From Agrobacterium fabrum str. C58 (GTDB taxonomy: Bacteria > Pseudomonadota > Alphaproteobacteria > Rhizobiales > Rhizobiaceae), in assembly GCF_000092025.1 (NCBI RefSeq), contig NC_003063.2, positions 930,001 through 994,000 of the forward strand: a stretch of DNA of 64,000 bases, written 5' to 3'. Position 1 is the stretch's first letter. Each line of letters opens with the position of its first letter. The position numbers were made by a program, and so were the translations under genes. Shown here piece by piece: positions 1 to 64,000 of this stretch. Under the pieces are notes generated by a model. It had not been told where the DNA came from. It did not search any database and saw only the letters and a list, made by a program, of their open reading frames with translations.

Positions 1-47
1 AGTATCTGAAGAAGCTAGTATGAATCTTTGAGCTGACCACCGTCCCT

Positions 48-587
48 TTAAGCCCTGTTCGCTTGTGGCAAAGCCCACTCGATATTCTGTTTGAAGAGCT
101 TCACTAGCTCGTCTCGGATTTCTAGATATTCCGGGCTGTCTTTGCTTAGAGATTCTGGTTTAAGCTCCCGACAGATCGCAACAACAGCGTGGTTCGGATG
201 TTTCCCGCCGCTCTCGTCAGTTCTACAATCGTCGAAAACATGCAGCGCTTGTATGGCGGGCAAAGTGGTGACCCTTATTTCCCGGACTCTGCCCGTTTCA
301 GCGCTAAATAAATCGTAGAGCGTGGCGTCAGAAGGGCCTGTTTCAGAGAGCGTCTTTGTGATATCTCCCAATTCGCTCTCAGTATTACTGAATCGACGCC
401 ACACGGAAAGGGAACCTGCCAGTAAGTCGTTATTTTTAACGAACGATGGCCGCACCTTGCCTGAGTTGTTGTAGTGCATTGTTTTCCCATACGCCGCACG
501 ACAAATTTTTTCGTCGTTCTGGACGGGACCAGGTGACGCCTCATCTTGCTGGATTTTTTCGTTAGGACAAAGAGAGGTGCACGTCAT
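48..587 (-). CDS. Hypothetical protein, third gene of a three-gene accessory operon
   Basis: A 179-residue protein without signal peptide or membrane segment. The first 25 residues are polar and low in structure. From about residue 28 there is a patterned domain: a CRAAYG segment, then KVRPSFVKNND, then a SLSVWR motif, a layout I associate with small uncharacterised bacterial proteins that read 'R-P-x-F ... L-S-V-x-R'. It follows the gene ending at 600 by 12 bases on the same strand, so it is probably co-transcribed with the two genes upstream. Its C-terminus is predicted helical. No function can be assigned. Reality of the gene is supported by the tight operon spacing and by protein-like composition; the exact family is unknown. 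Confidence 0.6.
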   Translation of the reverse strand: MTCTSLCPNEKIQQDEASPGPVQNDEKICRAAYGKTMHYNNSGKVRPSFVKNNDLLAGSLSVWRRFSNTESELGDITKTLSETGPSDATLYDLFSAETGRVREIRVTTLPAIQALHVFDDCRTDESGGKHPNHAVVAICRELKPESLSKDSPEYLEIRDELVKLFKQNIEWALPQANRA

Positions 588-599
588 TTATTCGATGGC

Positions 600-1295
600 T
601 TACCGCGTTATAAGCTCAAGCACGCCTTCGCTCATAATCTTACTGGTTATATGAGCGGTTTCAGAGATACGAATTTTCCACGCGGGAACGGTTGGATGCG
701 ATGAAAGAAACCCACCCACTTCCCCTCGACCAAGAAACGTGAGACTGAATGATGAAGTAGAGTCTTCGTTCATCCATCTCAAAATAACGCTCCCGTCGTC
801 TGGGTCAACTTCTGTCTCAGGTTCAATCACTTCCGCAGGTAATAAGGTTGTCACTGTCAATACGTCACGTAAGACAGAGTCCGGTGGAGGAACGGAGTTC
901 TCACCTGCCCAACCTGGCGTCAGGCGCCCAAGCTCGCGGATAATCTCTTCGCCCACACCGGCGTAAGGCGCCGTTTTCTGCTTATTGGTGTCCAAAACGT
1001 GGTTAGAGATTGCGGCATTATCATTGACGTTGTCCAACGCGTGTTTGAAAACGTCCGGCCACACTAAGGGAGCGAAGGTGCGGCGGTGTTTGCGAATAAC
1101 ACTAGGACGGTGAAAAGGCTCGCGTCTGATAGTCGACGAAATAATTGCTTCGGAATCAAGATCGTATTCGTCGTCCAAACTAAAGAAATCGATTACCTCA
1201 AGAGGCGCGTCCGCTTCGAACGCCAAACCCCTTCCCGCCAGCATGCCTTCCACAGCATTAGGGAATCTCTTTTCTGTACTATTATAGTTTGCCAT
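600..1295 (-). CDS. Hypothetical protein, second gene of the accessory operon
   Basis: A 231-residue soluble protein. Residues 1-90 are acidic and irregular; residues 115-200 carry a segment of the form LGxLxxGWAGENS...PPPDSVLRD followed by an alternating-strand region ending in a VILRW motif. That pattern (GWxGxxS plus a later strand ending in W) recurs in uncharacterised proteins scattered among proteobacteria; I know no function for it. The start overlaps the upstream gene's end by 14 bases, indicating translational coupling. With its neighbours it makes a compact operon in an otherwise mobile, AT-rich stretch, which fits a cargo or defence role, but this is inference from context only. 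Confidence 0.6.
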   Translation of the reverse strand: MANYNSTEKRFPNAVEGMLAGRGLAFEADAPLEVIDFFSLDDEYDLDSEAIISSTIRREPFHRPSVIRKHRRTFAPLVWPDVFKHALDNVNDNAAISNHVLDTNKQKTAPYAGVGEEIIRELGRLTPGWAGENSVPPPDSVLRDVLTVTTLLPAEVIEPETEVDPDDGSVILRWMNEDSTSSFSLTFLGRGEVGGFLSSHPTVPAWKIRISETAHITSKIMSEGVLELITR

Positions 1296-2067
1296 TGCTC
1301 TCTCCCAGACCTATGCGTTCGCTCATGTCACCTACGATCAATTCGCTGAGCAGCAACTTGTTTGATCTATGCAAAGCTTCCATTATTGATCCAAGAGCTT
1401 GGAAATCGTCGTCGAGAATATCTGCTAAAGCTAGATCTACGCCCGTATTTCTCGTTTGCACGTGTGTGATTTCGACACGGGCCTCGTCGCTTTGCCAAGA
1501 AACATCGACATCAAACGCGTGTAACGTGCGGACGTCCTTATTTTCTTCAATCATCCAACTGAAATAGGTATTCCAAGGGCCTATTGCATCAAGGACCGAC
1601 TGTGGCAGCTTGTCGCTACTCTTTAGCAAATTAGTGATGGAATAGCTCTTTGCATCTGATAGAAAGGCGTCCTTCACCATTAAGTTTACTGCGCTAACCA
1701 TTAGCTTTTCTTGCGCAGAGGCGAGGATTCGAATTGCATTTTGGAAATGCTCTCGGGCAATTCCCCAAGTCCGATCCCACCGAGAATAAATATAACACTC
1801 GATCTCAATTTGCGATGAGCCGATTTGCATCGACCACATTGGGGTCGCATCCGGTCTAAGAAAAGCAAACATTATCCCGGGAGCCTTGGTGGCGCGACCG
1901 TTCACATCTACGTCAATGTCGATAATGCGTTTCGCAGGCATTTCGTCTTGCCATAACGAATGCTGGCGCTCTATTTCAAATATGGCTTTCGGAGTGATTG
2001 GGCGCGTCAAAAGGAGAGCAAATTTCACGCTTTCAATAGCATGATCATCGTTTAGAGGCCTAAACAC
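1282..2067 (-). CDS. Hypothetical protein resembling the TIGR04255 group, first gene of the operon
   Basis: A 261-residue soluble protein, first gene of the three-gene operon. The N-terminus (residues 6-35) has a hydrophobic strand followed by a helix beginning at 'TPKAIFEIE', then a strand-rich middle (residues 45-105) and a helical region with a WNTYF motif near residue 165. Overall length and the strand-helix N-terminus recall the sporadically distributed TIGR04255 proteins, whose function is unknown; the match is an impression, not a search result. About 290 bases of non-coding sequence lie upstream (2,068-2,357), room for the operon promoter. The 3' end overlaps the next gene by 14 bases. 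Confidence 0.55.
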   Translation of the reverse strand: MFRPLNDDHAIESVKFALLLTRPITPKAIFEIERQHSLWQDEMPAKRIIDIDVDVNGRATKAPGIMFAFLRPDATPMWSMQIGSSQIEIECYIYSRWDRTWGIAREHFQNAIRILASAQEKLMVSAVNLMVKDAFLSDAKSYSITNLLKSSDKLPQSVLDAIGPWNTYFSWMIEENKDVRTLHAFDVDVSWQSDEARVEITHVQTRNTGVDLALADILDDDFQALGSIMEALHRSNKLLLSELIVGDMSERIGLGESNGKL

Positions 2068-2357
2068 CCACTGTCCCTTCTTTCAAGGTATGCGTCGCGA
2101 ATCATCAGCCGATTGTGCGGCTGATCTTGGTCGTACGATGAGAAACACCAAAATGGCACTCATTTCAATCCTAAGAAATAGTAAAGCATGCGCTTTTAGC
2201 CAAAGTCAGCTTTAGCCTTTAATAAACCGTGAAAAACGAGGACTCCTAGCAACAAAATTATGCCGAAAAACGACTAAGTTAAGGGCCACCGATTTAGGGA
2301 TGTCTGAAACACAGCTGGTCGTTTGTTTGAAGGGAATAGTAATAGGATTTACCCGGA

Positions 2358-2936
2358 TTACGATGCGCCTACATCGCGCATTGGATCATCCATCGCGACC
2401 GATAGTTCGTTTTCGAACGAAATAATCCGTCGTGCACAGTTGTCGAATGATTTGCGGTAGTCTCGCATTTTATCAATGGTCACCGCTTTAGCTCTTCGCC
2501 CCTCGTAGTCGATGGGCAGCTCTGGGATGCGCGTGATATCTTTCCAGCCAAATGTCCCAAACTTGGGGCTTAGCCAAACATGCATATGAGCCAAAGTGTT
2601 TCGCCGTTTAGAAGCTTTGCTGGCGGTATCGCGCAGCCGCGCCCATTCTGCTTCGAGGTTTTCCCAAAGCGAGCCCGGGAAACAAGTCGTAGCCAGTCGG
2701 ACCGCTACATCGACCATTCCCAGCCTGTCCCTGAATGAGATAACGCTGTGAAACGATGCCCGAGCGTAATGTGGTTGTCTAGCTTCCAATACTAGAGCGT
2801 AAACGCCGCTGAGTGCATGCTCGATGCTTCCCCAAGCGGCCATGGCACGTCCAAACTCAGCCATGAATTCCGGCTCATCTACGGCATACTCGGGACCGAC
2901 GGGCTTCTGCCAGTCTTCAGAATGGGATTTTTTCAT
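2358..2936 (-). CDS. HEPN-like hypothetical protein
   Basis: A 192-residue all-helical protein. I chose the start at 2,936 because an AAGGCGAG ribosome-binding sequence lies just upstream; an in-frame start at 2,984 would add 16 residues overlapping the neighbour. Residues 107-121 carry RRNTLAH, which fits the R-x4-H signature (R112, H117) of HEPN domains, the fold of many toxin and defence RNases. An acidic-aromatic helix (AWGSIEHAL, about residues 34-42) precedes it, as in many HEPN proteins. The R-x4-H could instead be a non-catalytic member of a related helical family. No antitoxin-like partner lies beside it: the upstream neighbour encodes a secreted protein. Function unassigned. Confidence 0.55.
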   Translation of the reverse strand: MKKSHSEDWQKPVGPEYAVDEPEFMAEFGRAMAAWGSIEHALSGVYALVLEARQPHYARASFHSVISFRDRLGMVDVAVRLATTCFPGSLWENLEAEWARLRDTASKASKRRNTLAHMHVWLSPKFGTFGWKDITRIPELPIDYEGRRAKAVTIDKMRDYRKSFDNCARRIISFENELSVAMDDPMRDVGAS

Positions 2937-2980
2937 CAACTCGCCTTGTTGAGAGATAGAGAGTCTGCAAGACGCGGGGG

Positions 2981-3235
2981 TCAACGGCAGTCGTAGCTCT
3001 GATATTGGGAAACGGCACTTTCAAAATCGGATTGTGCGTTCCGGAGACGGCGAAATTCGGATGAGCAGTCATCCGCACCTTGGCTATTTTCAACGCACCC
3101 CACGTAACGGCGCAGATACCCGGAAATCTCCGACGTTGCGCTGTTGTACGCATCGGCAGCATCCGAACATTCGTTTGCCGAAGCCGGCCCGGCGAAGCAC
3201 GCCAGCATCGCAATTGTCGCCTTAAATGATTTCAT
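2981..3235 (-). CDS. Small exported cysteine-containing protein
   Basis: An 84-residue protein with a clear Sec signal peptide: MKSFK, a hydrophobic core at residues 6-15, and a cleavage site near ASA-NE at residue 21. The mature part is about 63 residues with four cysteines (positions C23, C47, C57 and C83), compatible with two disulfides in the periplasm, and an amphipathic helix near the C-terminus. A GGAG ribosome-binding site sits a few bases before the ATG. It lies 44 bases upstream of the HEPN-like gene on the same strand. I do not recognise the family; similar tiny Cys-rich periplasmic proteins are common and uncharacterised in Rhizobiales. Confidence 0.6.
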   Translation of the reverse strand: MKSFKATIAMLACFAGPASANECSDAADAYNSATSEISGYLRRYVGCVENSQGADDCSSEFRRLRNAQSDFESAVSQYQSYDCR

Positions 3236-3308
3236 GTCGAACTACTCCGCTTAAATGGGACATCGTTTGCTCGTTCGAGAGGCAACGATCCTTCAAATCT
3301 GTTTTAGC

Positions 3309-3797
3309 TTACCAGCCGCCAGGCCGAGACATTGCGCTACGATGGCCGCAGAGGCTGCCGTCGGCCGCTCGGTCGTAATAGGAGTAGCAGTTCCCTGGAT
3401 AGCTTCTTGTTGGGTAGCCGCCCCCGCAATTGTTATTTGCGCAAACAGCGACGGCCGTGCCGACGAGCGCGACAGCAACCAAAGCCGCGGCCGCCGCATC
3501 CTGATTTCTCACCATTTCTGGGCATTGATAGAACTGTACGCCCCGCCGGCTGAGTTCCTTCGCGAGATCTTGCTGGAATGCTGGATCTTGGCTCTGCAAG
3601 TACGTACGGCAGAGAGTCGGTTTATCGATCGACTTCGGGTTAGCATTGAATGCTTCGCGCGAAGTGGTGCATGCGCTTAAAGCACACGAAATGAATAGGG
3701 CGCCAAGCACCCGTAAATAAACAATCCTCAAGAAAGCCCCCAATATAGTCCCCGCTAATACAAAACACGCAGAGAGATTGGAGTCGAGTCTACTCAA
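3309..3797 (-). CDS. Putative lipoprotein with glycine-rich C-terminus
   Basis: A 162-residue ORF if the TTG at 3,797 is used. A lipobox, LSAC, lies at residues 40-43, preceded by a hydrophobic stretch, so a cysteine-anchored lipoprotein is likely. A GTG at 3,710 would leave only 13 residues before the lipobox, giving a short signal lacking basic residues; the true start is unresolved. The mature protein has a helical region (residues 60-95), then a hydrophobic segment around residues 104-120 (AAAALVAVALVGTAVAV) that may be a glycine-zipper-like membrane segment, then a Gly/Tyr/Cys-rich tail. Family not recognised. Confidence 0.5.
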   Translation of the reverse strand: MSRLDSNLSACFVLAGTILGAFLRIVYLRVLGALFISCALSACTTSREAFNANPKSIDKPTLCRTYLQSQDPAFQQDLAKELSRRGVQFYQCPEMVRNQDAAAAALVAVALVGTAVAVCANNNCGGGYPTRSYPGNCYSYYDRAADGSLCGHRSAMSRPGGW

Positions 3798-3985
3798 CTA
3801 GAATTTTTATTAGCGAGGCAAGAAGCAAGCGTTGCAGCAATTAATTCGCCGAGCTCAAGTCCTTCGATCCGCGAAGGTGTGGAAATCACACCCGCGTGAG
3901 TATAGGTGGATAAACCTCCGAATTTCGTGGTAAAAATTTTAAGAAAATTGGATCAACCTATGTACTCGGCACTGGGGATCCAAAA

Positions 3986-5675
3986 ATGAATGAGCTTTGG
4001 TTCGGGGATAATCTTACCATTCTGAGAGAAGAAATCGCATCTGACAGTGTTGATCTGATTTACCTAGATCCACCTTTTAACAGCAATGCGAACTACAACG
4101 TCCTGTTTCGTACACCCTCTGATGAAGCCGCGAGCGCGCAGGTAGAAGCGTTCCGCGATACATGGACTTGGGGGAACGAAGCTCAGTGGGCTCTTGACGA
4201 AATAATTCTATCCGGCGGTCCCCGTAGCCAATATTATTCACGCACTGCATTCTGCACTCGGCGAGAGCGACATGATGGCTTATCTGGTTATGATGTCCCA
4301 ACGGCTATTTGAGCTGAGAAGGGTCCTACGATCGACAGGCAGCCTCTATCTCCATTGCGACCCAACCGCTAGCCATTACCTAAAGATCGTGCTCGATGCA
4401 CTTTTTGGTCCGCGCAATTTTCGCAGCGAAATTGTGTGGAAACGCACTAGCGCCCACTCGAACACCAAGGTTGGATATGGTGACGTAACAGACACCATTC
4501 TTTTCTATTCAGCGGGCCAGACACCAGTTTGGAACAAACTCTTCCAGCCGTTGGATGAGCGCCATGTGGCTGCAAAATACACTTATCTTGAAGAAGACGG
4601 TCGCCGATATTCCACAAGAGATCTGCGGAACCCAAGCCGGCGGCCCAACTTGCATTACGAATACAAAGGATATCAACCGCACCCAAACGGCTGGTCAATA
4701 TCGCGGGAATTGATGGAAAAGTATGACGCGGAGAACCGTTTGTACTTTCCCAAAAATATGGATGGTCGCATCCGGTTGAAGCTTTACCTAGACGATCAAA
4801 AAGGGCAGCCGCTACAGAACCTTTGGACAGACATTCCACCGCTTAATTCGCAGGCGCGGGAGCGATTGGGTTACCCAACTCAGAAACCTGTCGCATTGCT
4901 TAAGCGTATACTTGCTGCCTCTTCCAAAGAAAATGATGTCGTTCTGGATCCATTTTGTGGTTGCGGGACAACTGTCGCCGCGGCGCAGGAGACCGGAAGA
5001 AGGTGGATCGGAATAGATGTCGCTTATCACGCCATCCGTGTGATTGAGGGGCGGCTAAGCTCAATGCCTGGGGTTATTGATTATTCTCTCGGAGGCATTC
5101 CGAGAGATTTTGAAAGCGCCGCGCGGCTAGCCGCAAAAGACAAATATCAGTTTCAGTGGTGGGCGAACTATCTCGTCGGAGTCCAAACGATGAAAGAAAT
5201 TAAACGTGGACCCGACAGAGGCATAGATGGGCAAATGTATTTCATGAACGGTCCAAGGGGATGGGGAAGAGTTCTAACATCGGTCAAAGGCGGCCAACAT
5301 GTGGGCAGCAAAGATGTTCGGGAATTCAAAGCGGTCATCGATCGTGAGAGAGCCGAGATGGGCTTGTTCCTTTGCCTGAATGAACCAACACGTGATATGG
5401 CCACGGAGGCGGCAGCGTTCGGCTTCGTCCAAACAGCACACGGTCACCTCCCCCGATTGCAGATTGTGTCGATATCCGAGTGGTTTCGGGGGAAGCGCCC
5501 ACTGTTGCCCTCACTTGGTCATATCTCGCGCGAATTCTTTGAGCCGGAAAAACGCGCCAAGCAGAAGAAGGGAAAAGCCCCAGACCCTAACGCACCCGAA
5601 TTCACTTTCACTTTTCAGGGGGCAAAATCCGAAAGTACGGTCGTTCATTTCAACCCGGTGGCTGTAAAAGCTTAA
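3986..5675 (+). pseudogene. Frameshifted DNA methyltransferase fused to a nuclease-like domain
   Basis: Two overlapping reading frames together make one protein of about 563 residues. The first frame (3,986-4,312) opens with the catalytic DPPF motif (residues 28-31) of beta-class amino-methyltransferases. The second frame carries the target-recognition region and the SAM-binding DPFCGCGTT motif near 4,947. The frames join if one C is removed from the CCCC run at 4,220-4,223, which restores a continuous VANIIHALH-type segment. After the methyltransferase, about 5,200-5,420 encodes GPDRGIDG ... TSVKGG, which fits an Mrr/PD-(D/E)XK nuclease core, so the ancestral protein may have been a one-chain restriction-modification or modification-dependent enzyme. 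As sequenced it is broken; a sequencing error or slippage-based switching are alternatives. Confidence 0.75.
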
Positions 5676-5739
5676 GCCATCAGCCTTTCATATCTGATAT
5701 CGGGTGCGCGTTGATGAATTTTCTTTCGACGCTTTACCT

Positions 5740-6127
5740 TCAAACACTGTACTTTCTCTTTGGCGCATCCGGGAATATGACGTCGCGGGCTTGTACCCGA
5801 GGTAGCCGCCCAAGGTGGTTTGGGTATATTCGGACGCGACAGACCCGCGTTACGCCCATCCTCAAGGCATCGCCGAACAGCTTCAGGCCGTTGCCCTTCT
5901 GGTTGGCTGCGTCGAGCTCGTAAGCCATCACGTTCGACGAGCCGCGCTTGAAACCGCCGATCTGGCCGATCTGGCTTGCGTCTCGGGCCTGAAGACGGCT
6001 GTTCTCACCGAGCACGTCGCCGAAGGCCCGGAGCCTGCCGAGTGCCATGCCTGTCTTGTCCGTGAAATCGCGGGCCTTGGTGCGCTGCTTCTGCTCTTCG
6101 GCAACAACGACGTTGTTCGCCGATGCA
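5740..6127 (-). pseudogene. Truncated copy of internal virion protein gene
   Basis: This is a 5'-truncated, internally shortened duplicate of the gene at 9,216-9,896. The two share long near-identical stretches in the minus strand, including GRLRAFGDVLGENSRLQARD, FKRGSS and ELDAANQKGNGLKLFGD. Homology starts near 6,127 at the NNVVV codons, with no start codon context, and runs to a matching C-terminal PKRK-SV end at 5,740. Between, the glycine-rich GLGGIG part of the intact copy is lost and the spacing altered. It lies just downstream of the broken methyltransferase. Its presence shows that a segment containing the 3' end of the virion gene was duplicated or recombined here. Confidence 0.75.
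5740..6127. repeat. Direct repeat copy A (virion gene 3' end)
   Basis: About 390 bases that match 9,216-9,617 in the same orientation, with scattered substitutions and one deletion of roughly 25 bases. The pair brackets about 3.1 kb of unrelated genes. The match was made by eye, so percent identity is not given. Confidence 0.75.
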
Positions 6128-6249
6128 AAATCCTTCGAACGCGTACCGTCCAGCGGTCGCCAAATTCTACGTCTTTGGATTCTAGTAACAAAGATATTTT
6201 ATTTCAGTTATTTAGACCGTTTTTCCGTAAAAAAAACGGGCAAGCCGCA

Positions 6250-6504
6250 TCACCGGGCAAATATCGCGTTGTGGAAGTCGTCTTCAGTTGGCTCGCCTGC
6301 CCTACCTTGGCGGGCCTGCTCAAGTGTTCGCAGCCATGCTTTACGCCCTGCGATTTGTCCTGCTTTCATCGCGTCATCGAACTGCTGCGATGCGCGCTTC
6401 GGCGAGCGAAGCCCTGTTGCGCGTGCCTTGCGCTGCCATGGCCTTGAAACGGCTACCGATTTAGAGCGACCCCGCGCTTGCATTACGGTTAATAAGCTAC
6501 GCAC
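6250..6504 (-). CDS. Small hypothetical protein or gene remnant
   Basis: An 84-residue ORF rich in Arg and Lys in its first half and ending with a more protein-like acidic helix (TEDDFHNAIFAR). A start at 6,483 is also possible. It is followed by an AT-rich stretch and the truncated virion copy. The composition of the last 50 residues suggests the 3' end of a real gene, perhaps a fragment stranded by the rearrangement that created the nearby duplication. No family recognised; it may not be expressed. Confidence 0.3.
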   Translation of the reverse strand: MRSLLTVMQARGRSKSVAVSRPWQRKARATGLRSPKRASQQFDDAMKAGQIAGRKAWLRTLEQARQGRAGEPTEDDFHNAIFAR

Positions 6505-7094
6505 TACTTATACAGTTCCTTGAGCACGAGCCAAAACAGGATGCTAATTTCGTACTTGTTGCAACCGTAGCCATTGAAGTGGCCTGCGATACCCATTGCA
6601 TGACCGAATTCATGGATTACGGTTGAAACCGATGCTCTGCCTTTTTCGCTATCGATGTTTAGATAAAGGAGACAGTCAAAGTTCCCGTTAACGTCAAGAA
6701 TATTAGTGGGGTATCCCACGGACTTTGGCGATCCGCTGACATGACCTTTTACGTGCTCTGCCGCCATACTCCCATTTCCGATGGCGGTCCCGTACGATAC
6801 GACTATACCATTAGAGCCATTCGTCAGGCTAGACATCGAGCAGCGGTCGAACAATGTCCTGCTCAATCTCTTCTCTATGCGCCGCATCGCGGTAGCAACG
6901 CGATCATCTTTTGGGTCGTCATAGACCGGGATCAGATTTTTTCTGGTATCCCAAATCTTTCGTTTACCAACGTACTGCCCGTAGAAAGGGAAGCCCTCAA
7001 CGTTGGCGTTGTGGTCTCTAATGATAGCAGAAACATTATCTGGAGACGTATCCAGATCATATGCCAAAAGCTTTCGGAACCAATCAATGTTCAT
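6504..7094 (-). CDS. Metzincin-like zinc protease domain protein
   Basis: A 196-residue protein with no signal peptide. Residues 162-173 read HEFGHAMGIAGH, a zinc-protease signature of the HExxHxxGxxxH kind: two histidines and the catalytic glutamate are in the standard positions, and the third histidine is one residue further out than the strict metzincin spacing, as in some bacterial matrixin-like proteins. The region before the motif contains strand-forming sequence typical of a metzincin upper domain. The C-terminal 22 residues end abruptly with a hydrophobic helix, so the protein may be truncated. It is transcribed away from the gene starting at 7,437 and may share the intergenic control region. 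As a predicted cytoplasmic protease in a cargo slot it could be an effector or an anti-host factor; that is inference. Confidence 0.55.
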   Translation of the reverse strand: MNIDWFRKLLAYDLDTSPDNVSAIIRDHNANVEGFPFYGQYVGKRKIWDTRKNLIPVYDDPKDDRVATAMRRIEKRLSRTLFDRCSMSSLTNGSNGIVVSYGTAIGNGSMAAEHVKGHVSGSPKSVGYPTNILDVNGNFDCLLYLNIDSEKGRASVSTVIHEFGHAMGIAGHFNGYGCNKYEISILFWLVLKELYK

Positions 7095-7436
7095 CAGCGA
7101 AATCCCTACAGAGTGCGTCGTTTGTCACCTAACTGGATTGGGTAACGAAGTCCGTAGAAATGTAAGGCTGTTATGGATATTTCGAGTTTTTGATTAATGA
7201 ATTGAATAGTTTGGACGCGTCGCGGCCTTAAGGCCTATTCTAGTGTAATTGCACTGTCGGGAACTGCGGGTAGCAAACGGGAAATAGGAGGGGATCGTGT
7301 TGTTTCGGAGACTGCTGCAGTGGCGGATGCTCGCTTCTGTTAGTGACCCGTCAAATACAGTTGTGCATATTTCTACTGGAGATTGACATCTTTACTTCGG
7401 ACAACGCATGTTGCCTTCAACGAATAGGGCGTAAAC
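7095..7436. promoter_or_regulatory. Divergent intergenic region with two palindromes
   Basis: The 342 bases between the metzincin-like gene and the plus-strand pair contain a perfect 12-base palindrome GGCCTTAAGGCC at 7,224-7,235 and, seven bases on, a near-perfect palindrome at 7,242-7,255 (AGTG-TAATTG-CACT). Two adjacent dyads in a divergent promoter region suggest operator sites for one or both transcripts. No regulator gene is identified beside them. The rest shows nothing I can name. Confidence 0.35.
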
Positions 7437-8579
7437 ATGACTTTGATCCTCGACCCGGCTATGCGGGTAATCGACAAAAACCACCAGATATTCATTTTGC
7501 ACCCCGGCGACGGCAAGCGGTTCTATAACGACTTCCGTGCAACCAGTATGGTATTTCTGGATATCCCAGGTGCTATTTTGCCTACCTCGTTTGATATCGA
7601 CGACGAGAAGACCAGACAACAGTTGCGTATGTCCAGATCTGTTGGCGGCTGGTACAAGGGCGGCAGACCCGCCACACGTGTACCTTCACGCAAAGCTGAG
7701 GATTACAAGGTTTCTGCAGAGGGAAGGGATGCGCCTCGCTATATGCGAGAAGTGAAAAACCTTTACGAAGATGCCAAGCCCGGGGATCTCGTTATCATTC
7801 CAGGACCTGGGTATACTTCAGAGGTTCTTTTCGCTGAAATCCTAGAACCATTCGTGTCTGATGTCTTCGCAGAGGTTGCGCGATACAATTTTGAGAAAAT
7901 ACCTGCACGCCGCGTGAAGTTTCTGAAGGGATCGCACGCGAAATATGAATTTGGTAGGCGCGCTATCAAACTGATGCAAAATCGCCAAGCTATTATTCGC
8001 GTGAGCGATGACGCAGACCGTCACGAGTTTTACGAGCACGCCTACGGTGACTACGTTCGTGGCGAAAGCTCCGGAAGCTACATGGAAGTTACGAAGGCCG
8101 TGGTCGACCAGAAAGACCTGACCGACGTTCTGTTTCTGACTAATTATTTTGGAGCGATGTACGTCGCGCTAAAAGCTGGCGAACTGGAAAACTTCATCGC
8201 TCTGTCCGAGAAAAGCCTGCATAAGGGATTGAACGCTTATTATAACAGAGAGTTATTCGGCGACATCTCAATTGAAGTCCACTCTCCTGGTTTTTTTGGA
8301 AGAGCGTTACGTGATCCTGCGATGGCTGGATTTGTTGCAGCTATGACCGTAATGGCTACTCTAGCAATCGATCCCGTGATGGCAACGCAGCTTGTTGTCG
8401 AGAACTCCGCTAACAGCCACCAATCAGTTTGTGATATGACTTTGCAGGAAGACATTCGTTCAACCATGCAGATCGTAACAAACTCCCATCTCTGGTGGGA
8501 CGAATTGTGCGAGATGCAGAAAGAAGCATCTGAGCAGGTTGGGCTTAAGACAAAATCAAAGGTTATCGACAAACCTTAG
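7437..8579 (+). CDS. Hypothetical protein, first gene of candidate two-gene system
   Basis: A 380-residue protein. Residues 10-60 begin with strands reading IFILHPGDGKRFYNDF. Around residues 105-135 the segment KPGDLVIIPGPGYTSEVLFAEI resembles the small beta-barrel (PUA/EVE-like or 'GDLVVVP') modules that sit at the front of some restriction-type proteins, though I cannot confirm the fold. The middle third is helical. Residues 285-320 hold a hydrophobic helix (MAGFVAAMTVMATLAI) that may be buried or membrane-interacting. The C-terminus is charged and helical. A gap of 51 bases separates it from the membrane protein gene at 8,631, so the pair is probably an operon. No family recognised. Base composition is lower in GC than the chromosomal part of the window. 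Confidence 0.6.
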   Translation: MTLILDPAMRVIDKNHQIFILHPGDGKRFYNDFRATSMVFLDIPGAILPTSFDIDDEKTRQQLRMSRSVGGWYKGGRPATRVPSRKAEDYKVSAEGRDAPRYMREVKNLYEDAKPGDLVIIPGPGYTSEVLFAEILEPFVSDVFAEVARYNFEKIPARRVKFLKGSHAKYEFGRRAIKLMQNRQAIIRVSDDADRHEFYEHAYGDYVRGESSGSYMEVTKAVVDQKDLTDVLFLTNYFGAMYVALKAGELENFIALSEKSLHKGLNAYYNRELFGDISIEVHSPGFFGRALRDPAMAGFVAAMTVMATLAIDPVMATQLVVENSANSHQSVCDMTLQEDIRSTMQIVTNSHLWWDELCEMQKEASEQVGLKTKSKVIDKP

Positions 8580-8630
8580 GCAACCGAATAAGACGCCCCA
8601 TATTATGTTGGTCTCGAAGGGAGATCATGA

Positions 8631-9143
8631 ATGGAACGACTTTTAGAGCTTGCGCGCAAATATATCGTTCTAGCCCTCGGATCTGTCGCCAGCCTTTTTG
8701 GCGTTGTTGGAACCGGGCTAGGGTATGTCTTCGCCATTGAGCAGGCCCGTGTCGAACGTTTTGAAACAAACATGCTCTCGGAATACAAGGCTGTCGCGAC
8801 GTCCAAAAAGAATTTTTATAGCGTCTTAGATAAGTTCACAGCGGAACTTTACCTTAGTGGAAAACCCGACGACGCTCTAGTTTCGGAGATGAACCAAAAA
8901 ATATTGGAACTCCATCAAAGTGTTGACGTATTCAGCGTCGGTTTGAGTGCAGATGATAGAGCTAAAATTTCAGCAGTTAAGACCGCATTGGCTAGCATGA
9001 AAACCGAGATCGCGCGCGCTAAGTCAAAAGCAGATTTGCCTTACATTGCCGGAAGCCAAGTTCAATTCGAGACTGCGTATAAAGCTGTGACGCCTATTGT
9101 CGAACGCAAAATTGGCATTCCTAATGAAATGCTCTCTGGCTGA
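8631..9143 (+). CDS. Membrane-anchored helical protein, second gene of candidate system
   Basis: A 170-residue protein with one N-terminal transmembrane helix (about residues 11-34, glycine-rich, GSVASLFGVVGTGLGYVF) followed by a long charged helical domain, predicted coiled-coil-like from residue 36 onward. A GGGAG ribosome-binding site lies eight bases before the ATG. One membrane helix plus a soluble helical domain is a common layout for small membrane effectors or for structural partners of a cytoplasmic sensor, but nothing here proves such a role. It ends about 70 bases before the convergent virion-protein gene. Confidence 0.6.
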   Translation: MERLLELARKYIVLALGSVASLFGVVGTGLGYVFAIEQARVERFETNMLSEYKAVATSKKNFYSVLDKFTAELYLSGKPDDALVSEMNQKILELHQSVDVFSVGLSADDRAKISAVKTALASMKTEIARAKSKADLPYIAGSQVQFETAYKAVTPIVERKIGIPNEMLSG

Positions 9144-9215
9144 CACGATAGTCGCGCCAGGTCTTTTGCGATCGCACGCGCAACCAGTATATGCATTCTG
9201 GGTGAAGCAGGCCAA

Positions 9216-9617
9216 TCAAACAGTAGACTTACGCTTAGGGGCCTCTGGAAAGTAAGACGCGGGCAGGGTATAGCCCAAATGCTCGCCCAAAGTCGTTTTC
9301 GTATATTTTGGACGGGACAATCCCGCATTGACACCTATGCCACCTAAACCGCTGAGCACGTCGCCGAACAGCTTCAGGCCGTTGCCCTTCTGGTTGGCTG
9401 CGTCGAGCTCATACGCAGTCACGTTCGAAGAGCCGCGCTTGAAACCGCCAATCTGGCCGATCTGACCTGCATCGCGTGCCTGCAGACGGCTATTTTCGCC
9501 GAGCACGTCACCGAACGCCCGGAGCCTGCCGAGCGCGGTCCCTGTCTTGTCCGTGAAATCGCGGGCCTTGGCGCGCTGCTTCTGCTCTTCGTTGACAACG
9601 ACGTTGTTCGCTGACGT
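9216..9617. repeat. Direct repeat copy B (virion gene 3' end)
   Basis: The 3' part of the intact virion-type gene, matched by the truncated copy at 5,740-6,127 in the same orientation. Recombination between the copies would delete the metzincin-like gene and the two-gene pair. Confidence 0.75.
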
Positions 9618-9896
9618 CGGCAAAGCTGCTTCGGCGCTCGGCTCGGCAACCTGTTGACCGGTGAAATAGTCGGCCAGCTTGGAGGCGGCCTTCTCTTCCT
9701 GTCCGGAAAAGTCCTGGTAGCGATCCTGCGACTGCGCGTTAAGCGCCTGTGCTTCCTGATCGAGGCCGTTCTGCCGGATCCGCTCGGCCGCCATGGCGTC
9801 GTCACGGGCGCGGGCAACCTTGCTGGCGGCCATGCTGTTGGCGACGGTGGAACCGGCCGTGAGAGCGACGCCGGCAATGGTCAACGGATCGCACAT
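9216..9896 (-). CDS. Internal virion protein-like (podophage gp14 type)
   Basis: A 226-residue protein that begins MCDPLTIAG followed by a small, Ala/Gly-rich hydrophobic segment (residues 8-25) and a long Gln/Ala/Asp-rich helical middle. This layout, including the MCxP start, matches the internal virion protein B (gp14-like) proteins of T7-like podophages, which are ejected with phage DNA to build the channel across the cell envelope. The C-terminal third has GLGGIG and a tail ending PKRK. It is the only obviously virion-type gene seen, so it is either a prophage remnant or a gene kept by a satellite. The 3' end exists in a second, truncated copy at 5,740-6,127. Recognition is by pattern only. 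Confidence 0.6.
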   Translation of the reverse strand: MCDPLTIAGVALTAGSTVANSMAASKVARARDDAMAAERIRQNGLDQEAQALNAQSQDRYQDFSGQEEKAASKLADYFTGQQVAEPSAEAALPTSANNVVVNEEQKQRAKARDFTDKTGTALGRLRAFGDVLGENSRLQARDAGQIGQIGGFKRGSSNVTAYELDAANQKGNGLKLFGDVLSGLGGIGVNAGLSRPKYTKTTLGEHLGYTLPASYFPEAPKRKSTV

Positions 9897-9916
9897 GTTA
9901 CGTTACCTCTTGTCGA

Positions 9917-10429
9917 TCAGTGGAGCTCTTTCGGGGCAACGGCGGGGTTTCCGCCCACAATTCTCCGCTCGCGAATTCGGCGGCCAATGCAAAACCCTTC
10001 AAACAGGTAGCGGCCAGCGCGAATGAATAAAATTTCCTCTTCGTTGGCACGACGCCTCGTCCCCCCGCCTTGAAGTATGGTGCAGGCCGCCGAAAGGCAC
10101 CAACTGACCCATTCGCTATTCAAGTCGGGAGGGGAGGCGGAGACACCACCCTGCAATTCTTCAATCAACCGCGTCGCGTCTTCGATCACATCGGGAGTTA
10201 GCGATATGCCTTGCATCCCCATTATCTCAAGGCCTTCTAGAGCTCTGGCAAACGCATCGCCAGCTTCGTCGCCATCGGCAAGCGCAAGCCGCAGAAGTTG
10301 CAGCAGGCCGCGCCCGAAATCGTGGGGCTCAAGATCACCCCATGGAAAATCGGTCATAGACACGTTCCGCGCCATAAGCGATGAGGTTACGCTTCTTCCG
10401 TCAGGTCTATTGGGCGGTCTCGGGGTCAT
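9917..10429 (-). CDS. Hypothetical island protein
   Basis: A 170-residue soluble protein. I place the start at 10,429, where ATGA overlaps the stop of the upstream gene; starts at 10,375 or 10,357 would also give a plausible protein beginning MARN or MTDF. The sequence is helical, with an acidic region (residues 30-60), a PDVIEDATRLIEEL helix, and a basic C-terminal segment around 150-160 (RRIRERR). It is followed 20 bases later by the virion-type gene on the same strand. Not recognised. Confidence 0.5.
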   Translation of the reverse strand: MTPRPPNRPDGRSVTSSLMARNVSMTDFPWGDLEPHDFGRGLLQLLRLALADGDEAGDAFARALEGLEIMGMQGISLTPDVIEDATRLIEELQGGVSASPPDLNSEWVSWCLSAACTILQGGGTRRRANEEEILFIRAGRYLFEGFCIGRRIRERRIVGGNPAVAPKELH

Positions 10430-10944
10430 GCTGCGGTCCGCCTGATTATGTCTGCGATCACGTCGGCACGGCGCTGGCCGGCCCTTCGAACAATATCTTC
10501 GAGCAGGCAAAGGTTGTGGCATGTGTTCCGCAACCAACGGGCATATGCTTGGAAATCCGCGAAGAGGTGTTTGTGCCGGGTATCGCGCGCTTCGTCGGTT
10601 TCGGCCCACCAGCAAATCAAGCCGGCAACGGCGTCCACAGCTTCCGCCGCAGTGGGCCATTCCCGTGACGCATCAAACAGGCGCAATATTGACGTGTGTG
10701 CCATCGCAAGCGATCGCAACAGCCTGTCCCTTTGGGTCGGAGAAATCCGGGCATGCCGGCGTGACGTTTCGGTTTGAAGAGAACACAGGGCTTCGGACAA
10801 ATTGAACGCTTGTTCCGCGCCGGCCGCAACGCGAGCGAGGCAATCGCAAAGCCAACCAATCTTGTGCTCAAGCTCAGTCGGCTCGGGCGAAGCTTCGCAG
10901 CCAAGGGGCGGCAGTCCGTTATAGTCGAGTTCCTGATCGTTCAT
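10426..10944 (-). CDS. Hypothetical island protein, coupled to the next gene
   Basis: A 172-residue, all-helical protein, starting at the MNDQ codons at 10,944 (an adjacent ATG at 10,947 is possible). Residues 20-55 form an acidic-hydrophobic helix pair (ELEHKIGWLCDCLARV), residues 62-90 are rich in Arg and Ser (a possible nucleic-acid contact), and the C-terminus ends with VIADIIRRTAA. The stop overlaps the start of the downstream gene by four bases, so the two are likely translated together. Similar length and helical layout to the downstream protein hint at a pair acting together. Family not recognised. Confidence 0.5.
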   Translation of the reverse strand: MNDQELDYNGLPPLGCEASPEPTELEHKIGWLCDCLARVAAGAEQAFNLSEALCSLQTETSRRHARISPTQRDRLLRSLAMAHTSILRLFDASREWPTAAEAVDAVAGLICWWAETDEARDTRHKHLFADFQAYARWLRNTCHNLCLLEDIVRRAGQRRADVIADIIRRTAA

Positions 10945-11335
10945 CATGATTTGAAAGATAGTTGGCGAGTAACCGCGAATATAGCGGGCGATATCCTCGC
11001 GCGTTTCGCGGTAACCAGCTTTGCAAGTTTGAAAAGTTCCAGCCTCGCGCGATTTTGTGCCGGATCCCGGCGTGCCGCTCCGGCTGCAATTCAGAGTATA
11101 CCCAGGGGGCGGGGTGCGTGTTCGCGTACGCCACACAGCAATTAAGCATTCGTTCTTGAATATAGATGCTGCATTATTCGTATCTTAATGTTGCACGCAT
11201 CAAAATACATTGACCGACAATATTTATTTATACTATCAGTTCGTCAAAATTAATGCAGGAATATGGAAATTTACTGTTGACTTAAAGAACCATGTAAAAG
11301 AATCTAGCAGCACAACAGTCTCGAAAGGTGCTGCT
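10945..11335. promoter_or_regulatory. Divergent intergenic region
   Basis: About 390 bases between a minus-strand pair and the plus-strand gene at 11,336. The right half is AT-rich. A TTGACT hexamer at 11,278-11,283 could be the -35 of a plus-strand promoter. No repeat or dyad stands out. Confidence 0.25.
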
Positions 11336-11629
11336 ATGAACAACGTTGTGAATTTCGCCAGTTACGCCAATCTCAGAAATGAACGCCGGGCCCAGGTTGG
11401 CTTCGCCGTCGCTGACGTGGTCGCCTTCGAACCCCCTAGGCGAACAGACAGAGAGTTGGAGTTGGCTATGCTTCTGAGAATTACTGCGGAGCTCCTACGG
11501 GCAAAGGCCATGAATGACCCCGACGAGATTTATGAAGCGCGGGACGACTTGGAAGTGATGGTTCTCCATACGGAGTTTCCGGATATCCGGCATCGGGCCC
11601 TTGAAGCTCTCAAAGCGGCCGAAGGGTGA
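11336..11629 (+). CDS. Small hypothetical protein
   Basis: A 97-residue protein starting at the ATG at 11,336, preceded by GAAAGGTG; upstream in-frame codons to 11,210 lack a good ribosome-binding site. The first 12 residues (MNNVVNFASYAN) resemble the N-termini of small rhizobial plasmid and prophage proteins that begin 'MxNVVxFxxY'. The rest is a helical, acidic domain (ELELAMLLRITAELLRAK). It precedes the recombinase gene by 154 bases on the same strand. Function unknown. Confidence 0.5.
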   Translation: MNNVVNFASYANLRNERRAQVGFAVADVVAFEPPRRTDRELELAMLLRITAELLRAKAMNDPDEIYEARDDLEVMVLHTEFPDIRHRALEALKAAEG

Positions 11630-11782
11630 CGCTTTCGCGAGAGTTTAGGATGATTTTTTTGGGTGTACCTCAATCGAACCGCTTTCACAGCCTCAAGAAG
11701 CCGCAGGGATCGATTATTGGAACCACTCAAAACAGACTACTACTTTAGGAACTATTCAAATCGAACCGTGGAGGTTTCAAAC

Positions 11783-12415
11783 ATGTTTGTCCGCGCTTAT
11801 CTGCGAGCCAGCACCAAAGAACAGGATGCAGGCCGCGCAAAAACACAGCTGGAAAGCTTCGCAAAAGACAGAGGTTTTTCGATCGCTGCATTCTATGTCG
11901 AAAATGAAAGCGGCGCGTCGCTGAAGCGTCCGGAGCTTTTTCGGCTACTCTCGGACTGCAGCCCGAACGACGTGTTGCTGACAGAGCAGGTTGACCGGCT
12001 GTCGCGACTTAATGAGGCCGATTGGGAGGCGCTCAAGAGCGAGATAGACGCGCGACAGGTGCGCGTCGTGGCTCTTGATCTTCCCACGTCGCATATGATG
12101 TTGGCCGCTGCCGAAGACCCATTTACCGGCCGCATGTTCAAGGCCGTCAACGCGATGATGCTCGATATGCTGGCAGCAATCGCGCGCAAGGATTATGAAG
12201 ACCGTCGCCGGCGGCAGGCGCAGGGCGTCGAGAAGGCGAAAAGCTCGGGACGCTATAAGGGGCGGCCAGAAGATACGGACCGCAACGCAGCGCTGATACG
12301 CATGCTGAAATCTAAAATGAGCTGGAACGACATCGTCACCGCGACCGGCTGCTCAAGGTCCACGCTCTTCCGCCTTGCCCGGCGTATCAAAGAAGACGCG
12401 CTGGCCAAAGCATGA
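11783..12415 (+). CDS. Serine recombinase (resolvase/invertase family)
   Basis: A 210-residue protein of the small serine recombinase family, which cuts DNA through a serine and exchanges strands by rotation. Residues 5-14 read AYLRASTKEQ, containing the catalytic serine (S10) in the usual Y-x-R-x-S setting; residues 60-80 have the EQVDRLSRL motif; a basic region (YEDRRRRQAQGV) leads into GRYKGRPED and a C-terminal helix-turn-helix (WNDIVTATGCSRSTLFRLARRI). Length matches resolvases and invertases rather than the large serine integrases, so it more likely resolves or inverts than integrates the island. The ATG at 11,783 has a GGAGG site. Its last four bases overlap the next gene (ATGA). Confidence 0.9.
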   Translation: MFVRAYLRASTKEQDAGRAKTQLESFAKDRGFSIAAFYVENESGASLKRPELFRLLSDCSPNDVLLTEQVDRLSRLNEADWEALKSEIDARQVRVVALDLPTSHMMLAAAEDPFTGRMFKAVNAMMLDMLAAIARKDYEDRRRRQAQGVEKAKSSGRYKGRPEDTDRNAALIRMLKSKMSWNDIVTATGCSRSTLFRLARRIKEDALAKA

Positions 12416-12705
12416 CGCATCGCTTTCTTACGGAGCCGGAAGTGGCCGAAATACTGCGTTGCTCTCGGCAGAAGGTGCAACGTTTGCGCCTTTCCGGGCG
12501 GCTGGCGTATCTTCCTGGCCGCCCGGTTCTCATCGCGCAGACGGACCTCGATGCGTTCATTGCGGAGAATTCACGCCTCGCCAGCTCGACGGGAAAGCGC
12601 GAAAAGAAGTCCGACACGAGCTTGAGCACTGAAGACGCTCGCAAGTGGGCTATGCAAGCTGTCCTGTTGAAGCGAAAAGGAAAGCGCGCAGCTGTAAAGC
12701 CCTAG
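12412..12705 (+). CDS. Small helix-turn-helix protein (excisionase/MerR-like)
   Basis: A 97-residue protein translationally coupled to the recombinase by an ATGA overlap. Residues 5-50 (LTEPEVAEILRCSRQKVQRLRLSG, then GRPVLI) form the winged helix-turn-helix of the HTH_17/excisionase family; the C-terminal 40 residues are basic and probably flexible. Directly after a serine recombinase such a protein could be a recombination directionality factor or simply a repressor of the pair. No experiment-like evidence distinguishes these. Confidence 0.75.
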   Translation: MTHRFLTEPEVAEILRCSRQKVQRLRLSGRLAYLPGRPVLIAQTDLDAFIAENSRLASSTGKREKKSDTSLSTEDARKWAMQAVLLKRKGKRAAVKP

Positions 12706-12759
12706 CCTCTGGCCGATCAGCAGCGTAATCTGCGGTCCCGATCCAACAAGGATATACCG

Positions 12760-13011
12760 ATGCCGCTACCTGCTGACTGTCAGGCGGATTATCTCGCCGT
12801 CGCTGCGGAAACCCTGGTGGATCAGCTCCGCTCGTCAGATCTGACGGCCGGCGCCGCAGCTCGGAACATAGAGCTTGCGGAACTGATATGTGAGAGCGCG
12901 AGAATTCTACGCGCTGAGCTGCGACCAGGTGTCATCCCAAGGCCAGCTGAAGACAGGTGTGCGGGTCAGCCCTCTGGCAACGTCGTGTTCCTTCGGCGAG
13001 GATCTCGCTAA
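12760..13011 (+). CDS. Small hypothetical protein
   Basis: An 83-residue protein, helical and acidic through residue 55 (two Ala/Leu-rich helices), with a short C-terminal tail FLRRGSR. It follows the helix-turn-helix gene by 54 bases on the same strand and converges with the minus-strand gene at 13,008 (four-base overlap of their ends). No family recognised. Confidence 0.4.
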   Translation: MPLPADCQADYLAVAAETLVDQLRSSDLTAGAAARNIELAELICESARILRAELRPGVIPRPAEDRCAGQPSGNVVFLRRGSR

Positions 13012-13310
13012 TCGAACACGTCAGGGTCGTCGGTAGCCGTGGTTGCTGACCGGCGGGCGAGACGCGCGATTTCGGCGTTCAGTTCTTCGCTCGTCATTTC
13101 ATGCGGCGCTTTTTCGTTGTCTCGCTCCTGCTTGTCGAAATAGCCGGCGACGCGGAACAACGTCGCGGAAGCTGTCGCGCGCGCCGGCGCGGGAGCTTTT
13201 ACATCGCTGCATACTGCAAGGCTCGCTTCATATGCGGCCCGTACGCCCTCTGTGCGGATCCGGGTAAGCAAATCTCTTTGTATATCGTCTACGTTCGGCT
13301 GCTTAGCCAT
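13008..13310 (-). CDS. Hypothetical protein, possibly small-terminase-like
   Basis: A 100-residue helical protein. The start at 13,310 (MAKQPN) has a GGAGGG site; 13,334 is an unlikely upstream alternative. Residues 8-60 contain a helix-rich segment (DIQRDLLTRIR ... APARATASATLFRVAGY) similar in size and layout to the small, terminase-associated proteins of rhizobial phage-like elements. If it is a small terminase subunit, it would direct packaging of element DNA into a helper capsid, but no large terminase is present here and the assignment is weak. Ten bases separate it from the upstream gene on the same strand. Confidence 0.4.
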   Translation of the reverse strand: MAKQPNVDDIQRDLLTRIRTEGVRAAYEASLAVCSDVKAPAPARATASATLFRVAGYFDKQERDNEKAPHEMTSEELNAEIARLARRSATTATDDPDVFD

Positions 13311-13320
13311 GGCTCCCTCC

Positions 13321-13842
13321 TTAATCGAATACATCGAAACGCGGCGTAGCGCGGCGCTCTAACTCGTCAATCAGCGTTTGAATTCTGTCCACTTCTGCAC
13401 TGACCGTCGGCGGCCGTAGCTCGATCAAGGCGCGGGCTTCCTTCGCTTGTTTCCGTCGCTCACGTGCCTCTGCCCGACCTGTCGCGGAAACGGCCCTGTG
13501 TGCAGCTAGCCACCGATCGTAACGTGTTCGCTGTGCGGGCGTCATGTTCGCGAGCCTCTTATCTCGCGCGCGCTGCGCTTTCTCCATATCTCGAAGCTTT
13601 CCCGCCAGTTTCTTTTCGGCGTCTACCGCGTCGCGGTTAGGCCATCGCGGTTTGTGCCACGCGTCACCCTTCGGCGTCCGGCCGCCATGGTAACAGCAGC
13701 GCCCGTTCGCCATAGCGATCTGCTGGCAGGGTTTCCCATCATGTTTCCGCTTTGCGCCGCACTGCTTGCGGGTCGTCCGCAAGTTTCGGTGCCAACGGAG
13801 GATAGCGGCGCGCGCCTGCTCGATATGTCCAGGGTATTTCAC
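13321..13842 (-). CDS. Phage-type protein with CxxK...C-YHGG zinc-like N-terminus
   Basis: A 173-residue basic protein. Residues 27-60 contain CGAKRK ... GKPCQ ... GRCCYHGG, a cysteine/histidine pattern that can bind one zinc ion and is found in many uncharacterised small phage and island proteins annotated by the motif 'HGG'. After it come charged helices (KLAGKLRDMEKAQRARDKRL, then ARERRKQAKEARAL) that look like a coiled coil. The gene runs toward the small gene at 13,310. Likely a DNA- or RNA-associated phage accessory protein; exact role unknown. Confidence 0.6.
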   Translation of the reverse strand: MKYPGHIEQARAAILRWHRNLRTTRKQCGAKRKHDGKPCQQIAMANGRCCYHGGRTPKGDAWHKPRWPNRDAVDAEKKLAGKLRDMEKAQRARDKRLANMTPAQRTRYDRWLAAHRAVSATGRAEARERRKQAKEARALIELRPPTVSAEVDRIQTLIDELERRATPRFDVFD

Positions 13843-13920
13843 AGATTAAACCCCAACTTCAATTTCAACGCCCTTAAGGTATCGCTTAGACTGCGTAGCC
13901 ATCCACGGCGAAAATAACCT

Positions 13921-14096
13921 CTACGGTCCTGGTGGTTCGGGGACCGGTGGGGTGGTGGGTATATATATACCCCCACCGCTCCACCGTTTTGGGCCGGAAC
14001 GAAAAAACCGCTCTCCACCGCACACCACCGCTTTATCTATCATATTGAAATTATTGGGTTTCATGTTTCACCGATTTCGCACCGCTGCCCACCGCG
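13921..14096. other. Candidate replication origin: CACCG iterons and AT palindrome
   Basis: The 176 bases just downstream of the primase-helicase stop and upstream of the zinc-like gene contain seven copies of CACCG on the plus strand (13,974; 13,982; 14,016; 14,026; 14,069; 14,080; 14,090) and one inverted copy (13,945), mostly spaced 8-11 bases within pairs. Next to them is an AT palindrome with GGGTATATATATACCC at 13,957-13,972. Repeats plus a melting-prone segment beside a replication gene are what phage-satellite and plasmid origins look like. Ordinary base composition could also produce some of the repeats. Confidence 0.4.
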
Positions 14097-16394
14097 TCAA
14101 TCATCATCATTGATCTGCTCAAACCAGGCCTCAACCTTCTCTCTGTCGGACAGATTGTCCCGCCGCACACACCAAAGACCAGCTTTAGGCCTCGCGACGA
14201 GACGCTTTTTAAGCATGGTGCGAAGTCGTGACCGCAACGCTTCCTTGCTCAACGGAGCGTAGGTCGCTGCGTACGCATCGACGATCGCGCTTTCTTTGAA
14301 ACCATTGGCCGACGCCTCTTTGTCCTGAAGGCTGTTCAGGATCGCCAGAATTTCCAATTCGGCATCCGTCGGCTCGCCTGCCGGTTTCTCTGTATGTGAT
14401 ACAAGACGGACGACACACGATGTTATCGGGTCGCCGTCTTTGTCTCGGCCAAGCTCGACACGATCGAGAACGAAAGCCCGGCGGAAGTTGCCATCGAGGT
14501 CACGCTGTTTGGTGACGTTAATCTCGTTGTCCGCGATCTCGATCTCCGTGTCAGTAGCGGCACGCAGGAGGGAATGACCTCGCGCACCGCGCGCTCTTTC
14601 TTTCCCCGAGTGATGGACCAGCATCACATGGGCCTTCGTCTGCAGGCGCAAATGATCGATATGCTTTACCAGCGCCCCCATGTCCGTCGACGCATTCTCG
14701 TCGCCGCCAGCGAGCGCGCGAGACAGCGTGTCGATCACGATAAGGCCGACGCCCTCGCATGCTCGGACAGTTTCGATCAACGGGACGAGATCCGCTTCGG
14801 CGTTGCGGAGGTTGACCCCTGACAGATGGAATTGAAAACGTGGGTCGCCAGCGTATTGCCCTTGAAACCGCTGCTGCAAAGCCCTCGCACGGCGCCGGGC
14901 GCCTTGCCCGCCCTCGGCGGCAACATAAACGACGCCTAGTTGCGCCGTCCTTCGGTCAGCCCATGACATACCCGTTGCGACATGGAACGCCAGATCCATG
15001 GCAACAAAGGTTTTACCGACATTGCTCTCGCCATAAAGAACCGAAAGTGCTCCCTCGTCCAACAGGCCCTTGATGAGCGGTTTCGTCGAATGGTCGAGAG
15101 CGGAGCCGGCCGCATCGTTGAACGAAACGAGATCCAGCAGCTTCGTCGGCTTGTGCTGTTTCGGCGGGCTCTCCATGATGTCGTCGGGGATTTCTTCGAA
15201 AAAATCGAGTGGATCCGGCTCAGTGCGGGCGTTTGCCCAGCAGCGTGCAAGCTCTCTTCGGAGCTCTTGATCGTCCCATTCCTCTATACGCGGCTTGTGG
15301 GGGCTTGTGGCGTGCTCCCAGACGTACAGCAGCGCACCGAACTCATCGATCGAGAAGGATGCTGTCTTCAATCGAAGCGCGAGATTGAAGCGTGCAGCGG
15401 ATGCCGACTTATCCGCGCCGTTGGCCTGGCCGGATGCCCATAACCTAGCCAGCGCTGGCCGCTCGGCACACGCTAGCTCGAATTTATCTCGAAGGTCGTG
15501 TGGCAATTCGTCAAAGCTGGCGGCGGCCGAAACCTTGTGGACGTCGATCGCCTGCTTCAGCTGCTCAATTTCCGGATTTCGATCGAGAGCGTCGGCTTTC
15601 GACGCAGGAGGGTAATGGTTGCCTACCTCTTGAAAAGCGTACCGCGCGCCACACCACATTACGGATGCCCGGCGCCTTTGCTGACCTCGGGCCACCTTCT
15701 CAGCGGTGGGGATATTGGTTGTTCCTGGGAGGCGCATGATGCGATCGACGTTTTCGACGCTGTCGCCGCCGAACCGGTGAATGAGGCCGCGGCCTTGCGC
15801 CTCTGCTGCCACCTGGTGCGTTTTGGCATCGAGTTTTTCAGATAGGATCCAGAACGCCTGGATACCGCCACCGCTATCCAGAACGGCTGTGGGTGGGCAC
15901 ACATCGGCCCGCAGCTGGCGCGCGATCTCGCGAAGGCGAGAGCGTTCCTTTTCGAAGTGCGTCGCGAGATCCGCGCCTGACGGAGGTTTCTCAATATCGA
16001 TATCGATGCACAACGCGCGGATAGCCGACATATCGGATTTGGAGAGCTTCTTGTTCGGCGCAATAGCTGCCGGTTCATTCACACTGAAATACAGGTTTCG
16101 TCGGCCCTCACGCTTGTCGATCCAATCCGCCATTGCGGGCCAGTCATTGGCTGCAAAGGTCCGTGCTTCCGGCGGCGCCTCGCGCTTCGGGTCCAACGCG
16201 GTGAGGTTGTGCCGGCCATCAGGATCGAGAGATTTCAGAAACTCGATTGCATCATGAGAAGGCTTTTCGGCCAGCACGACATTAGGGCGTTCAGAAGCTG
16301 AGCTTGTTCGTCGCTCGATGTCCGCCGCACGCAGCTCAGCGAAACTTCTGGCGGGTTGCCTGGAAGGGCTGTGATTGATATTGTGATGAAGCAT
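14097..16394 (-). CDS. Primase-helicase replication protein (AEP-type primase, AAA_25 ATPase)
   Basis: A 765-residue replication protein. Residues about 95-245 carry a strand-rich primase-like region with a DIDIEKP acidic pair, a DSGGGIQAFW motif and LPGTTNIPT, as in archaeo-eukaryotic-type primases of plasmids and phages. Residues about 440-640 are a RepA/AAA_25-type helicase: Walker A GESNVGKT, an arginine-rich stretch after VVYVAAEGGQGA, Walker B GLIVIDTLS, and VHHSGKE. The C-terminus (about 670-765) looks like a winged helix. Such pri-rep proteins open and prime the origin of phage satellites and integrated plasmids. The gene starts 48 bases after an upstream helix-turn-helix gene; the iteron-rich region lies directly downstream. 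Confidence 0.85.
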   Translation of the reverse strand: MLHHNINHSPSRQPARSFAELRAADIERRTSSASERPNVVLAEKPSHDAIEFLKSLDPDGRHNLTALDPKREAPPEARTFAANDWPAMADWIDKREGRRNLYFSVNEPAAIAPNKKLSKSDMSAIRALCIDIDIEKPPSGADLATHFEKERSRLREIARQLRADVCPPTAVLDSGGGIQAFWILSEKLDAKTHQVAAEAQGRGLIHRFGGDSVENVDRIMRLPGTTNIPTAEKVARGQQRRRASVMWCGARYAFQEVGNHYPPASKADALDRNPEIEQLKQAIDVHKVSAAASFDELPHDLRDKFELACAERPALARLWASGQANGADKSASAARFNLALRLKTASFSIDEFGALLYVWEHATSPHKPRIEEWDDQELRRELARCWANARTEPDPLDFFEEIPDDIMESPPKQHKPTKLLDLVSFNDAAGSALDHSTKPLIKGLLDEGALSVLYGESNVGKTFVAMDLAFHVATGMSWADRRTAQLGVVYVAAEGGQGARRRARALQQRFQGQYAGDPRFQFHLSGVNLRNAEADLVPLIETVRACEGVGLIVIDTLSRALAGGDENASTDMGALVKHIDHLRLQTKAHVMLVHHSGKERARGARGHSLLRAATDTEIEIADNEINVTKQRDLDGNFRRAFVLDRVELGRDKDGDPITSCVVRLVSHTEKPAGEPTDAELEILAILNSLQDKEASANGFKESAIVDAYAATYAPLSKEALRSRLRTMLKKRLVARPKAGLWCVRRDNLSDREKVEAWFEQINDDD

Positions 16395-16442
16395 TTAAGA
16401 AAATCTCCAGCCGGCAGCACTGTGACGAGTGCGCCGGCTCGT

Positions 16443-16676
16443 TCATTTGGTGTTGTCAATAACGAGCCTGATCAGCAGCTCACGCGCAGCTCTATCCCGC
16501 GTGACGAGGGCGTGCAGGCTTTCGGCGGTTACGGCTTGCAGACCGTTGATCTCTGTCGGAACAAGCGAGCCGAAGCGCCGCTGCTGACGCAGCCAGGTTA
16601 TGGACCGTCCGGCGATTTTCGCTGCTTCTTTAATTGGGTAGGCGTTCGATGTCGGTTTTTCTGGCATTGTTTTCAT
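16443..16676 (-). CDS. Small helix-turn-helix protein
   Basis: A 77-residue protein; an alternative start is at 16,667. Residues 12-45 (YPIKEAAKIAGRSITWLRQQRRFG, then NGLQAVTAESLHAL) form a MerR/excisionase-like helix-turn-helix with wing. It sits 48 bases upstream of the primase-helicase on the same strand and may regulate replication or lytic switch of the element. Paralogous in fold, not in sequence, to the proteins at 12,412 and 17,628. Confidence 0.7.
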   Translation of the reverse strand: MKTMPEKPTSNAYPIKEAAKIAGRSITWLRQQRRFGSLVPTEINGLQAVTAESLHALVTRDRAARELLIRLVIDNTK

Positions 16677-16764
16677 GACCGTGAGACTTCCGTATTGTCA
16701 GATTGCCATGTTGCGTCTTGAAGAACCGCGAAAAAAGCGCCTGTCACAGGCAAGCAAACGCGGA

Positions 16765-17631
16765 TCAATTGGCGCGTCTCCGCAACAGTTTTCGCTGGAG
16801 GCTTTTGAGATCTTTGATGTGCATCTGTAGCATGGCGAGGCTTCCGGAATTCGATGGAACACGCAACTGCACCGTTCGCTCAATTTCGCCTCGCCATTCC
16901 TCTAGCAATCCGGTAGCGCGCAACGCATCCAGACCTGCAACGTCGATTTTTCGAGGCTGTTGATGGGATCGCGCCCTCACCCAAACGTGCTCTAGCACCG
17001 CCCAATCAAGCAGCGCCCTTGACCACGCCAGAGCCTCCGAATTTGTGGCGAAAAGCCTTCGCGCATGCCTTACGCCACTGTACAGCGCATTCCGAACATG
17101 TCCGTCATTCAGCCCGCCACGATCGCCTGTTGGTATTCCTCTGTTAAGAAGATCAGCGGTCCGAGCCCATGTCCTGAAACCATCAGGTAGCGACAAGTAT
17201 GCACCGATTATGATGCTCACCTGCGTTTCCCGAATTGGCCGGAAAGCCGCCCTTGGGCGATCTGGGTCAGTGTTATCGATTGAGATTGCCGGCGCCTTAT
17301 CGTGAAACTCACGAGAGCTTCTTAGGTGTCGCTGGTATCGGTTCACTTTTTTTACGTCGTCTGCACACTGAGCAATAAACGACTGAGCTGCTGGGACAGA
17401 TAATGCCTCTTGCGAAACGAACGTGCCAAGCTGGCTCTGTACGAGCCATACTGCTCCAGCGTGTAAATCCGCCTCGGCGTCGTTGTAGTAGCGTCGGACG
17501 CGCGCTGCAGCCACTTCGTCAGGAAGAGAAACCGAGCCATCGACCGACATGCGGTGGTCCATGAACTCAAAATGCTCTTGTGCCAAACAAGCGATCGCCA
17601 AAAAGCTATGTTGGTGCGGAGTGATAGTCAT
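16765..17631 (-). CDS. Hypothetical island protein coupled to AlpA-like gene
   Basis: A 288-residue soluble protein that is mostly helical, with basic segments near residues 115-140 and at the C-terminus (LKSLQRKLLRRR). Its start overlaps the stop of the AlpA-like gene (ATGA at 17,628-17,631), so the two are translated together. It occupies the position where satellites usually have an integrase, next to the tRNA, but I see no tyrosine-recombinase catalytic pattern (R...H-x-x-R...Y). A role in replication or regulation is possible. Not recognised. Confidence 0.55.
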   Translation of the reverse strand: MTITPHQHSFLAIACLAQEHFEFMDHRMSVDGSVSLPDEVAAARVRRYYNDAEADLHAGAVWLVQSQLGTFVSQEALSVPAAQSFIAQCADDVKKVNRYQRHLRSSREFHDKAPAISIDNTDPDRPRAAFRPIRETQVSIIIGAYLSLPDGFRTWARTADLLNRGIPTGDRGGLNDGHVRNALYSGVRHARRLFATNSEALAWSRALLDWAVLEHVWVRARSHQQPRKIDVAGLDALRATGLLEEWRGEIERTVQLRVPSNSGSLAMLQMHIKDLKSLQRKLLRRRAN

Positions 17632-17891
17632 CCGAATACACCACCACCCTTACCACTCGGGGTAGGCCCGTCCTTGACACCGACTGAACCAACGAATGCG
17701 AGGTTTAGCGGCGTAGGCTTCAACGCATTTTCTAGAAGGCGATCAGCATCGGCTCGTCGGATTATGGTCCGGTGTCCGAGTCTGGCTACGGTGATGGCAC
17801 CGCCACTTATCAAGCGATACAAGTGTGATCTCGACACGCCGATGTATTTTGCGGCGGTAGCGACGGACATTGCAGCAGGAAAACTTTCCAT
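17628..17891 (-). CDS. AlpA/excisionase-like helix-turn-helix protein
   Basis: An 87-residue protein starting at 17,891, where a GGAG site precedes the ATG; a longer frame to 17,948 has no supported start. Residues 6-45 (AMSVATAAKYIGVSRSHLYRLISGG, then GHRTIIRRADADRLLENAL) are a winged helix-turn-helix of the AlpA/HTH_17 class. AlpA-type proteins activate excision or the early operon in P4-like and PICI satellites. It is the first gene next to the tRNA-Ser, and the repeats at 17,971-18,004 lie just upstream, which is where its operator would be expected. Confidence 0.75.
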   Translation of the reverse strand: MESFPAAMSVATAAKYIGVSRSHLYRLISGGAITVARLGHRTIIRRADADRLLENALKPTPLNLAFVGSVGVKDGPTPSGKGGGVFG

Positions 17892-17970
17892 TGGTATCTC
17901 CACTAGCGAATATGCTGCGGAGGATATTGCTGCCCCACTGAACGTCAAATATAAAAATCATTGTAAAATC

Positions 17971-18047
17971 AATGTACTACGTATGTAATACGTTATGTAA
18001 TACGCCAAGCAAGCTCAAGCTTTTGACAGCATGAGACAAAATGAGAC
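17971..18047. promoter_or_regulatory. Tandem repeats upstream of AlpA-like gene
   Basis: Two exact copies of TATGTAATACG at 17,982-17,992 and 17,994-18,004, with a third imperfect copy AATGTACTACG at 17,971-17,981, giving an 11-12 base period close to one helical turn. Slightly further right, ATGAGAC occurs twice at 10-base spacing (around 18,031 and 18,041). These are probably binding sites for the adjacent helix-turn-helix protein or for recombination proteins at the island edge. Confidence 0.5.
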
Positions 18048-18127
18048 TGGATGCTACACTATGGTACAGCGATCACATTTTGTAACCGTCTGCTTGGAGC
18101 GACGGCGCACAAGCGTTAGGGTAATCA

Positions 18128-18144
18128 TTAGGGCGCCGCCCTAA
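18128..18144. other. Inverted repeat between island and tRNA-Ser
   Basis: TTAGGGC-GCC-GCCCTAA, a perfect seven-base dyad with a three-base centre, 35 bases beyond the 3' end of the tRNA. No T-run follows on either strand, so a protein site is at least as likely as a terminator. Confidence 0.35.
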
Positions 18145-18178
18145 ATTCCTAAAATTTCATAATGATTTCAGTGTATTA

Positions 18179-18268
18179 TGGCGGAGAGGGTGGGATTCGA
18201 ACCCACGATACCCTTGCAGGTATGCCGCATTTCGAGTGCGGTGCATTCGACCACTCTGCCACCTCTCC
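18179..18268 (-). tRNA. tRNA-Ser(CGA)
   Basis: Minus strand, 90 nucleotides including an encoded CCA. The acceptor stem is GGAGAGG paired with CCTCTCC, the anticodon loop is CTCGAAA (plus-strand 18,230-18,236) giving anticodon CGA, a long variable arm is present, and the T arm is GTGGGTTCGAATCCCAC. Its 3' end faces the accessory island, the usual arrangement for integration into a tRNA gene. No second copy of the tRNA 3' end was found in the window, so the other attachment site would lie outside it. Confidence 0.97.
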
Positions 18269-18601
18269 GCATGCGCGAACGCTTGCGTTGCGCGCTCCTC
18301 ATAAACATCAATGGCCAGACTGACAAGCGGAATTTGGTGTTTGTGTCACAAATTATTCGTCATGCACGAGGTCAGGAAGGCGGCTTGGGAGTCTGGTTGT
18401 TGAGTGAGTATTTTTCGGGTGACGCGCATTGGCATTACACGTTGCACGCCGCGTTCTTGCGGCATGTTCACAGCCGCTTAAAGCGCCGCAGGAATCAATA
18501 GATAAAAGAATGTGAATAAAAAATACCATACGCATGGCGAAATCCCGCCAAAGCCACTCATCGCCTCAGGGCCGGCAATAGAAGAAAGGGAGATATAGCC
18601 G
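18269..18601. other. Intergenic stretch, no feature found
   Basis: About 330 bases between tRNA-Ser and the ATP-grasp/deacetylase gene. It must hold the tRNA promoter. The only long frame here reads through the tRNA antisense and is rejected. Nothing else is recognised. Confidence 0.4.
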
Positions 18602-20845
18602 CTAGATGAACCGGAAAGGCAGGCCCGAGATGAGCGCCTTGACGAAACGCTTTTTCTGAAAGCGCCCGTTCAACGAAACGCGCGGCAGCTGCGCCGGCTT
18701 TTCGAGGCTATGTGGACCGAGAACACCGGCCTGCGTGGTGACCGCCACGGAAAAGCCCGCCTCCGACACCGCTTTCGCTTCGCGCTCACCCACGGCCCTG
18801 ACCCAGCCATAGGGATAAGAGAAGGATTGCGGCCGTTGGCCGACATAAGCCTCTACCCGGCGTGTCGATTCCTCGATCTCATGGACGAGGCGTGTTGCAT
18901 CGATCTTGCGCATATTTACATGCGTCATGGTATGCGCGCCAAAATGCACGAGCGGATCGTTCGACAGCGTCCTGAGTTCGGCCGCATCCATGACGAGGTC
19001 ATCCACGATCGCGATGGGGTCGATGCCGTGCTGCCTCGCGACGCGATCGATCCTTTCCACCGCTTCATCTTCCGGGGATTCCTGGACGAAGTTTTCAAGC
19101 CGGGCGAACGCCTCCACCTTCTGTGACGGCGTGGCACATTCCACCTGCTCCGGCCCTGCACCAAAATCAAATTCGAACGATGTGACCTTCTTCGTCAGAG
19201 CCGCCGCCGTTTCCCACCACACACTGCGGCTCCGCTCGACAAAACCCGGCGTGATGAAAATTGTGTAGGGAACGGCGTATTTGCGGAAGATCGGCGCAGC
19301 ATGTTCGGCATTGTTGCGATAGCCGTCATCAAGCGTGAAGGCGCAAAACGACCTGACTTCGCTGGTGTCGGCAAGCAGAGCCGGCAGATCATGCAAATGA
19401 ACGGGCACGAGACCGGATTCGAGCGCGGCCTTTATGGCCTCTTCCAGAAATTGCGGCGTGACGGACAATTGCACATTCGGCGCAAAAGCCGAAACCGCCT
19501 GCCCCGGGCGCACATGGTGAAGCGTGAAGATCACGCCACGCCCGGCAAGGGATGGAAATGCGGAGCGGACAGGAGGAAGAGAACTCACCTCCAGCCCCAC
19601 CCTTATGGCCCCATATTTCACAAAGCGTTTGACCGGCGGCAACATGGCCCTTGCCGATTGTCCCGACGCCAGACCGGGAAGGATACGTTTTTTCAACACC
19701 CGCAAGGCCGTCAGCGGCAGATCGATCATGCCCGGCAAGGGATCGTTCGGTGCAAAAGCGGCCCAGCTGCGGATCCTGCCAAGGGAGGCGAGATAATCGC
19801 CAAGTCTCGCCTCCCCTCTTCGTGCCAATGTGAAAGCGGCAACGGCATCGCGGACAAGATAGGACCAGGACGTACCTTGCCGCGCGATGACCGCCTGCCC
19901 GGTGGGCATGTCATTGGCCACCCGCCACAATAGCCCGCCAAGATTGATGCCGGCAGCCGAACAGAGGCCGAACCACGACCAAGGGCGTGGATTGACATCG
20001 AGGAGTTTCAGCGCCCCATCCCTGCCGTCAAGTTTGAATTCCACTTCGACCAGCCCGCTGTGGCCCGCCGATTTCAATATTTTCCGGGCCGCCTCGATCG
20101 CTTGGCGGTTATCAACGACCTCGACACGGGTGCTGGTATAACCGAAATCAACGGGATATTGCCTTGCGCGCCGCGCGGTAAATTCGGCGATAGGTTCACC
20201 GTTCAGCCAAAGGGCCGCATAAGAAAACTGGCTTTCGCCTCCACCCGGAATGAGTTCCTGAACGACGACATTGTCAGGACCGATCTCTCCACTCGCATCG
20301 ACGAAAGCGGCTTTCAACTCCTCTCGGTCATCGGCGCGGATAACTTTCGCCCGGGCGATCGAAGTGTTGCCGCCCCCCATATGCGGCTTGAGAATGACGG
20401 GAAACATCACATCCAGCCCGTCGATATCGGCAGCCGATGTCAGCGCATAGGTTCGGGGGATGCTGACGCCGAGTTCCGCCGCACGTTTATAGAGCAGCGG
20501 TTTTTCACACAGCCATTGCAGGTTCGTCCACTCCGGCAGAATGATTTTGTAAAGCGCCGAAAGCTCCTCGCGATGCTGCGAAACAAGCTGAACCTCACCG
20601 TCGCCCGATGGCACCAGCAGACAGCCCTTCAGGCCCGGTTTTTCAGCCATTTCACGCAGAAATGCCATCGCCCCGTCATCATGCGGACCGGCCCAGCGGA
20701 TTGTTTCCCGCACGAAGCGCGACCAGCCCGGCAGCGGTGAATCATGGGTGAGATAATAGACAGGCACATTCAGGACGCCGAGACTGCGGGCAAGGGCAAG
20801 CGTGCCGTGAGCGCCGCCGATAATAACAACACCTGGAATGGTCAA
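18602..20845 (-). CDS. Fused ATP-grasp ligase and polysaccharide deacetylase
   Basis: A 747-residue two-domain protein. Residues 1-400 form an ATP-grasp enzyme: an N-terminal GVVIIGGAHG nucleotide-type strand, FPVILKPHMGGGNTS and VVQELIPGGGESQ in the ATP-binding part, and LLDVNPRPWSW as the metal-binding end of the grasp. Residues about 435-747 form a NodB-like deacetylase with FTLDDGYRNN (metal and catalytic aspartates), HTMTH (metal histidines) and SYPYG. ATP-grasp enzymes ligate a carboxylate to an amine, and NodB enzymes remove N-acetyl groups from sugars, so the fusion suggests modification of a surface or secreted saccharide with an amino-acid-like group. No signal peptide is seen. It stands alone, without polymer-synthesis neighbours. 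Confidence 0.85.
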   Translation of the reverse strand: MTIPGVVIIGGAHGTLALARSLGVLNVPVYYLTHDSPLPGWSRFVRETIRWAGPHDDGAMAFLREMAEKPGLKGCLLVPSGDGEVQLVSQHREELSALYKIILPEWTNLQWLCEKPLLYKRAAELGVSIPRTYALTSAADIDGLDVMFPVILKPHMGGGNTSIARAKVIRADDREELKAAFVDASGEIGPDNVVVQELIPGGGESQFSYAALWLNGEPIAEFTARRARQYPVDFGYTSTRVEVVDNRQAIEAARKILKSAGHSGLVEVEFKLDGRDGALKLLDVNPRPWSWFGLCSAAGINLGGLLWRVANDMPTGQAVIARQGTSWSYLVRDAVAAFTLARRGEARLGDYLASLGRIRSWAAFAPNDPLPGMIDLPLTALRVLKKRILPGLASGQSARAMLPPVKRFVKYGAIRVGLEVSSLPPVRSAFPSLAGRGVIFTLHHVRPGQAVSAFAPNVQLSVTPQFLEEAIKAALESGLVPVHLHDLPALLADTSEVRSFCAFTLDDGYRNNAEHAAPIFRKYAVPYTIFITPGFVERSRSVWWETAAALTKKVTSFEFDFGAGPEQVECATPSQKVEAFARLENFVQESPEDEAVERIDRVARQHGIDPIAIVDDLVMDAAELRTLSNDPLVHFGAHTMTHVNMRKIDATRLVHEIEESTRRVEAYVGQRPQSFSYPYGWVRAVGEREAKAVSEAGFSVAVTTQAGVLGPHSLEKPAQLPRVSLNGRFQKKRFVKALISGLPFRFI

Positions 20846-21013
20846 AGCCTGATCCCCGTCCTATTCCACATCTTGATCGCAAAAATTGATAAATAAATTG
20901 GATATTTCTAAAGTATTGAGTGAATGATTATCCGTTCGCGAGAAGGCAAAAGCGCCATGCTCTTCGGTCTTTTAGCCGGCGCTTGAGAATTTGCTTTGAA
21001 AAGAACGGGGGCT

Positions 21014-21403
21014 TCACGCCTCCTTGCGCACCGGGCGTGGCTCGCCATTCTCATCCACGGCAACCATGATGAAGACGGCTTCGGTGACCTTGTCGCGTGA
21101 ATCCTGATAGTGCCTGCGGGTCCATGCCTCGATCTTCAGCGTGACGGACGTGCGCCCGATCTTTTCGATCCGCGTGTAGACACACAGCGTATCGCCGATC
21201 TTGACCGGCTTCTTGAAGACTATTTCATGGACTGCCACGGTCACGGTGCGGCCGCCGGCCACATCATTGGCGCGGACGAAAGCGGCAAGGTCCATCTGCG
21301 ACATGACCCAACCGCCGAAAATATCGCCGGCCGGATTGGCATCGGCGGGCATGGCAAGCGTTCTGAGCGTGAGTTCCATATCGGCGGGCGGTTGCTGGTC
21401 CAT
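21014..21403 (-). CDS. Acyl-CoA thioesterase, YciA-like hotdog protein
   Basis: A 129-residue protein starting at 21,403 (MDQQ, with AAAGGA upstream); longer frames lack a ribosome-binding site. It has the single hotdog domain of YciA-type thioesterases: TLAMPADANPAGDIFGGWVMSQMD with the catalytic aspartate in the NPAGDIFGG helix start, VHEIVFKKPVKIGD, and a DEN-type C-terminal strand. It hydrolyses acyl-CoAs in the cytoplasm, probably as a homo-multimer. Isolated gene; upstream 150 bases separate it from the small gene on the other strand. Confidence 0.88.
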   Translation of the reverse strand: MDQQPPADMELTLRTLAMPADANPAGDIFGGWVMSQMDLAAFVRANDVAGGRTVTVAVHEIVFKKPVKIGDTLCVYTRIEKIGRTSVTLKIEAWTRRHYQDSRDKVTEAVFIMVAVDENGEPRPVRKEA

Positions 21404-21576
21404 GTCTCGAATTCCTTTCACAAACCTCCCGCTGCCGGACTTAAACAACCCCGTCCTTTCAGCCAATAGCCGATTTGTCGCGGCAGCCCCTCCAAAACAG
21501 CAAGGAATAACAGAGTCATCGTAAGCTTCGGTTAACCATGATGGGGCACGATTCCAAAAAACGCGGGGGCGTGCAA

Positions 21577-21771
21577 ATGGCCTATGACTGGAGTGGAAAT
21601 AACGCGATACAGCAGCGCTACGATCGGATTGTCATGGTGGTCGCCGGCATCGTCGCCATCAGCCTGGCGACAGGCACCCTTGCGCTACGACCGCAGACGG
21701 AGCCGACAACCACGGTAAGCCTCGCCAAACAGCCGCGGCTTAACTCTGAAAAATGGCATTTGCGGCTCTGA
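21577..21771 (+). CDS. Small single-span membrane protein
   Basis: A 64-residue protein starting at 21,577 (MAYDWSG). One hydrophobic helix at residues 19-36 (VMVVAGIVAISLATGTLAL), short polar ends, no recognisable motif. It is a lone gene between two minus-strand genes. The family is unknown to me; small uncharacterised rhizobial proteins of this kind are frequent. Confidence 0.5.
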   Translation: MAYDWSGNNAIQQRYDRIVMVVAGIVAISLATGTLALRPQTEPTTTVSLAKQPRLNSEKWHLRL

Positions 21772-21812
21772 TCAGCAGCCATGTGCCAAGCCAAGACCCG
21801 TGGCCTCGCGAC

Positions 21813-23621
21813 TTATTGCGACGTGCCGTCTGGTTTCGGGCTGGTTTCCTTCTGGGAGGCGTGGTCAAGATGGGCCACAGCCGGAGCAAGGACTGAAAGA
21901 AAAGTCTCCGACCGGCCGATATAGATGATCGCCGCGCCTTCCATCCCGTTCAGAACCTGCGCCAACGTATCCTGCGTCTGTTTTTCCAGACCTTCCAGCA
22001 AATCGTCGATCACGACGAATTTCGGCTTCAAAAGCAGGGCATTGGCAATGCGGATGCTGGCCTGCTCATCCGAATCGAGTTTCTTGTCCCAGCGGATGTT
22101 TTCGTCGAGACGGGAAGTCATTTCCCCGAGCCCGCACGCGATCAGTGCCGCGAGGTAATCCGCATCGGTGAAACGCTGGGGCGCACGCGGATAGGCCAGG
22201 ATTTCGCGCAGCGAACCCGCCGGCAGATAACCGTGCTGGGCAATGAACAGCGTGTCGGATTGTTCGGGCATCTCGATCCTGCCCTGCCCCCAGGGCCACA
22301 GGCCCGCCATGGCGGCAAACAGCAGCCGCCGGTTCACACCCTGTTCGCCGTTGATCATCAGCCGTTCGCCAGGCCCGATCCCGACCTCGTTCTCCCGCAG
22401 CCGGAAGCCGCGTTCCACATCCTGCCCGCCCGCATCACGGCAGATGATCACCGATTGCAGGCGGATTTTTTCATTCTCCACGCTGCGCTGCAGGTCGATC
22501 GCTAGGCCGTGCTGCTCCACGCTGTCCATCTGGATAAGCGCATTGCGAAACACCGAAACGCGCTGCAAGGTCGCCTTCCAGCTGGCGATAGGGCCGAAAT
22601 TGTCAATATACCAGCGCAGCGCCGTATTGACCTGGTTGAAAGCGCCAACGGCCATCATAAGCCCGCCGAAGGTGAGGTTGCCGGAAAAATAGACGGGCGC
22701 GGCAATCAGGATCGGCGCCACCACCGCTAGCCAACCGTAACCCGCCGATACCCATGTGAGATGCGTCAGCGCCATGGCAAGCCCGCGAATGACGCCGAGC
22801 ACCGCATCGATATCGATGCCGATCCGCCGCCGTTCATTCTTTTCGCCGCGGGCAAGCGCAATGGCGGCAAGATTTTCGCTGGCCCGCATCAGCGAAAAGC
22901 GCAGTTCCGCCTCTTTGGAATAACGCTCGGCATTCAGCCCCACCAGCCGGTAGCCAACGAGGTTGCTGAGCAGCGAGGCGGACCCGGCGTAGAAGATCGC
23001 CGCCCAGACCATATAGCCTGGGATCGCATAGGTGTTGCCGCTGATGGTGATGGCAAAACCGGCCGAGAGCGACCAGAGGACGCCGATAAAGCTGACGAGA
23101 ATAATAGTCGCATTCACGAGACCGATCGAAAGCGCCGTGCTGCTTTCCGCGAGATTGCGGACATCGTCATGCAGGCGCTGATCCGGATTGATCGAAATCG
23201 TGCCGAAACCGGCCAGACGCGCGGCGCGACCCGGTTTCAGCCATTGATCGACCATATCCTTGGCCAGACCCTCGCGCATGTTCAGCGCCGTCATCTGGTT
23301 GAGCCATGTCTGGATGACGTTGAGGAGAAGCAGCAGCCCGGCGATGATCGCGAAAACTTCGAGCTGATGAATGAAGGCATCGAGATCGCGCCGCTCGAGC
23401 GCGTTGTAAAACGGCGCATTCCATTCATTGAGCCTGATCTGCCCGTAGGCGGTGAGCAATATCACCGTCAGCAGCGCAATCGACAGCAAGATCAGCCGGT
23501 TGCGCACCGGCGATGTCCAGAAGGCACTCCCCATCATCCGCAGCTGCGCCGGAAAATCGAGATCGAAACCCGAAAGGTTCGCCGCGCTCTTGCGCTGGTC
23601 GTCGGTCACCGTTGTTGCCAT
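21813..23621 (-). CDS. SbmA/BacA-like ABC protein with decayed ATPase domain
   Basis: A 602-residue membrane protein with about six N-terminal membrane helices (residues 43-335) and an FNQV motif, as in the ABC_membrane_2 group that includes SbmA/BacA-like peptide and vitamin transporters. The C-terminal half has the shape of a nucleotide-binding domain, but its motifs are lost: the Walker A site reads GEQGVNRRLLF instead of GxxGxGKST, the signature reads LDSDEQ instead of LSxGEQ, the Walker B reads FVVIDDLLEG, and the H-loop histidine appears replaced in IYIGRSETF. It may therefore not hydrolyse ATP and may work as a proton-driven transporter like true SbmA, or be regulatory. It is a single gene, divergent from the operon at 23,911. 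Confidence 0.85.
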   Translation of the reverse strand: MATTVTDDQRKSAANLSGFDLDFPAQLRMMGSAFWTSPVRNRLILLSIALLTVILLTAYGQIRLNEWNAPFYNALERRDLDAFIHQLEVFAIIAGLLLLLNVIQTWLNQMTALNMREGLAKDMVDQWLKPGRAARLAGFGTISINPDQRLHDDVRNLAESSTALSIGLVNATIILVSFIGVLWSLSAGFAITISGNTYAIPGYMVWAAIFYAGSASLLSNLVGYRLVGLNAERYSKEAELRFSLMRASENLAAIALARGEKNERRRIGIDIDAVLGVIRGLAMALTHLTWVSAGYGWLAVVAPILIAAPVYFSGNLTFGGLMMAVGAFNQVNTALRWYIDNFGPIASWKATLQRVSVFRNALIQMDSVEQHGLAIDLQRSVENEKIRLQSVIICRDAGGQDVERGFRLRENEVGIGPGERLMINGEQGVNRRLLFAAMAGLWPWGQGRIEMPEQSDTLFIAQHGYLPAGSLREILAYPRAPQRFTDADYLAALIACGLGEMTSRLDENIRWDKKLDSDEQASIRIANALLLKPKFVVIDDLLEGLEKQTQDTLAQVLNGMEGAAIIYIGRSETFLSVLAPAVAHLDHASQKETSPKPDGTSQ

Positions 23622-23910
23622 TCATTCCATTCCGAAACGTCAATCGGCAAAGAAAGCGGGTCGCGATTCTGCGCCTTGCGATGCCAAGCAATAACACGCT
23701 GTTCGACCTTGTCCACAATCGCGGCGAAATCTCAGCGGCGATGATTGATAAGCCCGGACCATTCTTCCTGAGGCAGACAGCGCGGCCTCAACCAACAATG
23801 TTCTACCCCCGGAAATGATCCTTGCTTTCTTTTCCTGCATTGCACAAAATCCCGGTAATTTCAGAGGGGCGGACAACCGCATAAACCGGAAAACCGGGCA
23901 AGGCAGATTA

Positions 23911-26900
23911 ATGGCGATCAAAGCGAGCATCTATCATCTGACGCATTATAAATATGACAATCCGGTCCGCCTTGGACCACAAATCATCAGATTAAAGCCC
24001 GCCTCGCACTCCAGAACCCACGTCATCAGCCACTCGCTCAAGGTTTCACCCTCCAATCACTTCGTGAACCTTCAGCAGGATCCCTACGGCAATTACCTCG
24101 CCCGCTTCGTTTTTCCCGAGCCGGCAACGGAGTTCAAGATCGAGGTTGATCTTGTCGCCGATATGACCGTTTACAATCCATTCGACTTCTTCGTGGAGGA
24201 AGAGGCGACAAAATGGCCCTTCGATTATCCGCAGGAATTGCGCGACGATCTCTCCATCTACACGAAGCCGGAGCCGACCGGCCCTCTGCTCGCCGCCTTC
24301 ATGGCCACCGTCGACCGGACCCCGGAGCAGCCGACGGTGGACATGGTCGTTGGTCTCAATGCCCGCCTGCAGCAGGAAATCGGTTACGTCATCCGCATGG
24401 AGCCGGGCGTCCAGACGCCAGAGGAGACACTCGCTTCCGGCAAGGGATCGTGCCGCGACACCAGCTGGCTGCTGGTGCAAGTGCTGCGGCATCTCGGCCT
24501 TGCTGCCCGTTTCGTGTCGGGATACCTCATCCAGCTGACACCCGACCTCAAGGCGCTCGACGGCCCCTCGGGTACCGAGGTGGATTTTACCGATCTGCAC
24601 GCCTGGGCCGAGTTTTACATGCCCGGCGCCGGCTGGATCGGTCTTGACCCGACCTCCGGGCTTCTGACGGGTGAAAGCCATATTCCGCTGGCGGCGACAC
24701 CGCATTACCGCAATGCCGCACCGATTTCGGGCGGTTATTTCGGCCATGCCAATACGGAATTCGCCTTCGACATGCAGGTCCGGCGTGTTGCCGAGACACC
24801 GCGTATCACCAAGCCCTTTTCGGATGAAAGCTGGGAGAACCTCAACGCACTCGGTGAAAAGGTCGACGGAGTTCTGAACGCGCAGGACGTCCGCCTGACC
24901 ATGGGCGGCGAGCCGACTTTCGTTTCCATCGACGATTTCGAAGCCGATGAATGGAACACCGGCGCGGTCGGGCCGACGAAACGAGAGAAGGCGGACAAAT
25001 TGATCCGCCGTCTACGCGAGCGTTTCGCCCCCGGCGGCTTTCTGCATTACGGTCAGGGCAAATGGTATCCAGGTGAAACCCTGCCGCGCTGGACCTTTTC
25101 GCTCTATTGGCGAAAGGACGGCCTGCCGATCTGGCAGAACCCGGCGCTGATAGCCGAGGAAGGCGCAGATACCGGCGTCAAGACCGAGGATGCGCAGAAG
25201 TTGTTGGGCGGTATCGCCACACAGCTTGGCATTGAGCCTGATCTGGTCCTGCCAGCCTATGAGGATCCGGCAGAATGGATCATCAAGGAAGGCAGCCTGC
25301 CCGATAATGTCGACCCGTCCAATTCCAGACTGAAAGACCCGGAAGAGCGCAACCGCATCGCCCGCGTCTTCGAGCGCGGCTTGACGACGCCTACCGGCTA
25401 CATCCTGCCAGTGCAGGCGTGGAATACACGCGCCGCCGGCGAACGCTGGATCAGCGAAAAATGGAATACGCGGCGCGGCAAGATTTTCCTCGTTCCGGGC
25501 GACAGCCCGGTCGGTTACCGCCTGCCGCTCGGCACCCTGCCCTATGTGCCGCCATCGGCCTACCCCTATATCCATGAGGCCGACCCTTCGATCCCGAGAG
25601 GGCCGCTTCCCGATGTCTTAACGCCCTCCGGCCGCGCCATGCCCGAAGCCTCGTTCCATGCGAACGAAGGAACCGGGCAGGAACGCATCGAGCAGACGCT
25701 CGGTGAAATCGGTGGCGCAGTGCGCACCGCCCTGTCGGTGGAACCGCGTGACGGAAGGCTTTGCGTTTTCATGCCGCCGGTGGAGCGCATCGAGGATTAT
25801 CTCGAACTGATCGCGGCAGCGGAAGCGGCTGCCACCCAACTTGGACTGCCAGTCCATATCGAGGGTTATGCGCCGCCGCATGACGAACGTATCAATGTTA
25901 TCCGCGTCGCGCCCGATCCCGGTGTGATCGAGGTCAACATCCACCCCGCCGCAAGCTGGAAGGATTGCGTCGATATCACCACGGCAGTTTATGAGGAGGC
26001 GCGCCAGACGCGTCTCGGCGCCGACAAATTCATGATCGACGGCCGCCACACCGGCACCGGCGGCGGTAACCATGTGGTGGTGGGCGGCGCGAACCCGAAT
26101 GACAGCCCCTTCCTGCGCCGGCCCGATCTTCTGAAAAGCCTCGTGCTGCACTGGCAGCGGCATCCGTCGCTCTCCTACCTCTTCTCCGGTCTGTTCATCG
26201 GCCCGACAAGCCAGGCGCCGCGCATCGACGAAGCCCGCCACGACAGTCTCTACGAGCTGGAGATTGCGCTGGCGCAGGTGCCCGCCCCCGGCGACGGCGT
26301 TCCGCCTTTGCCATGGCTGGTCGACCGGCTGTTCCGCAATCTGCTGACGGATGTGACGGGCAATACGCACCGCGCCGAGATCTGCATCGACAAGCTGTTT
26401 TCGCCTGATGGGCCGACCGGTCGTCTCGGCCTGGTTGAGTTCCGTGGTTTCGAAATGCCGCCGAATGCGCGCATGTCGCTCGCCCAGCAATTGCTGGTGC
26501 GCGCGCTGATCGCCCGCTTCTGGAAAAATCCGGCCGCCGGCAAATTCGTGCGCTGGGGCACCGCGCTCGCGGACCGTTTCATGCTGCCGCATTATATCTG
26601 GACGGATTTCCAGGATGTGCTCGCCGACCTCAGGGAAAACGGCTTCGACGTGAAACCGGAATGGTTCACAGCCCAGCAGGAATTCCGTTTCCCCTTCTTC
26701 GGCGAAGTGGAATATGAGGGTGCGAAGCTTGAGCTGCGTCAGGCGCTGGAACCTTGGCATGTGATGGGCGAACAGGGCGCAATCGGCGGCACCGTGCGTT
26801 TTGTCGATTCCTCCGTGGAGCGCCTGCAGGTGCGGCTGGAAACCTCCAATCCTTCTCGTTACACCGTCGCCTGCAACGGCCGTGCCGTGCCGCTGACACC

Positions 26901-27237
26901 AACGGAAAACCGCAGTGTCGCGGTCGCCGGCGTGCGCTTCAAGGCGTGGCAGCCCTCTTCCGGTCTGCATCCCGTCCTGCCCGTCAATTCACCCTTGACC
27001 TTTGACATTTATGATACATGGTCGAGGCGATCGATCGGCGGATGCATCTATCATGTTGCTCATCCGGGCGGGCGCAATTACGAGACGTTTCCTGTCAACG
27101 GCAACGAGGCCGAGGCTCGCCGCCTTGCCCGTTTCGAACCATGGGGACATACGGCCGGGCAATATCCGCTGATGGCGGAAACCGTGTCGCCAGAATTTCC
27201 GCTGACGCTCGATCTGCGCCGGCCATACGGAGTGTAA
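23911..27237 (+). CDS. Transglutaminase/DUF2126 amidoligase fusion
   Basis: A 1,108-residue protein starting at 23,911 with AAGGCAG upstream. Residues 1-80 are the beta-strand N-domain of bacterial transglutaminases; the protease-like core has Cys181 in [10 protein letters not shown], His230 in DLHAWAEF and Asp246 in GLDPTSG. From about residue 330 to the end is the DUF2126 (COG4196) region, proposed by sequence analysis to be a circularly permuted amidoligase of the glutamate-cysteine-ligase type; [19 protein letters not shown] and FRGFEMPP lie in it. It heads a three-gene operon. The known gene set (transglutaminase, amidoligase, ATP-grasp, alpha-E) is predicted to build or attach a peptide-like tag; the substrate is unknown. 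Confidence 0.85.
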
Positions 27238-27238
27238 A

Positions 27239-29644
27239 TTGTCCAAAGCCCCGGCAACGGAACGCAAGACGGAAACGACCGCGCGACCGCGCGGGCTGGA
27301 TTACTCTACCTTGCCTGGCGTTGCCGACGAAATGCTCGATACCAACGGTGAGGTGAGGCCGGTCTGGAAGACCCTGCTAGCCGCCCTGTCACGCATGTCG
27401 GAGCGGGAACTGCACGAGCGTTTTGCCCGCACCGACCGTTATCTGCGCGATGCCGGCGTGTTCTACCGCGACTACGGCAAGGGCAGCAGCGAAAGAAACT
27501 GGCCGATCTCACATATTCCTGTCCTGATCGACGACCGGGAATGGACGGTTCTTTCCGAAGGGCTGAAACAGCGCGCCAATCTTCTCGAAGCCATGGTTGC
27601 CGATTTTTACGGCGAGAACCGACTGGTGAAGGAAGGTTACGTGCCGCCAGCGCTGATCGCCTCCAATCCGGAATATCTGCGACCAATGGTCGGCGTGAAG
27701 CCGGCAAGTGGGCATTATCTGCATTTCTGTTCGTTTGAAATCGGCCGCGGGCCCGACGGCAACTGGTGGGTGCTGGCCGACCGCACACAGGCACCTTCCG
27801 GCGCGGGTTTTGCGCTTGAAAACCGGGTAGCCACCACCCGTGCGCTGTCCGATATCTACGCGGAAACCCATGTCCATCGTCTCGCCTCGTTTTTCGGCGC
27901 TTTCCGCGATGCACTGCAGGCGCACAGGAAACATCCCGACGAACGGATCGCCGTTCTGACGCCCGGACCCGCCAACGAGACCTATTTCGAACACGCCTAT
28001 ATCGCCCGTTATCTCGGTTTCATGTTGCTGGAAGGCGAGGACCTGACCGTCGTCAACGGTCGCGTCATGGTCAGAACCGTGGCCGGACTGAAACCGATCG
28101 GCGTGTTGTGGCGACGTCTCGACGCCTCCTATTCCGATCCGCTGGAACTCAACCAGCACTCCCATATCGGCACGCCCGGCATGGTGCAGGCGCTGCGCAA
28201 TGAGGCGCTCACCGTCGTCAACGCGCTTGGCAGCGGCATTCTCGAAACGCGGGCGCTGCTCGCCTTCATGCCACGCGTCTGCCGCCACATTTTGGGCGAG
28301 GAACTGAAACTGCCCTCCATCGCCACCTGGTGGTGCGGACAGGAATCCGAACGCCGCCACGTTGCCGGCAATATTGAAGGCATGGTCATCGGCCCGGCCT
28401 ATTCGCGGCTGCCTTTCTTTGATGATAACGGCCAATCCGTGCTCGGCTCCTCGTTGCGCGAAACGGCAAAGGAATCGATCAGCGACTGGCTTGCCTCCGA
28501 CGGCCACAGGCTGGTGGGCCAGGAAGTGGTGAAGCTTTCAACCACCCCGGCCTATATCGACAACAAGCTCGTGCCACGGCCGATGAGCCTTCGTGTATTT
28601 GCCGCCCGTACCCAGGATGGCTGGCAGATCATGCCGGGCGGTTTTGCCCGCATCGGCAGCGGTGACGATGTGTCCGCCATCGCCATGCAATCTGGCGGCA
28701 GCGCGGCGGATGTCTGGATCGTCAGCGACAAACCCGTGGAACGCACCACGCTTCTGCCGGCGGAAGAAAGCTTTATCCGCAACATGCCGGGCAGCCTGCC
28801 CAGCAGGGCTGCAGACAATCTCTTCTGGCTCGGGCGTTATATCGAACGTTCGGAAGGCGCGCTGCGCATCCTGCGTGCCTGGCACGGACGTTATGCGGAA
28901 TCCGCCGATCCGCGCCAGCCGCTGCTCGCCCATGTGACGGGTTATCTCGAAGCGCTCGATGTGGAGATGAACGATGCCGTGCCGGAAAGCCTGCTCAACA
29001 ACATCAACAGCGCGCTCTATTCCGCCAGCAACATTCGCGACCGCTTTTCGCCGGACGGATGGCTGGCGCTGAACGATCTTGCCAAGACCGCCCGCCGTTT
29101 CCATGCCAAGGTGGCGCCGGGTGATGACGCCACCCATGCCATGACGATCCTGTTGCGCAAGCTTGCCGGTTTTGCCGGTCTTGTGCACGAAAACATGTAT
29201 CGCTTCACCGGTTGGCGTTTCCTGTCGATCGGCCGTTATCTCGAACGCGGCCTGCATATGACGCGGCTTCTCGGCCATATGACCGGGCCGGATGCGCCCG
29301 ATGGTTCCTATGACATGCTGCTTGAAATCGGCGACAGCGTCATGACCCATCGCCGCCGCTACAACGTCAATACAGCGGGTCTGACCGTAACCGATCTCCT
29401 GGCACTCGATCCGCTCAATCCCCGCTCGATCCTGTTTCAGCTGAACGAAATCCGCACCGAAGTGGAGCAGCTTCCGAATGCCTTCGTCAACGGCCAGATG
29501 TCGCCCTTCTATCGCGAGGCGATGCGTCTGCATTCCGGGCTCGCCGTGATGACGCCGGAAAACATGAACGGCGCAATCTATCGCCAGCTGGAAACCGACA
29601 TGGAACATCTTTCCGATGTTCTGGCCCGCACCTATCTTGGATAA
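27239..29644 (+). CDS. Circularly permuted ATP-grasp plus alpha-E protein
   Basis: An 801-residue protein that starts at a TTG codon (27,239) one base after the upstream stop, with GGAG placed seven bases ahead. Residues 20-480 match the permuted ATP-grasp type 2 (DUF404/407) with GVFYRDYG, GPANETYFEHAYIARYLG and LPSIATWWCGQ; residues about 495-795 are the all-helical alpha-E domain (DUF403) with LFWLGRYIERSE and MTHRRRYN. The ATP-grasp would ligate carboxylate and amine groups; alpha-E proteins are partners of these systems. It is tightly coupled to the transglutaminase genes on both sides. Confidence 0.87.
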   Translation: MSKAPATERKTETTARPRGLDYSTLPGVADEMLDTNGEVRPVWKTLLAALSRMSERELHERFARTDRYLRDAGVFYRDYGKGSSERNWPISHIPVLIDDREWTVLSEGLKQRANLLEAMVADFYGENRLVKEGYVPPALIASNPEYLRPMVGVKPASGHYLHFCSFEIGRGPDGNWWVLADRTQAPSGAGFALENRVATTRALSDIYAETHVHRLASFFGAFRDALQAHRKHPDERIAVLTPGPANETYFEHAYIARYLGFMLLEGEDLTVVNGRVMVRTVAGLKPIGVLWRRLDASYSDPLELNQHSHIGTPGMVQALRNEALTVVNALGSGILETRALLAFMPRVCRHILGEELKLPSIATWWCGQESERRHVAGNIEGMVIGPAYSRLPFFDDNGQSVLGSSLRETAKESISDWLASDGHRLVGQEVVKLSTTPAYIDNKLVPRPMSLRVFAARTQDGWQIMPGGFARIGSGDDVSAIAMQSGGSAADVWIVSDKPVERTTLLPAEESFIRNMPGSLPSRAADNLFWLGRYIERSEGALRILRAWHGRYAESADPRQPLLAHVTGYLEALDVEMNDAVPESLLNNINSALYSASNIRDRFSPDGWLALNDLAKTARRFHAKVAPGDDATHAMTILLRKLAGFAGLVHENMYRFTGWRFLSIGRYLERGLHMTRLLGHMTGPDAPDGSYDMLLEIGDSVMTHRRRYNVNTAGLTVTDLLALDPLNPRSILFQLNEIRTEVEQLPNAFVNGQMSPFYREAMRLHSGLAVMTPENMNGAIYRQLETDMEHLSDVLARTYLG

Positions 29645-29648
29645 TCCT

Positions 29649-30527
29649 ATGCTTTACGATCTTTCCCTGCATATGGGTTACACCTACGACACGCCGGCCC
29701 ACGGCGCGCGCCACATCATCCGCGTTCTGCCGCTCTCCATTCCCGGCCGGCAGCGGCTTGTTGCCGGTTCCATCGACGTTTCACCCACGCCCGAAGAACG
29801 GGTCGGTTTCGAGGATTTCTTTCACCAGTCGGCCACCTCGGTGCATCTGCGCGCGCCGCATGAGAAACTCGACATCCGCATGCAGGCACGCGTGATGGTG
29901 GAGGCACCGGCGCTGACGGCCGATTTTTCGCCCGAGCTTTCCCGCCTGCCACGCGAGCTTGCCGAGGTCTGGTCGCTCGATTTCCAGTCGCCGCACCATT
30001 TCGTCGGTACCAGTCCCAGAATAGGCTCGGACGCGGCGATATCGGCCTATGCCCGGGAGTTGCTGAAGCCGGGAATGACCATTCGCGAAATCGCATTGGC
30101 GACGTGCAAACGCATCCATGGGGATTTCACCTATGATGGCGAGGCGACGACAGTGGATACGACACCCTCGGAAGCTTTCAAGCTGAAGAGCGGCGTGTGC
30201 CAGGATTTTTCACATATCATGATCATGGCGCTGCGCAGCCTCGGCATTCCCGCCGGTTACGTCAGCGGCTTCCTGCGCACCATTCCCCCGCCAGGCAAGG
30301 AGCGGCTGGAAGGGGCCGATGCCATGCATGCCTGGGTCCGTATCTGGTGCGGCGAGGCAACCGGTTATCTGGAACTCGACCCAACAAACGATATCGTCGC
30401 CGGAAGCGACCACATCGTCGTTGGTTACGGGCGGGACTATTCCGATGTCGCGCCTGTTATCGGCGTCTTGAAGAGTTACGGCAACCAGCAGATAAAACAG
30501 GCCGTCGACGTCATTCCCGTCCAATAA
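29649..30527 (+). CDS. Transglutaminase-like protease, third gene of the operon
   Basis: A 292-residue protein beginning at 29,649. Residues 1-80 are the strand-rich N-domain and residues 150-260 the papain-like core with Cys184 (SGVCQDFSH), His227 (AMHAWVRIW) and Asp244 (LELDPTND). It is the shorter, single-domain counterpart of the protein at 23,911. As the last gene of the operon it probably cleaves or transfers the product made by the two larger enzymes. Only four bases separate it from the upstream stop. Confidence 0.87.
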   Translation: MLYDLSLHMGYTYDTPAHGARHIIRVLPLSIPGRQRLVAGSIDVSPTPEERVGFEDFFHQSATSVHLRAPHEKLDIRMQARVMVEAPALTADFSPELSRLPRELAEVWSLDFQSPHHFVGTSPRIGSDAAISAYARELLKPGMTIREIALATCKRIHGDFTYDGEATTVDTTPSEAFKLKSGVCQDFSHIMIMALRSLGIPAGYVSGFLRTIPPPGKERLEGADAMHAWVRIWCGEATGYLELDPTNDIVAGSDHIVVGYGRDYSDVAPVIGVLKSYGNQQIKQAVDVIPVQ

Positions 30528-30695
30528 TGACACGATGTGTATTATTGCGACCCCCGCGCCAAACAATTCTTGAAAATACTTCGAAAACTGCGTCAATTTG
30601 AACGCTGTGTAAAATTGAACCGATCGCGTTAGCGGATTTTACATCGTTTGCGGGTTTCCTGCGCTCAGTAGAATATTCTAATCGGTGAGCCTCCA

Positions 30696-31934
30696 ATGAC
30701 CGTGCCCGCACCTCACAAATCCAAGCGCCGTTTCCTTGCCGATACCAGCGGTAATTTCGGCATGATGACGGCCATATTGCTGCCGGTGTTGCTGGGTGTC
30801 GCCGGTGCCGGCATGGAACTTGCGAATGTCATGCAGGTAAAAGCGGATATGCAGAATACTGCGGATTCTGCAGCACTCGCGGCCGCCACCGAAGCGCGTC
30901 TGAGAGAGGGCAAGCTCAGCGACGAACAGATCAAGGAAATTGCCAAGAACTTCATCGCGGCCCAGATGGAAAAGAATCTGACCGCGGAAGAAAAAATCGA
31001 ACTGGAGAAGAATTCTCCAACCCGTGTCACGACCACGGAAAATGCACGCGGCAAGACCTACGCCGTTGAAACCACGATCAAACACCAGATACAGCTGAAT
31101 CCGATGCTCGGTTTTATCGGGGCAAAAACACTCGACCTTTCGGTAACCGGCACCGCAAAAAGCACCATCAACAAGGGCGCACCTATCTCCATGTATCTCG
31201 CCCTCGACCGCTCGGGTTCGATGTCCTTCAAGACGGATACGGTCGATACGACCAAGACCTCGTGCCAGAACTATACGTCGGATAATTGGAGCAAGTATCC
31301 CAACCTGGCCAAGACATCGCCCTGCTATGTCAACAAGGCCGCATCGCTCAAGACCGCCGTCGGGTTCCTCGTCGCAACGTTGAACAAGGCTGATCCGACC
31401 TATACCGTAAACGGCGGTTCAGAACTCGTTCGCACGGGCGCCTCGGTCTATACGCACGAGACCTATGTGGCTCAGTCAATCGGCTGGGGTACGAGCGGCG
31501 TTACCAGCTATGTCGACAAACAGATCCCGGAATTTCCCTCCGGTGGCACCGATGCCCGCAGCAGCCTTAATGCCGCTTACAACGCCCTTAAAAAAGCCAA
31601 TCCTGACGAAGCGAGATACCACAAAGAGAAGGGGAGTGAATCCTTCGAACGCTATATCGTCCTCATGACCGACGGTGAAATGACGGGAAATAGCGCCGCG
31701 TGGAATTCCAGCATCGACCAGTCGGTGCGCACCACCTGCGAGACTGCCAAGAAAGACGGCATCAAGATTTTCAGCGTCGCCTTCATGGCCCCGGACAAGG
31801 GCAAGTCACTGCTGCAATATTGCGCTTCCAGCGCCGATAATTATTACGCGCCCGAGAATATGGAGCAGATCGTCACCGCCTTTGGTGAAATCGCGCGCAA
31901 GGCCGCCGGCAGCATAGCCACGCTCACCAACTGA
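30696..31934 (+). CDS. TadG-like protein with von Willebrand A domain
   Basis: A 412-residue protein. Residues 17-40 are a TadE/TadG-type N-terminal membrane helix preceded by RRFLADTSGNFGMM, the pilin-like class-III signal region. Residues 50-75 (MQNTADSAALAAATEA) are typical of Tad-G. From residue 165 on there is a vWA domain whose metal site DRSGSMS opens at about residue 171, with GGTDARSSL and MTDGEMTG further on. Such proteins help assemble tight-adherence pili or act in the periplasm. No other tad gene is nearby, so it may serve a remote locus. Confidence 0.85.
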   Translation: MTVPAPHKSKRRFLADTSGNFGMMTAILLPVLLGVAGAGMELANVMQVKADMQNTADSAALAAATEARLREGKLSDEQIKEIAKNFIAAQMEKNLTAEEKIELEKNSPTRVTTTENARGKTYAVETTIKHQIQLNPMLGFIGAKTLDLSVTGTAKSTINKGAPISMYLALDRSGSMSFKTDTVDTTKTSCQNYTSDNWSKYPNLAKTSPCYVNKAASLKTAVGFLVATLNKADPTYTVNGGSELVRTGASVYTHETYVAQSIGWGTSGVTSYVDKQIPEFPSGGTDARSSLNAAYNALKKANPDEARYHKEKGSESFERYIVLMTDGEMTGNSAAWNSSIDQSVRTTCETAKKDGIKIFSVAFMAPDKGKSLLQYCASSADNYYAPENMEQIVTAFGEIARKAAGSIATLTN

Positions 31935-32081
31935 CGGCAAAGGCCTGAACCGTCCTTTCCCCTGATTGTCTGGCTTCGGAGCGAAGCTTGTCCTCCCTGC
32001 ATGGCTGGCAGGACAAGCACGGCAGGTGACAGCGGCAGCGGCCCGTGGCATAGGAGGGCCGCTCCATTCACAGGCCCTGTC

Positions 32082-33704
32082 ATGATCCGCATCGAAAATA
32101 TCAGCAAGTCGAACAGTCACCGCATTCTCTATATCGAGGCCTCCGCCGCGCTCAATCGTGGGGAAAAGATTGGCCTTGTCGGCCCGAACGGCGCCGGCAA
32201 GACCACGCTGTTCCGGATGATAACTGGGGAAGACCAGCCCGATGAAGGACAGGTCGTCGTCGAAAAGGGCATGACGGTCGGTTATTTCGATCAGGATGTC
32301 GGTGAAATGTCCGGCCACTCCGCCGTGGCCGAAGTCATGGAGGGTGCAGGCCCGGTCAGCGAAGTGGCAGCGGAACTTCGCGAGTTGGAAGCCGCCATGT
32401 CCGATCCCGACCGGATGGACGAGATGGACGCCATCATCGAACGTTACGGCGAAGTGCAGGCGCGATACGAAGAGCTGGACGGTTACGCGCTGGAAGGCCG
32501 CGCCCGTGAGGTGCTGGACGGGCTGAGCTTCAGCCAGGAAATGATGGACGGCGATGTTTCGAAACTGTCCGGCGGCTGGAAGATGCGCGTGGCGCTCGCC
32601 CGCATCCTGTTGATGCGCCCGGATGTGATGCTGCTCGACGAACCGTCGAACCATCTCGATCTCGAAAGCCTGATCTGGCTCGAAGACTTCCTGAAGAATT
32701 ATGACGGCGCATTGCTCATGACCTCGCATGACCGCGAATTCATGAACCGCATCGTTACCAAGATCATCGAGATCGATGCCGGCAGCCTCACCACCTATTC
32801 CGGCGACTACGGTTTTTACGAACAGCAGCGGGCACAGAACGAAAAGCAGCAGCAGGCGCAATTCGAGCGCCAGCAGGCCATGCTCGCCAAGGAAATCAAG
32901 TTCATCGAACGTTTCAAGGCGCGCGCCTCGCATGCCTCGCAGGTGCAGAGCCGCGTCAAGAAACTTGAAAAGATCGACCGTGTCGAGCCGCCGAAACGGC
33001 GCCAGACGGTGGCTTTCGAGTTCGCCCCGGCACCCCGATCGGGGGAAGACGTCGTCGCGCTGAAGAAAGTCAACAAGGCCTATGGCAGCCGCACGATTTA
33101 TGGCGAACTGGACTTCATGGTACGCCGCAAGGAACGCTGGTGCATCATGGGCGTCAACGGCGCCGGAAAATCGACCTTGCTGAAACTGGTGACCGGCACG
33201 ACCGCGCCGGATTCCGGAAATGTCACCCTCGGCGCCAGCGTCAAGCTTGGTTATTTCGCCCAGCACGCCATGGATGTTCTTGACGGTGACAGCACCATTC
33301 TGGAATGGCTGGAGGAGCGTTTTCCGAAGGCGGGGCAGGCACCGCTGCGCGCCCTTTCCGGCTGTTTCGGTTTCTCGGGCGATGACGTGGAAAAACGCTG
33401 CCGTGTTCTTTCCGGTGGTGAAAAAGCCCGCCTCGTCATGGCGGCCATGCTGTTCGATCCGCCGAATTTCCTGGTGCTGGACGAACCGACGAACCATCTT
33501 GATCTCGACACCAAGGAAATGCTGATCAAGGCCCTGTCCGATTATGAAGGCACGATGCTGTTCGTTTCGCACGATCGCCATTTCCTGGCCGCGCTCTCGA
33601 ACCGAGTGCTCGAACTGACGCCTGATGGTATCCATCAGTTTGGTGGCGGATATACCGAATATGTCGAAAGCACCGGACAGGAAGCACCGGGCCTTCGCAG
33701 CTAA
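32082..33704 (+). CDS. ABC-F family ATPase
   Basis: A 540-residue cytoplasmic protein with two ABC ATPase domains in one chain and no membrane part. Domain one has GPNGAGKTT, LSGGWKMRVALAR and LLDEPSNHLD; the interdomain linker (about residues 245-310) is a charged helix rich in Gln and Arg, expected to reach the ribosome; domain two has GVNGAGKST, LSGGEKARL and LDEPTNHLD. ABC-F proteins act on the ribosomal E site to rescue stalled or antibiotic-blocked translation. The ATG at 32,082 lies after upstream frame that is not coding. It is a single gene. Confidence 0.93.
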   Translation: MIRIENISKSNSHRILYIEASAALNRGEKIGLVGPNGAGKTTLFRMITGEDQPDEGQVVVEKGMTVGYFDQDVGEMSGHSAVAEVMEGAGPVSEVAAELRELEAAMSDPDRMDEMDAIIERYGEVQARYEELDGYALEGRAREVLDGLSFSQEMMDGDVSKLSGGWKMRVALARILLMRPDVMLLDEPSNHLDLESLIWLEDFLKNYDGALLMTSHDREFMNRIVTKIIEIDAGSLTTYSGDYGFYEQQRAQNEKQQQAQFERQQAMLAKEIKFIERFKARASHASQVQSRVKKLEKIDRVEPPKRRQTVAFEFAPAPRSGEDVVALKKVNKAYGSRTIYGELDFMVRRKERWCIMGVNGAGKSTLLKLVTGTTAPDSGNVTLGASVKLGYFAQHAMDVLDGDSTILEWLEERFPKAGQAPLRALSGCFGFSGDDVEKRCRVLSGGEKARLVMAAMLFDPPNFLVLDEPTNHLDLDTKEMLIKALSDYEGTMLFVSHDRHFLAALSNRVLELTPDGIHQFGGGYTEYVESTGQEAPGLRS

Positions 33705-33764
33705 GGTGCATGCAGGACACATCGCCCTGTAACGGCAGCTTTCGTTTCGAAACTGGAGAGACAG

Positions 33765-34778
33765 ATGCGGATCGTGGTCTATAGCGCCAAACCCTATGAC
33801 AGGCAGTTTCTTGACGAGGCCGCCAGGCCGGGCACGGACCTGCAATATTGCGAAGCCCGCCTGTCACCTGAAACGGTCGCTTTGGCGGATGGAGCGGTGG
33901 CGATCTGCGCCTTCGTTAATGACGATCTGTCGCGGCCGGTACTCGAGAAACTGGCGGGGATGGGCGTGCGGCTCGTTGCTCTCCGCTGCGCCGGGTTCAA
34001 TCAGGTCGATCTCGCTGCTGCCGAAAAGCTTGGTCTCACCATTGCCCGCGTGCCGGCCTATTCACCCTATGCGGTCGCCGAACACACAATGGCGCTCATC
34101 CTGTCGCTCAACCGCAAGATTCACCGGGCCTATAACCGCGTCCGCGAAGGAAACTTCGCCCTTGATGGCCTGCTCGGCTTCGATCTGCATGGCAAGACGA
34201 TGGGCATCGTCGGTACGGGCAAGATCGGCGCGATTTTCGCACGCATTGCGGCCGGCTTCGGCTGCCGTCTCATCGGTCACGATCTTCATCCCAATCCCGA
34301 TTGCGAGGCGCTGGGCATGACCTATGGGACGCGGGAAGAGCTGTTCCGTACATCGGATATTGTCGCACTGATGTGTCCGCTCACGCGCGAGACCCGGCAC
34401 CTCATTCGCAGGGAGACGTTGCCGCTTTTGAAAAAGGGCGTGATGCTCATCAATACCAGCCGCGGCGCCATCATCGACACTCCGGCCGCGATCACGGGTC
34501 TGAAGGACGGCACGATCGGCTCTCTCGGCATCGATGTCTATGAAGAGGAAGCCGATCTCTTTTTTGAAGATCTTTCCAATGACGTGCTGCGCGACGATGT
34601 CTTCGCGCGACTGCTGACTTTCCCCAATGTTCTTGTCACCGGCCATCAGGGTTTCTTCACGCAGGAAGCGCTGAAGAACATTGCGGACACGACGATCGGC
34701 AATATCGAGAGTTTTGTCGATACCGGCAAAGCCCTGCACGCCGTCTCCACGGAGCAGCTTGCCGGTGCAGTTTCGTAG
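33765..34778 (+). CDS. ldhA: D-lactate dehydrogenase (2-hydroxyacid dehydrogenase family)
   Basis: A 337-residue NAD-dependent enzyme that interconverts D-lactate and pyruvate. GTGKIG (about residue 150) is the nucleotide-binding loop, followed by a D before [14 protein letters not shown] holds the substrate arginine region; [10 protein letters not shown] holds the catalytic histidine; SRGAIIDT is the family signature. Length and the unbroken LDHA-type C-terminus fit LdhA of Gram-negatives. Another 2-hydroxyacid dehydrogenase is possible. The L-lactate enzyme gene starts 107 bases further on the same strand. Confidence 0.85.
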
Positions 34779-34885
34779 CTGAGAACGGAGAAAATCGCCG
34801 GTGATAGAATTGCCCGGCCGCAATCCCCGGTATAGGTTTCAATCCATCTTTTTCGAGCTTTCAAAGCGGACCGGCCGAGCGACAG

Positions 34886-36031
34886 ATGCAACTCAAAGAC
34901 TGCTATAATTTCCACGATTTCCGCCGCATGGCCAAACAGCGCCTTCCCGGACCGATCTTCAATTACATAGACGGGGCGGCCGATGACGAGGTGACCTATC
35001 GTCGAAACACGGCCGCCTTCGAAAACTGCGATCTCGTTCCCGACGTGCTGCAGGGTGTGGCCGATGTGGATATGTCGGTCACGGTTATGGGGCAAAAGCT
35101 CGCGATGCCGGTCTATTGTTCCCCAACAGCGCTACAACGCCTCTTTCACCATCAGGGTGAGAAGGCGGTCGCGGCCGCCGCGGGGAAATTCGGCACCATG
35201 TTCGGCGTCTCCTCACTCGGCACCACCAGCCTCGAGGAAGCACGCCGGATCAGCGGTGGCCCACAGGTCTACCAATTCTATTTCCACAAAGATCGCGGCC
35301 TCAACCGCGATATGATGGCCCGGGCGAAAAGCGCCGGCGTCGAGACCATGATGCTGACGGTGGATAGCATCACCGGCGGGAACCGTGAACGTGACAAGCG
35401 CACCGGCTTTGCCATTCCCTTCAAGCTCAATCTTTCCGGTATCGCGCAATTTGCCATGAAGCCCGCCTGGGGTATCAATTACCTCACGCATGAGCGCTTC
35501 AGCCTGCCGCAACTCGACGACCATATTAAAATGGACGGCGGCGCCCTTTCCATCAGCCGTTATTTCACCGAGATGCTCGACCCTTCGATGAATTGGGACG
35601 ATGTGGCGCTGATGGTGCGCGAATGGGGTGGGCCTTTCTGCCTGAAGGGGATCATGTCCGTGGACGACGCCCGCCGCGCGGTCGAGATTGGCTGCAGCGG
35701 TATCGTGCTTTCCAATCACGGTGGCCGTCAGCTCGATGGCTCCCGCAGCGCCTTCGACCAGTTGGCCGAAATTGTCGATGCGGTCGGCGACCGCATCGAC
35801 GTGATGATGGACGGCGGCGTGCAGCGTGGCACCCACGTTCTGAAGGCGCTATCCCTCGGCGCAAAAGCCGTGGGCCTTGGCCGTTATTACCTTTTTCCGC
35901 TTGCAGCCGCCGGGCAGCCGGGTGTGGAACGTGCGCTGGAAACAATGCGGATCGAAATCGAGCGCGGGATGAAACTCATGGGCTGCACCACAGTCGATCA
36001 GCTCACGCGGCGAAATCTGCGCTTCCACTAA
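34886..36031 (+). CDS. lldD: FMN-dependent L-lactate dehydrogenase
   Basis: A 381-residue alpha-hydroxyacid oxidase/dehydrogenase that passes electrons from L-lactate to the respiratory chain. SNHGGRQLDGS (with the catalytic histidine) and FYFHKDRGLNRD are family motifs, GGVQRGTHVLKAL is the flavin phosphate-binding segment. Neighbouring ldhA suggests that both stereoisomers of lactate are handled. A near-perfect dyad follows the stop, consistent with transcription ending here. Confidence 0.88.
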   Translation: MQLKDCYNFHDFRRMAKQRLPGPIFNYIDGAADDEVTYRRNTAAFENCDLVPDVLQGVADVDMSVTVMGQKLAMPVYCSPTALQRLFHHQGEKAVAAAAGKFGTMFGVSSLGTTSLEEARRISGGPQVYQFYFHKDRGLNRDMMARAKSAGVETMMLTVDSITGGNRERDKRTGFAIPFKLNLSGIAQFAMKPAWGINYLTHERFSLPQLDDHIKMDGGALSISRYFTEMLDPSMNWDDVALMVREWGGPFCLKGIMSVDDARRAVEIGCSGIVLSNHGGRQLDGSRSAFDQLAEIVDAVGDRIDVMMDGGVQRGTHVLKALSLGAKAVGLGRYYLFPLAAAGQPGVERALETMRIEIERGMKLMGCTTVDQLTRRNLRFH

Positions 36032-36035
36032 GTAC

Positions 36036-36061
36036 ACCGAACGGCAAGGGCGGCGTTCGGT
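36036..36061. terminator. Bidirectional hairpin after lldD
   Basis: Eight-base arms ACCGAACG and CGTTCGGT around a ten-base centre, between two convergent genes, with the second arm touching the last base of the gene at 36,061. No T-run, so possibly a Rho-supported or mRNA-stabilising hairpin. Confidence 0.5.
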
Positions 36062-36405
36062 CATAATCGACTGCTGGAACCGCACACCGTCTCCGCCGCG
36101 TTCCTTTGATTCTCCCGAAGCGCCATGCCGATATTCCAGGCGAGTGCCAGGCAGACAAGTCCGCAGAAAACGGCTGCGACACGTGAGCGGTGATGCTTGG
36201 CCCCGGAAATGAACATCCAGCCGATGATCGCATAGGCGACAAATGCCGGCGCGGCGGCAATCAGGACGGATATCGGCCCGTCGCAATCGACGGCATCGAT
36301 ACCCATCGCCCGATATTCATTCGGTGTTCCCACCAAGCCCAGAACCGCGATGGGAAACATGGCGGCCAAAACCGCGTAGCGGAAAAATCGAGGCGTATCG
36401 GGCAT
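36061..36405 (-). CDS. Small membrane protein
   Basis: A 114-residue protein starting at 36,405, preceded by GGAGAAG. Three or four hydrophobic helices (about residues 10-27, 48-68, 76-95) and no charged catalytic motif. It converges with lldD, the two stops being 30 bases apart. Not recognised. Confidence 0.55.
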   Translation of the reverse strand: MPDTPRFFRYAVLAAMFPIAVLGLVGTPNEYRAMGIDAVDCDGPISVLIAAAPAFVAYAIIGWMFISGAKHHRSRVAAVFCGLVCLALAWNIGMALRENQRNAAETVCGSSSRL

Positions 36406-36609
36406 GTCTTCTCCATAGCCGGATAATAAACGCTCGCGAATACCGCGGGAGAGCTCCACGGTGCGACCTTGGAGAATATCCACCTTACTGAAAAGAGCGG
36501 TTTCACCGCCATTGTCAGTGTCCCGGCCAGCAGATTGCCCGCTTTTGCGCAGAAGGCCAGCTTTTTACGCCGGACGCAATCTTGGCAAGCCAGATGCAAT
36601 ATGGTTATA

Positions 36610-36624
36610 GTTGCAAGATGCAAC
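36610..36624. promoter_or_regulatory. Palindrome, probable MarR-family operator
   Basis: GTTGCA-AGA-TGCAAC, a perfect six-base dyad with a three-base centre, 15 bases before the TTG at 36,640. The size and position fit an autoregulatory site for the MarR domain encoded just after it. Confidence 0.5.
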
Positions 36625-36639
36625 CACAATGGATCGAAC

Positions 36640-37581
36640 TTGACCGAACAATTTCCCCCCATAAACGACATTCGCTCCAACTCACGCCAGCTTGTCCGCG
36701 AGCTTGGTTTCATGGGGGGTGATTTTGCCGGCACCGATTTGCCGCCCTCGTCGGTGCATGCGCTGATCGAGATCGAGGCATGCCCCGGCATCACGGCAAA
36801 GGATCTTGGAAAGCTGTTGCGGCTTGAGAAATCGAGCGTCAGCCGCATGTTGCGCAAGCTCATCCTGTCCGGCGATATTGTCGAACAAACGGACGATGTG
36901 GATAGCCGCATCAAGCGGCTGCGTCTCACGGGACAGGGCCGGGAGAAGGTCAGTGGCATCAATGGCTTTGCGAACCGTCAAGTATCGGGCGCTCTGGCGC
37001 AACTGACGGCGACGGATGCTCACACCATTCTCGAAGGGCTTCGCCTTTATGCCGGTGCGCTGGGAGCGAGGACCGGCACGCCTGCTTCCACCGTCGACAT
37101 CAAACAGGGATACAGGCCTGGCATTATTGCCCGTATCACGCAGATGCACGCGCTTTATTATGCGCGAACATCCGGCTTCGGCCAGCGTTTTGAATCCGTC
37201 GTGGCCGAAGGCCTCGCAGCTTTCTGCAACCGGCTTGAAAACCCGAGAAATGCGATCTGGGTCGCCATGCGCGGACAGGAAATCATCGGTTCTGTCGCCA
37301 TCGACGGTGAAGATCTTGGAGCGGATATTGCCCATCTGCGCTGGTTCATCGTCGATGACGGCATCCGTGGCGGCGGTGTCGGACGCAGGCTACTCGCAAC
37401 CGCCCTCGCCTTCGCCGACCAGGCGGGCTTTGCCGAAACCCATCTCTGGACATTCAACGGCCTTTTGGCCGCACGGCATCTTTACGAAACCCATGGTTTC
37501 ACATGCACCGAGGAATATCCGGGCAGCCAATGGGGAAGCGAGGTTCTGGAACAGCGCTTTATCCGGCCACGCCCCGAATGA
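36640..37581 (+). CDS. MarR-GNAT fusion regulator/acetyltransferase
   Basis: A 313-residue protein if started at the TTG (36,640); ATG at 36,601 is also in frame but would place the palindrome inside the coding region. Residues 1-140 form a MarR winged helix (SSVHALIEIEACPGITAKDLGK, SSVSRMLRKL). Residues 160-310 form a GNAT acetyltransferase with an acetyl-CoA pyrophosphate loop read as RGGGVGRRLL. Such two-domain proteins are found in several Proteobacteria; the acetylated molecule may be the ligand that relieves repression. The ligand here is unknown. Confidence 0.85.
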   Translation: MTEQFPPINDIRSNSRQLVRELGFMGGDFAGTDLPPSSVHALIEIEACPGITAKDLGKLLRLEKSSVSRMLRKLILSGDIVEQTDDVDSRIKRLRLTGQGREKVSGINGFANRQVSGALAQLTATDAHTILEGLRLYAGALGARTGTPASTVDIKQGYRPGIIARITQMHALYYARTSGFGQRFESVVAEGLAAFCNRLENPRNAIWVAMRGQEIIGSVAIDGEDLGADIAHLRWFIVDDGIRGGGVGRRLLATALAFADQAGFAETHLWTFNGLLAARHLYETHGFTCTEEYPGSQWGSEVLEQRFIRPRPE

Positions 37582-37702
37582 CCCTCCAGAGGTGATAGCC
37601 GCCCGAATGGACCAGTCATTGGCTCGGAGGCGGCCGGGCGGCATACAGCATATCAGGCACTCTTGCGATATTTCTCCCTTAAGCGGTGATATGTATCCGC
37701 AA

Positions 37703-37845
37703 TCACGCCCCCTGCGCCACGGCGGCAAAACCGCTGCCCGCCTCGCCGGCCCGCGCCGTTTCTACCCTAGCATTGAGCGCCAGCAAATTCCTCTGGAAGG
37801 CTATCACGCCGATCATCCCGATGATGCCGAATCTCGTTATTGCGG
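37703..37845 (-). pseudogene. Remnant of a chemoreceptor (MCP) signalling domain
   Basis: A 47-residue frame reading IAFQRNLLALNARVETARAGE and FAAVAQGA, obviously from the hairpin tip of a methyl-accepting chemotaxis protein (usual form IAxQTNLLALNAxxEAARAGExGRGFAVVA). It has substitutions at conserved places (R for T, R for A, S for R), ends in TGA at 37,703 and has no start or full methylation region. It lies right behind the kinase gene on the same strand, overlapping it by about nine bases, which suggests the operon's edge replaced the rest of the receptor. Confidence 0.7.
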
Positions 37846-39336
37846 TAACCGCAACGCGCTCCAGAAGCTCCGCAACTGTCCGGTCAATTCCTGATAGAGT
37901 CCGTAACGCCGCCTGTAGTGCGAGACCCGCGCCGTATCCGGCTGATAGGAATTCTGAACCCGCGTCATCGCAGCAACGGCCTCCTCGTAGTTCGGGTAGA
38001 GCCCCGTCGCCACGGCTGCACCGAGCGCCGCACCGAGCGCGCCCGTTTCTCGGGCCTCGGCGACGCGAAGGGGAATCTCCAGAACATCCGCCATGATCTG
38101 CGGCCAGTGCTGACTGCGGGAACCGCCGCCGGACATGACCGCGCTTTCGACCGGCAGCCCCGCCTCTCTCAGGACGCCGATGTGGCGGCGGTGCTCGAAA
38201 CACACGCCCTCGAACAGGGCGCGCACCATGTGGCCTTCACCATGCCAGCCGGCGAGACCATAAAACCCGCCACGAAACTCCGCTCCGAGCCGTGAGCCAA
38301 AGATGAACGGGTGAAAAAATGGATCGTCTGCGCGCGGCGTCACGGAACCGACCAGTTCGTTGCAGCGCTCAAAGGCATGGTCGCCATGGTCGGCGCGGAC
38401 ACGATGCACGTACCATTCCAGATTGGCGGCGGAGGTGGCGCTGGACTCGATATTGACATAGCGGTCGCGGCCGAAGGTCGTGACCATGAAGACATCGGGG
38501 CTGACGACCGGTTTGTCCGCAAACACCTGATTGATGCTCCAGGTACCGGCAATGACGGAGGCTTCACCCGGATTGATGACTCCCGAACCCATGGCACTCG
38601 AAACGACATCGAAGAAGCCGCCAATGACCGGCGTGCCTTCCGAAAGCCCGGTCAGGCCGGCAGCCTCCCGCGTCACCTGGCCGACAATGTCAGCCGATTC
38701 CACGCAACGGGGGAAGAACGCGAAGGCATCCTCAAGGCCATAGAGTGACAGAAGCTCGCGGTCGAGCAGCACTTCTGGCAGGGCAAGCAGCCCCGCGCCG
38801 CTGAGGTCGGAAATATCGTTGGCAAGGCAGCCCGTCAGGCGGAAATTGATGAAGTCCTTGCAGAACAGCACGGTGCTGGTCTGCGCATAGAGATCGAGCG
38901 CGTGCCGTTTCACCCAGGCGAGAAGCGTGGGCGTCTGCGCGGGCCAAGGGCGCTGCAGGCAACGCGCCTGCAGCAGGTCTCCGCTTTTCCGGTCAAGCTC
39001 GGCCGCCATATCGGCGGCGCGGCTATCGAGCGACTGGATGCCGAGCAGCGGCTGCTGTTCTTTATCCAGAAGATAGAGACCATTGCCATGGCCGGCACAG
39101 CCCACACCCGCAATGCTGTTAGGATCGACCGCCGATTTGACCAGAAGCTGGCGGATCGCCTCACAGCCGTTGCGCCACAATTCCTCGAGATCGCGCTCCA
39201 CATAGCCGGGCTGTGGGTATGTCGAATGCCCGTCTATGGCGTGCTGGGCGATCTGCCGTCCCGCCGTGTCGAACAACACGGCCTTGATGACCGTGTTGCC
39301 GACATCGAGACCCAATATAAGATTTTTCTCAGCCAC
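37837..39336 (-). CDS. FGGY-family carbohydrate kinase
   Basis: A 499-residue sugar or polyol kinase. The start is most likely the GTG at 39,336 (VAEKN before LILGLDVGNTVIKAVLFD); an upstream GTG at 39,372 is less likely. Motifs include LGLDVGNT (phosphate loop), an FGGY C-terminal SGGGSRSQHWPQIMADVLEIP and GALGAALGAAVATG. The overlap with the aldolase stop (eight bases) shows coupling. It would phosphorylate the imported substrate, giving the phosphate handled by the dehydrogenase and aldolase. Similar to LsrK- and EryA-type kinases; the substrate is not determined by sequence. Confidence 0.87.
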   Translation of the reverse strand: MAEKNLILGLDVGNTVIKAVLFDTAGRQIAQHAIDGHSTYPQPGYVERDLEELWRNGCEAIRQLLVKSAVDPNSIAGVGCAGHGNGLYLLDKEQQPLLGIQSLDSRAADMAAELDRKSGDLLQARCLQRPWPAQTPTLLAWVKRHALDLYAQTSTVLFCKDFINFRLTGCLANDISDLSGAGLLALPEVLLDRELLSLYGLEDAFAFFPRCVESADIVGQVTREAAGLTGLSEGTPVIGGFFDVVSSAMGSGVINPGEASVIAGTWSINQVFADKPVVSPDVFMVTTFGRDRYVNIESSATSAANLEWYVHRVRADHGDHAFERCNELVGSVTPRADDPFFHPFIFGSRLGAEFRGGFYGLAGWHGEGHMVRALFEGVCFEHRRHIGVLREAGLPVESAVMSGGGSRSQHWPQIMADVLEIPLRVAEARETGALGAALGAAVATGLYPNYEEAVAAMTRVQNSYQPDTARVSHYRRRYGLYQELTGQLRSFWSALRLPQ

Positions 39337-40177
39337 GATTATAGATATCCCATGCCTCTTCGCCGCTCGCACCCTGATGGATGATGGCCATCAAGGCCGC
39401 CACCACGGCCTTGGGATTGTCATGCTGGTAGATGTTGCGGCCATAGACCATCCCGTTCGCGCCCTCCGCCATCAAGGCCGCCGATTTTGCCAGCACATTG
39501 CGCAAGTCCTCACGTCCCCCGCCCCGCACCAGCACCGGGCAGCGCGCCGCCTCGATCACCCTGTGGAAATCCTGCGGGTTGCTGGTCGGGTCCGCCTTGA
39601 TGATATCGGCTCCCATTTCCGAGGCAAGGCGTACCAGCGTGACGATCTTCTCTGCGTCGCCATCCACCTGGTAACCACCGCGCACATCGTTGGGCAGCAT
39701 CACCAGCGGTTCGATCATCAGCGGCATGCCGAAACGATGGCAGTCGGCCCGCACCCGGCTGATATTTTCGACGCATTGGCGAAACAGTTCCGGCTCGTCG
39801 GGCAGCATGAACAGATTAACGACGACGCAGGCCGCATCCATTTCCAGCGCGCCGATGATCGGATCATGATAATTCTGGAGCTGCGACCACATGGTTCTGT
39901 GACGGGTGGAATTATAGGGATTTCCCATGTCAATGCGCATGACGAGAGCCGGCTTGTCGCGCTCCGATTTCTGCTGCAGCAGATCTGCCTGCCCGTAGGT
40001 CATCTGGATCGCATCGGGACCAGCCTTCACCAGCTTCTCGACCGTCTGCGCCATATCCTCCAGCCCGACAAGGAAGCTCGGCTCGTTGCAAACTCCGTGA
40101 TCGATCGCCACATCAAGGCAGCCGCCATTGCGGAATAGCCGGTTCATGCGTGCCTTTTTCGAAATCCGCATCATCAT
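39329..40177 (-). CDS. Class I aldolase, DhnA/LsrF-like
   Basis: A 282-residue TIM-barrel protein. ATG codons at 40,177, 40,174 and 40,171 compete; AGGAGA lies five bases before the first. CLDVAIDHG, IKADPTSNPQDF (the Lys at IIKAD is the probable Schiff-base residue), GGGREDLRNVL and GANGMVYGRNIYQH are DhnA/LsrF family features. It would cleave or transfer the phosphorylated intermediate. Coupled at both ends with neighbours: it overlaps the dehydrogenase stop by four bases or so. Confidence 0.83.
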   Translation of the reverse strand: MMMRISKKARMNRLFRNGGCLDVAIDHGVCNEPSFLVGLEDMAQTVEKLVKAGPDAIQMTYGQADLLQQKSERDKPALVMRIDMGNPYNSTRHRTMWSQLQNYHDPIIGALEMDAACVVVNLFMLPDEPELFRQCVENISRVRADCHRFGMPLMIEPLVMLPNDVRGGYQVDGDAEKIVTLVRLASEMGADIIKADPTSNPQDFHRVIEAARCPVLVRGGGREDLRNVLAKSAALMAEGANGMVYGRNIYQHDNPKAVVAALMAIIHQGASGEEAWDIYNRG

Positions 40178-41898
40178 GCATTCTCCTTGCATCTGTTTTG
40201 AAGCATTGCCGGGGTGACCCCGTAAAAAGTTTCCAGCTCCTGGGTGAGCTGCTGCCGTTCCACGGCGGCCCGGGTGGGTGTCCAGCCCAATTCGCGCGCG
40301 GCGACGCCGAGGATGGCGTCTATAAGATCGGCATCGATGAGACCGGCGATGGCGAGTGTCGTGCGCCGCAGAATGAGGTCCGTCAGGTGCCGCACATGTT
40401 CGCAGCGGATCAGCCAAAGGATTTCAGCGGCCGTTATCGGCGACTTTTGCGAAAGCGGCGCGTCATCCGGTCGTCCCCGGCAAAAGCCCATCAATTCGAA
40501 GGCACGGGAGCCATAAGCCAGGGCCAGATGCTGCGCCCGGCGCCGGTCGATTGAAAACTGTTCCGACAGCAAAGCGGGCAGGCGTCCTGCACCAGTGGGA
40601 AAATTCCTGCCGCCGCCGATCGGACGGTTCATCGTGCCGGTCAATCGCTTGCGCCCAAGAAAGGCCAGAACCTCATCGCTCACCTGTTCGCCGAAGGCCC
40701 TGAAGGTCGTCCACTTGCCGCCGATCATGCAAAGCTGCGGCGGATCGCCGGCGACACGGTGGATAAAATGGCTGCGGGAAATTCTCCCGGTAAAAGCGGC
40801 ATCACTGCGCGGCAGCGGGCGTATGCCGCTGAAACTAAAGACAATGTCTGAATGATCGACGGTGATGTCCGGAAAGACCTGTCTGATCGCGTCCAGAATG
40901 TAATCCCGCTCATCGGGCTCGCATCGCACCCGCTCGGGGCGATCCACCTTGATGTCGGTCGACCCCGCGAGCACACGGCCGAGATAAGGAAAGAGAATAC
41001 AAACGCGGTTATCCGCGTTCTCAAAGAAAATCATGTGACCGTTCAGCGCTTTGAGGAGCCCATCATTGGCAATGATGAGATGTGACCCCTTGGTGCCGGA
41101 GACCGTTGGTTTCTGCTTTTCCGCGGCCGGGCCGGCGGAAAGCGTGCCGATCGTTTCGTCGATCCATGCGCCCGTGGCATTCACGATGATGCGCGGCCGG
41201 ATGGGCAGTGTTTCGTCCGTTTCCTCTGCCCGGATATGATATTCGTCGCCGTTGCGGACAAGCTCCGCATAGTTGAGCGCGATGCTTTGCGGCGCGTCGG
41301 CCGAGGTATCGATCAGCAATTCCAGTGCAAGCCGCTCCGGCTGGCTTATCCACGCATCGTAATAGGTGGCCGAATATCTGATGTCAGGCGTCAGGCCCGG
41401 CCAGCGCTTCAATGTCTTGCCGGCGCCGCGAAACTCGTGGCGGGGCAGGAGGCGGTTCTTCCGGGTAACGAAGTCATAGAGGGTAAGGCCCGCCTTGATG
41501 GCGAGCGCTCCCCGGCTAGCGGGTTTGCCGCCGGAGCCGAAAAACGTCGCCGCCGCGTTGAACAGGCCGCTGAACATCGAAAAAATCGGGATCGTCGTCG
41601 GCAGCGGCTGCACCATATGCGGCGCAAGCGTCAAAAGCGCATCGCGCTCGCGCAGGGATTCCGCCACGAGGCCGAATTCACCATTTTCGAGATAACGCAG
41701 GCCTCCATGGATCATGCGCGAGGGCGCTGCGCTACAGCCGGAGGAAAAATCATTGCGCTCGACCAGCAGCACCCGCAACCCCTGCAGGGCGAGATCGCGA
41801 TAGGCGGCGATGCCGTTGATACCGCCACCGATGACGACGGCGTCGAAATCACCGTCGTGCCGAATACGGCTAAGAGCGTCCTCGCGAAAACTGGGCAT
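40174..41898 (-). CDS. GlpD-like FAD-dependent dehydrogenase
   Basis: A 574-residue flavoprotein with the N-terminal dinucleotide fold VVIGGGINGIAAYRDLALQG, a substrate motif region SRMIHGGLRYLENGEFGLV, and IGGKWTTFRAFGEQV. It is longer than typical GlpD by about 65 residues, with an extra C-terminal helical domain. It sits in the polyol/sugar operon, not the glycerol locus, so its substrate is presumably the operon's phosphorylated sugar or polyol (EryB is a known rhizobial example of such a specialised GlpD relative). Confidence 0.83.
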   Translation of the reverse strand: MPSFREDALSRIRHDGDFDAVVIGGGINGIAAYRDLALQGLRVLLVERNDFSSGCSAAPSRMIHGGLRYLENGEFGLVAESLRERDALLTLAPHMVQPLPTTIPIFSMFSGLFNAAATFFGSGGKPASRGALAIKAGLTLYDFVTRKNRLLPRHEFRGAGKTLKRWPGLTPDIRYSATYYDAWISQPERLALELLIDTSADAPQSIALNYAELVRNGDEYHIRAEETDETLPIRPRIIVNATGAWIDETIGTLSAGPAAEKQKPTVSGTKGSHLIIANDGLLKALNGHMIFFENADNRVCILFPYLGRVLAGSTDIKVDRPERVRCEPDERDYILDAIRQVFPDITVDHSDIVFSFSGIRPLPRSDAAFTGRISRSHFIHRVAGDPPQLCMIGGKWTTFRAFGEQVSDEVLAFLGRKRLTGTMNRPIGGGRNFPTGAGRLPALLSEQFSIDRRRAQHLALAYGSRAFELMGFCRGRPDDAPLSQKSPITAAEILWLIRCEHVRHLTDLILRRTTLAIAGLIDADLIDAILGVAARELGWTPTRAAVERQQLTQELETFYGVTPAMLQNRCKENA

Positions 41899-42020
41899 AG
41901 GAATACCGTTCGCCGGCTAATGACCAGCGTCCCAATGGTGTTGATCGTTTAATGCGACGGGAAAGACGGGAGGCGAAAATTATGTGATGTTCGCCAGGAG
42001 CCCCGCCTTACCGGGATGTT

Positions 42021-43019
42021 TCAGCTATCGAGCCCGACAAGATGCTCGGCGACGCCAGCACTGATGAGGGCCAGTTCACTTTCCGTAAGCCGCAGGCGGG
42101 CGGCGGCGGCGTTTTCCACCGCCTGCGCCGGATCGCGCGCGCCGCACAGCGAAAATGTTATGCCCGGCTGGGCAATTGTCCAGGCAATCACCACCTGCGC
42201 GACCGACGCTCCATGCGCCGCCGCCAGCGGTTCCAGCACCGCCATCAACCGCGCGATCTTCTGACGGTTCACCTGGCTGAAACGGGGATTGCCATGGCGC
42301 TGATCATCCTCTGCAAACACCCGTTCCGGCCCGACCTTGCCCGACAGGAGGCCGAGCGCCAGCGACGAATAGCTAAGAACGGAGACAGAATTCTTCTGGC
42401 AAAGCGGGAGAAGCGTCTTCCCGATATCGCGCTTCACCATAGAATATTCTTCCTGAATGGCATCCAGCGCGCCGGTGGCAATATAGGCCTCCAGATCATC
42501 AGGCGAGACATTGCTTGCGCCGACGGAGCGGATTTTCCCCTCTTCCTTCAGCCGCGCCAAAGCCTCGACCGTCTCGGCAACGGGCGTCGTGGCGTCCTGC
42601 CAATGGGTGACGTAGTGGTCGATATAGTCGGTGCCGAGCCGCTTCAGGCTTTCTTCGACCTCGTAACGGATCGACGCAGCGCCGAGATAACGGTAAACGG
42701 GCTTGCCATCCTGATGGAAGAAATAGGCGCCCTCGTTCACATGCCAGACGAGACCACATTTAGTGACCAGCACCACCTTGTCGCGCCGGCCGGCAATCGC
42801 CTTGCCGACGATGGTTTCCGCAAGCCCCATGCCATAGGCCGGGGCGGTATCGATCAGGGAAATGCCGGCATCAATGGAGGCCTGGATGGCGGCGATGGAT
42901 TGCCGCTCATCGGTGCCGCCCCACATCCAGCCGCCAATGGCCCAGGTGCCCAACCCCACGGCGGATGCGCTGATGCCGCTGCCGCCGATCGTCCGGGTCA
43001 ATATTGCGTTCTCCGTCAC
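42021..43019 (-). CDS. Aldo-keto reductase
   Basis: A 332-residue NADP-dependent oxidoreductase. Catalytic residues are visible as DTAPAYG (Asp and Tyr), VTKCG (Lys) and YVTHWQD (His). GTWAIGGWMWGG and the C-terminal SLCGAR are typical of the IolS/YghZ-like group. It starts at ATGA overlap with the regulator gene and precedes the dehydrogenase by 122 bases. Probably reduces or oxidises the sugar or polyol handled by the operon. Confidence 0.85.
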   Translation of the reverse strand: MTENAILTRTIGGSGISASAVGLGTWAIGGWMWGGTDERQSIAAIQASIDAGISLIDTAPAYGMGLAETIVGKAIAGRRDKVVLVTKCGLVWHVNEGAYFFHQDGKPVYRYLGAASIRYEVEESLKRLGTDYIDHYVTHWQDATTPVAETVEALARLKEEGKIRSVGASNVSPDDLEAYIATGALDAIQEEYSMVKRDIGKTLLPLCQKNSVSVLSYSSLALGLLSGKVGPERVFAEDDQRHGNPRFSQVNRQKIARLMAVLEPLAAAHGASVAQVVIAWTIAQPGITFSLCGARDPAQAVENAAAARLRLTESELALISAGVAEHLVGLDS

Positions 43020-43990
43020 GACGTTTCCCCTTCCCCTTGATTCAATAAATAACTGGCAATCGCCTCATCCACGACGAGCGAGGTCAGATAACGGCCGGCC
43101 AGCGTGGCCGCCACCGGTCCGGCCTTGATGGCGCCAGCCGCCACGCCGATAATGTTCGGGCACCGGGCAAGCTGCCGGGGGTCCAGCGCGACCACGCGTG
43201 AGTTGAGATCGATCCGCGCCAGTTGCCCGTCCGCCATGGTGAGATGGGCGAGGAATTCACCGGCAATGCCCACATCCATCAGCGCCTGCCCGCCACGGGC
43301 CGCATCCGGCAGAAGATCGTAATAACCGGAGCCCGGCGCCTCCACCGAGCCAATGCCGACCAGCGCCACCTGCGCCTGCCGCGCTAAGTCGAACACTTCG
43401 CGGATCGACGCGACATTCATCAGCAGATCGCGCTGTTCCTCATCCTCTGCAAAGAGCGGCGCATGCAGGAGCGAGGCACTGCCGCCGAGCTTTTCCGCAA
43501 GCTGCGTGGCGAGATGATTGACATCGGTATAATGCTTGCCCTGCACGCCGCCGGTCAGCGGCACCACCCGCACGTCGAAGCGCCGCTCCGCCTCCAGATT
43601 ATCAACGACAGCGCTGACCGCCTTGCCGCCGGTAATCGCGATCACATCGCCATCCCGGATTGTCTCCAGTAAATGGTTCGCCGCCACCCGGCCAACCATC
43701 TGCAAGACGGTTTCCGGATTGTCGGACACCGTTGGCGTCACCACCGACTGCGTGAGGCCAAAACGGCGGCTGATCTCGTTTTCGAGGTCCACCAGCCGCT
43801 GATAGGGACTGGCGATGGTGATCTTCACCATGCCCGCCTTGCGGCCCGCCGCGATCATGCGGTTCACCTTGGTATGGGAAAGATTCATCCGCTCGGCGAT
43901 CTCCGACTGCTTCACCCCCTCGATGAAATGCAGCACCAGGACGGAATACATCTGCCGCTGTTGGTCGAAATCGTCCTTGATATCCAGCAT
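43016..43990 (-). CDS. SorC/DeoR-type sugar-binding regulator
   Basis: A 324-residue protein starting at 43,990 with GGAGAAAG upstream; longer frames across the permease are artefacts. Residues 15-50 form the SorC-type helix-turn-helix (HFIEGVKQSEIAERMNLSHTKVNRMI), residues 60-320 the sugar-phosphate-binding domain with ITGGKAVSAVVDNL and VGIGSVEAPGSGY. Relatives LsrR and EryD bind a phosphorylated sugar and release the promoter. It is inside the operon it probably controls, between transporter and enzyme genes. Confidence 0.87.
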   Translation of the reverse strand: MLDIKDDFDQQRQMYSVLVLHFIEGVKQSEIAERMNLSHTKVNRMIAAGRKAGMVKITIASPYQRLVDLENEISRRFGLTQSVVTPTVSDNPETVLQMVGRVAANHLLETIRDGDVIAITGGKAVSAVVDNLEAERRFDVRVVPLTGGVQGKHYTDVNHLATQLAEKLGGSASLLHAPLFAEDEEQRDLLMNVASIREVFDLARQAQVALVGIGSVEAPGSGYYDLLPDAARGGQALMDVGIAGEFLAHLTMADGQLARIDLNSRVVALDPRQLARCPNIIGVAAGAIKAGPVAATLAGRYLTSLVVDEAIASYLLNQGEGETS

Positions 43991-44031
43991 GATCGTCTTT
44001 CTCCAGTTACCCTCGGGTGCACGAAGGGCGC

Positions 44032-45033
44032 TCAACGGCGGCGCCTGACCAGATAGTGGTCGAACAGAACCGCAGCCAGCAATATGCTTCCCCTGATGAT
44101 GTCCTGCCAGTAGACAGACACGTTGAGCAAGGCAAGCGAGCTGGAAACGACGGACAAAAGGATCGCGCCGAGGATGGCACCCAGAATGGTGCCCGAGCCG
44201 CCGGAAAGGCTCGCGCCGCCGATGACCGCCGCTGCAATGACATTCAGCTCCATACCGACGCCGAAGCTTGGCTGGGCGGACCCGAAGCGGGCCATGTAGA
44301 TGACGCCGGCAACGCCGCACAACATCGAGCAAAGCGTGGTCGTGGCAAACACCACCCGGCCAACGCGAATGCCGGAATAGGCCGCTGCCTTGGGATTGCT
44401 GCCGGTATAGAACACCTTGCGGAAGGCGGTCGTGCGCCGCAGCAGCAGGTCGAAGACAACGACCACAACCAAGAAGATGATGAGCACCAGCGGAATGCCG
44501 CCCAACGCACCCTGGCCGATGAACTTGAATTCCGGTGGCAGGGAATAGAGCCCCAGCGGCCGCCCGCCGGTTGCCAGAAGGCAAACACCGCGCGCAATCA
44601 CCATGACGCCAAGTGAAACGATGAAATGATGCAGGCCGACGACGGTGGTCAAAAATCCCATTGCCATGCCGACCAATGTCGTGAGGCAGATTGCAAGACC
44701 TGCCGCGACCCAGGGATCGACACCGTTGAGGAACAGCCAGCCGGCCGCCACCATCGCAAGTGCTGTAACGGACCCCACGGAAAGATCGATACCACCCGAG
44801 ATCAACAGGATCGTCATGCCCACCACGACGATACTTTCGATGGCGAAGACCATGGCCATGGCCCGCAGATTGTCCACCGTTAGGAAGTAGGGCGATATGA
44901 AAGACATCACTGTAAAAAGGGCGAGAATGATGACGATCAGCCCGGTTTCGCGCGCCTTGATCGCCGGCTCCCACCAGGCCGTGCGGCGAACTGCCGTCTC
45001 GGCAAGGCTTGAAGGTGTTTCCGATGTTGCCAT
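44032..45033 (-). CDS. Sugar ABC transporter permease (RbsC family)
   Basis: A 333-residue integral membrane protein with about ten helices; ISGGIDLSVGSV and GGASLSGGSGTILGAILGA are RbsC-family signatures. It forms the channel for the substrate brought by the binding protein at 46,639. Twelve bases separate it from the ATPase stop. Confidence 0.92.
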   Translation of the reverse strand: MATSETPSSLAETAVRRTAWWEPAIKARETGLIVIILALFTVMSFISPYFLTVDNLRAMAMVFAIESIVVVGMTILLISGGIDLSVGSVTALAMVAAGWLFLNGVDPWVAAGLAICLTTLVGMAMGFLTTVVGLHHFIVSLGVMVIARGVCLLATGGRPLGLYSLPPEFKFIGQGALGGIPLVLIIFLVVVVVFDLLLRRTTAFRKVFYTGSNPKAAAYSGIRVGRVVFATTTLCSMLCGVAGVIYMARFGSAQPSFGVGMELNVIAAAVIGGASLSGGSGTILGAILGAILLSVVSSSLALLNVSVYWQDIIRGSILLAAVLFDHYLVRRRR

Positions 45034-45045
45034 TTTCCCGCTCCC

Positions 45046-46566
45046 TCAGGCTTCCGCCGCATTCTGCATGATAGTGATCGATGCGAGCTGCATGATCTTT
45101 TCCTCCGTCATGTCGTCCCCCTCGACCTCGCCGGTGATGCGCCCCTCGCGCACGACAAGCACACGATCGCTGACACCGATGAGTTCCGGCAGCTCCGAGG
45201 AGATGACAACCACGCCAACCCCTTGACGCGCCAGCTCCCGGATCTGACGGTGGATTTCCGCCTTGGCGCCCACATCCACCCCGCGGGTTGGCTCATCCAG
45301 AAAGATGACCTCGGGTTCCACCGACAGCATCTTGGCCAGCGCCACCTTCTGCTGGTTGCCGCCGCTCAAGGTCGATACCGCGTCACCGACGCTGTTCGCC
45401 CGCAGTTTCAGCCGGCGTCCCAACTCATCGGCACGCTTCATTTCCTTGCGCCGCTGGATGAAACCCATGCCGTTCGATATCCTGCCAATATCGAGCGCCG
45501 AGACATTGGTGGCGATGGACATGTTGAGGAACAATCCGTCGCCCTTGCGGTCCTCGGAGAGATAAACGATCCCCTCGCGGATGCTGTCGCGATAATCCCT
45601 GAGCTTCAGCGACCGGCCGCGCAGCACAACCTCGCCTTTCGGTTTTCCTTCCAGCCGGCAGACGGCCCGCGCAATCTCGCTGCGGCCCGCGCCGATCAGC
45701 CCGGCAAACCCTAGGATTTCGCCGCGACGCAGATCGAAATCCACGTCGAAAACACGCTTTCCTTCGTTCAGTCCCCGAACCGAAAGAATGACCTCATTGG
45801 ATTTTTCGTCATCCGCCAGTTTCGGTGGATAGAGCTTGTCGAGCACCCGGCCCACCATGCTGTTGACGACCTCTTCCGGGGAAATGTCGGCAATATTTTC
45901 CGTCCTGATATGGCAACCGTCGCGCATGACTGTGATGCGGTCGCAATGTTCGAAAATCTCCGCCATACGGTGGGAGATATAGATGATGGCGATGCCGCGC
46001 GCCGCCAGCCGACGCATGATCTTGAAAAGTGTCTGGGCCTCGGTCTCGGTCAGCGCCGCCGTCGGCTCATCGAGGATCAGGATACGGCAATCGAGCGTCA
46101 GCGCCTTGGCGATCTCGACGATCTGCTGCTGCGAAATCGACAGGTCGCCGGCGCGGTGGGTGGGATCGATATCGCCGATCTCCCGCAGCACCGTTGCCGC
46201 CCGTTTTTCCAGATCGCGATAATTCATGAACCAGGAGCGGCTCTGGCCGGTCTCCGACATGTACATGTTTTCAGCGACCGAAATCTCCGGGCAGAGCGCG
46301 ATCTCCTGATGCACGAAACCGATGCCCAGCCTGTTCGCCGCATTCGGCGAAGATATGCGAACCGGTTTGCCATCCAGCAGGATTTCACCGCCATCCGGCT
46401 GCAGAATGCCGTCGATAATGTGCATCAGCGTCGACTTGCCCGCACCGTTTTCACCGGCGAGCGCGTGGATTTCGCCGCGCTGCAGTTCAAGTGCGGCACT
46501 CCGCAATGCCCGCACAGGCCCGAACGCCTTGTGAATATTCGTCATGCTGAGAATGACCTCACCCAT
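45046..46566 (-). CDS. Sugar ABC transporter ATPase (RbsA/MglA family)
   Basis: A 506-residue tandem ABC ATPase. The first domain has GENGAGKSTLMHI and ILDEPTAALT; the second has LIGAGRSEIARAV, LSGGNQQKVALAKML and FLDEPTRGVD, the degenerate second Walker A being normal in this family. Powers uptake with the permease at 44,032 and the binding protein at 46,639. Confidence 0.93.
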   Translation of the reverse strand: MGEVILSMTNIHKAFGPVRALRSAALELQRGEIHALAGENGAGKSTLMHIIDGILQPDGGEILLDGKPVRISSPNAANRLGIGFVHQEIALCPEISVAENMYMSETGQSRSWFMNYRDLEKRAATVLREIGDIDPTHRAGDLSISQQQIVEIAKALTLDCRILILDEPTAALTETEAQTLFKIMRRLAARGIAIIYISHRMAEIFEHCDRITVMRDGCHIRTENIADISPEEVVNSMVGRVLDKLYPPKLADDEKSNEVILSVRGLNEGKRVFDVDFDLRRGEILGFAGLIGAGRSEIARAVCRLEGKPKGEVVLRGRSLKLRDYRDSIREGIVYLSEDRKGDGLFLNMSIATNVSALDIGRISNGMGFIQRRKEMKRADELGRRLKLRANSVGDAVSTLSGGNQQKVALAKMLSVEPEVIFLDEPTRGVDVGAKAEIHRQIRELARQGVGVVVISSELPELIGVSDRVLVVREGRITGEVEGDDMTEEKIMQLASITIMQNAAEA

Positions 46567-46638
46567 AACGCCCTCCCGAACCTGCTTCCCTCGTGACCGG
46601 CGAGGCCAAAACCTCGCCGGTTTTTTAAGAGCGACGCC

Positions 46639-47652
46639 TCAGCGTCCTTTCATATACTCATTGAGATCGAAGGAAGCGGCGTTGGCCTTGGTGATGACGG
46701 CGAAACCATTATCCATCGACGGTACCTGCATCGGGTTGAAGCCGGAGACCTTATAGTCGTTGAACGGATCGATCAGGTCCGAATGGGCGCCCAGAAACGT
46801 GTTCATGAAACCCATGAAGCCCTGAACCCCCTGATTGGGATTGATGGACATATAGATATTGCCCTGCTTGATATGTTCCAGCGTTGCCGGCGTAATATCC
46901 GCGTGCAGGATCAGGACCTTCTTTTTCGCTTCCAGAACCGCAGTCGTCGCACCTTCGGCGGAGCCGGCCTCGGGAATCCAGAGCGCGCCCAGATTAGGGT
47001 TTGCCTGCAGGAGAGCGCCGACCGCCTGATAGGCGACATTGGCGTCCTGGTTCGTCGCCTGCCGGCCGACCAGCTTCATTTGAGGATAGGTGCGCCCCAT
47101 ATAATCGACGAGGGCGGTGACGCGCAGATCGTGATTGCTCTGGCCCGGATTTTCCAGAACGGCATATTCACCCTTTTCGCCGAGCTTTTTGACGATTTCA
47201 TCGGCCGCAAATTTCGCCTCGGCAACATTATCAGAAGTGATATAGGCGGTGCGCTTCGACTTTGGAGAATCCGCCGCGAAAGTCGTCACGGAAACACCTG
47301 ATGCAATGGCCTTGTTGATGGGCTCGATGAAGGGATCGGCCTGCATCGGGTGCAGCAGAATGCCTTTCGGTTTCTTCACCAGTTCCTGCTCGAAGGACGC
47401 GATCTGCTTGGTGATGTCATATTCCGGCGTACCGGTGAAGACGGCCTCGCAGCCCAGCGCCTTGGCGGCCTGCTTGAACCCCTCGAAGACCGGCACCCAA
47501 TAGGGGTGGCTGGAAACCATGACATTCATCACATAGGTTTCACCCGGCTCGCAGGCGAATTTACCTGCAGCGGTGGCCGGCGCTGTTGCAGCAGCGCTCA
47601 TCGCCACGGCCAGAACTCCCGCAGCAGCAGTCGATTTCAGAAAAGCCAACAT
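46639..47652 (-). CDS. Periplasmic sugar-binding protein
   Basis: A 337-residue solute-binding protein starting at 47,652 (GGAGGGG upstream). Signal peptide about residues 1-29, ending in ATAAG. The mature protein has NVMVSSHPYWVPVFEGFKQ, a TGTPEYDITKQ segment and GSAEGATTAVLEAKKK, which fit the ribose/galactose type 1 fold. Residues of the AI-2-binding LsrB set are not obviously present, so an AI-2 role is not supported. First gene of the operon. Confidence 0.88.
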   Translation of the reverse strand: MLAFLKSTAAAGVLAVAMSAAATAPATAAGKFACEPGETYVMNVMVSSHPYWVPVFEGFKQAAKALGCEAVFTGTPEYDITKQIASFEQELVKKPKGILLHPMQADPFIEPINKAIASGVSVTTFAADSPKSKRTAYITSDNVAEAKFAADEIVKKLGEKGEYAVLENPGQSNHDLRVTALVDYMGRTYPQMKLVGRQATNQDANVAYQAVGALLQANPNLGALWIPEAGSAEGATTAVLEAKKKVLILHADITPATLEHIKQGNIYMSINPNQGVQGFMGFMNTFLGAHSDLIDPFNDYKVSGFNPMQVPSMDNGFAVITKANAASFDLNEYMKGR

Positions 47653-47680
47653 AATCCCCTCCCAAGGATAAAGACTTAAT

Positions 47681-47789
47681 CGCAATAAATTTTGACGTTT
47701 GCAATTTATTGCATGTCGCTTGAGGTAGCCTGAAAAACCGACCGCGTCAACAGCTTTGAATTTTATTTTGATTTATGAAATTTATTGCA
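47681..47789. promoter_or_regulatory. Operator-like repeats upstream of sugar operon
   Basis: The sequence AATTTATTGC(A/G) occurs at 47,703-47,713 and 47,779-47,789 and inverted at 47,681-47,691; at 47,700-47,713 the dyad TGCAA-TTTA-TTGCA is perfect. Such repeated, AT-rich half-sites just before the binding-protein gene are what SorC-family regulators bind, so they are likely the operon's operators. Confidence 0.6.
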
Positions 47790-47916
47790 GAACGATACGG
47801 AACGCAACCAGCTACCCGCCACAGACACTGGCCGACGGAAATGACGATATGCGCAATCGGTGACTGAATAGCTCAGGGGATATGAAGTCTGGGTTATGGC
47901 TGAACCAGAAACGAAG

Positions 47917-47950
47917 AAAGGGTTTCCGATTGCTCAGAAACCCTTTTCTT
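47917..47950 (-). terminator. Terminator after tRNA-Val
   Basis: Ten-base arms AAAGGGTTTC and GAAACCCTTT with a ten-base loop, followed on the minus strand by TCTTCG. It lies ten bases beyond the tRNA 3' end and would stop the tRNA transcript; it is nearly symmetric and could act both ways. Confidence 0.6.
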
Positions 47951-47959
47951 GAATTCGGA

Positions 47960-48034
<75 letters not shown>

Positions 48035-48115
48035 TCCGTGGCGGCGGATAGACCACAAAACCGGTTCATGCGTCAACTGCTTTTTTTCGGTTTTGTGAAG
48101 GTTTTTTGAGAGGCC

Positions 48116-48478
48116 TTATGCCACAAGGAGTTTGTTCACTTCATCCACGAGATCGCGCAGATGGAACGGCTTGGAAAGCACCTTGGCATCCTTTGGAGCC
48201 TTCGAATCGGCGTTGAGCGCAACGGCTGCGAAGCCGGTGATGAACATCACCTTCAGGTCCGGGTCGAGTTCGGTGGCGCGCCGCGCAAGCTCGATGCCGT
48301 CCATTTCAGGCATGACGATATCGGTCAGCAGCAGCGAAAAAGGCTCTTCGCGAAGCCGGTCATAGGCGCTGGCGCCATTGTCGAAGGAAGAAACCTTGTA
48401 ACCGGCTTTTTCCAGCGCTTTCACGAGAAAGCGGCGCATATCGTTGTCGTCTTCAGCGAGAAGAATTTTCTGATTCAT
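48116..48478 (-). CDS. cpdR: CpdR response regulator
   Basis: A 120-residue single-domain receiver protein; an extra ATG at 48,481 adds one residue. Acidic pocket LAEDD at residues 8-11, phospho-acceptor Asp53 in LLTDIVMP, Thr/Ser switch in MFITGFAA and Lys in SKPF. Alone, without an output domain, it matches CpdR, which in its unphosphorylated form brings ClpXP to the pole to degrade cell-cycle regulators in alphaproteobacteria. Length (about 120) and ending KLLVA agree. Confidence 0.88.
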   Translation of the reverse strand: MNQKILLAEDDNDMRRFLVKALEKAGYKVSSFDNGASAYDRLREEPFSLLLTDIVMPEMDGIELARRATELDPDLKVMFITGFAAVALNADSKAPKDAKVLSKPFHLRDLVDEVNKLLVA

Positions 48479-48659
48479 CATAAGTGACCGTAACTGCTCA
48501 ATGTTTGGAATATCCTAGCCCGATTATAGGATTTTCACGGTAAATATCCTGTGAACGCGTGAATCGGTATAGCGCTGTTTGGGCGATAGTATGGACTTGA
48601 CGCACCGTAACTGGCAACATGAACATCCTGATAGTTTGCGACATGGTAAATAGCACTGA

Positions 48660-49544
48660 ATGGACTGGGTGACGGGTGAATATGAGCTGTTCGAAGTAAC
48701 GGAACCTGCCGTTCAAACCCTGCCATTTGTCTATAATTCCCCACATAGCGGCCGCTGTTATCCCATCTCCTTCCTGGAATCGGCACGGCTCGATTCGCAT
48801 GAGATCCGCCGCTCCGAGGATCATTTCGTCGATGAGCTGTTCGCCGCAGCGCCCGAGATCGGCGCGCCGCTTCTGAAGGCCAATTTTCCGCGGGCCTATC
48901 TTGACGTCAATCGCGAGCCTTATGAGCTCGATCCCCGCATGTTCGAGGGCACGTTGCCGCCTTATGCCAATATCGGCTCCATGCGGGTCGCAGGCGGTCT
49001 CGGAACCGTGCCGCGGATCGTTGCGGAGAATATGGATATCTATGCCCACCGCCTGCCGGTGGACGAAGCGTTGGCGCGGATCGAGACGATCTACAAGCCC
49101 TATCACGCCTGCCTGCGCCGGCTGCTTTCTCGCACCCATGCCCATTTCGGCATGGCGGTGTTGATCGATTGTCATTCCATGCCCGGCAATATCCGCGTCG
49201 CCGGATCGAACCTGAAGCCCGATGTGATTATCGGCGATCGCTACGGCACCAGCGCTTCCCAGGAAGTATCCCGCGCCGCCCTGCATTTTCTGGAGGAACT
49301 GGGTTTCGTCGCGGTCTGCAACAAGCCCTATGCCGGCGGCTTCATCACCGAGCATTATGGCCGGCCGATCCGTTCGCTGCATGCGTTGCAGATCGAGGTC
49401 AACCGGGCGCTTTACGTGGATGAAAAGACGCTTTTGAAAAAAGCCGATTTCCCCGCCATTCAGGCATCGCTTGAAATCTTCATGCGCCAGCTCGGCGCCT
49501 TCGTTTCAGAATACGCGATCGAAACCTCACTCGCCGCCGAATAG
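48660..49544 (+). CDS. N-formylglutamate amidohydrolase
   Basis: A 294-residue zinc hydrolase of the HutG/FGase fold. YNSPHSGR and LIDCHSMPG carry the metal and catalytic residues, SEDHFVDEL and EVNRALYVDE are further family motifs. It releases formate and glutamate from N-formylglutamate in histidine degradation, though such enzymes also cut other N-acyl amino acids. No other hut gene lies here, so the pathway is not established. Confidence 0.85.
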   Translation: MDWVTGEYELFEVTEPAVQTLPFVYNSPHSGRCYPISFLESARLDSHEIRRSEDHFVDELFAAAPEIGAPLLKANFPRAYLDVNREPYELDPRMFEGTLPPYANIGSMRVAGGLGTVPRIVAENMDIYAHRLPVDEALARIETIYKPYHACLRRLLSRTHAHFGMAVLIDCHSMPGNIRVAGSNLKPDVIIGDRYGTSASQEVSRAALHFLEELGFVAVCNKPYAGGFITEHYGRPIRSLHALQIEVNRALYVDEKTLLKKADFPAIQASLEIFMRQLGAFVSEYAIETSLAAE

Positions 49545-49602
49545 CACCCCGAATTATCCGCTATTTCAATACCTTCCCTGGATTGTCTGGCCGCGCGCCG
49601 GG

Positions 49603-49680
49603 CAAAAAAAACCGCGCCTGAGCGCGGTCAAGTCTAGGGAGGAAACACCCAAGGAGGGTATTTACAGTCAAAGACTGCAG
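49603..49680 (-). ncRNA. Candidate small RNA with two anti-Shine-Dalgarno CCUCC sites
   Basis: On the minus strand a chain of hairpins: CAGTC-TTT-GACTG (49,665-49,677), ACCC-TCCTT-GGGT (49,647-49,659) with CCTCC in its loop, then an open CCTCCC (49,637-49,642), then a strong terminator ACCGCGC-TCAG-GCGCGGT (49,611-49,628) followed by a T-run. A TTGACA lies at 49,708-49,713, and a weak -10 after 17 bases. This is the layout of the alphaproteobacterial 'cuckoo' and related small RNAs, whose CCUCC loops block ribosome-binding sites. It lies in a 200-base gap between two plus-strand genes. Confidence 0.65.
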
Positions 49681-49861
49681 GGTCACGCTACGCAGTAACT
49701 GCACAATTGTCAATCATTTTATTTTTTGCATATTTTTTAGGCTTATGCCGAAAATATGGAAACGCGGGCTCCGGTATCCGTATGAGTGGACGGCGGATGT
49801 GATTCCAGTCTATGCATTGCCCACAGAATTCAGGCCACCATTCCACGCGATGAGGTTTCGC

Positions 49862-50638
49862 ATGCTGCCCGACCGGGATTTCTTCTTCAAACTTGCCGAT
49901 GCCGCCAGCGCCGAGACGCTTCCCCGCTTCCGCACGGGCATTGCCGTCATCAACAAGCAGGATGGTGGTTATGATCCGGTGACGGAAGGCGATCAGGCAG
50001 CGGAAACCGCCATTCGCGCGCTCATCGAAGAACGGTTTCCACAGCACGGCATTCTTGGTGAAGAACACGGCAATGTCGGCCTCGACCGCGACCATATCTG
50101 GGTCATCGACCCGATCGACGGCACCCGCGCCTTTATTTCCGGCGTACCGGTCTGGGGCACGCTGATCGGCTTCCAGTCGTCCGGCCGCGCCACGATGGGC
50201 ATCATGGACCAGCCCTTTACGAAAGAGCGTTATTTCGCCGATGGCAAAGCCGCCTGGTATTTCGGACCCGACGGTGAAAAGAAAATCCGCACGCGCGATT
50301 GCGCATCTCTGTCGGATGCGGTGCTGTTCACCACCACCCCGCATATCTTCACCGCGGAAGAAAAGCCCCTTTATGAAAAGGTGCAGGATCAGGTCCGCCT
50401 TTTCCGTTACGGCGTGGATTGTTACGCCTATTGCCTGCTCGCGGCTGGCCATGTCGATCTGGTGATCGAATCCGGACTGAAGCCCTATGATGTCGGTGCG
50501 TTGATCCCGGTGATCGAACAGGCCGGCGGCACCATGACCACCTGGGATGGCGGGCGCCCGGAAAATGGCGGGCGCATTCTGGCCGCCGGTTCCAAGGCTG
50601 TGCACGAAGAAGCGCTTGCCATTCTCTCGAAACTCTAG
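49862..50638 (+). CDS. hisN: Histidinol-phosphatase/inositol monophosphatase family
   Basis: A 258-residue phosphatase. The start at 49,862 (MLPDRD) is preferred; 49,850 or 49,745 would extend it. GEEHGN (metal glutamate), IDPIDGTRAF (motif DPxDGT) and KPYDVGALIPVIEQAGG are the family motifs. In rhizobia such proteins are histidinol-phosphatases (HisN), acting near the end of histidine synthesis; a broader monophosphatase function is possible. Confidence 0.8.
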   Translation: MLPDRDFFFKLADAASAETLPRFRTGIAVINKQDGGYDPVTEGDQAAETAIRALIEERFPQHGILGEEHGNVGLDRDHIWVIDPIDGTRAFISGVPVWGTLIGFQSSGRATMGIMDQPFTKERYFADGKAAWYFGPDGEKKIRTRDCASLSDAVLFTTTPHIFTAEEKPLYEKVQDQVRLFRYGVDCYAYCLLAAGHVDLVIESGLKPYDVGALIPVIEQAGGTMTTWDGGRPENGGRILAAGSKAVHEEALAILSKL

Positions 50639-50659
50639 GCCGGTTGGCTCAAGCGGCCA

Positions 50660-51601
50660 TCACTCCGGCGCGAAAAACGCGTCGATGGCCGCCAGCGCCT
50701 GTTTGCGGAAAACGTCGCGCTCATGCAGCAATTCGTGGCGCGCGCCGGTTATCGGAAGAAGCTGTGCTGCCCGGAAATTGCGCGAAAGCTCTTCCTGCGC
50801 CTTATAGGGCGTAATCGTATCCAGCATCGGCGCCAGAATGAGGGTCGGAACGGTGATGTTCGTCAGGTGATCCTGGCGGGTCACTCGCCCCATGGTCTTC
50901 AGCGCTTCATAGACCCAGCGCGCCGTCGGCGCGCCGATGAACAGTTCCGGAAACTGTCGGTGCAGGGTCAGATTCCTTGCAAAACGTCTGGCGTCCGAGG
51001 TCAATGGATTGCCGTCGAAATCCCGCTCGCGCTGGTCCCTGCCGAGCTGAACCCTGCCCAGGCCGACAAGGCTCAAGGCCGTCGCAACCAGCCGGATGAC
51101 GGACCGTGGAACCGATTGCTGACTATCCAGCTCGATGAAAGGCGAACACAGCGCCAGACGGTCGATCCGGTTCGACAGGCCGGGCGCGGCCGCGAGGGCC
51201 GCAAGCGCGCCGGTGGAATGGGCGATCATGAAGAAGGGCAGCCGCGTATCCGGCAGGACAACCTGCTCGAGAAACAGGCTGATATCGCGCTGATAATCGG
51301 AAAAGCGCCGCACATGCCCGACGCCGGGCTTTTTCAGGAGCCTTTCGGAACCGCCCTGCCCGCGCGTGTCGAATGTCGCGACCCAGAAGCCCATGGCCGT
51401 CAGATCGGCGACCGTTTCGAAATATTTCTCGATACATTCGTTCCTGCCGTGCAGCAGAACCACTGTTCCGCGGGCAATGGAGCGGGTGGCGCGAAAGATC
51501 GCATAACGAAGCTGTTTGCCGCCGTGGCCGGTAAAATATCCGACGGTCTGGTTGCCGGGAACCGGGTTGTCTTCACTGGCGCGCAATGTGGCTTCGATCA
51601 T
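50660..51601 (-). CDS. Alpha/beta hydrolase, lysophospholipase-like
   Basis: A 313-residue protein starting at 51,601. Nucleophile motif AHSTGALAAL (HSTG), oxyanion region LLHGRNECIEKYF, and GARHELLHE with the catalytic histidine. This is the monoacylglycerol lipase/PldB group; probably hydrolyses lysophospholipids or other esters. It converges with hisN (22 bases apart). No signal peptide. Confidence 0.83.
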   Translation of the reverse strand: MIEATLRASEDNPVPGNQTVGYFTGHGGKQLRYAIFRATRSIARGTVVLLHGRNECIEKYFETVADLTAMGFWVATFDTRGQGGSERLLKKPGVGHVRRFSDYQRDISLFLEQVVLPDTRLPFFMIAHSTGALAALAAAPGLSNRIDRLALCSPFIELDSQQSVPRSVIRLVATALSLVGLGRVQLGRDQRERDFDGNPLTSDARRFARNLTLHRQFPELFIGAPTARWVYEALKTMGRVTRQDHLTNITVPTLILAPMLDTITPYKAQEELSRNFRAAQLLPITGARHELLHERDVFRKQALAAIDAFFAPE

Positions 51602-51846
51602 CGGTCTTTTCCGGCTTTTCTGCCCTTTCGGGATAGGTCGGCGGCGCGGGAAGGTCAAAGAAAAAATTGCCGGAACCGTCGGTTAAAGCAGTCGCGGTTC
51701 CGGCGAATAAGACAGAAGAAGAAGGGACGTTATTGCTTCTGCCGACGGAGAATGCCTCCGATGACCGCAGTTTTATGGCTCTCAAACTGAACGATGCCGG
51801 AACCGGATGTTCAGCCATGGTTCATGTTGCCCTCGTCTTTTCGTGC

Positions 51847-51879
51847 CCCCTTGACGCCGCGCATGACCATTCCCATTTT
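51847..51879 (+). promoter_or_regulatory. RpoH-type heat-shock promoter of hsp20
   Basis: CCCCTTGAC (51,847-51,855) and CCCATTTT (51,872-51,879), 16 bases apart, match the rhizobial RpoH pattern (CTTG ... CCAT-T). Transcription would start near 51,886 and give a leader of about 95 bases. Confidence 0.6.
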
Positions 51880-51883
51880 CTTC

Positions 51884-51980
51884 ATGCGGTCGCCAGAGCG
51901 GGACCGCGCCATATGTCCTGCCATCGCCAGAATGGGATGCCGGACTTAACCGCAAACAGTCGCTTCTCAAGGAGGACACC
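51884..51980 (+). promoter_or_regulatory. ROSE-like RNA thermometer in hsp20 leader
   Basis: The leader starts with a hairpin, GCGGTC (51,886-51,891) against GACCGC (51,902-51,907), and ends with TCGCTTCTCAAGGAGGA (51,960-51,976), where TCGCT or the TTCTC segment can pair with the AGGAGG ribosome-binding site before the ATG at 51,981. This is the arrangement of ROSE elements, which melt on heating to allow translation of small heat-shock genes; ROSE elements are documented in Agrobacterium hsp genes. Confidence 0.6.
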
Positions 51981-52463
51981 ATGCGTCACGTTGATTTTTC
52001 CCCCCTCTATCGTTCCACCGTCGGCTTCGACCGTCTTTTCTCGATGCTCGACGGCCTCGGCCAGCCTGAACAGGCCCAGTCCTATCCGCCCTATAATATC
52101 GAACGAACAGGTGAAAACGCCTATCGGATCACCATGGCGGTTGCCGGTTTCGATGAAACCGAACTCAGCATCGAATCCCGCGCCAACGCACTGACGGTGA
52201 AGGCCGAGAAGGCCACGGACGAAAAAACGACCGAAGGCGAATTCCTGTATCGCGGCATCGCGACGCGCGCTTTCGAGCGCCGCTTCCAGCTTGCCGATCA
52301 CGTCGAAGTCCAGACCGCTTCCTTGAAGAACGGCCTGCTTCACATCGACCTCGTCCGCAATATTCCGGAAGCCATGAAACCGCGCCGCATCGCGATCTCG
52401 TCCGACAGCGCCGAGGCGCCGAAGACGATCGAAGCCCAGATTACCCCGGCTCAGGTCAACTAA
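51981..52463 (+). CDS. Small heat-shock protein, Hsp20 family
   Basis: A 160-residue alpha-crystallin protein. N-terminal arm residues 1-35 (with FDRLFSMLDG), crystallin strands from residue 40 to 130 (NAYRITMAVAGFDETELSIE, FERRFQLADHV), and a short C-terminal tail with PRRIAIS near the IxI-like position. Holds denatured proteins for refolding. It lies after an RpoH-like promoter and an RNA thermometer, and before a strong terminator. Confidence 0.93.
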   Translation: MRHVDFSPLYRSTVGFDRLFSMLDGLGQPEQAQSYPPYNIERTGENAYRITMAVAGFDETELSIESRANALTVKAEKATDEKTTEGEFLYRGIATRAFERRFQLADHVEVQTASLKNGLLHIDLVRNIPEAMKPRRIAISSDSAEAPKTIEAQITPAQVN

Positions 52464-52484
52464 GCTTTCTGACATGTAAAACGA

Positions 52485-52511
52485 ACGGCCCCTTTACGGG
52501 GCCGTTTTTGT
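52485..52511 (+). terminator. Intrinsic terminator of hsp20
   Basis: ACGGCCCC (52,485-52,492), loop TTTAC, GGGGCCGT (52,498-52,505), then TTTTTG. Classic strong Rho-independent terminator on the plus strand. Confidence 0.9.
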
Positions 52512-52525
52512 TTGCGGAGATCATA

Positions 52526-53545
52526 TCAGCGAGCAGATGCCGCCGCACCTTCCGCAGCCGCCGTTTCCGCGATCGCCGCCTTTTCATGCGCCTTGCGGGC
52601 ATAACGCTGGGCCAGCACCGCGCAGACCATCAGCTGGATCTGGTGGAAGAGCATGATCGGTAGCACGATCGCGCCAATGCTCTGGCCGGCGAAAATGGCA
52701 CCCGCCATGGGCACACCGCTGGCAAGGCTCTTCTTCGAGCCGCAGAACGTGATGGTGATTTCATCCGCCTTGTCGAAACCGAGTATACGGCTGCCGAACA
52801 TCGTCACGCAGAGAACAATCGCCAGCAGCACGATGTTGATGAGGATGACCACGCCGATATCCCGGAGAGAAAACGTGTGCCAGATACCCTCGATGACGGC
52901 ATCGGAAAACGCCAGGTAGACAACCATCAGGATCGAACCGCGATCGACGGGCGACAAAAGCTTCTTGCGCGCCCGGATCCACTCGCCGATCCACGGCTGC
53001 AGCGCCTGGCCAATAATGAAGGGCAAAAGCAGCTGCAGGAAGATTTGCAGGAATGCATCCAGCGAAAATCCGCCGCCATGGCCGCCGACCGTAAACAGCA
53101 GGCCGACCAGCAATGGTGTCAGGAACATGCCGAAAATATTCGAAGCCGAGGCCGAACAGATCGCCGCCGGAACATTCCCACCCGCCATGGAGGTGAAGGC
53201 GATGGAGGACTGCACTGTTGACGGCAGCACACAGAGAAACAGCACACCCATATAAAGCGGGGCCGGCAGGATGCTTTCGGGAATAAAGCCGATCGCCACG
53301 CCGAGAAGCGGGAAAAGGCCAAAGGTGACGAGAAGGATCACCAGATGCAGCCGCCAGTGCAGGATGCCCGCAATCACCACATCCCGCGAAAGCCGCGCGC
53401 CGTGCAGGAAAAACAGCAAAGCGATCGCGAGTTTTGTCGCAAGTCCGAAATACACCGCCGGCTCACCACTGATCGGCAGGATGGAAGCCAAAATCACGGT
53501 GGCCACCAGCATCATGGTAAAACGGTCGGGCAAAAAGCGGGTCAT
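52526..53545 (-). CDS. Bile acid:sodium symporter family transporter (YfeH-like)
   Basis: A 339-residue membrane protein with about ten helices. ATVILASILP, VLPSTVQSSIAFTSMAGGN and FCGSKKSLASGVPMA (the family's crossing-helix motif) fit the PF13593 branch of the BASS fold, which transports organic anions with sodium. The start at 53,545 follows GGAAAG; 53,563 is an alternative. Divergent from the LysR gene at 53,644, which probably controls it. Confidence 0.87.
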   Translation of the reverse strand: MTRFLPDRFTMMLVATVILASILPISGEPAVYFGLATKLAIALLFFLHGARLSRDVVIAGILHWRLHLVILLVTFGLFPLLGVAIGFIPESILPAPLYMGVLFLCVLPSTVQSSIAFTSMAGGNVPAAICSASASNIFGMFLTPLLVGLLFTVGGHGGGFSLDAFLQIFLQLLLPFIIGQALQPWIGEWIRARKKLLSPVDRGSILMVVYLAFSDAVIEGIWHTFSLRDIGVVILINIVLLAIVLCVTMFGSRILGFDKADEITITFCGSKKSLASGVPMAGAIFAGQSIGAIVLPIMLFHQIQLMVCAVLAQRYARKAHEKAAIAETAAAEGAAASAR

Positions 53546-53643
53546 AAGAGGTCTTTCCGGCATCGGTTTTGCTTGAAACGCGCGTTACTATCGCTCATCA
53601 TGATTTCCGATGCAAAGATTAACAGTTATCATGATTTGAGATA

Positions 53644-54504
53644 ATGCTGAACCTTCAACATCTTGCCAGCTTCGTCATGCTTCAGCAAACCGGCAGTTTC
53701 ACGCTTGCTGCCGAGCGGCTCGGCATTGGCCAATCCACCGTCAGCCAGCATATCCAAAGGCTTGAGGCCGCGCTTGGCCGCCGGCTGATCGCACGCAGCA
53801 CCCATCAGGTGAAACTGACCGGCGAGGGTGAGGCCCTTTTGGGTTACGCCCGCAACATGCTTGATATCGACAGCAAGGTTTCATCGCTGTTCAGCGAAAA
53901 CCGCCTGCGCGGACAGCTGAGGCTTGGTGTGTCTGAAGATTTCGTCGCCAGCAGGCTGACAGCCATTCTGGAGGAATTCATCCGGCTTTATCCGCTGGTG
54001 GATCTTGAACTGACGGTTTCGCTGAGCGGCGTACTCTACCAGATGCAGGACAATGGCGAGCTGGATGTGGTGCTGGCCAAACGCCGTCTCGGCGATAAGC
54101 TCGGCCATTTTCTCTACCGCGAACCGCTCGTGTGGCTGGCGCGCGACCCGGAACGCATGCTGAACCAGCCGGATGCCCTGCCGCTCATCGCCTTTCCACC
54201 GCCGAGCATTACCAGAAAGGCGGCGCAGGAAGCGCTCGACCGGGCCGGTCTCGCCTGGCGGATCGTCTGCACCTGCGGCAGTCTGAGTGGACTGACCGCA
54301 GCGGCAAGAGCGGGCATGGGCATTCTGGTGCAGCCCCGCAGCATGGCGCCGGCCGGCCTCAAGGAAATTGCCGCCGGCGTGCTGCCGGCGCTTGAGGATG
54401 TGGAATTCGTGCTTCAGCCGAGCAAGGGTACGGATACGAAGCTGGTGCGCGCCCTTTCCGATCTCGTGTCCAGCAAGAGCATCGCACCCGGCAGCTTCGT
54501 GTAA
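53644..54504 (+). CDS. LysR family transcriptional regulator
   Basis: A 286-residue regulator: N-terminal winged helix (LAAERLGIGQSTVSQHIQRLE, residues 20-40), linker helix, then a two-lobed effector-binding domain. Only 98 bases separate its start from that of the divergent transporter, the standard arrangement for a LysR protein controlling its neighbour. Effector unknown. Confidence 0.93.
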   Translation: MLNLQHLASFVMLQQTGSFTLAAERLGIGQSTVSQHIQRLEAALGRRLIARSTHQVKLTGEGEALLGYARNMLDIDSKVSSLFSENRLRGQLRLGVSEDFVASRLTAILEEFIRLYPLVDLELTVSLSGVLYQMQDNGELDVVLAKRRLGDKLGHFLYREPLVWLARDPERMLNQPDALPLIAFPPPSITRKAAQEALDRAGLAWRIVCTCGSLSGLTAAARAGMGILVQPRSMAPAGLKEIAAGVLPALEDVEFVLQPSKGTDTKLVRALSDLVSSKSIAPGSFV

Positions 54505-54510
54505 CGCGCC

Positions 54511-56010
54511 TCAATTGTCCCGTTTCGAGAGGCAACGGCCAACGCTGTCACGCCAGCCCGCGATCGCGTTCTTCCGCTCGCTTTCTTCCATGTCGGGGCT
54601 GAAGCGGCGGTCACGGCGCCAATGGTCGGCAAAGGCCTTGCGGTCCGGCCAGATGCCGGCGCGGGAGGCCGCAAGCCAGGCTGCGCCCAGAATGGTCGTT
54701 TCCAGAAAGACCGGACGATCGACCGGGGCGGCAAGAATATCCGCCAGCCGCTGCATGGTCCAATCGGAAGCGACCATGCCGCCATCCACCCTCAGCACCG
54801 TCTTGCCATTGTCACCCGCCCAGTCCTTGCGCATGGCGTCCAGGAGATCGAACGTCTGGTAGGCAACGCTTTCGAGCGCCGCGCGGGCAAATTCCGCAGG
54901 TCCCGTACCGCGCGTCAGGCCGAAAATCGCTCCGCGGGCCTCGGCATCCCAATAAGGCGCGCCAAGGCCGGTAAAGGCCGGCACGAGATAAACCCGCTGC
55001 TTGGGATCGGCCTTTTCGGCGAGCGCGCTGACTTCAGACGCAACCGAGATGAAACCAAGTTCGTCACGCAGCCATTGCACGGCGGCGCCGGCAATGAAGA
55101 TCGAACCTTCAAGCGCATAGGTCGTCACGCCATCGAGGCGGTAAGCAATCGTCGTTAGCAACCGGTTGGTGGATGCCACCCGGTCTGTGCCGGTATTGAG
55201 AAGGGCAAAGCAGCCCGTGCCATAGGTAGATTTCATCATGCCCGGCTCGAAGCAGGCATTGCCGATAACGGCGGCCTGCTGATCGCCGGCCACACCGAGG
55301 ATTGGAATTTCCGCACCGAGAAGCGCCTTATCCGTCACGCCGAAATCGGCAGCGCAGTCCAGCACCTCCGGCAGCATGGCGCGGGGAATGTTAAGGATAG
55401 ACAGCAATTCGTCATCCCAGGCGTTGTCTTCGATGTTGTAGATCAAGGTACGGGAGGCATTAGTGGCGTCAGTCACATGACGCCGGCCGCCAGTCAGGCG
55501 ATAGATCAGGAAACTGTCGACGGTGCCGAAGCAGATTTCTCCCTTCACGGCTTTTTCGCGAAGGCCGCTGACGCTATCGAGAAGCCATTTCAGCTTGGTG
55601 CCGGAAAAATAGGGATCGAGCAGCAGTCCGGTCTTTTTCGAAAACAGCGGCTCCAGCCCTCGGCGCTTCAGGTCCTCGCAGACCGGCGCGGCGCGACGAT
55701 CCTGCCAGACCACGGCGCGATGCACGGCCTCGCCGGTGTTGCGGTCCCACAGCACGGTTGTTTCACGCTGGTTTGTGATGCCGATTGCTGCAATATCGGA
55801 TGCGGCGATGCCGGCATCGGCAAGCGCCAGCCGGATGGTTTCGAGCACGCTTTTCCAGATATCTTCGGCATCGTGCTCGACCCAGCCGGAGGCCGGGAAA
55901 TGCTGCGGAAATTCTCGCTGGCCGACACCGATCACCCGCATGTCGCGATCAAAGACCATCGACCTCGTCGATGTCGTCCCCTGATCGATCGCCAGAATAT
56001 AACCGCCCAT
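54511..56010 (-). CDS. glpK: Glycerol kinase
   Basis: A 499-residue FGGY kinase starting at 56,010 ([17 protein letters not shown]) with GGGAG upstream. [21 protein letters not shown] TGCFALL and [12 protein letters not shown] are diagnostic for GlpK. Phosphorylates glycerol to glycerol-3-phosphate, trapping glycerol brought in by the GlpSTPQUV transporter. Last gene of the locus. Confidence 0.95.
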
Positions 56011-56082
56011 TATGTCACTCCCTTTCAGACGCAATGACGGGGCGGCAAAGCCGCCCCGGTTTGTTCAGATTTGATGCAGAAA

Positions 56083-57804
56083 TTACTTCTGCCAGCTTTT
56101 GACCAGTTCGTCGTAATTGACGGTGACCGGCTTTTCCTTTTCGTTGGCGATCTTCAGCTGGGGTGCCAGATTGCCCTTCGAAACGGCGTCCTTGTTCCAG
56201 TAGTCGATATCATGTTCTTCCGCCAGTTTCGGGCCGATATCGCCCTGCACACCGGCGCGCTCGATACGGGCCATGACCTTTTCCTGCTCGGCGCAGAGTG
56301 AGTCCATTGCAGCCTGAGCGGTTTTGGCACCCGACGACGCATCGCCGATTGCCTGCCACCATAGCTGTGCCAGCTTCGGATAATCAGGAACGTTGGTGCC
56401 GGTCGGTGACCACTGTACGCGAGCCGGCGAACGGTAGAACTCGATCAAACCACCGAGCTTGGAAGCCCGGTCCGTGAAGCTCTTGTGATGGATGGTGGTG
56501 TCACGAATGAAGGTGAGACCGACGTGGCTCTTCTTCACATCCACTGTCTTGGAAGTCACGAACTGCGCATAAAGCCATGCGGCCTTGGCGCGGTCGTCGG
56601 GGGTGGATTTCATCAGTGTCCACGAACCCACATCCTGATAACCGAGCTTCATGCCGTCCTTCCAGTAGACGCCATGCGGGGAAGGTGCGACGCGCCATTT
56701 CGGCGAACCGTCCTCGTTCACGACAGGCAAGCCCGGCTTGGCCATATCGGCAGTGAAGGCCGTGTACCAGAATATCTGCTGGGCGACGTTGCCCTGCGCC
56801 GGCACCGGACCTGACTCGGAGAAGGTCATGCCCTGTGCTTCCGGCGGCGCGTATTTCTTCAGCCACTCGAGATATTTCTCGATGGAATAGACCGAAGCGG
56901 GACCGTTGGTATCGCCGCCGCGTGCGACGCACGAGCCGACCGGCTGCGATTTGTCATTGACCTTGATGCCCCATTCGTCGACAGGCAGGCCGTTTGGCAG
57001 ACCCTTGTCGCCGTTGCCGGCCATGGAAAGCCAGGCATCGGTGAAGCGCCAGCCGAGCGACGGGTCCTTCTTGCCGTAGTCCATATGGCCGAAGACCTTC
57101 TTGCCGCCGACATCGCGGCCGGTGAAGAATTCCGCGATATCCTCATAGGCAGACCAGTTGACGGGCACACCGAGGTCGTAGCCGTATTTGGCCTTGAAAT
57201 CGGCTTTGTTCTTGTCGTCGTTGAACCAGTCATAACGGAACCAGTAGAGGTTCGCGAATTGCTGGTCGGGAAGCTGGTAGAGCTTCTTGTCCGGTGCCGT
57301 CGTAAAGGCGCTGCCGATGAAGTCCTTGAGGTCGAGACCGGGATTGGTGACGTCCTTGCCCTCATTGGCCATGAAGTCCGTCAGGTTGCGCACCTGCTGG
57401 TAACGCCAATGCGTGCCGATGAGATCGCTATCGTTGACCCAGCCGTCATAAAGGTTCTGGCCGGTCTGCATCTGGGTCTGGATTTTTTCGACGACGTCAC
57501 CTTCCTGGATGATGTCATGCGTGACCTTGATGCCGGTAATGGCGGTAAAGGCCGGAGCCAGAACCTTGGATTCATATTCATGCGTTGTCAGGGATTCGGA
57601 AACCACCTTGATTTCCATGCCCGAAAAGGGTTTCGCCGCATCGACAAACCATTGCAGTTCCTTTTCCTGCTCCGCACGGGAAAGCGACGACATGTCGCCG
57701 ATTTCCTTGTCCAGAAACTGCTTTGCCTCCTCCATTCCGGCGAAAGCGGAACCCGTCATTGCCAGCAGCATGGCTGCCGTCGTCGTCATCAGATGCCGTC
57801 GCAT
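56083..57804 (-). CDS. glpV: Glycerol ABC transporter substrate-binding protein
   Basis: A 573-residue periplasmic protein with signal peptide (MRRHLMTTTAAMLLAMTGSAFAG, cleavage near residue 22). The mature part has a type 2 solute-binding fold of unusual length, as in GlpV of Rhizobium. Binds glycerol and delivers it to GlpP/GlpQ. A 72-base gap precedes glpK. Confidence 0.9.
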   Translation of the reverse strand: MRRHLMTTTAAMLLAMTGSAFAGMEEAKQFLDKEIGDMSSLSRAEQEKELQWFVDAAKPFSGMEIKVVSESLTTHEYESKVLAPAFTAITGIKVTHDIIQEGDVVEKIQTQMQTGQNLYDGWVNDSDLIGTHWRYQQVRNLTDFMANEGKDVTNPGLDLKDFIGSAFTTAPDKKLYQLPDQQFANLYWFRYDWFNDDKNKADFKAKYGYDLGVPVNWSAYEDIAEFFTGRDVGGKKVFGHMDYGKKDPSLGWRFTDAWLSMAGNGDKGLPNGLPVDEWGIKVNDKSQPVGSCVARGGDTNGPASVYSIEKYLEWLKKYAPPEAQGMTFSESGPVPAQGNVAQQIFWYTAFTADMAKPGLPVVNEDGSPKWRVAPSPHGVYWKDGMKLGYQDVGSWTLMKSTPDDRAKAAWLYAQFVTSKTVDVKKSHVGLTFIRDTTIHHKSFTDRASKLGGLIEFYRSPARVQWSPTGTNVPDYPKLAQLWWQAIGDASSGAKTAQAAMDSLCAEQEKVMARIERAGVQGDIGPKLAEEHDIDYWNKDAVSKGNLAPQLKIANEKEKPVTVNYDELVKSWQK

Positions 57805-57843
57805 ATCAGTCCTCCCAAGGGTTGCGATTGCATGAAGTCTGCG

Positions 57844-57871
57844 GGTGCGGTTTTCCTCCGCCGCACCTTTT
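57844..57871. other. Hairpin with T-run between glpU and glpV
   Basis: GGTGCGG (57,844-57,850) and CCGCACC (57,861-57,867), followed by TTTTTT on the plus strand. Terminator-like for the plus strand; in the minus-strand operon it may only be a transcript-stabilising or attenuating hairpin. Confidence 0.4.
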
Positions 57872-57880
57872 TTCTGCTCT

Positions 57881-57993
57881 AGATCAGGATGATTTTAGGT
57901 CAGATCGACCTAAAATCTGAATCCTGATCTACATCATAAAGTTAGAGCGGGATTTCAGGCGAAAACCGCTCACACTTTTCGCCATCCCGCTCT
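57881..57993. repeat. RIME-like double-palindrome element
   Basis: Two large imperfect palindromes in tandem: 57,881-57,930 (AGATCAGGAT...ATCCTGATCT with inner GATTTTAGGTC...GACCTAAAATC) and 57,944-57,993 (AGAGCGGGAT...ATCCCGCTCT with inner GGCGAAAA...TTTTCGCC). Such roughly 100-base pairs of palindromes are the Rhizobium-specific intergenic mosaic elements. The second palindrome overlaps the glpU stop codon at 57,992. Confidence 0.65.
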
Positions 57994-58285
57994 AGACAAA
58001 ACGGAAAACGCCGATGGCGTAGACCAAGGATAGAGCGAGAGCCCACCACAGGTTCGGGCCGACCAGCCCGAGCCATGCGAGATGAATGAAGGCGCTGCCG
58101 AGCAGCGAAATGAACAGCCTGTCGCCGCGCGTCGTTTCGAACCGCAACAGGCCGAAGCGGGGATTGCCGCCGGGCGAGAGACGTTCCCAGACCCACATGC
58201 CAACCAGCAGCACAGCGATGGCAGCGAAAAAAGCCGCCGTCTGCCAGGTCCACGCCATCCAGGTAAAATCGGGCATCTTCATCAT
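57992..58285 (-). CDS. glpU: Small membrane protein of glycerol transporter (DUF2160)
   Basis: A 97-residue protein from 58,285 (or 58,282) with GGGAGGG upstream. Two or three hydrophobic helices: residues 15-32 (AAFFAAIAVLLVGMWVW), 58-73, and 80-93. Matches the small DUF2160 gene found between the permeases and the binding protein in rhizobial glycerol operons. Role in the transporter is unclear. Its stop lies inside a palindrome. Confidence 0.82.
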   Translation of the reverse strand: MMKMPDFTWMAWTWQTAAFFAAIAVLLVGMWVWERLSPGGNPRFGLLRFETTRGDRLFISLLGSAFIHLAWLGLVGPNLWWALALSLVYAIGVFRFV

Positions 58286-58287
58286 GG

Positions 58288-59202
58288 TCAAACCCTCCCC
58301 AGCGCAAAGCCCTTGGCGATGTAATTGCGCACGAACCAGATCACCAGCGCACCCGGTATCAGCGTCAGCACACCGGCAGCGGCAAGCAGGCCCCAGTCCA
58401 TGCCGGCGGCGGAGACGGTGCGTGTCATCGTCGCAGCAATCGGCTTGGCGTCCGTCGTCGTCAGCGTGCGGGCGATCAGAAGTTCGACCCATGAGAACAT
58501 GAAGCTGAAGAAACAGGCGACCCCGATGCCGGAGGCGATGAGCGGCATGAAGATCTTCACGAAAAATTTCGGGAAGGAATAGCCGTCAATATAGGCGGTT
58601 TCGTCGATTTCCTTCGGCACGCCGGACATGAAACCTTCAAGAATCCACACCGCCAGCGGCACGTTGAACAGGCAATGCGCCAGCGCCACGGCGATATGCG
58701 TGTCGATCAGCCCGAACGCCGAATAGAGCTGGAAGAACGGCAGCGCAAATACGGCGGGCGGCGCCATGCGGTTGGTCAAAAGCCAGAAGAACAGGTGTTT
58801 GTCGCCCAGGAAACGGTAACGCGAGAAGGCATAGGCTGCCGGAAGCGCCGCTGCGACGGAAATCACCATGTTCATGACGACGTAGATGATCGAGTTGATG
58901 TAACCCGAATACCAGGATGAATCGGTGAAGATCGTGCGATAGTTCTGGAGCGTCGGCTGGTGCGGATAAAGCGTCATCGACGAGACGATTTCCGCGTTCG
59001 TCTTGAAGCTCATATTGATAAGCCAGTAGATCGGAACCAGCAGAAGGATGATGTAGATCGTCGGCACCAGCCAGGAAAACCTGGACGGCCCATGGTGGCG
59101 GCGTGATCGTGCTGTTCCGGCAAAGCTAGGCCTTACCGACACCGCTGAGCCAGTGCCGAAGCCATTTCGCTCCACGCCGGTGGTGACATTGGAGGCGCTC
59201 AT
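58288..59202 (-). CDS. glpQ: Glycerol ABC transporter permease
   Basis: A 304-residue permease with six helices. The inner loop EIDETAYIDGYSFPKFF is the EAA motif that contacts the ATPases. N-terminal 40 residues are polar. Works with GlpP to form the glycerol channel. Separated by three bases from glpP. Confidence 0.93.
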   Translation of the reverse strand: MSASNVTTGVERNGFGTGSAVSVRPSFAGTARSRRHHGPSRFSWLVPTIYIILLLVPIYWLINMSFKTNAEIVSSMTLYPHQPTLQNYRTIFTDSSWYSGYINSIIYVVMNMVISVAAALPAAYAFSRYRFLGDKHLFFWLLTNRMAPPAVFALPFFQLYSAFGLIDTHIAVALAHCLFNVPLAVWILEGFMSGVPKEIDETAYIDGYSFPKFFVKIFMPLIASGIGVACFFSFMFSWVELLIARTLTTTDAKPIAATMTRTVSAAGMDWGLLAAAGVLTLIPGALVIWFVRNYIAKGFALGRV

Positions 59203-59205
59203 GTC

Positions 59206-60072
59206 TCAAGTCTCCGCGTCGTGGCTGGTCATCACGGTGTAGAACACCCAGGACAACAGCAGGATGATGAGGAAGTAGATCAGCGACATGGCCGCCGCCG
59301 GGCCGAGGTCGAACTGGCCGAGCGCCATCTTCACGAGATCGATGGACAGGAAGGTGGTGGAGTTACCCGGGCCGCCGCCGGTGACGACGAAGGGCTCGGT
59401 ATAGATCATGAAACTGTCCATGAAGCGCAGCAGGAAGGCGATCAGCAGCACCCGCTTCATCTTCGGCAACTGAATGAACCGGAACACCGCGAAACGTGAT
59501 GCGCCGTCGATCCGTGCCGCCTGATAATAGGCATCCGGAATGGAAACGAGGCTGGCGTAGCACAGGAGCACGACAAGGCTCGTCCAGTGCCAGACATCCA
59601 TAATGACGACCGTAATCCAGGCATCGACGGGATCGTTGACATAGTTATAGTCAAGCCCGAGCTGATTGGCATAATAACCGAGCAGCCCGATATCGCTGCG
59701 GCCAAAGACCTGCCAGATCGTGCCCACCACATTCCACGGTACCAGCAGCGGCAACGCCATGGTAACGAGGCAGATCGGCACGCCGATGCCGGATTTCGGC
59801 ATTTTGAGTGCGATGAAGATGCCGAGCGGAATTTCGATTGCCAGGATGATGCCGGAAAAGACCAGATTGCGTCCGAGCGCGTTCCAGAAGCGGTCGGAGC
59901 TCAGGATTTCCTGAAACCATTGCGTTCCCGCCCAAAAGAACTGGTTGTTGCCGAAGGTATCCTGCACCGAATAATTCACGACGGTCATCAGCGGAATGAC
60001 GGCGGAAAAGGCGACCAGCACCAGCACCGGCAGCACCATGAACCACGCCTTGTTGTTCCAGCTTTTCTCCAT
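59206..60072 (-). CDS. glpP: Glycerol ABC transporter permease
   Basis: A 288-residue permease, six helices, EAA motif at YYQAARIDGASRFAVFRF. Paired with GlpQ. It begins two bases after the ATPase gene, typical of coupled translation. Confidence 0.93.
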   Translation of the reverse strand: MEKSWNNKAWFMVLPVLVLVAFSAVIPLMTVVNYSVQDTFGNNQFFWAGTQWFQEILSSDRFWNALGRNLVFSGIILAIEIPLGIFIALKMPKSGIGVPICLVTMALPLLVPWNVVGTIWQVFGRSDIGLLGYYANQLGLDYNYVNDPVDAWITVVIMDVWHWTSLVVLLCYASLVSIPDAYYQAARIDGASRFAVFRFIQLPKMKRVLLIAFLLRFMDSFMIYTEPFVVTGGGPGNSTTFLSIDLVKMALGQFDLGPAAAMSLIYFLIILLLSWVFYTVMTSHDAET

Positions 60073-60074
60073 GG

Positions 60075-61145
60075 TCAGGCTCCCATCTTCACGCGCCAGG
60101 AATCAGCAAAAACGCCGACCGCAGCCGGGTCGAAACGGACACCCGCTTCCGCCGGAATTTCCTCGTCTTCGGCGACAACGATTGCCAGCTTCTGGCCGGC
60201 AAACCGGGCGCGGACGATCTTCTGCCGGCCGATATCCTCAACCTTGTCGATAGTGATCGGCATGCCGCCGCGCTCCAGCCGGATGAATTCCGGGCGGATA
60301 CCGATCTCGATGCGTTGCGCTCCATCGACCTTCGGCGCACCTGCCAGCGGCACACCAAGACCGCCGACCACAGCTGTCGTCCCCTCGATGTTGGCGGGCA
60401 ACACATTCATGCCCGGCGAGCCGATGAAATAACCGACGAATGTATGTCCCGGCCGCTCGAAGAGCTCCGCGGGCGTGCCGATCTGAACGATCTGCCCGTC
60501 ATACATGACAACGACCTTGTCGGCGAAGGTCAGCGCCTCGGTCTGGTCATGGGTGACATAGACCATGGTGAAACCGGACTGGCGGTGCAGGCGCTTCAAC
60601 TGCGAGCGCAGCACCCATTTCATATGCGGATCGATGACCGTTAGCGGCTCGTCGAAGAGAATGGCGTTGACGTCGGAGCGCACGAGACCGCGCGCCAGCG
60701 AAATCTTCTGCTTCTGGTCTGCCGTCAATCCGCGCGCATGGCGTTTGGCCATGCCGGAGAGGTCGGTCATTTCGAGAATTTCTCGCACCCGACGATCCAC
60801 TTCGGCTTCCGGCACCTGCCGGTTACGCAGCGGAAAGGCGAGATTGTCGTAGACCGTCATCGTGTCGTAAACGACTGGGAACTGGAAGACCTGAGCGATG
60901 TTGCGATCTTCAGTCGCAAAATCGGTCACGTCGGTTCCATCAAAGGCGATGCGGCCTTCGGAGGGGCGCAGCAGGCCGGAAATGATGTTGAGCAGCGTGG
61001 TCTTGCCGCAACCGGAAGGTCCGAGCAGCGCATAGGCGCCGCCATCCTCCCATTCGTGATGCACTTCTTTCAGCGCATAATCGCCGGCAGCCTGCGCCTT
61101 GGCGTTATAGGCGTGGCGGATGTGATCGAGCGTGATGCGTGCCAT
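60075..61145 (-). CDS. glpT: Glycerol ABC transporter ATPase
   Basis: A 356-residue ATPase: Walker A GPSGCGKTT, Walker B ILFDEPLT, plus a C-terminal TOBE/OB domain. The signature region reads LTADQKQKISLARGL instead of LSGGQ..., an altered form seen in this transporter family. Second ATPase; pairs with GlpS. Not to be confused with the GlpT permease of enteric bacteria. Confidence 0.92.
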   Translation of the reverse strand: MARITLDHIRHAYNAKAQAAGDYALKEVHHEWEDGGAYALLGPSGCGKTTLLNIISGLLRPSEGRIAFDGTDVTDFATEDRNIAQVFQFPVVYDTMTVYDNLAFPLRNRQVPEAEVDRRVREILEMTDLSGMAKRHARGLTADQKQKISLARGLVRSDVNAILFDEPLTVIDPHMKWVLRSQLKRLHRQSGFTMVYVTHDQTEALTFADKVVVMYDGQIVQIGTPAELFERPGHTFVGYFIGSPGMNVLPANIEGTTAVVGGLGVPLAGAPKVDGAQRIEIGIRPEFIRLERGGMPITIDKVEDIGRQKIVRARFAGQKLAIVVAEDEEIPAEAGVRFDPAAVGVFADSWRVKMGA

Positions 61146-61159
61146 GACCGATCTCCCCC

Positions 61160-62230
61160 TCAGGCCGCTTTGCCGATGGCGCGACCATTCGCGTCAAAGG
61201 CCATCAGGTGTTTTGTATCAAGAAACAGCTCGATATCCCTGTCGGGTTCGATGTCGTGAATACCGTGCGCCAGCATGACCCAGCGCCGGCCGGAAAATTC
61301 CACATGCACGAAACTCTCCGAGCCCGCGATTTCGGAAATCAGCGTCCGCGCCCGGATGGATTGCCGCGCCTCACCCTTCGCATACGGGAAAAGATGATGC
61401 GGCTGGAAGGCAATGGTCAAAGGTCCATCCGGCACGGCGGCAAGATGCGCCGGCACCGCAACCACCGCTTTGTCAGCGCGCGTGAAAGCGTTACCCGACT
61501 TGATGACCTCGATGGTGTTGAGCGGCGGATCGGCAAAAATTTCCGCGGTCACGATATCCACTGGCTGCCGGTAAACCTCGATCGTGCGGTTGAACTGCGT
61601 CACCCTTCCTTCGTTGAGCGTCGCCGTATTGCCACCCAGAAGCAGCGCCTCCGAAGGTTCGGTCGTGGCATAAACAAAGATCGCACCGGACTCGGCGAAG
61701 ATGCGTGGCAGCTCCTCGCGCAGTTCCTCACGCAGCTTGTAGTCGAGATTGGCCAGCGGCTCATCGAGCAGCACCAGATTGGCGTTCTTGACGATGGCGC
61801 GTGCAAGTGCCGTGCGCTGCTGCTGGCCGCCGGAAAGATTGAGCGGCGTCCGGTCGAGATAGGGCGTCAGCCTCAGAAGCTCGGCGGCCTTTCTCACCTC
61901 CCGGTCGATGGTCGACTGGTCCTTGCCGGCAACCCGCATCGGCGAAGCGATGTTTTCATAAACGGAGAGCGCCGGATAATTGATGAACTGCTGGTAGACC
62001 ATGGCGACGTTGCGCTTCTGTACCGGCCAGCCGGTCACATCCTCGCCATTAAAGAGGATCGAGCCGCCGCTCGGCTTGTCCAGCCCGGCCATCAGCCGCA
62101 TCAGCGTCGTCTTGCCCGAAAGCGTCGGTCCAAGCAGGACGTTCAGGCTTCCGCGCTGCAACGTCAGATCGGTCGGGTGAATATGATAGTCACCACCCAC
62201 CATCTTCGAGACGTTTCGCAATTCAAGCAT
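61160..62230 (-). CDS. glpS: Glycerol ABC transporter ATPase
   Basis: A 356-residue ATPase: Walker A GPTLSGKTT, signature LSGGQQQRTALARAI, Walker B LVLLDEPLANLD, and a C-terminal TOBE domain. It has the intact ABC signature that GlpT lacks, so the pair probably has one catalytic and one degenerate site. Fourteen bases before glpT. Confidence 0.93.
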   Translation of the reverse strand: MLELRNVSKMVGGDYHIHPTDLTLQRGSLNVLLGPTLSGKTTLMRLMAGLDKPSGGSILFNGEDVTGWPVQKRNVAMVYQQFINYPALSVYENIASPMRVAGKDQSTIDREVRKAAELLRLTPYLDRTPLNLSGGQQQRTALARAIVKNANLVLLDEPLANLDYKLREELREELPRIFAESGAIFVYATTEPSEALLLGGNTATLNEGRVTQFNRTIEVYRQPVDIVTAEIFADPPLNTIEVIKSGNAFTRADKAVVAVPAHLAAVPDGPLTIAFQPHHLFPYAKGEARQSIRARTLISEIAGSESFVHVEFSGRRWVMLAHGIHDIEPDRDIELFLDTKHLMAFDANGRAIGKAA

Positions 62231-62267
62231 GGTGATCCAAAGCCTCCTCCGCTTTTCGATCGGATCG

Positions 62268-63791
62268 TCAGATTGCCTTCAAGCGTCCACCTGCAATGTC
62301 ATCGATATAATCCGTCAGCCCAAGCACCTCTTCAGGCGTCAGGAAAAGCCCCTGCTTGGTGCGGCGCCAGAGAATATCTTCCGCCGTCAGCGCCCACTCC
62401 CGCGCCATCAGCCAGCGAACCTCGGCCTCGTAAAGCGTGCCACCGAAATGCCGACCCAACGCCGTCGTATCCGCAGCTGCGCCAATTATGGCCACCGCAT
62501 CCGTTCCATAACAACGAACCAGCCGCTCGGCATGACGCCTATCGAGGAAGGGATAGCGCGACCGTAAGGCCTTGACCTCTTCCGCATAGGCCTCGGCACC
62601 GAAATTTCCGCCCGGCAAATGCGAACCCGCTGTCCAGGGCGTGCCCTTTTCACCCAGCGCATCGCCGATTTTTTCAAGAGCATGTTCGGCAAGCCGCCGA
62701 TAGGTGGTGAGCTTGCCGCCGAAGATATTGAGGAGCGGCGCTTCACCTTCCGCCCCTTCGGTTTTCAGCACATAGTCGCGGGTCGCTTCCTGTGCTTTCG
62801 ATGCGCCGTCATCAAAAAGCGGCCGCACACCAGAATAGGTCCAGACGATATCGGCGGGCTTTACCGGTTCAGCGAAATATTCACTCGCGGCATTGCAGAG
62901 ATAGCTGATTTCCTCATCGCTGATCTTAACAGCCCGGGGATCGGCGGTATAGTCGCGATCCGTCGTGCCGATCAGGGTAAAATCCTGCTCATAGGGGATA
63001 GCGAAGATGATGCGGCCGTCCGGATTCTGGAAAAAATAGGCGCGCGGATCGGCAAACTTCTTGCGCACGATGATGTGGCTGCCCTGCACGAGGCGGACAT
63101 TGTGAACATTGTTCTTGCCAAATGTCGCAGCCAGAACCTTGTCTACCCAGGGGCCTGCGGCATTTACCAGCATGCGCGCCCGGTAGGTCTTGCTTTCGCC
63201 GGCGGCATTTTTCGTTTCAACCCGCCAGAAGGCACCCTCGCGCCGCGCGGAAACCACCTGCGTGCGGTTAAGGATCACGGCGCCACGATCGGCCGCATCG
63301 CGGGCGTTCAACACCACCAGACGGGCATCATCCACCCAGCCATCGGAATATTCGAAGGCGCGGGCAAAAATCGGCTTTAGCGGTTTTCCGGCGGGATCGC
63401 GGCGCAGGTCGAGCGAACGGGTGGCCGGCAAAAGCTTGCGGCCGCCGAGATGATCGTAAAGGAAAAGCCCGAGACGCACGAGCCAGGCCGGGCGCACCCC
63501 GCCCTTCTGGAACGGCAGCACGAAACGCATGGGCCAGATGATATGCGGCGCCATGGCCCACAGCACCTCGCGTTCCATCAAGGCCTCTCGCACGAGGCGG
63601 AATTCATAATGTTCGAGATACCGCAAACCGCCGTGGATGAGCTTCGTGGCAGCCGATGACGTGCCGGAGGCGAAATCGTTCATTTCCGCAAGTGCGACGG
63701 AATAGCCTCTGCCGACGGCGTCGCGCGCAATGCCGCAGCCATTGATACCGCCGCCGATCACGAAAATATCGTGAATTGCCTCGTCAGACAT
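62268..63791 (-). CDS. glpD: Glycerol-3-phosphate dehydrogenase
   Basis: A 507-residue membrane-associated FAD enzyme: FVIGGGINGCGIARDAVGRG, SSAATKLIHGGLRYLEHYE and FGGKLTTYRRLAEHALE. Oxidises glycerol-3-phosphate to dihydroxyacetone phosphate, feeding electrons to quinones. First gene of the glp operon, started at 63,791 with GGGAGGG upstream. Confidence 0.95.
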   Translation of the reverse strand: MSDEAIHDIFVIGGGINGCGIARDAVGRGYSVALAEMNDFASGTSSAATKLIHGGLRYLEHYEFRLVREALMEREVLWAMAPHIIWPMRFVLPFQKGGVRPAWLVRLGLFLYDHLGGRKLLPATRSLDLRRDPAGKPLKPIFARAFEYSDGWVDDARLVVLNARDAADRGAVILNRTQVVSARREGAFWRVETKNAAGESKTYRARMLVNAAGPWVDKVLAATFGKNNVHNVRLVQGSHIIVRKKFADPRAYFFQNPDGRIIFAIPYEQDFTLIGTTDRDYTADPRAVKISDEEISYLCNAASEYFAEPVKPADIVWTYSGVRPLFDDGASKAQEATRDYVLKTEGAEGEAPLLNIFGGKLTTYRRLAEHALEKIGDALGEKGTPWTAGSHLPGGNFGAEAYAEEVKALRSRYPFLDRRHAERLVRCYGTDAVAIIGAAADTTALGRHFGGTLYEAEVRWLMAREWALTAEDILWRRTKQGLFLTPEEVLGLTDYIDDIAGGRLKAI

Positions 63792-63852
63792 GCACCCTCC
63801 CGCGCTTTCATCGACGCTCTCCCCATCGATATATTGAAAGCACAGCTATCTA

Positions 63853-63881
63853 ATTCGAAGACAAAACGAATGTCAAACGAA
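63853..63881. promoter_or_regulatory. GlpR operator, three 11-base-spaced repeats
   Basis: ATTCGAA at 63,853, AAACGAA at 63,864 and AAACGAA at 63,875, exactly one helical turn apart (minus-strand TTCGTTT). DeoR-family GlpR regulators bind TTTCGTT-like repeats. The site is in the 107-base gap between glpR and glpD. Confidence 0.65.
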
Positions 63882-63898
63882 ATTCCGGCGCCGCTCAA

Positions 63899-64000
63899 TC
63901 AGGCGTCACGGGCCTCGGTTTCGATCAGCCGAACATCATGATCAGCACAGATGCTGCGGATGGAATCAACCGGACAATGATCGGTGATGAAGGTGTGAAC
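63899..64000 (-). CDS. glpR: GlpR C-terminal fragment (DeoR-type regulator), cut by window end
   Basis: The last 33 codons of a minus-strand gene ending in TGA at 63,899-63,901. The peptide ends DHDVRLIETEARDA and contains VDSIRSICADHDV, as in the C-terminal end of DeoR regulators; position and direction next to glpD make glpR the natural reading. The rest lies outside the window. Confidence 0.7.
   Translation of the reverse strand, partial: VHTFITDHCPVDSIRSICADHDVRLIETEARDA

Follow-up and report, generated by a model that had tools for sequence, protein, structure and literature searches.

The genes P1 and P2, which lie side by side in the window (the entire 64,000-nucleotide stretch of Agrobacterium fabrum DNA analysed here), constitute a conserved two-gene unit with correlated divergence that is rare and scattered. 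P1 combines a predicted nucleic acid reader domain with a probable membrane anchor, and its partner P2 is a predicted membrane protein. By analogy, the chances appear close to even that the pair is a phage-defence module working like RexAB of phage lambda, with the reader P1 signalling to the membrane protein P2. The relevant features are listed in Table 1.

Table 1. Features of the P1-P2 pair and its surroundings, in window coordinates
Feature	Position	Strand	Basis or remark
P1	7437-8579	+	ORF, ATG start, 380 aa
PUA-superfamily (EVE/YTH-like) domain, P1 residues 13-204	7473..8048	+	predicted
Predicted transmembrane helix, N-in/C-out, P1 residues ~294-312	8316..8372	+	hydrophobicity, charge asymmetry
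C-terminal tail, P1 residues 319-380	8391..8579	+	predicted periplasmic, possibly disulfide-bonded
Cys332 and Cys358 of the P1 tail	8430-8432, 8508-8510	+	sequence
Intergenic gap, 51 nt	8580..8630	+	GGGAG (Shine-Dalgarno-like) just before the P2 start
P2	8631-9143	+	ORF, ATG start, 170 aa; predicted single-pass membrane protein
Predicted transmembrane helix, P2 residues ~12-34	8664..8732	+	Kyte-Doolittle 2.05, residues 12-30
Antiparallel helical bundle, P2 residues 30-161	8718..9113	+	AlphaFold
Methyltransferase-Mrr reading frame	3986-4312, 4272-5675	+	N6_N4_Mtase 5e-38, C-terminal Mrr_cat 2e-5
196-aa ORF	6504-7094	-	HEFGH (HExxH, zinc-metalloprotease-like); Pfam M43 weak, E 0.11
Direct repeat, 254 nt, 90% identity	5870-6123, 9361-9614		one copy on each side of the pair
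Resolvase	11663-12415		same segment as the pair
Primase/AAA gene	14097-16394		same segment as the pair
tRNA-Ser gene	18179-18268		segment holding the pair ends nearby

Counting the window's own protein, the homologue search for P1 listed 70 proteins (34-99% identity), a number that rose to 120 with a wider profile; the organisms named (Rhizobium, Ensifer, Mesorhizobium, Methylobacterium, Thioclava, Sulfitobacter, Paracoccus and others) are, as we take it, all alphaproteobacteria. For P2, 10 proteins were listed, again including the window's own. The dN/dS values for the pair, taken between the closely related loci L021 and L022, are 0.020/0.669 (~0.03) for P1 and 0.063/0.651 (~0.10) for P2, which shows purifying selection on both genes; because relatives are listed for both and dN/dS is low, P1 and P2 are coding rather than chance ORFs. 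Searches of Pfam, PHROGs, PADLOC and NCBIfam with either protein alone gave no noteworthy match, the best stray match of P2 being Csx28 (E 0.036, NCBIfam), and the P1-P2 family is without a Pfam or NCBIfam model. The first-pass annotation of this DNA had proposed an unrecognised, AT-rich two-gene system; the gene positions and sizes, the 51-nt spacing and the GDLVIIPGPGY stretch (P1 residues 116-126) are all as it stated, the local GC content is indeed low (0.47-0.48 in the two kilobases that hold P1 and P2, compared with 0.535-0.650 per kilobase in the window past 18 kb), and the pair is conserved.

The tight coupling of the two genes can be gleaned from comparison of 22 full-length loci, the window included, from which L009 and L023 were omitted because they duplicate L008 and L006, respectively, nearly or exactly. 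P1 and P2 are adjacent in all 22, so that the genes do occur together elsewhere, which was one of the checks proposed at the outset; the gap between them ranges from -4 to 83 nucleotides, and the distance matrices of the two proteins correlate at 0.868, a value reached in none of 2000 permutations. No terminator-like site is listed on the plus strand within the gap in the window. The P2 profile A2, none of whose rows is identical to any P2 of L002-L013, matches the ORF behind P1 in all 12 of them; it does not match those of L014 and L016. In the distant loci L014, L026, L027, L034 (a larger stretch around L016) and L036, the P2 position is occupied by an ORF of 157-185 amino acids, and the P2 of L020, an unlisted ORF behind P1, was recovered as an open frame by translation. 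Given these ORFs in the P2 position, the short gaps and the correlated distance matrices, P1 and P2 behave as one unit. Locus L035 was not counted among the pairs, its P1 being cut to 193 amino acids and P2 being absent; this remnant (L035:9257-9838) covers the reader region, its end overlaps the start of an RTX/pectate-lyase-like ORF by 4 nucleotides, and it looks like a decayed copy.

The AlphaFold model of P1 has a mean pLDDT of 87.1, and up to residue 210, 15 of the 21 ten-residue blocks reach a pLDDT of at least 90. In this model and in the VIA-align comparisons, the N-terminal part has a PUA-superfamily fold, and residues 13-204 are predicted to form an EVE/YTH-like reader; the Foldseek E-values against PUA-superfamily structures are, alone, not significant. 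The predicted fold is that of EVE-HNH endonucleases such as VcaM4I, of YTH/EVE readers and of the reader of Thermococcus gammatolerans McrB. Unlike in EVE-HNH and McrB, nuclease and GTPase domains were not found in P1, and EVE sequence similarity is not detectable: Pfam gives no EVE (PF01878) match for P1 or its relatives, and hhalign comparison with seven EVE proteins yields P of 0.13-0.63. No nuclease domain (Mrr_cat, HNH) is among the Pfam matches of P1, P2 or 29 P1 proteins (11 families), nor among 25 of the 31 Pfam families listed for 19 P2 proteins. The 'small beta-barrel-like motif' noted earlier in P1 is part of this predicted domain.

Profile comparison shows that the N-terminus of P1 is related to the N-terminal domain of the Mrr-type proteins of PDC-S02, a PADLOC candidate system. 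The PADLOC profile PDLC04815 (PDC-S02) matches the L036 relative of P1 (E 4.5e-6), and the two N-terminal domains align with an hhalign P of 1.9e-7, with controls; PADLOC finds no family for P1 and P2 alone, the PDC-S02 match included, and only PDC-S02 among 29 P1 proteins. The shared domain spans about 150 residues; the proteins differ beyond it, in that five of five scanned PDC-S02 proteins end in an Mrr_cat nuclease, whereas P1 is built differently in its C-terminal half and has P2 as a constant partner. Because its N-terminal half is a predicted reader related to Mrr-type proteins, P1 is not wholly unrecognisable, and to that extent the earlier label of the system was too broad. As for the PDC-S02 proteins themselves (L055-L061), which are of the Mrr type and carry an additional domain at the N-terminus, the link to P1 implies that this domain is probably PUA-like and may help interpret this unvalidated candidate.

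The domain superfamily to which the putative P1 reader belongs serves modified bases, and in VcaM4I the flipped 5mC/5hmC sits between P24, W82 and Y130 (PMC7897488, text available in part). Residue conservation was assessed in 128 of 132 P1 sequences, four shorter than 330 amino acids having been dropped: P44 is kept in all 128, and residue 150 is Tyr or Phe in 126. Judged by the order of structural elements, without coordinates, P44 and Y150 may match P24 and W82; an equivalent of Y130 was not found in P1. Because P44 and Y150 could match these two residues, modified-base binding by the putative reader is plausible.

In the C-terminal half of P1, the most hydrophobic 19-residue segment has its centre within reference residues 288-318 in 124 of the 128 relatives, with moderate hydrophobicity (median 1.69; at least 1.6 in 77 of the 128). 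Across the 128 relatives, the mean number of K+R drops from 1.79 before the segment to 0.41 after it, and that of D+E rises from 0.73 to 2.20; K+R is higher before than after the segment in 117 relatives, equal in nine and lower in two. An SPG motif precedes the segment (S283 and G285 in 128 of 128 relatives, P284 in 126), and both cysteines of the tail are present in 126 of 128 relatives, with exactly two cysteines in 83 of the 128 proteins; the most distant relative, L036, retains the hydrophobic segment, not the cysteines. These features suggest that P1 is probably membrane-anchored, the reader lying inside and the small tail, perhaps with a disulfide bond, outside; the segment could, alternatively, be a buried helix instead of an anchor. 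The first-pass annotation had described a 'cytoplasmic' protein with a 'hydrophobic central helix', which does not hold for the position of the helix, located near the C-terminus and anchor-like, and is probably wrong for the protein as a whole. The viral structure library contains a full-length structural relative from Myoviridae sp. ctEBR14, an uncharacterised protein that Foldseek aligns with P1 over 380 columns (E 3.9e-14, 11% identity, TM-score 0.52 to query), so that the whole P1 architecture probably occurs in a phage too.

P2 had been described as a protein with one membrane helix followed by a long charged helix. The AlphaFold model (mean pLDDT 74.7) retains the N-terminal helix, with low confidence (residues 1-34 below 50), and replaces the long helix with a confidently predicted helical bundle (block pLDDT 85-92, residues 51-160), for which structure searches return generic helical bundles only. 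In all 23 P2 proteins compared (the 22 loci plus L009), the most hydrophobic 19-residue segment starts at residue 7-25; its mean hydrophobicity is 1.29-2.32 and exceeds 1.6 in 10 of the 23, and K+R is similar on both sides of the helix, which favours neither orientation. Csx28 of type VI-B CRISPR systems is a membrane pore, and the N-terminal half of P2 matches it weakly with the narrow profile A2 (E 0.0066); this match is lost with the wider profile A4. A 429-amino acid ORF at L018 and L019, from two genomes that belong to another genus of the order, weakly matches P2 profile columns 21-102 (E 2e-4 and 3e-4); it may encode a larger protein that includes a helical region resembling P2, or the match may be due to chance.

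The pair is found in alphaproteobacteria, in prophage-like contigs, plasmids and chromosomes. Homologues were detected in 2 of 397 genomes of the order (the window's own included), in 3 of 385 of the class (one truncated) and in 2 of 299 of the phylum; these samples overlap and, because the window's genome and G117 recur, only three different genomes stand behind the counts. Among 36 other genomes of the genus, one has a relative, a distant one. Homologues were also found at six loci in viral contigs (one being the same stretch as L006) and in 2 of 72,556 plasmid records; the window P1 had no match among 50,697 phage records, and the L036 relative gave chance matches only in the phage collection and no relative in the viral contigs. 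Of the plasmid-borne pairs, one shares a 6.3 kb Methylobacterium plasmid with a gene for a recombinase; the other is accompanied on its Thioclava plasmid by genes for a nucleotidyltransferase and, 7.6 kb away, a SAVED-domain protein, presumably a CBASS-type set. As read from the ORFs, phage-type genes adjoin the pair at some loci, and at L004, at least, a sugar-transport operon lies on one side.

Within the window, the direct repeats flank P1, P2 and the divergent 196-aa ORF, as if these were cargo between two copies; the repeat copy at 5870-6123 duplicates part of the gene at 9216-9896 (minus strand). The stretch 9216-11160 beside the pair was not found in the 36 other genomes of the genus except for two matches of ~30 bases. 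The methyltransferase-Mrr frame ends about 1.8 kb upstream of P1, and the gene looks broken because it appears to read over two overlapping frames. Farther upstream, a TIGR04255 family protein (1282-2067, minus strand; E 6e-28) adjoins two unassigned ORFs, 48-587 and 600-1295.

The sensor-plus-membrane-protein layout put forward in the first-pass annotation fits these observations, and it is the basis of the likeness to RexAB. In RexAB of lambda and the RexAB-type system of Pseudomonas putida, as in P1-P2, two adjacent genes reside in mobile or prophage DNA; a nucleic-acid-binding sensor is combined, as proposed for P1-P2, with a small membrane protein regarded as the effector, and RexA, which binds DNA, is proposed to open RexB, the membrane protein (available part of PMC12894663). 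The same source gives four predicted membrane helices for P. putida RexB, compared with one in P2, and P1 differs from the RexAB scheme in having a PUA-type reader and probably a membrane helix of its own. No Rex family is among the Pfam matches of P1 and its relatives or among 25 of the 31 families listed for P2 relatives; RexA is absent from the P1 structure matches listed, and P1 might still resemble it. In the proposed mechanism, the helix towards the C-terminus would hold P1 in the inner membrane and leave the reader on the cytoplasmic side, where it would capture phage DNA or RNA that is modified (or marked in some other way); capture would alter the contact of the membrane/periplasmic part of P1 with P2, and P2, as an oligomer, would perturb the membrane such that infection is stopped or aborted. 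The membrane helices of both proteins are predicted; nucleobase binding, the target, the P1-P2 contact, the membrane effect and anti-phage activity we infer. A more specific version, which is possible and is put forward tentatively, is that the pair is a nuclease-free offshoot of type IV restriction, in which an Mrr/EVE-type reader was rewired to the membrane, and phage base modification would trigger a membrane response: the reader, the disulfide-bearing periplasmic tail and the dedicated membrane partner would together replace DNA cleavage. CoCoNuTs offer a parallel, combining YTH-like readers with helical/coiled-coil partners in type IV-like systems; they possess a McrB GTPase and nucleases, neither of which was found in P1-P2, and the available part of the CoCoNuT paper does not describe the pair (PMC11090510). 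The word 'transmembrane' is absent from the EVE/DCD survey PMC7641849, and open-access literature on EVE/PUA/YTH or type IV readers, alone or with membrane effectors or transmembrane proteins, yielded reviews, restriction papers, this survey and the CoCoNuT papers; a description in different terms or in other literature could have escaped this search.

An inner-membrane pair could also act in superinfection exclusion, blocking phage DNA entry as Kiwa and SNIPE do at the injection site, with the reader merely holding DNA and sensing no modification. Such a role would suit two predicted membrane proteins, encoded at some loci in viral contigs and next to phage genes, and Kiwa (KwaA-KwaB) combines a membrane protein and a protein that binds DNA, a DNA-binding part being tied to the inner membrane in Kiwa and SNIPE as proposed for P1 (PMC12904381, available part); it is nevertheless unlikely, considering that the reader superfamily serves modified bases (PMC7897488, available part) and that P1 and P2 show no similarity to KwaA or KwaB in PADLOC or Pfam matches. 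The presence of the pair in viral contigs and on the 6.3 kb plasmid, along with the weak resemblance of one of 19 P2 relatives to a holin family (E 0.16), could instead point to prophage or plasmid housekeeping, where P1 would read the methylation of the element or host and, with P2, tether the element to the membrane or time lysis or induction. The sporadic occurrence (2 of 397 genomes, none of the 50,697 phage records with the window P1, 2 of 72,556 plasmid records) makes this quite unlikely, since the pair looks more like cargo than a housekeeping function. Lower still is the probability of a toxin-antitoxin-like arrangement, in which P2 would be a membrane toxin silenced by P1 and freed when foreign nucleic acid titrates P1: the tight pairing, the correlated divergence and the small size of P2 with its one hydrophobic segment are in line with it, but P1 comes first, is large, conserved and probably membrane-bound itself, and no toxin family matches P1, P2 or, among 25 of the 31 families listed, the P2 relatives.

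Base modification lets phages escape restriction, and bacteria counter it with modification-dependent nucleases. If the P1 reader is wired to the membrane instead of a nuclease, base modification would be punished with no need for DNA cleavage. Such a strategy, if real, would be immune to phage nuclease inhibitors. The layout of a sensor with a membrane partner is known; if the mechanism holds, the new element compared with RexAB is the sensor, a type IV restriction reader domain without a nuclease, and its coupling to the membrane. The RexAB-like module predicts that protection requires both genes, which form a 1.7 kb unit small enough to be cloned whole, and that it varies with the modification state of the phage. 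If this prediction is borne out, P1-P2 would represent a new coupling of modified-base recognition with membrane-based immunity.
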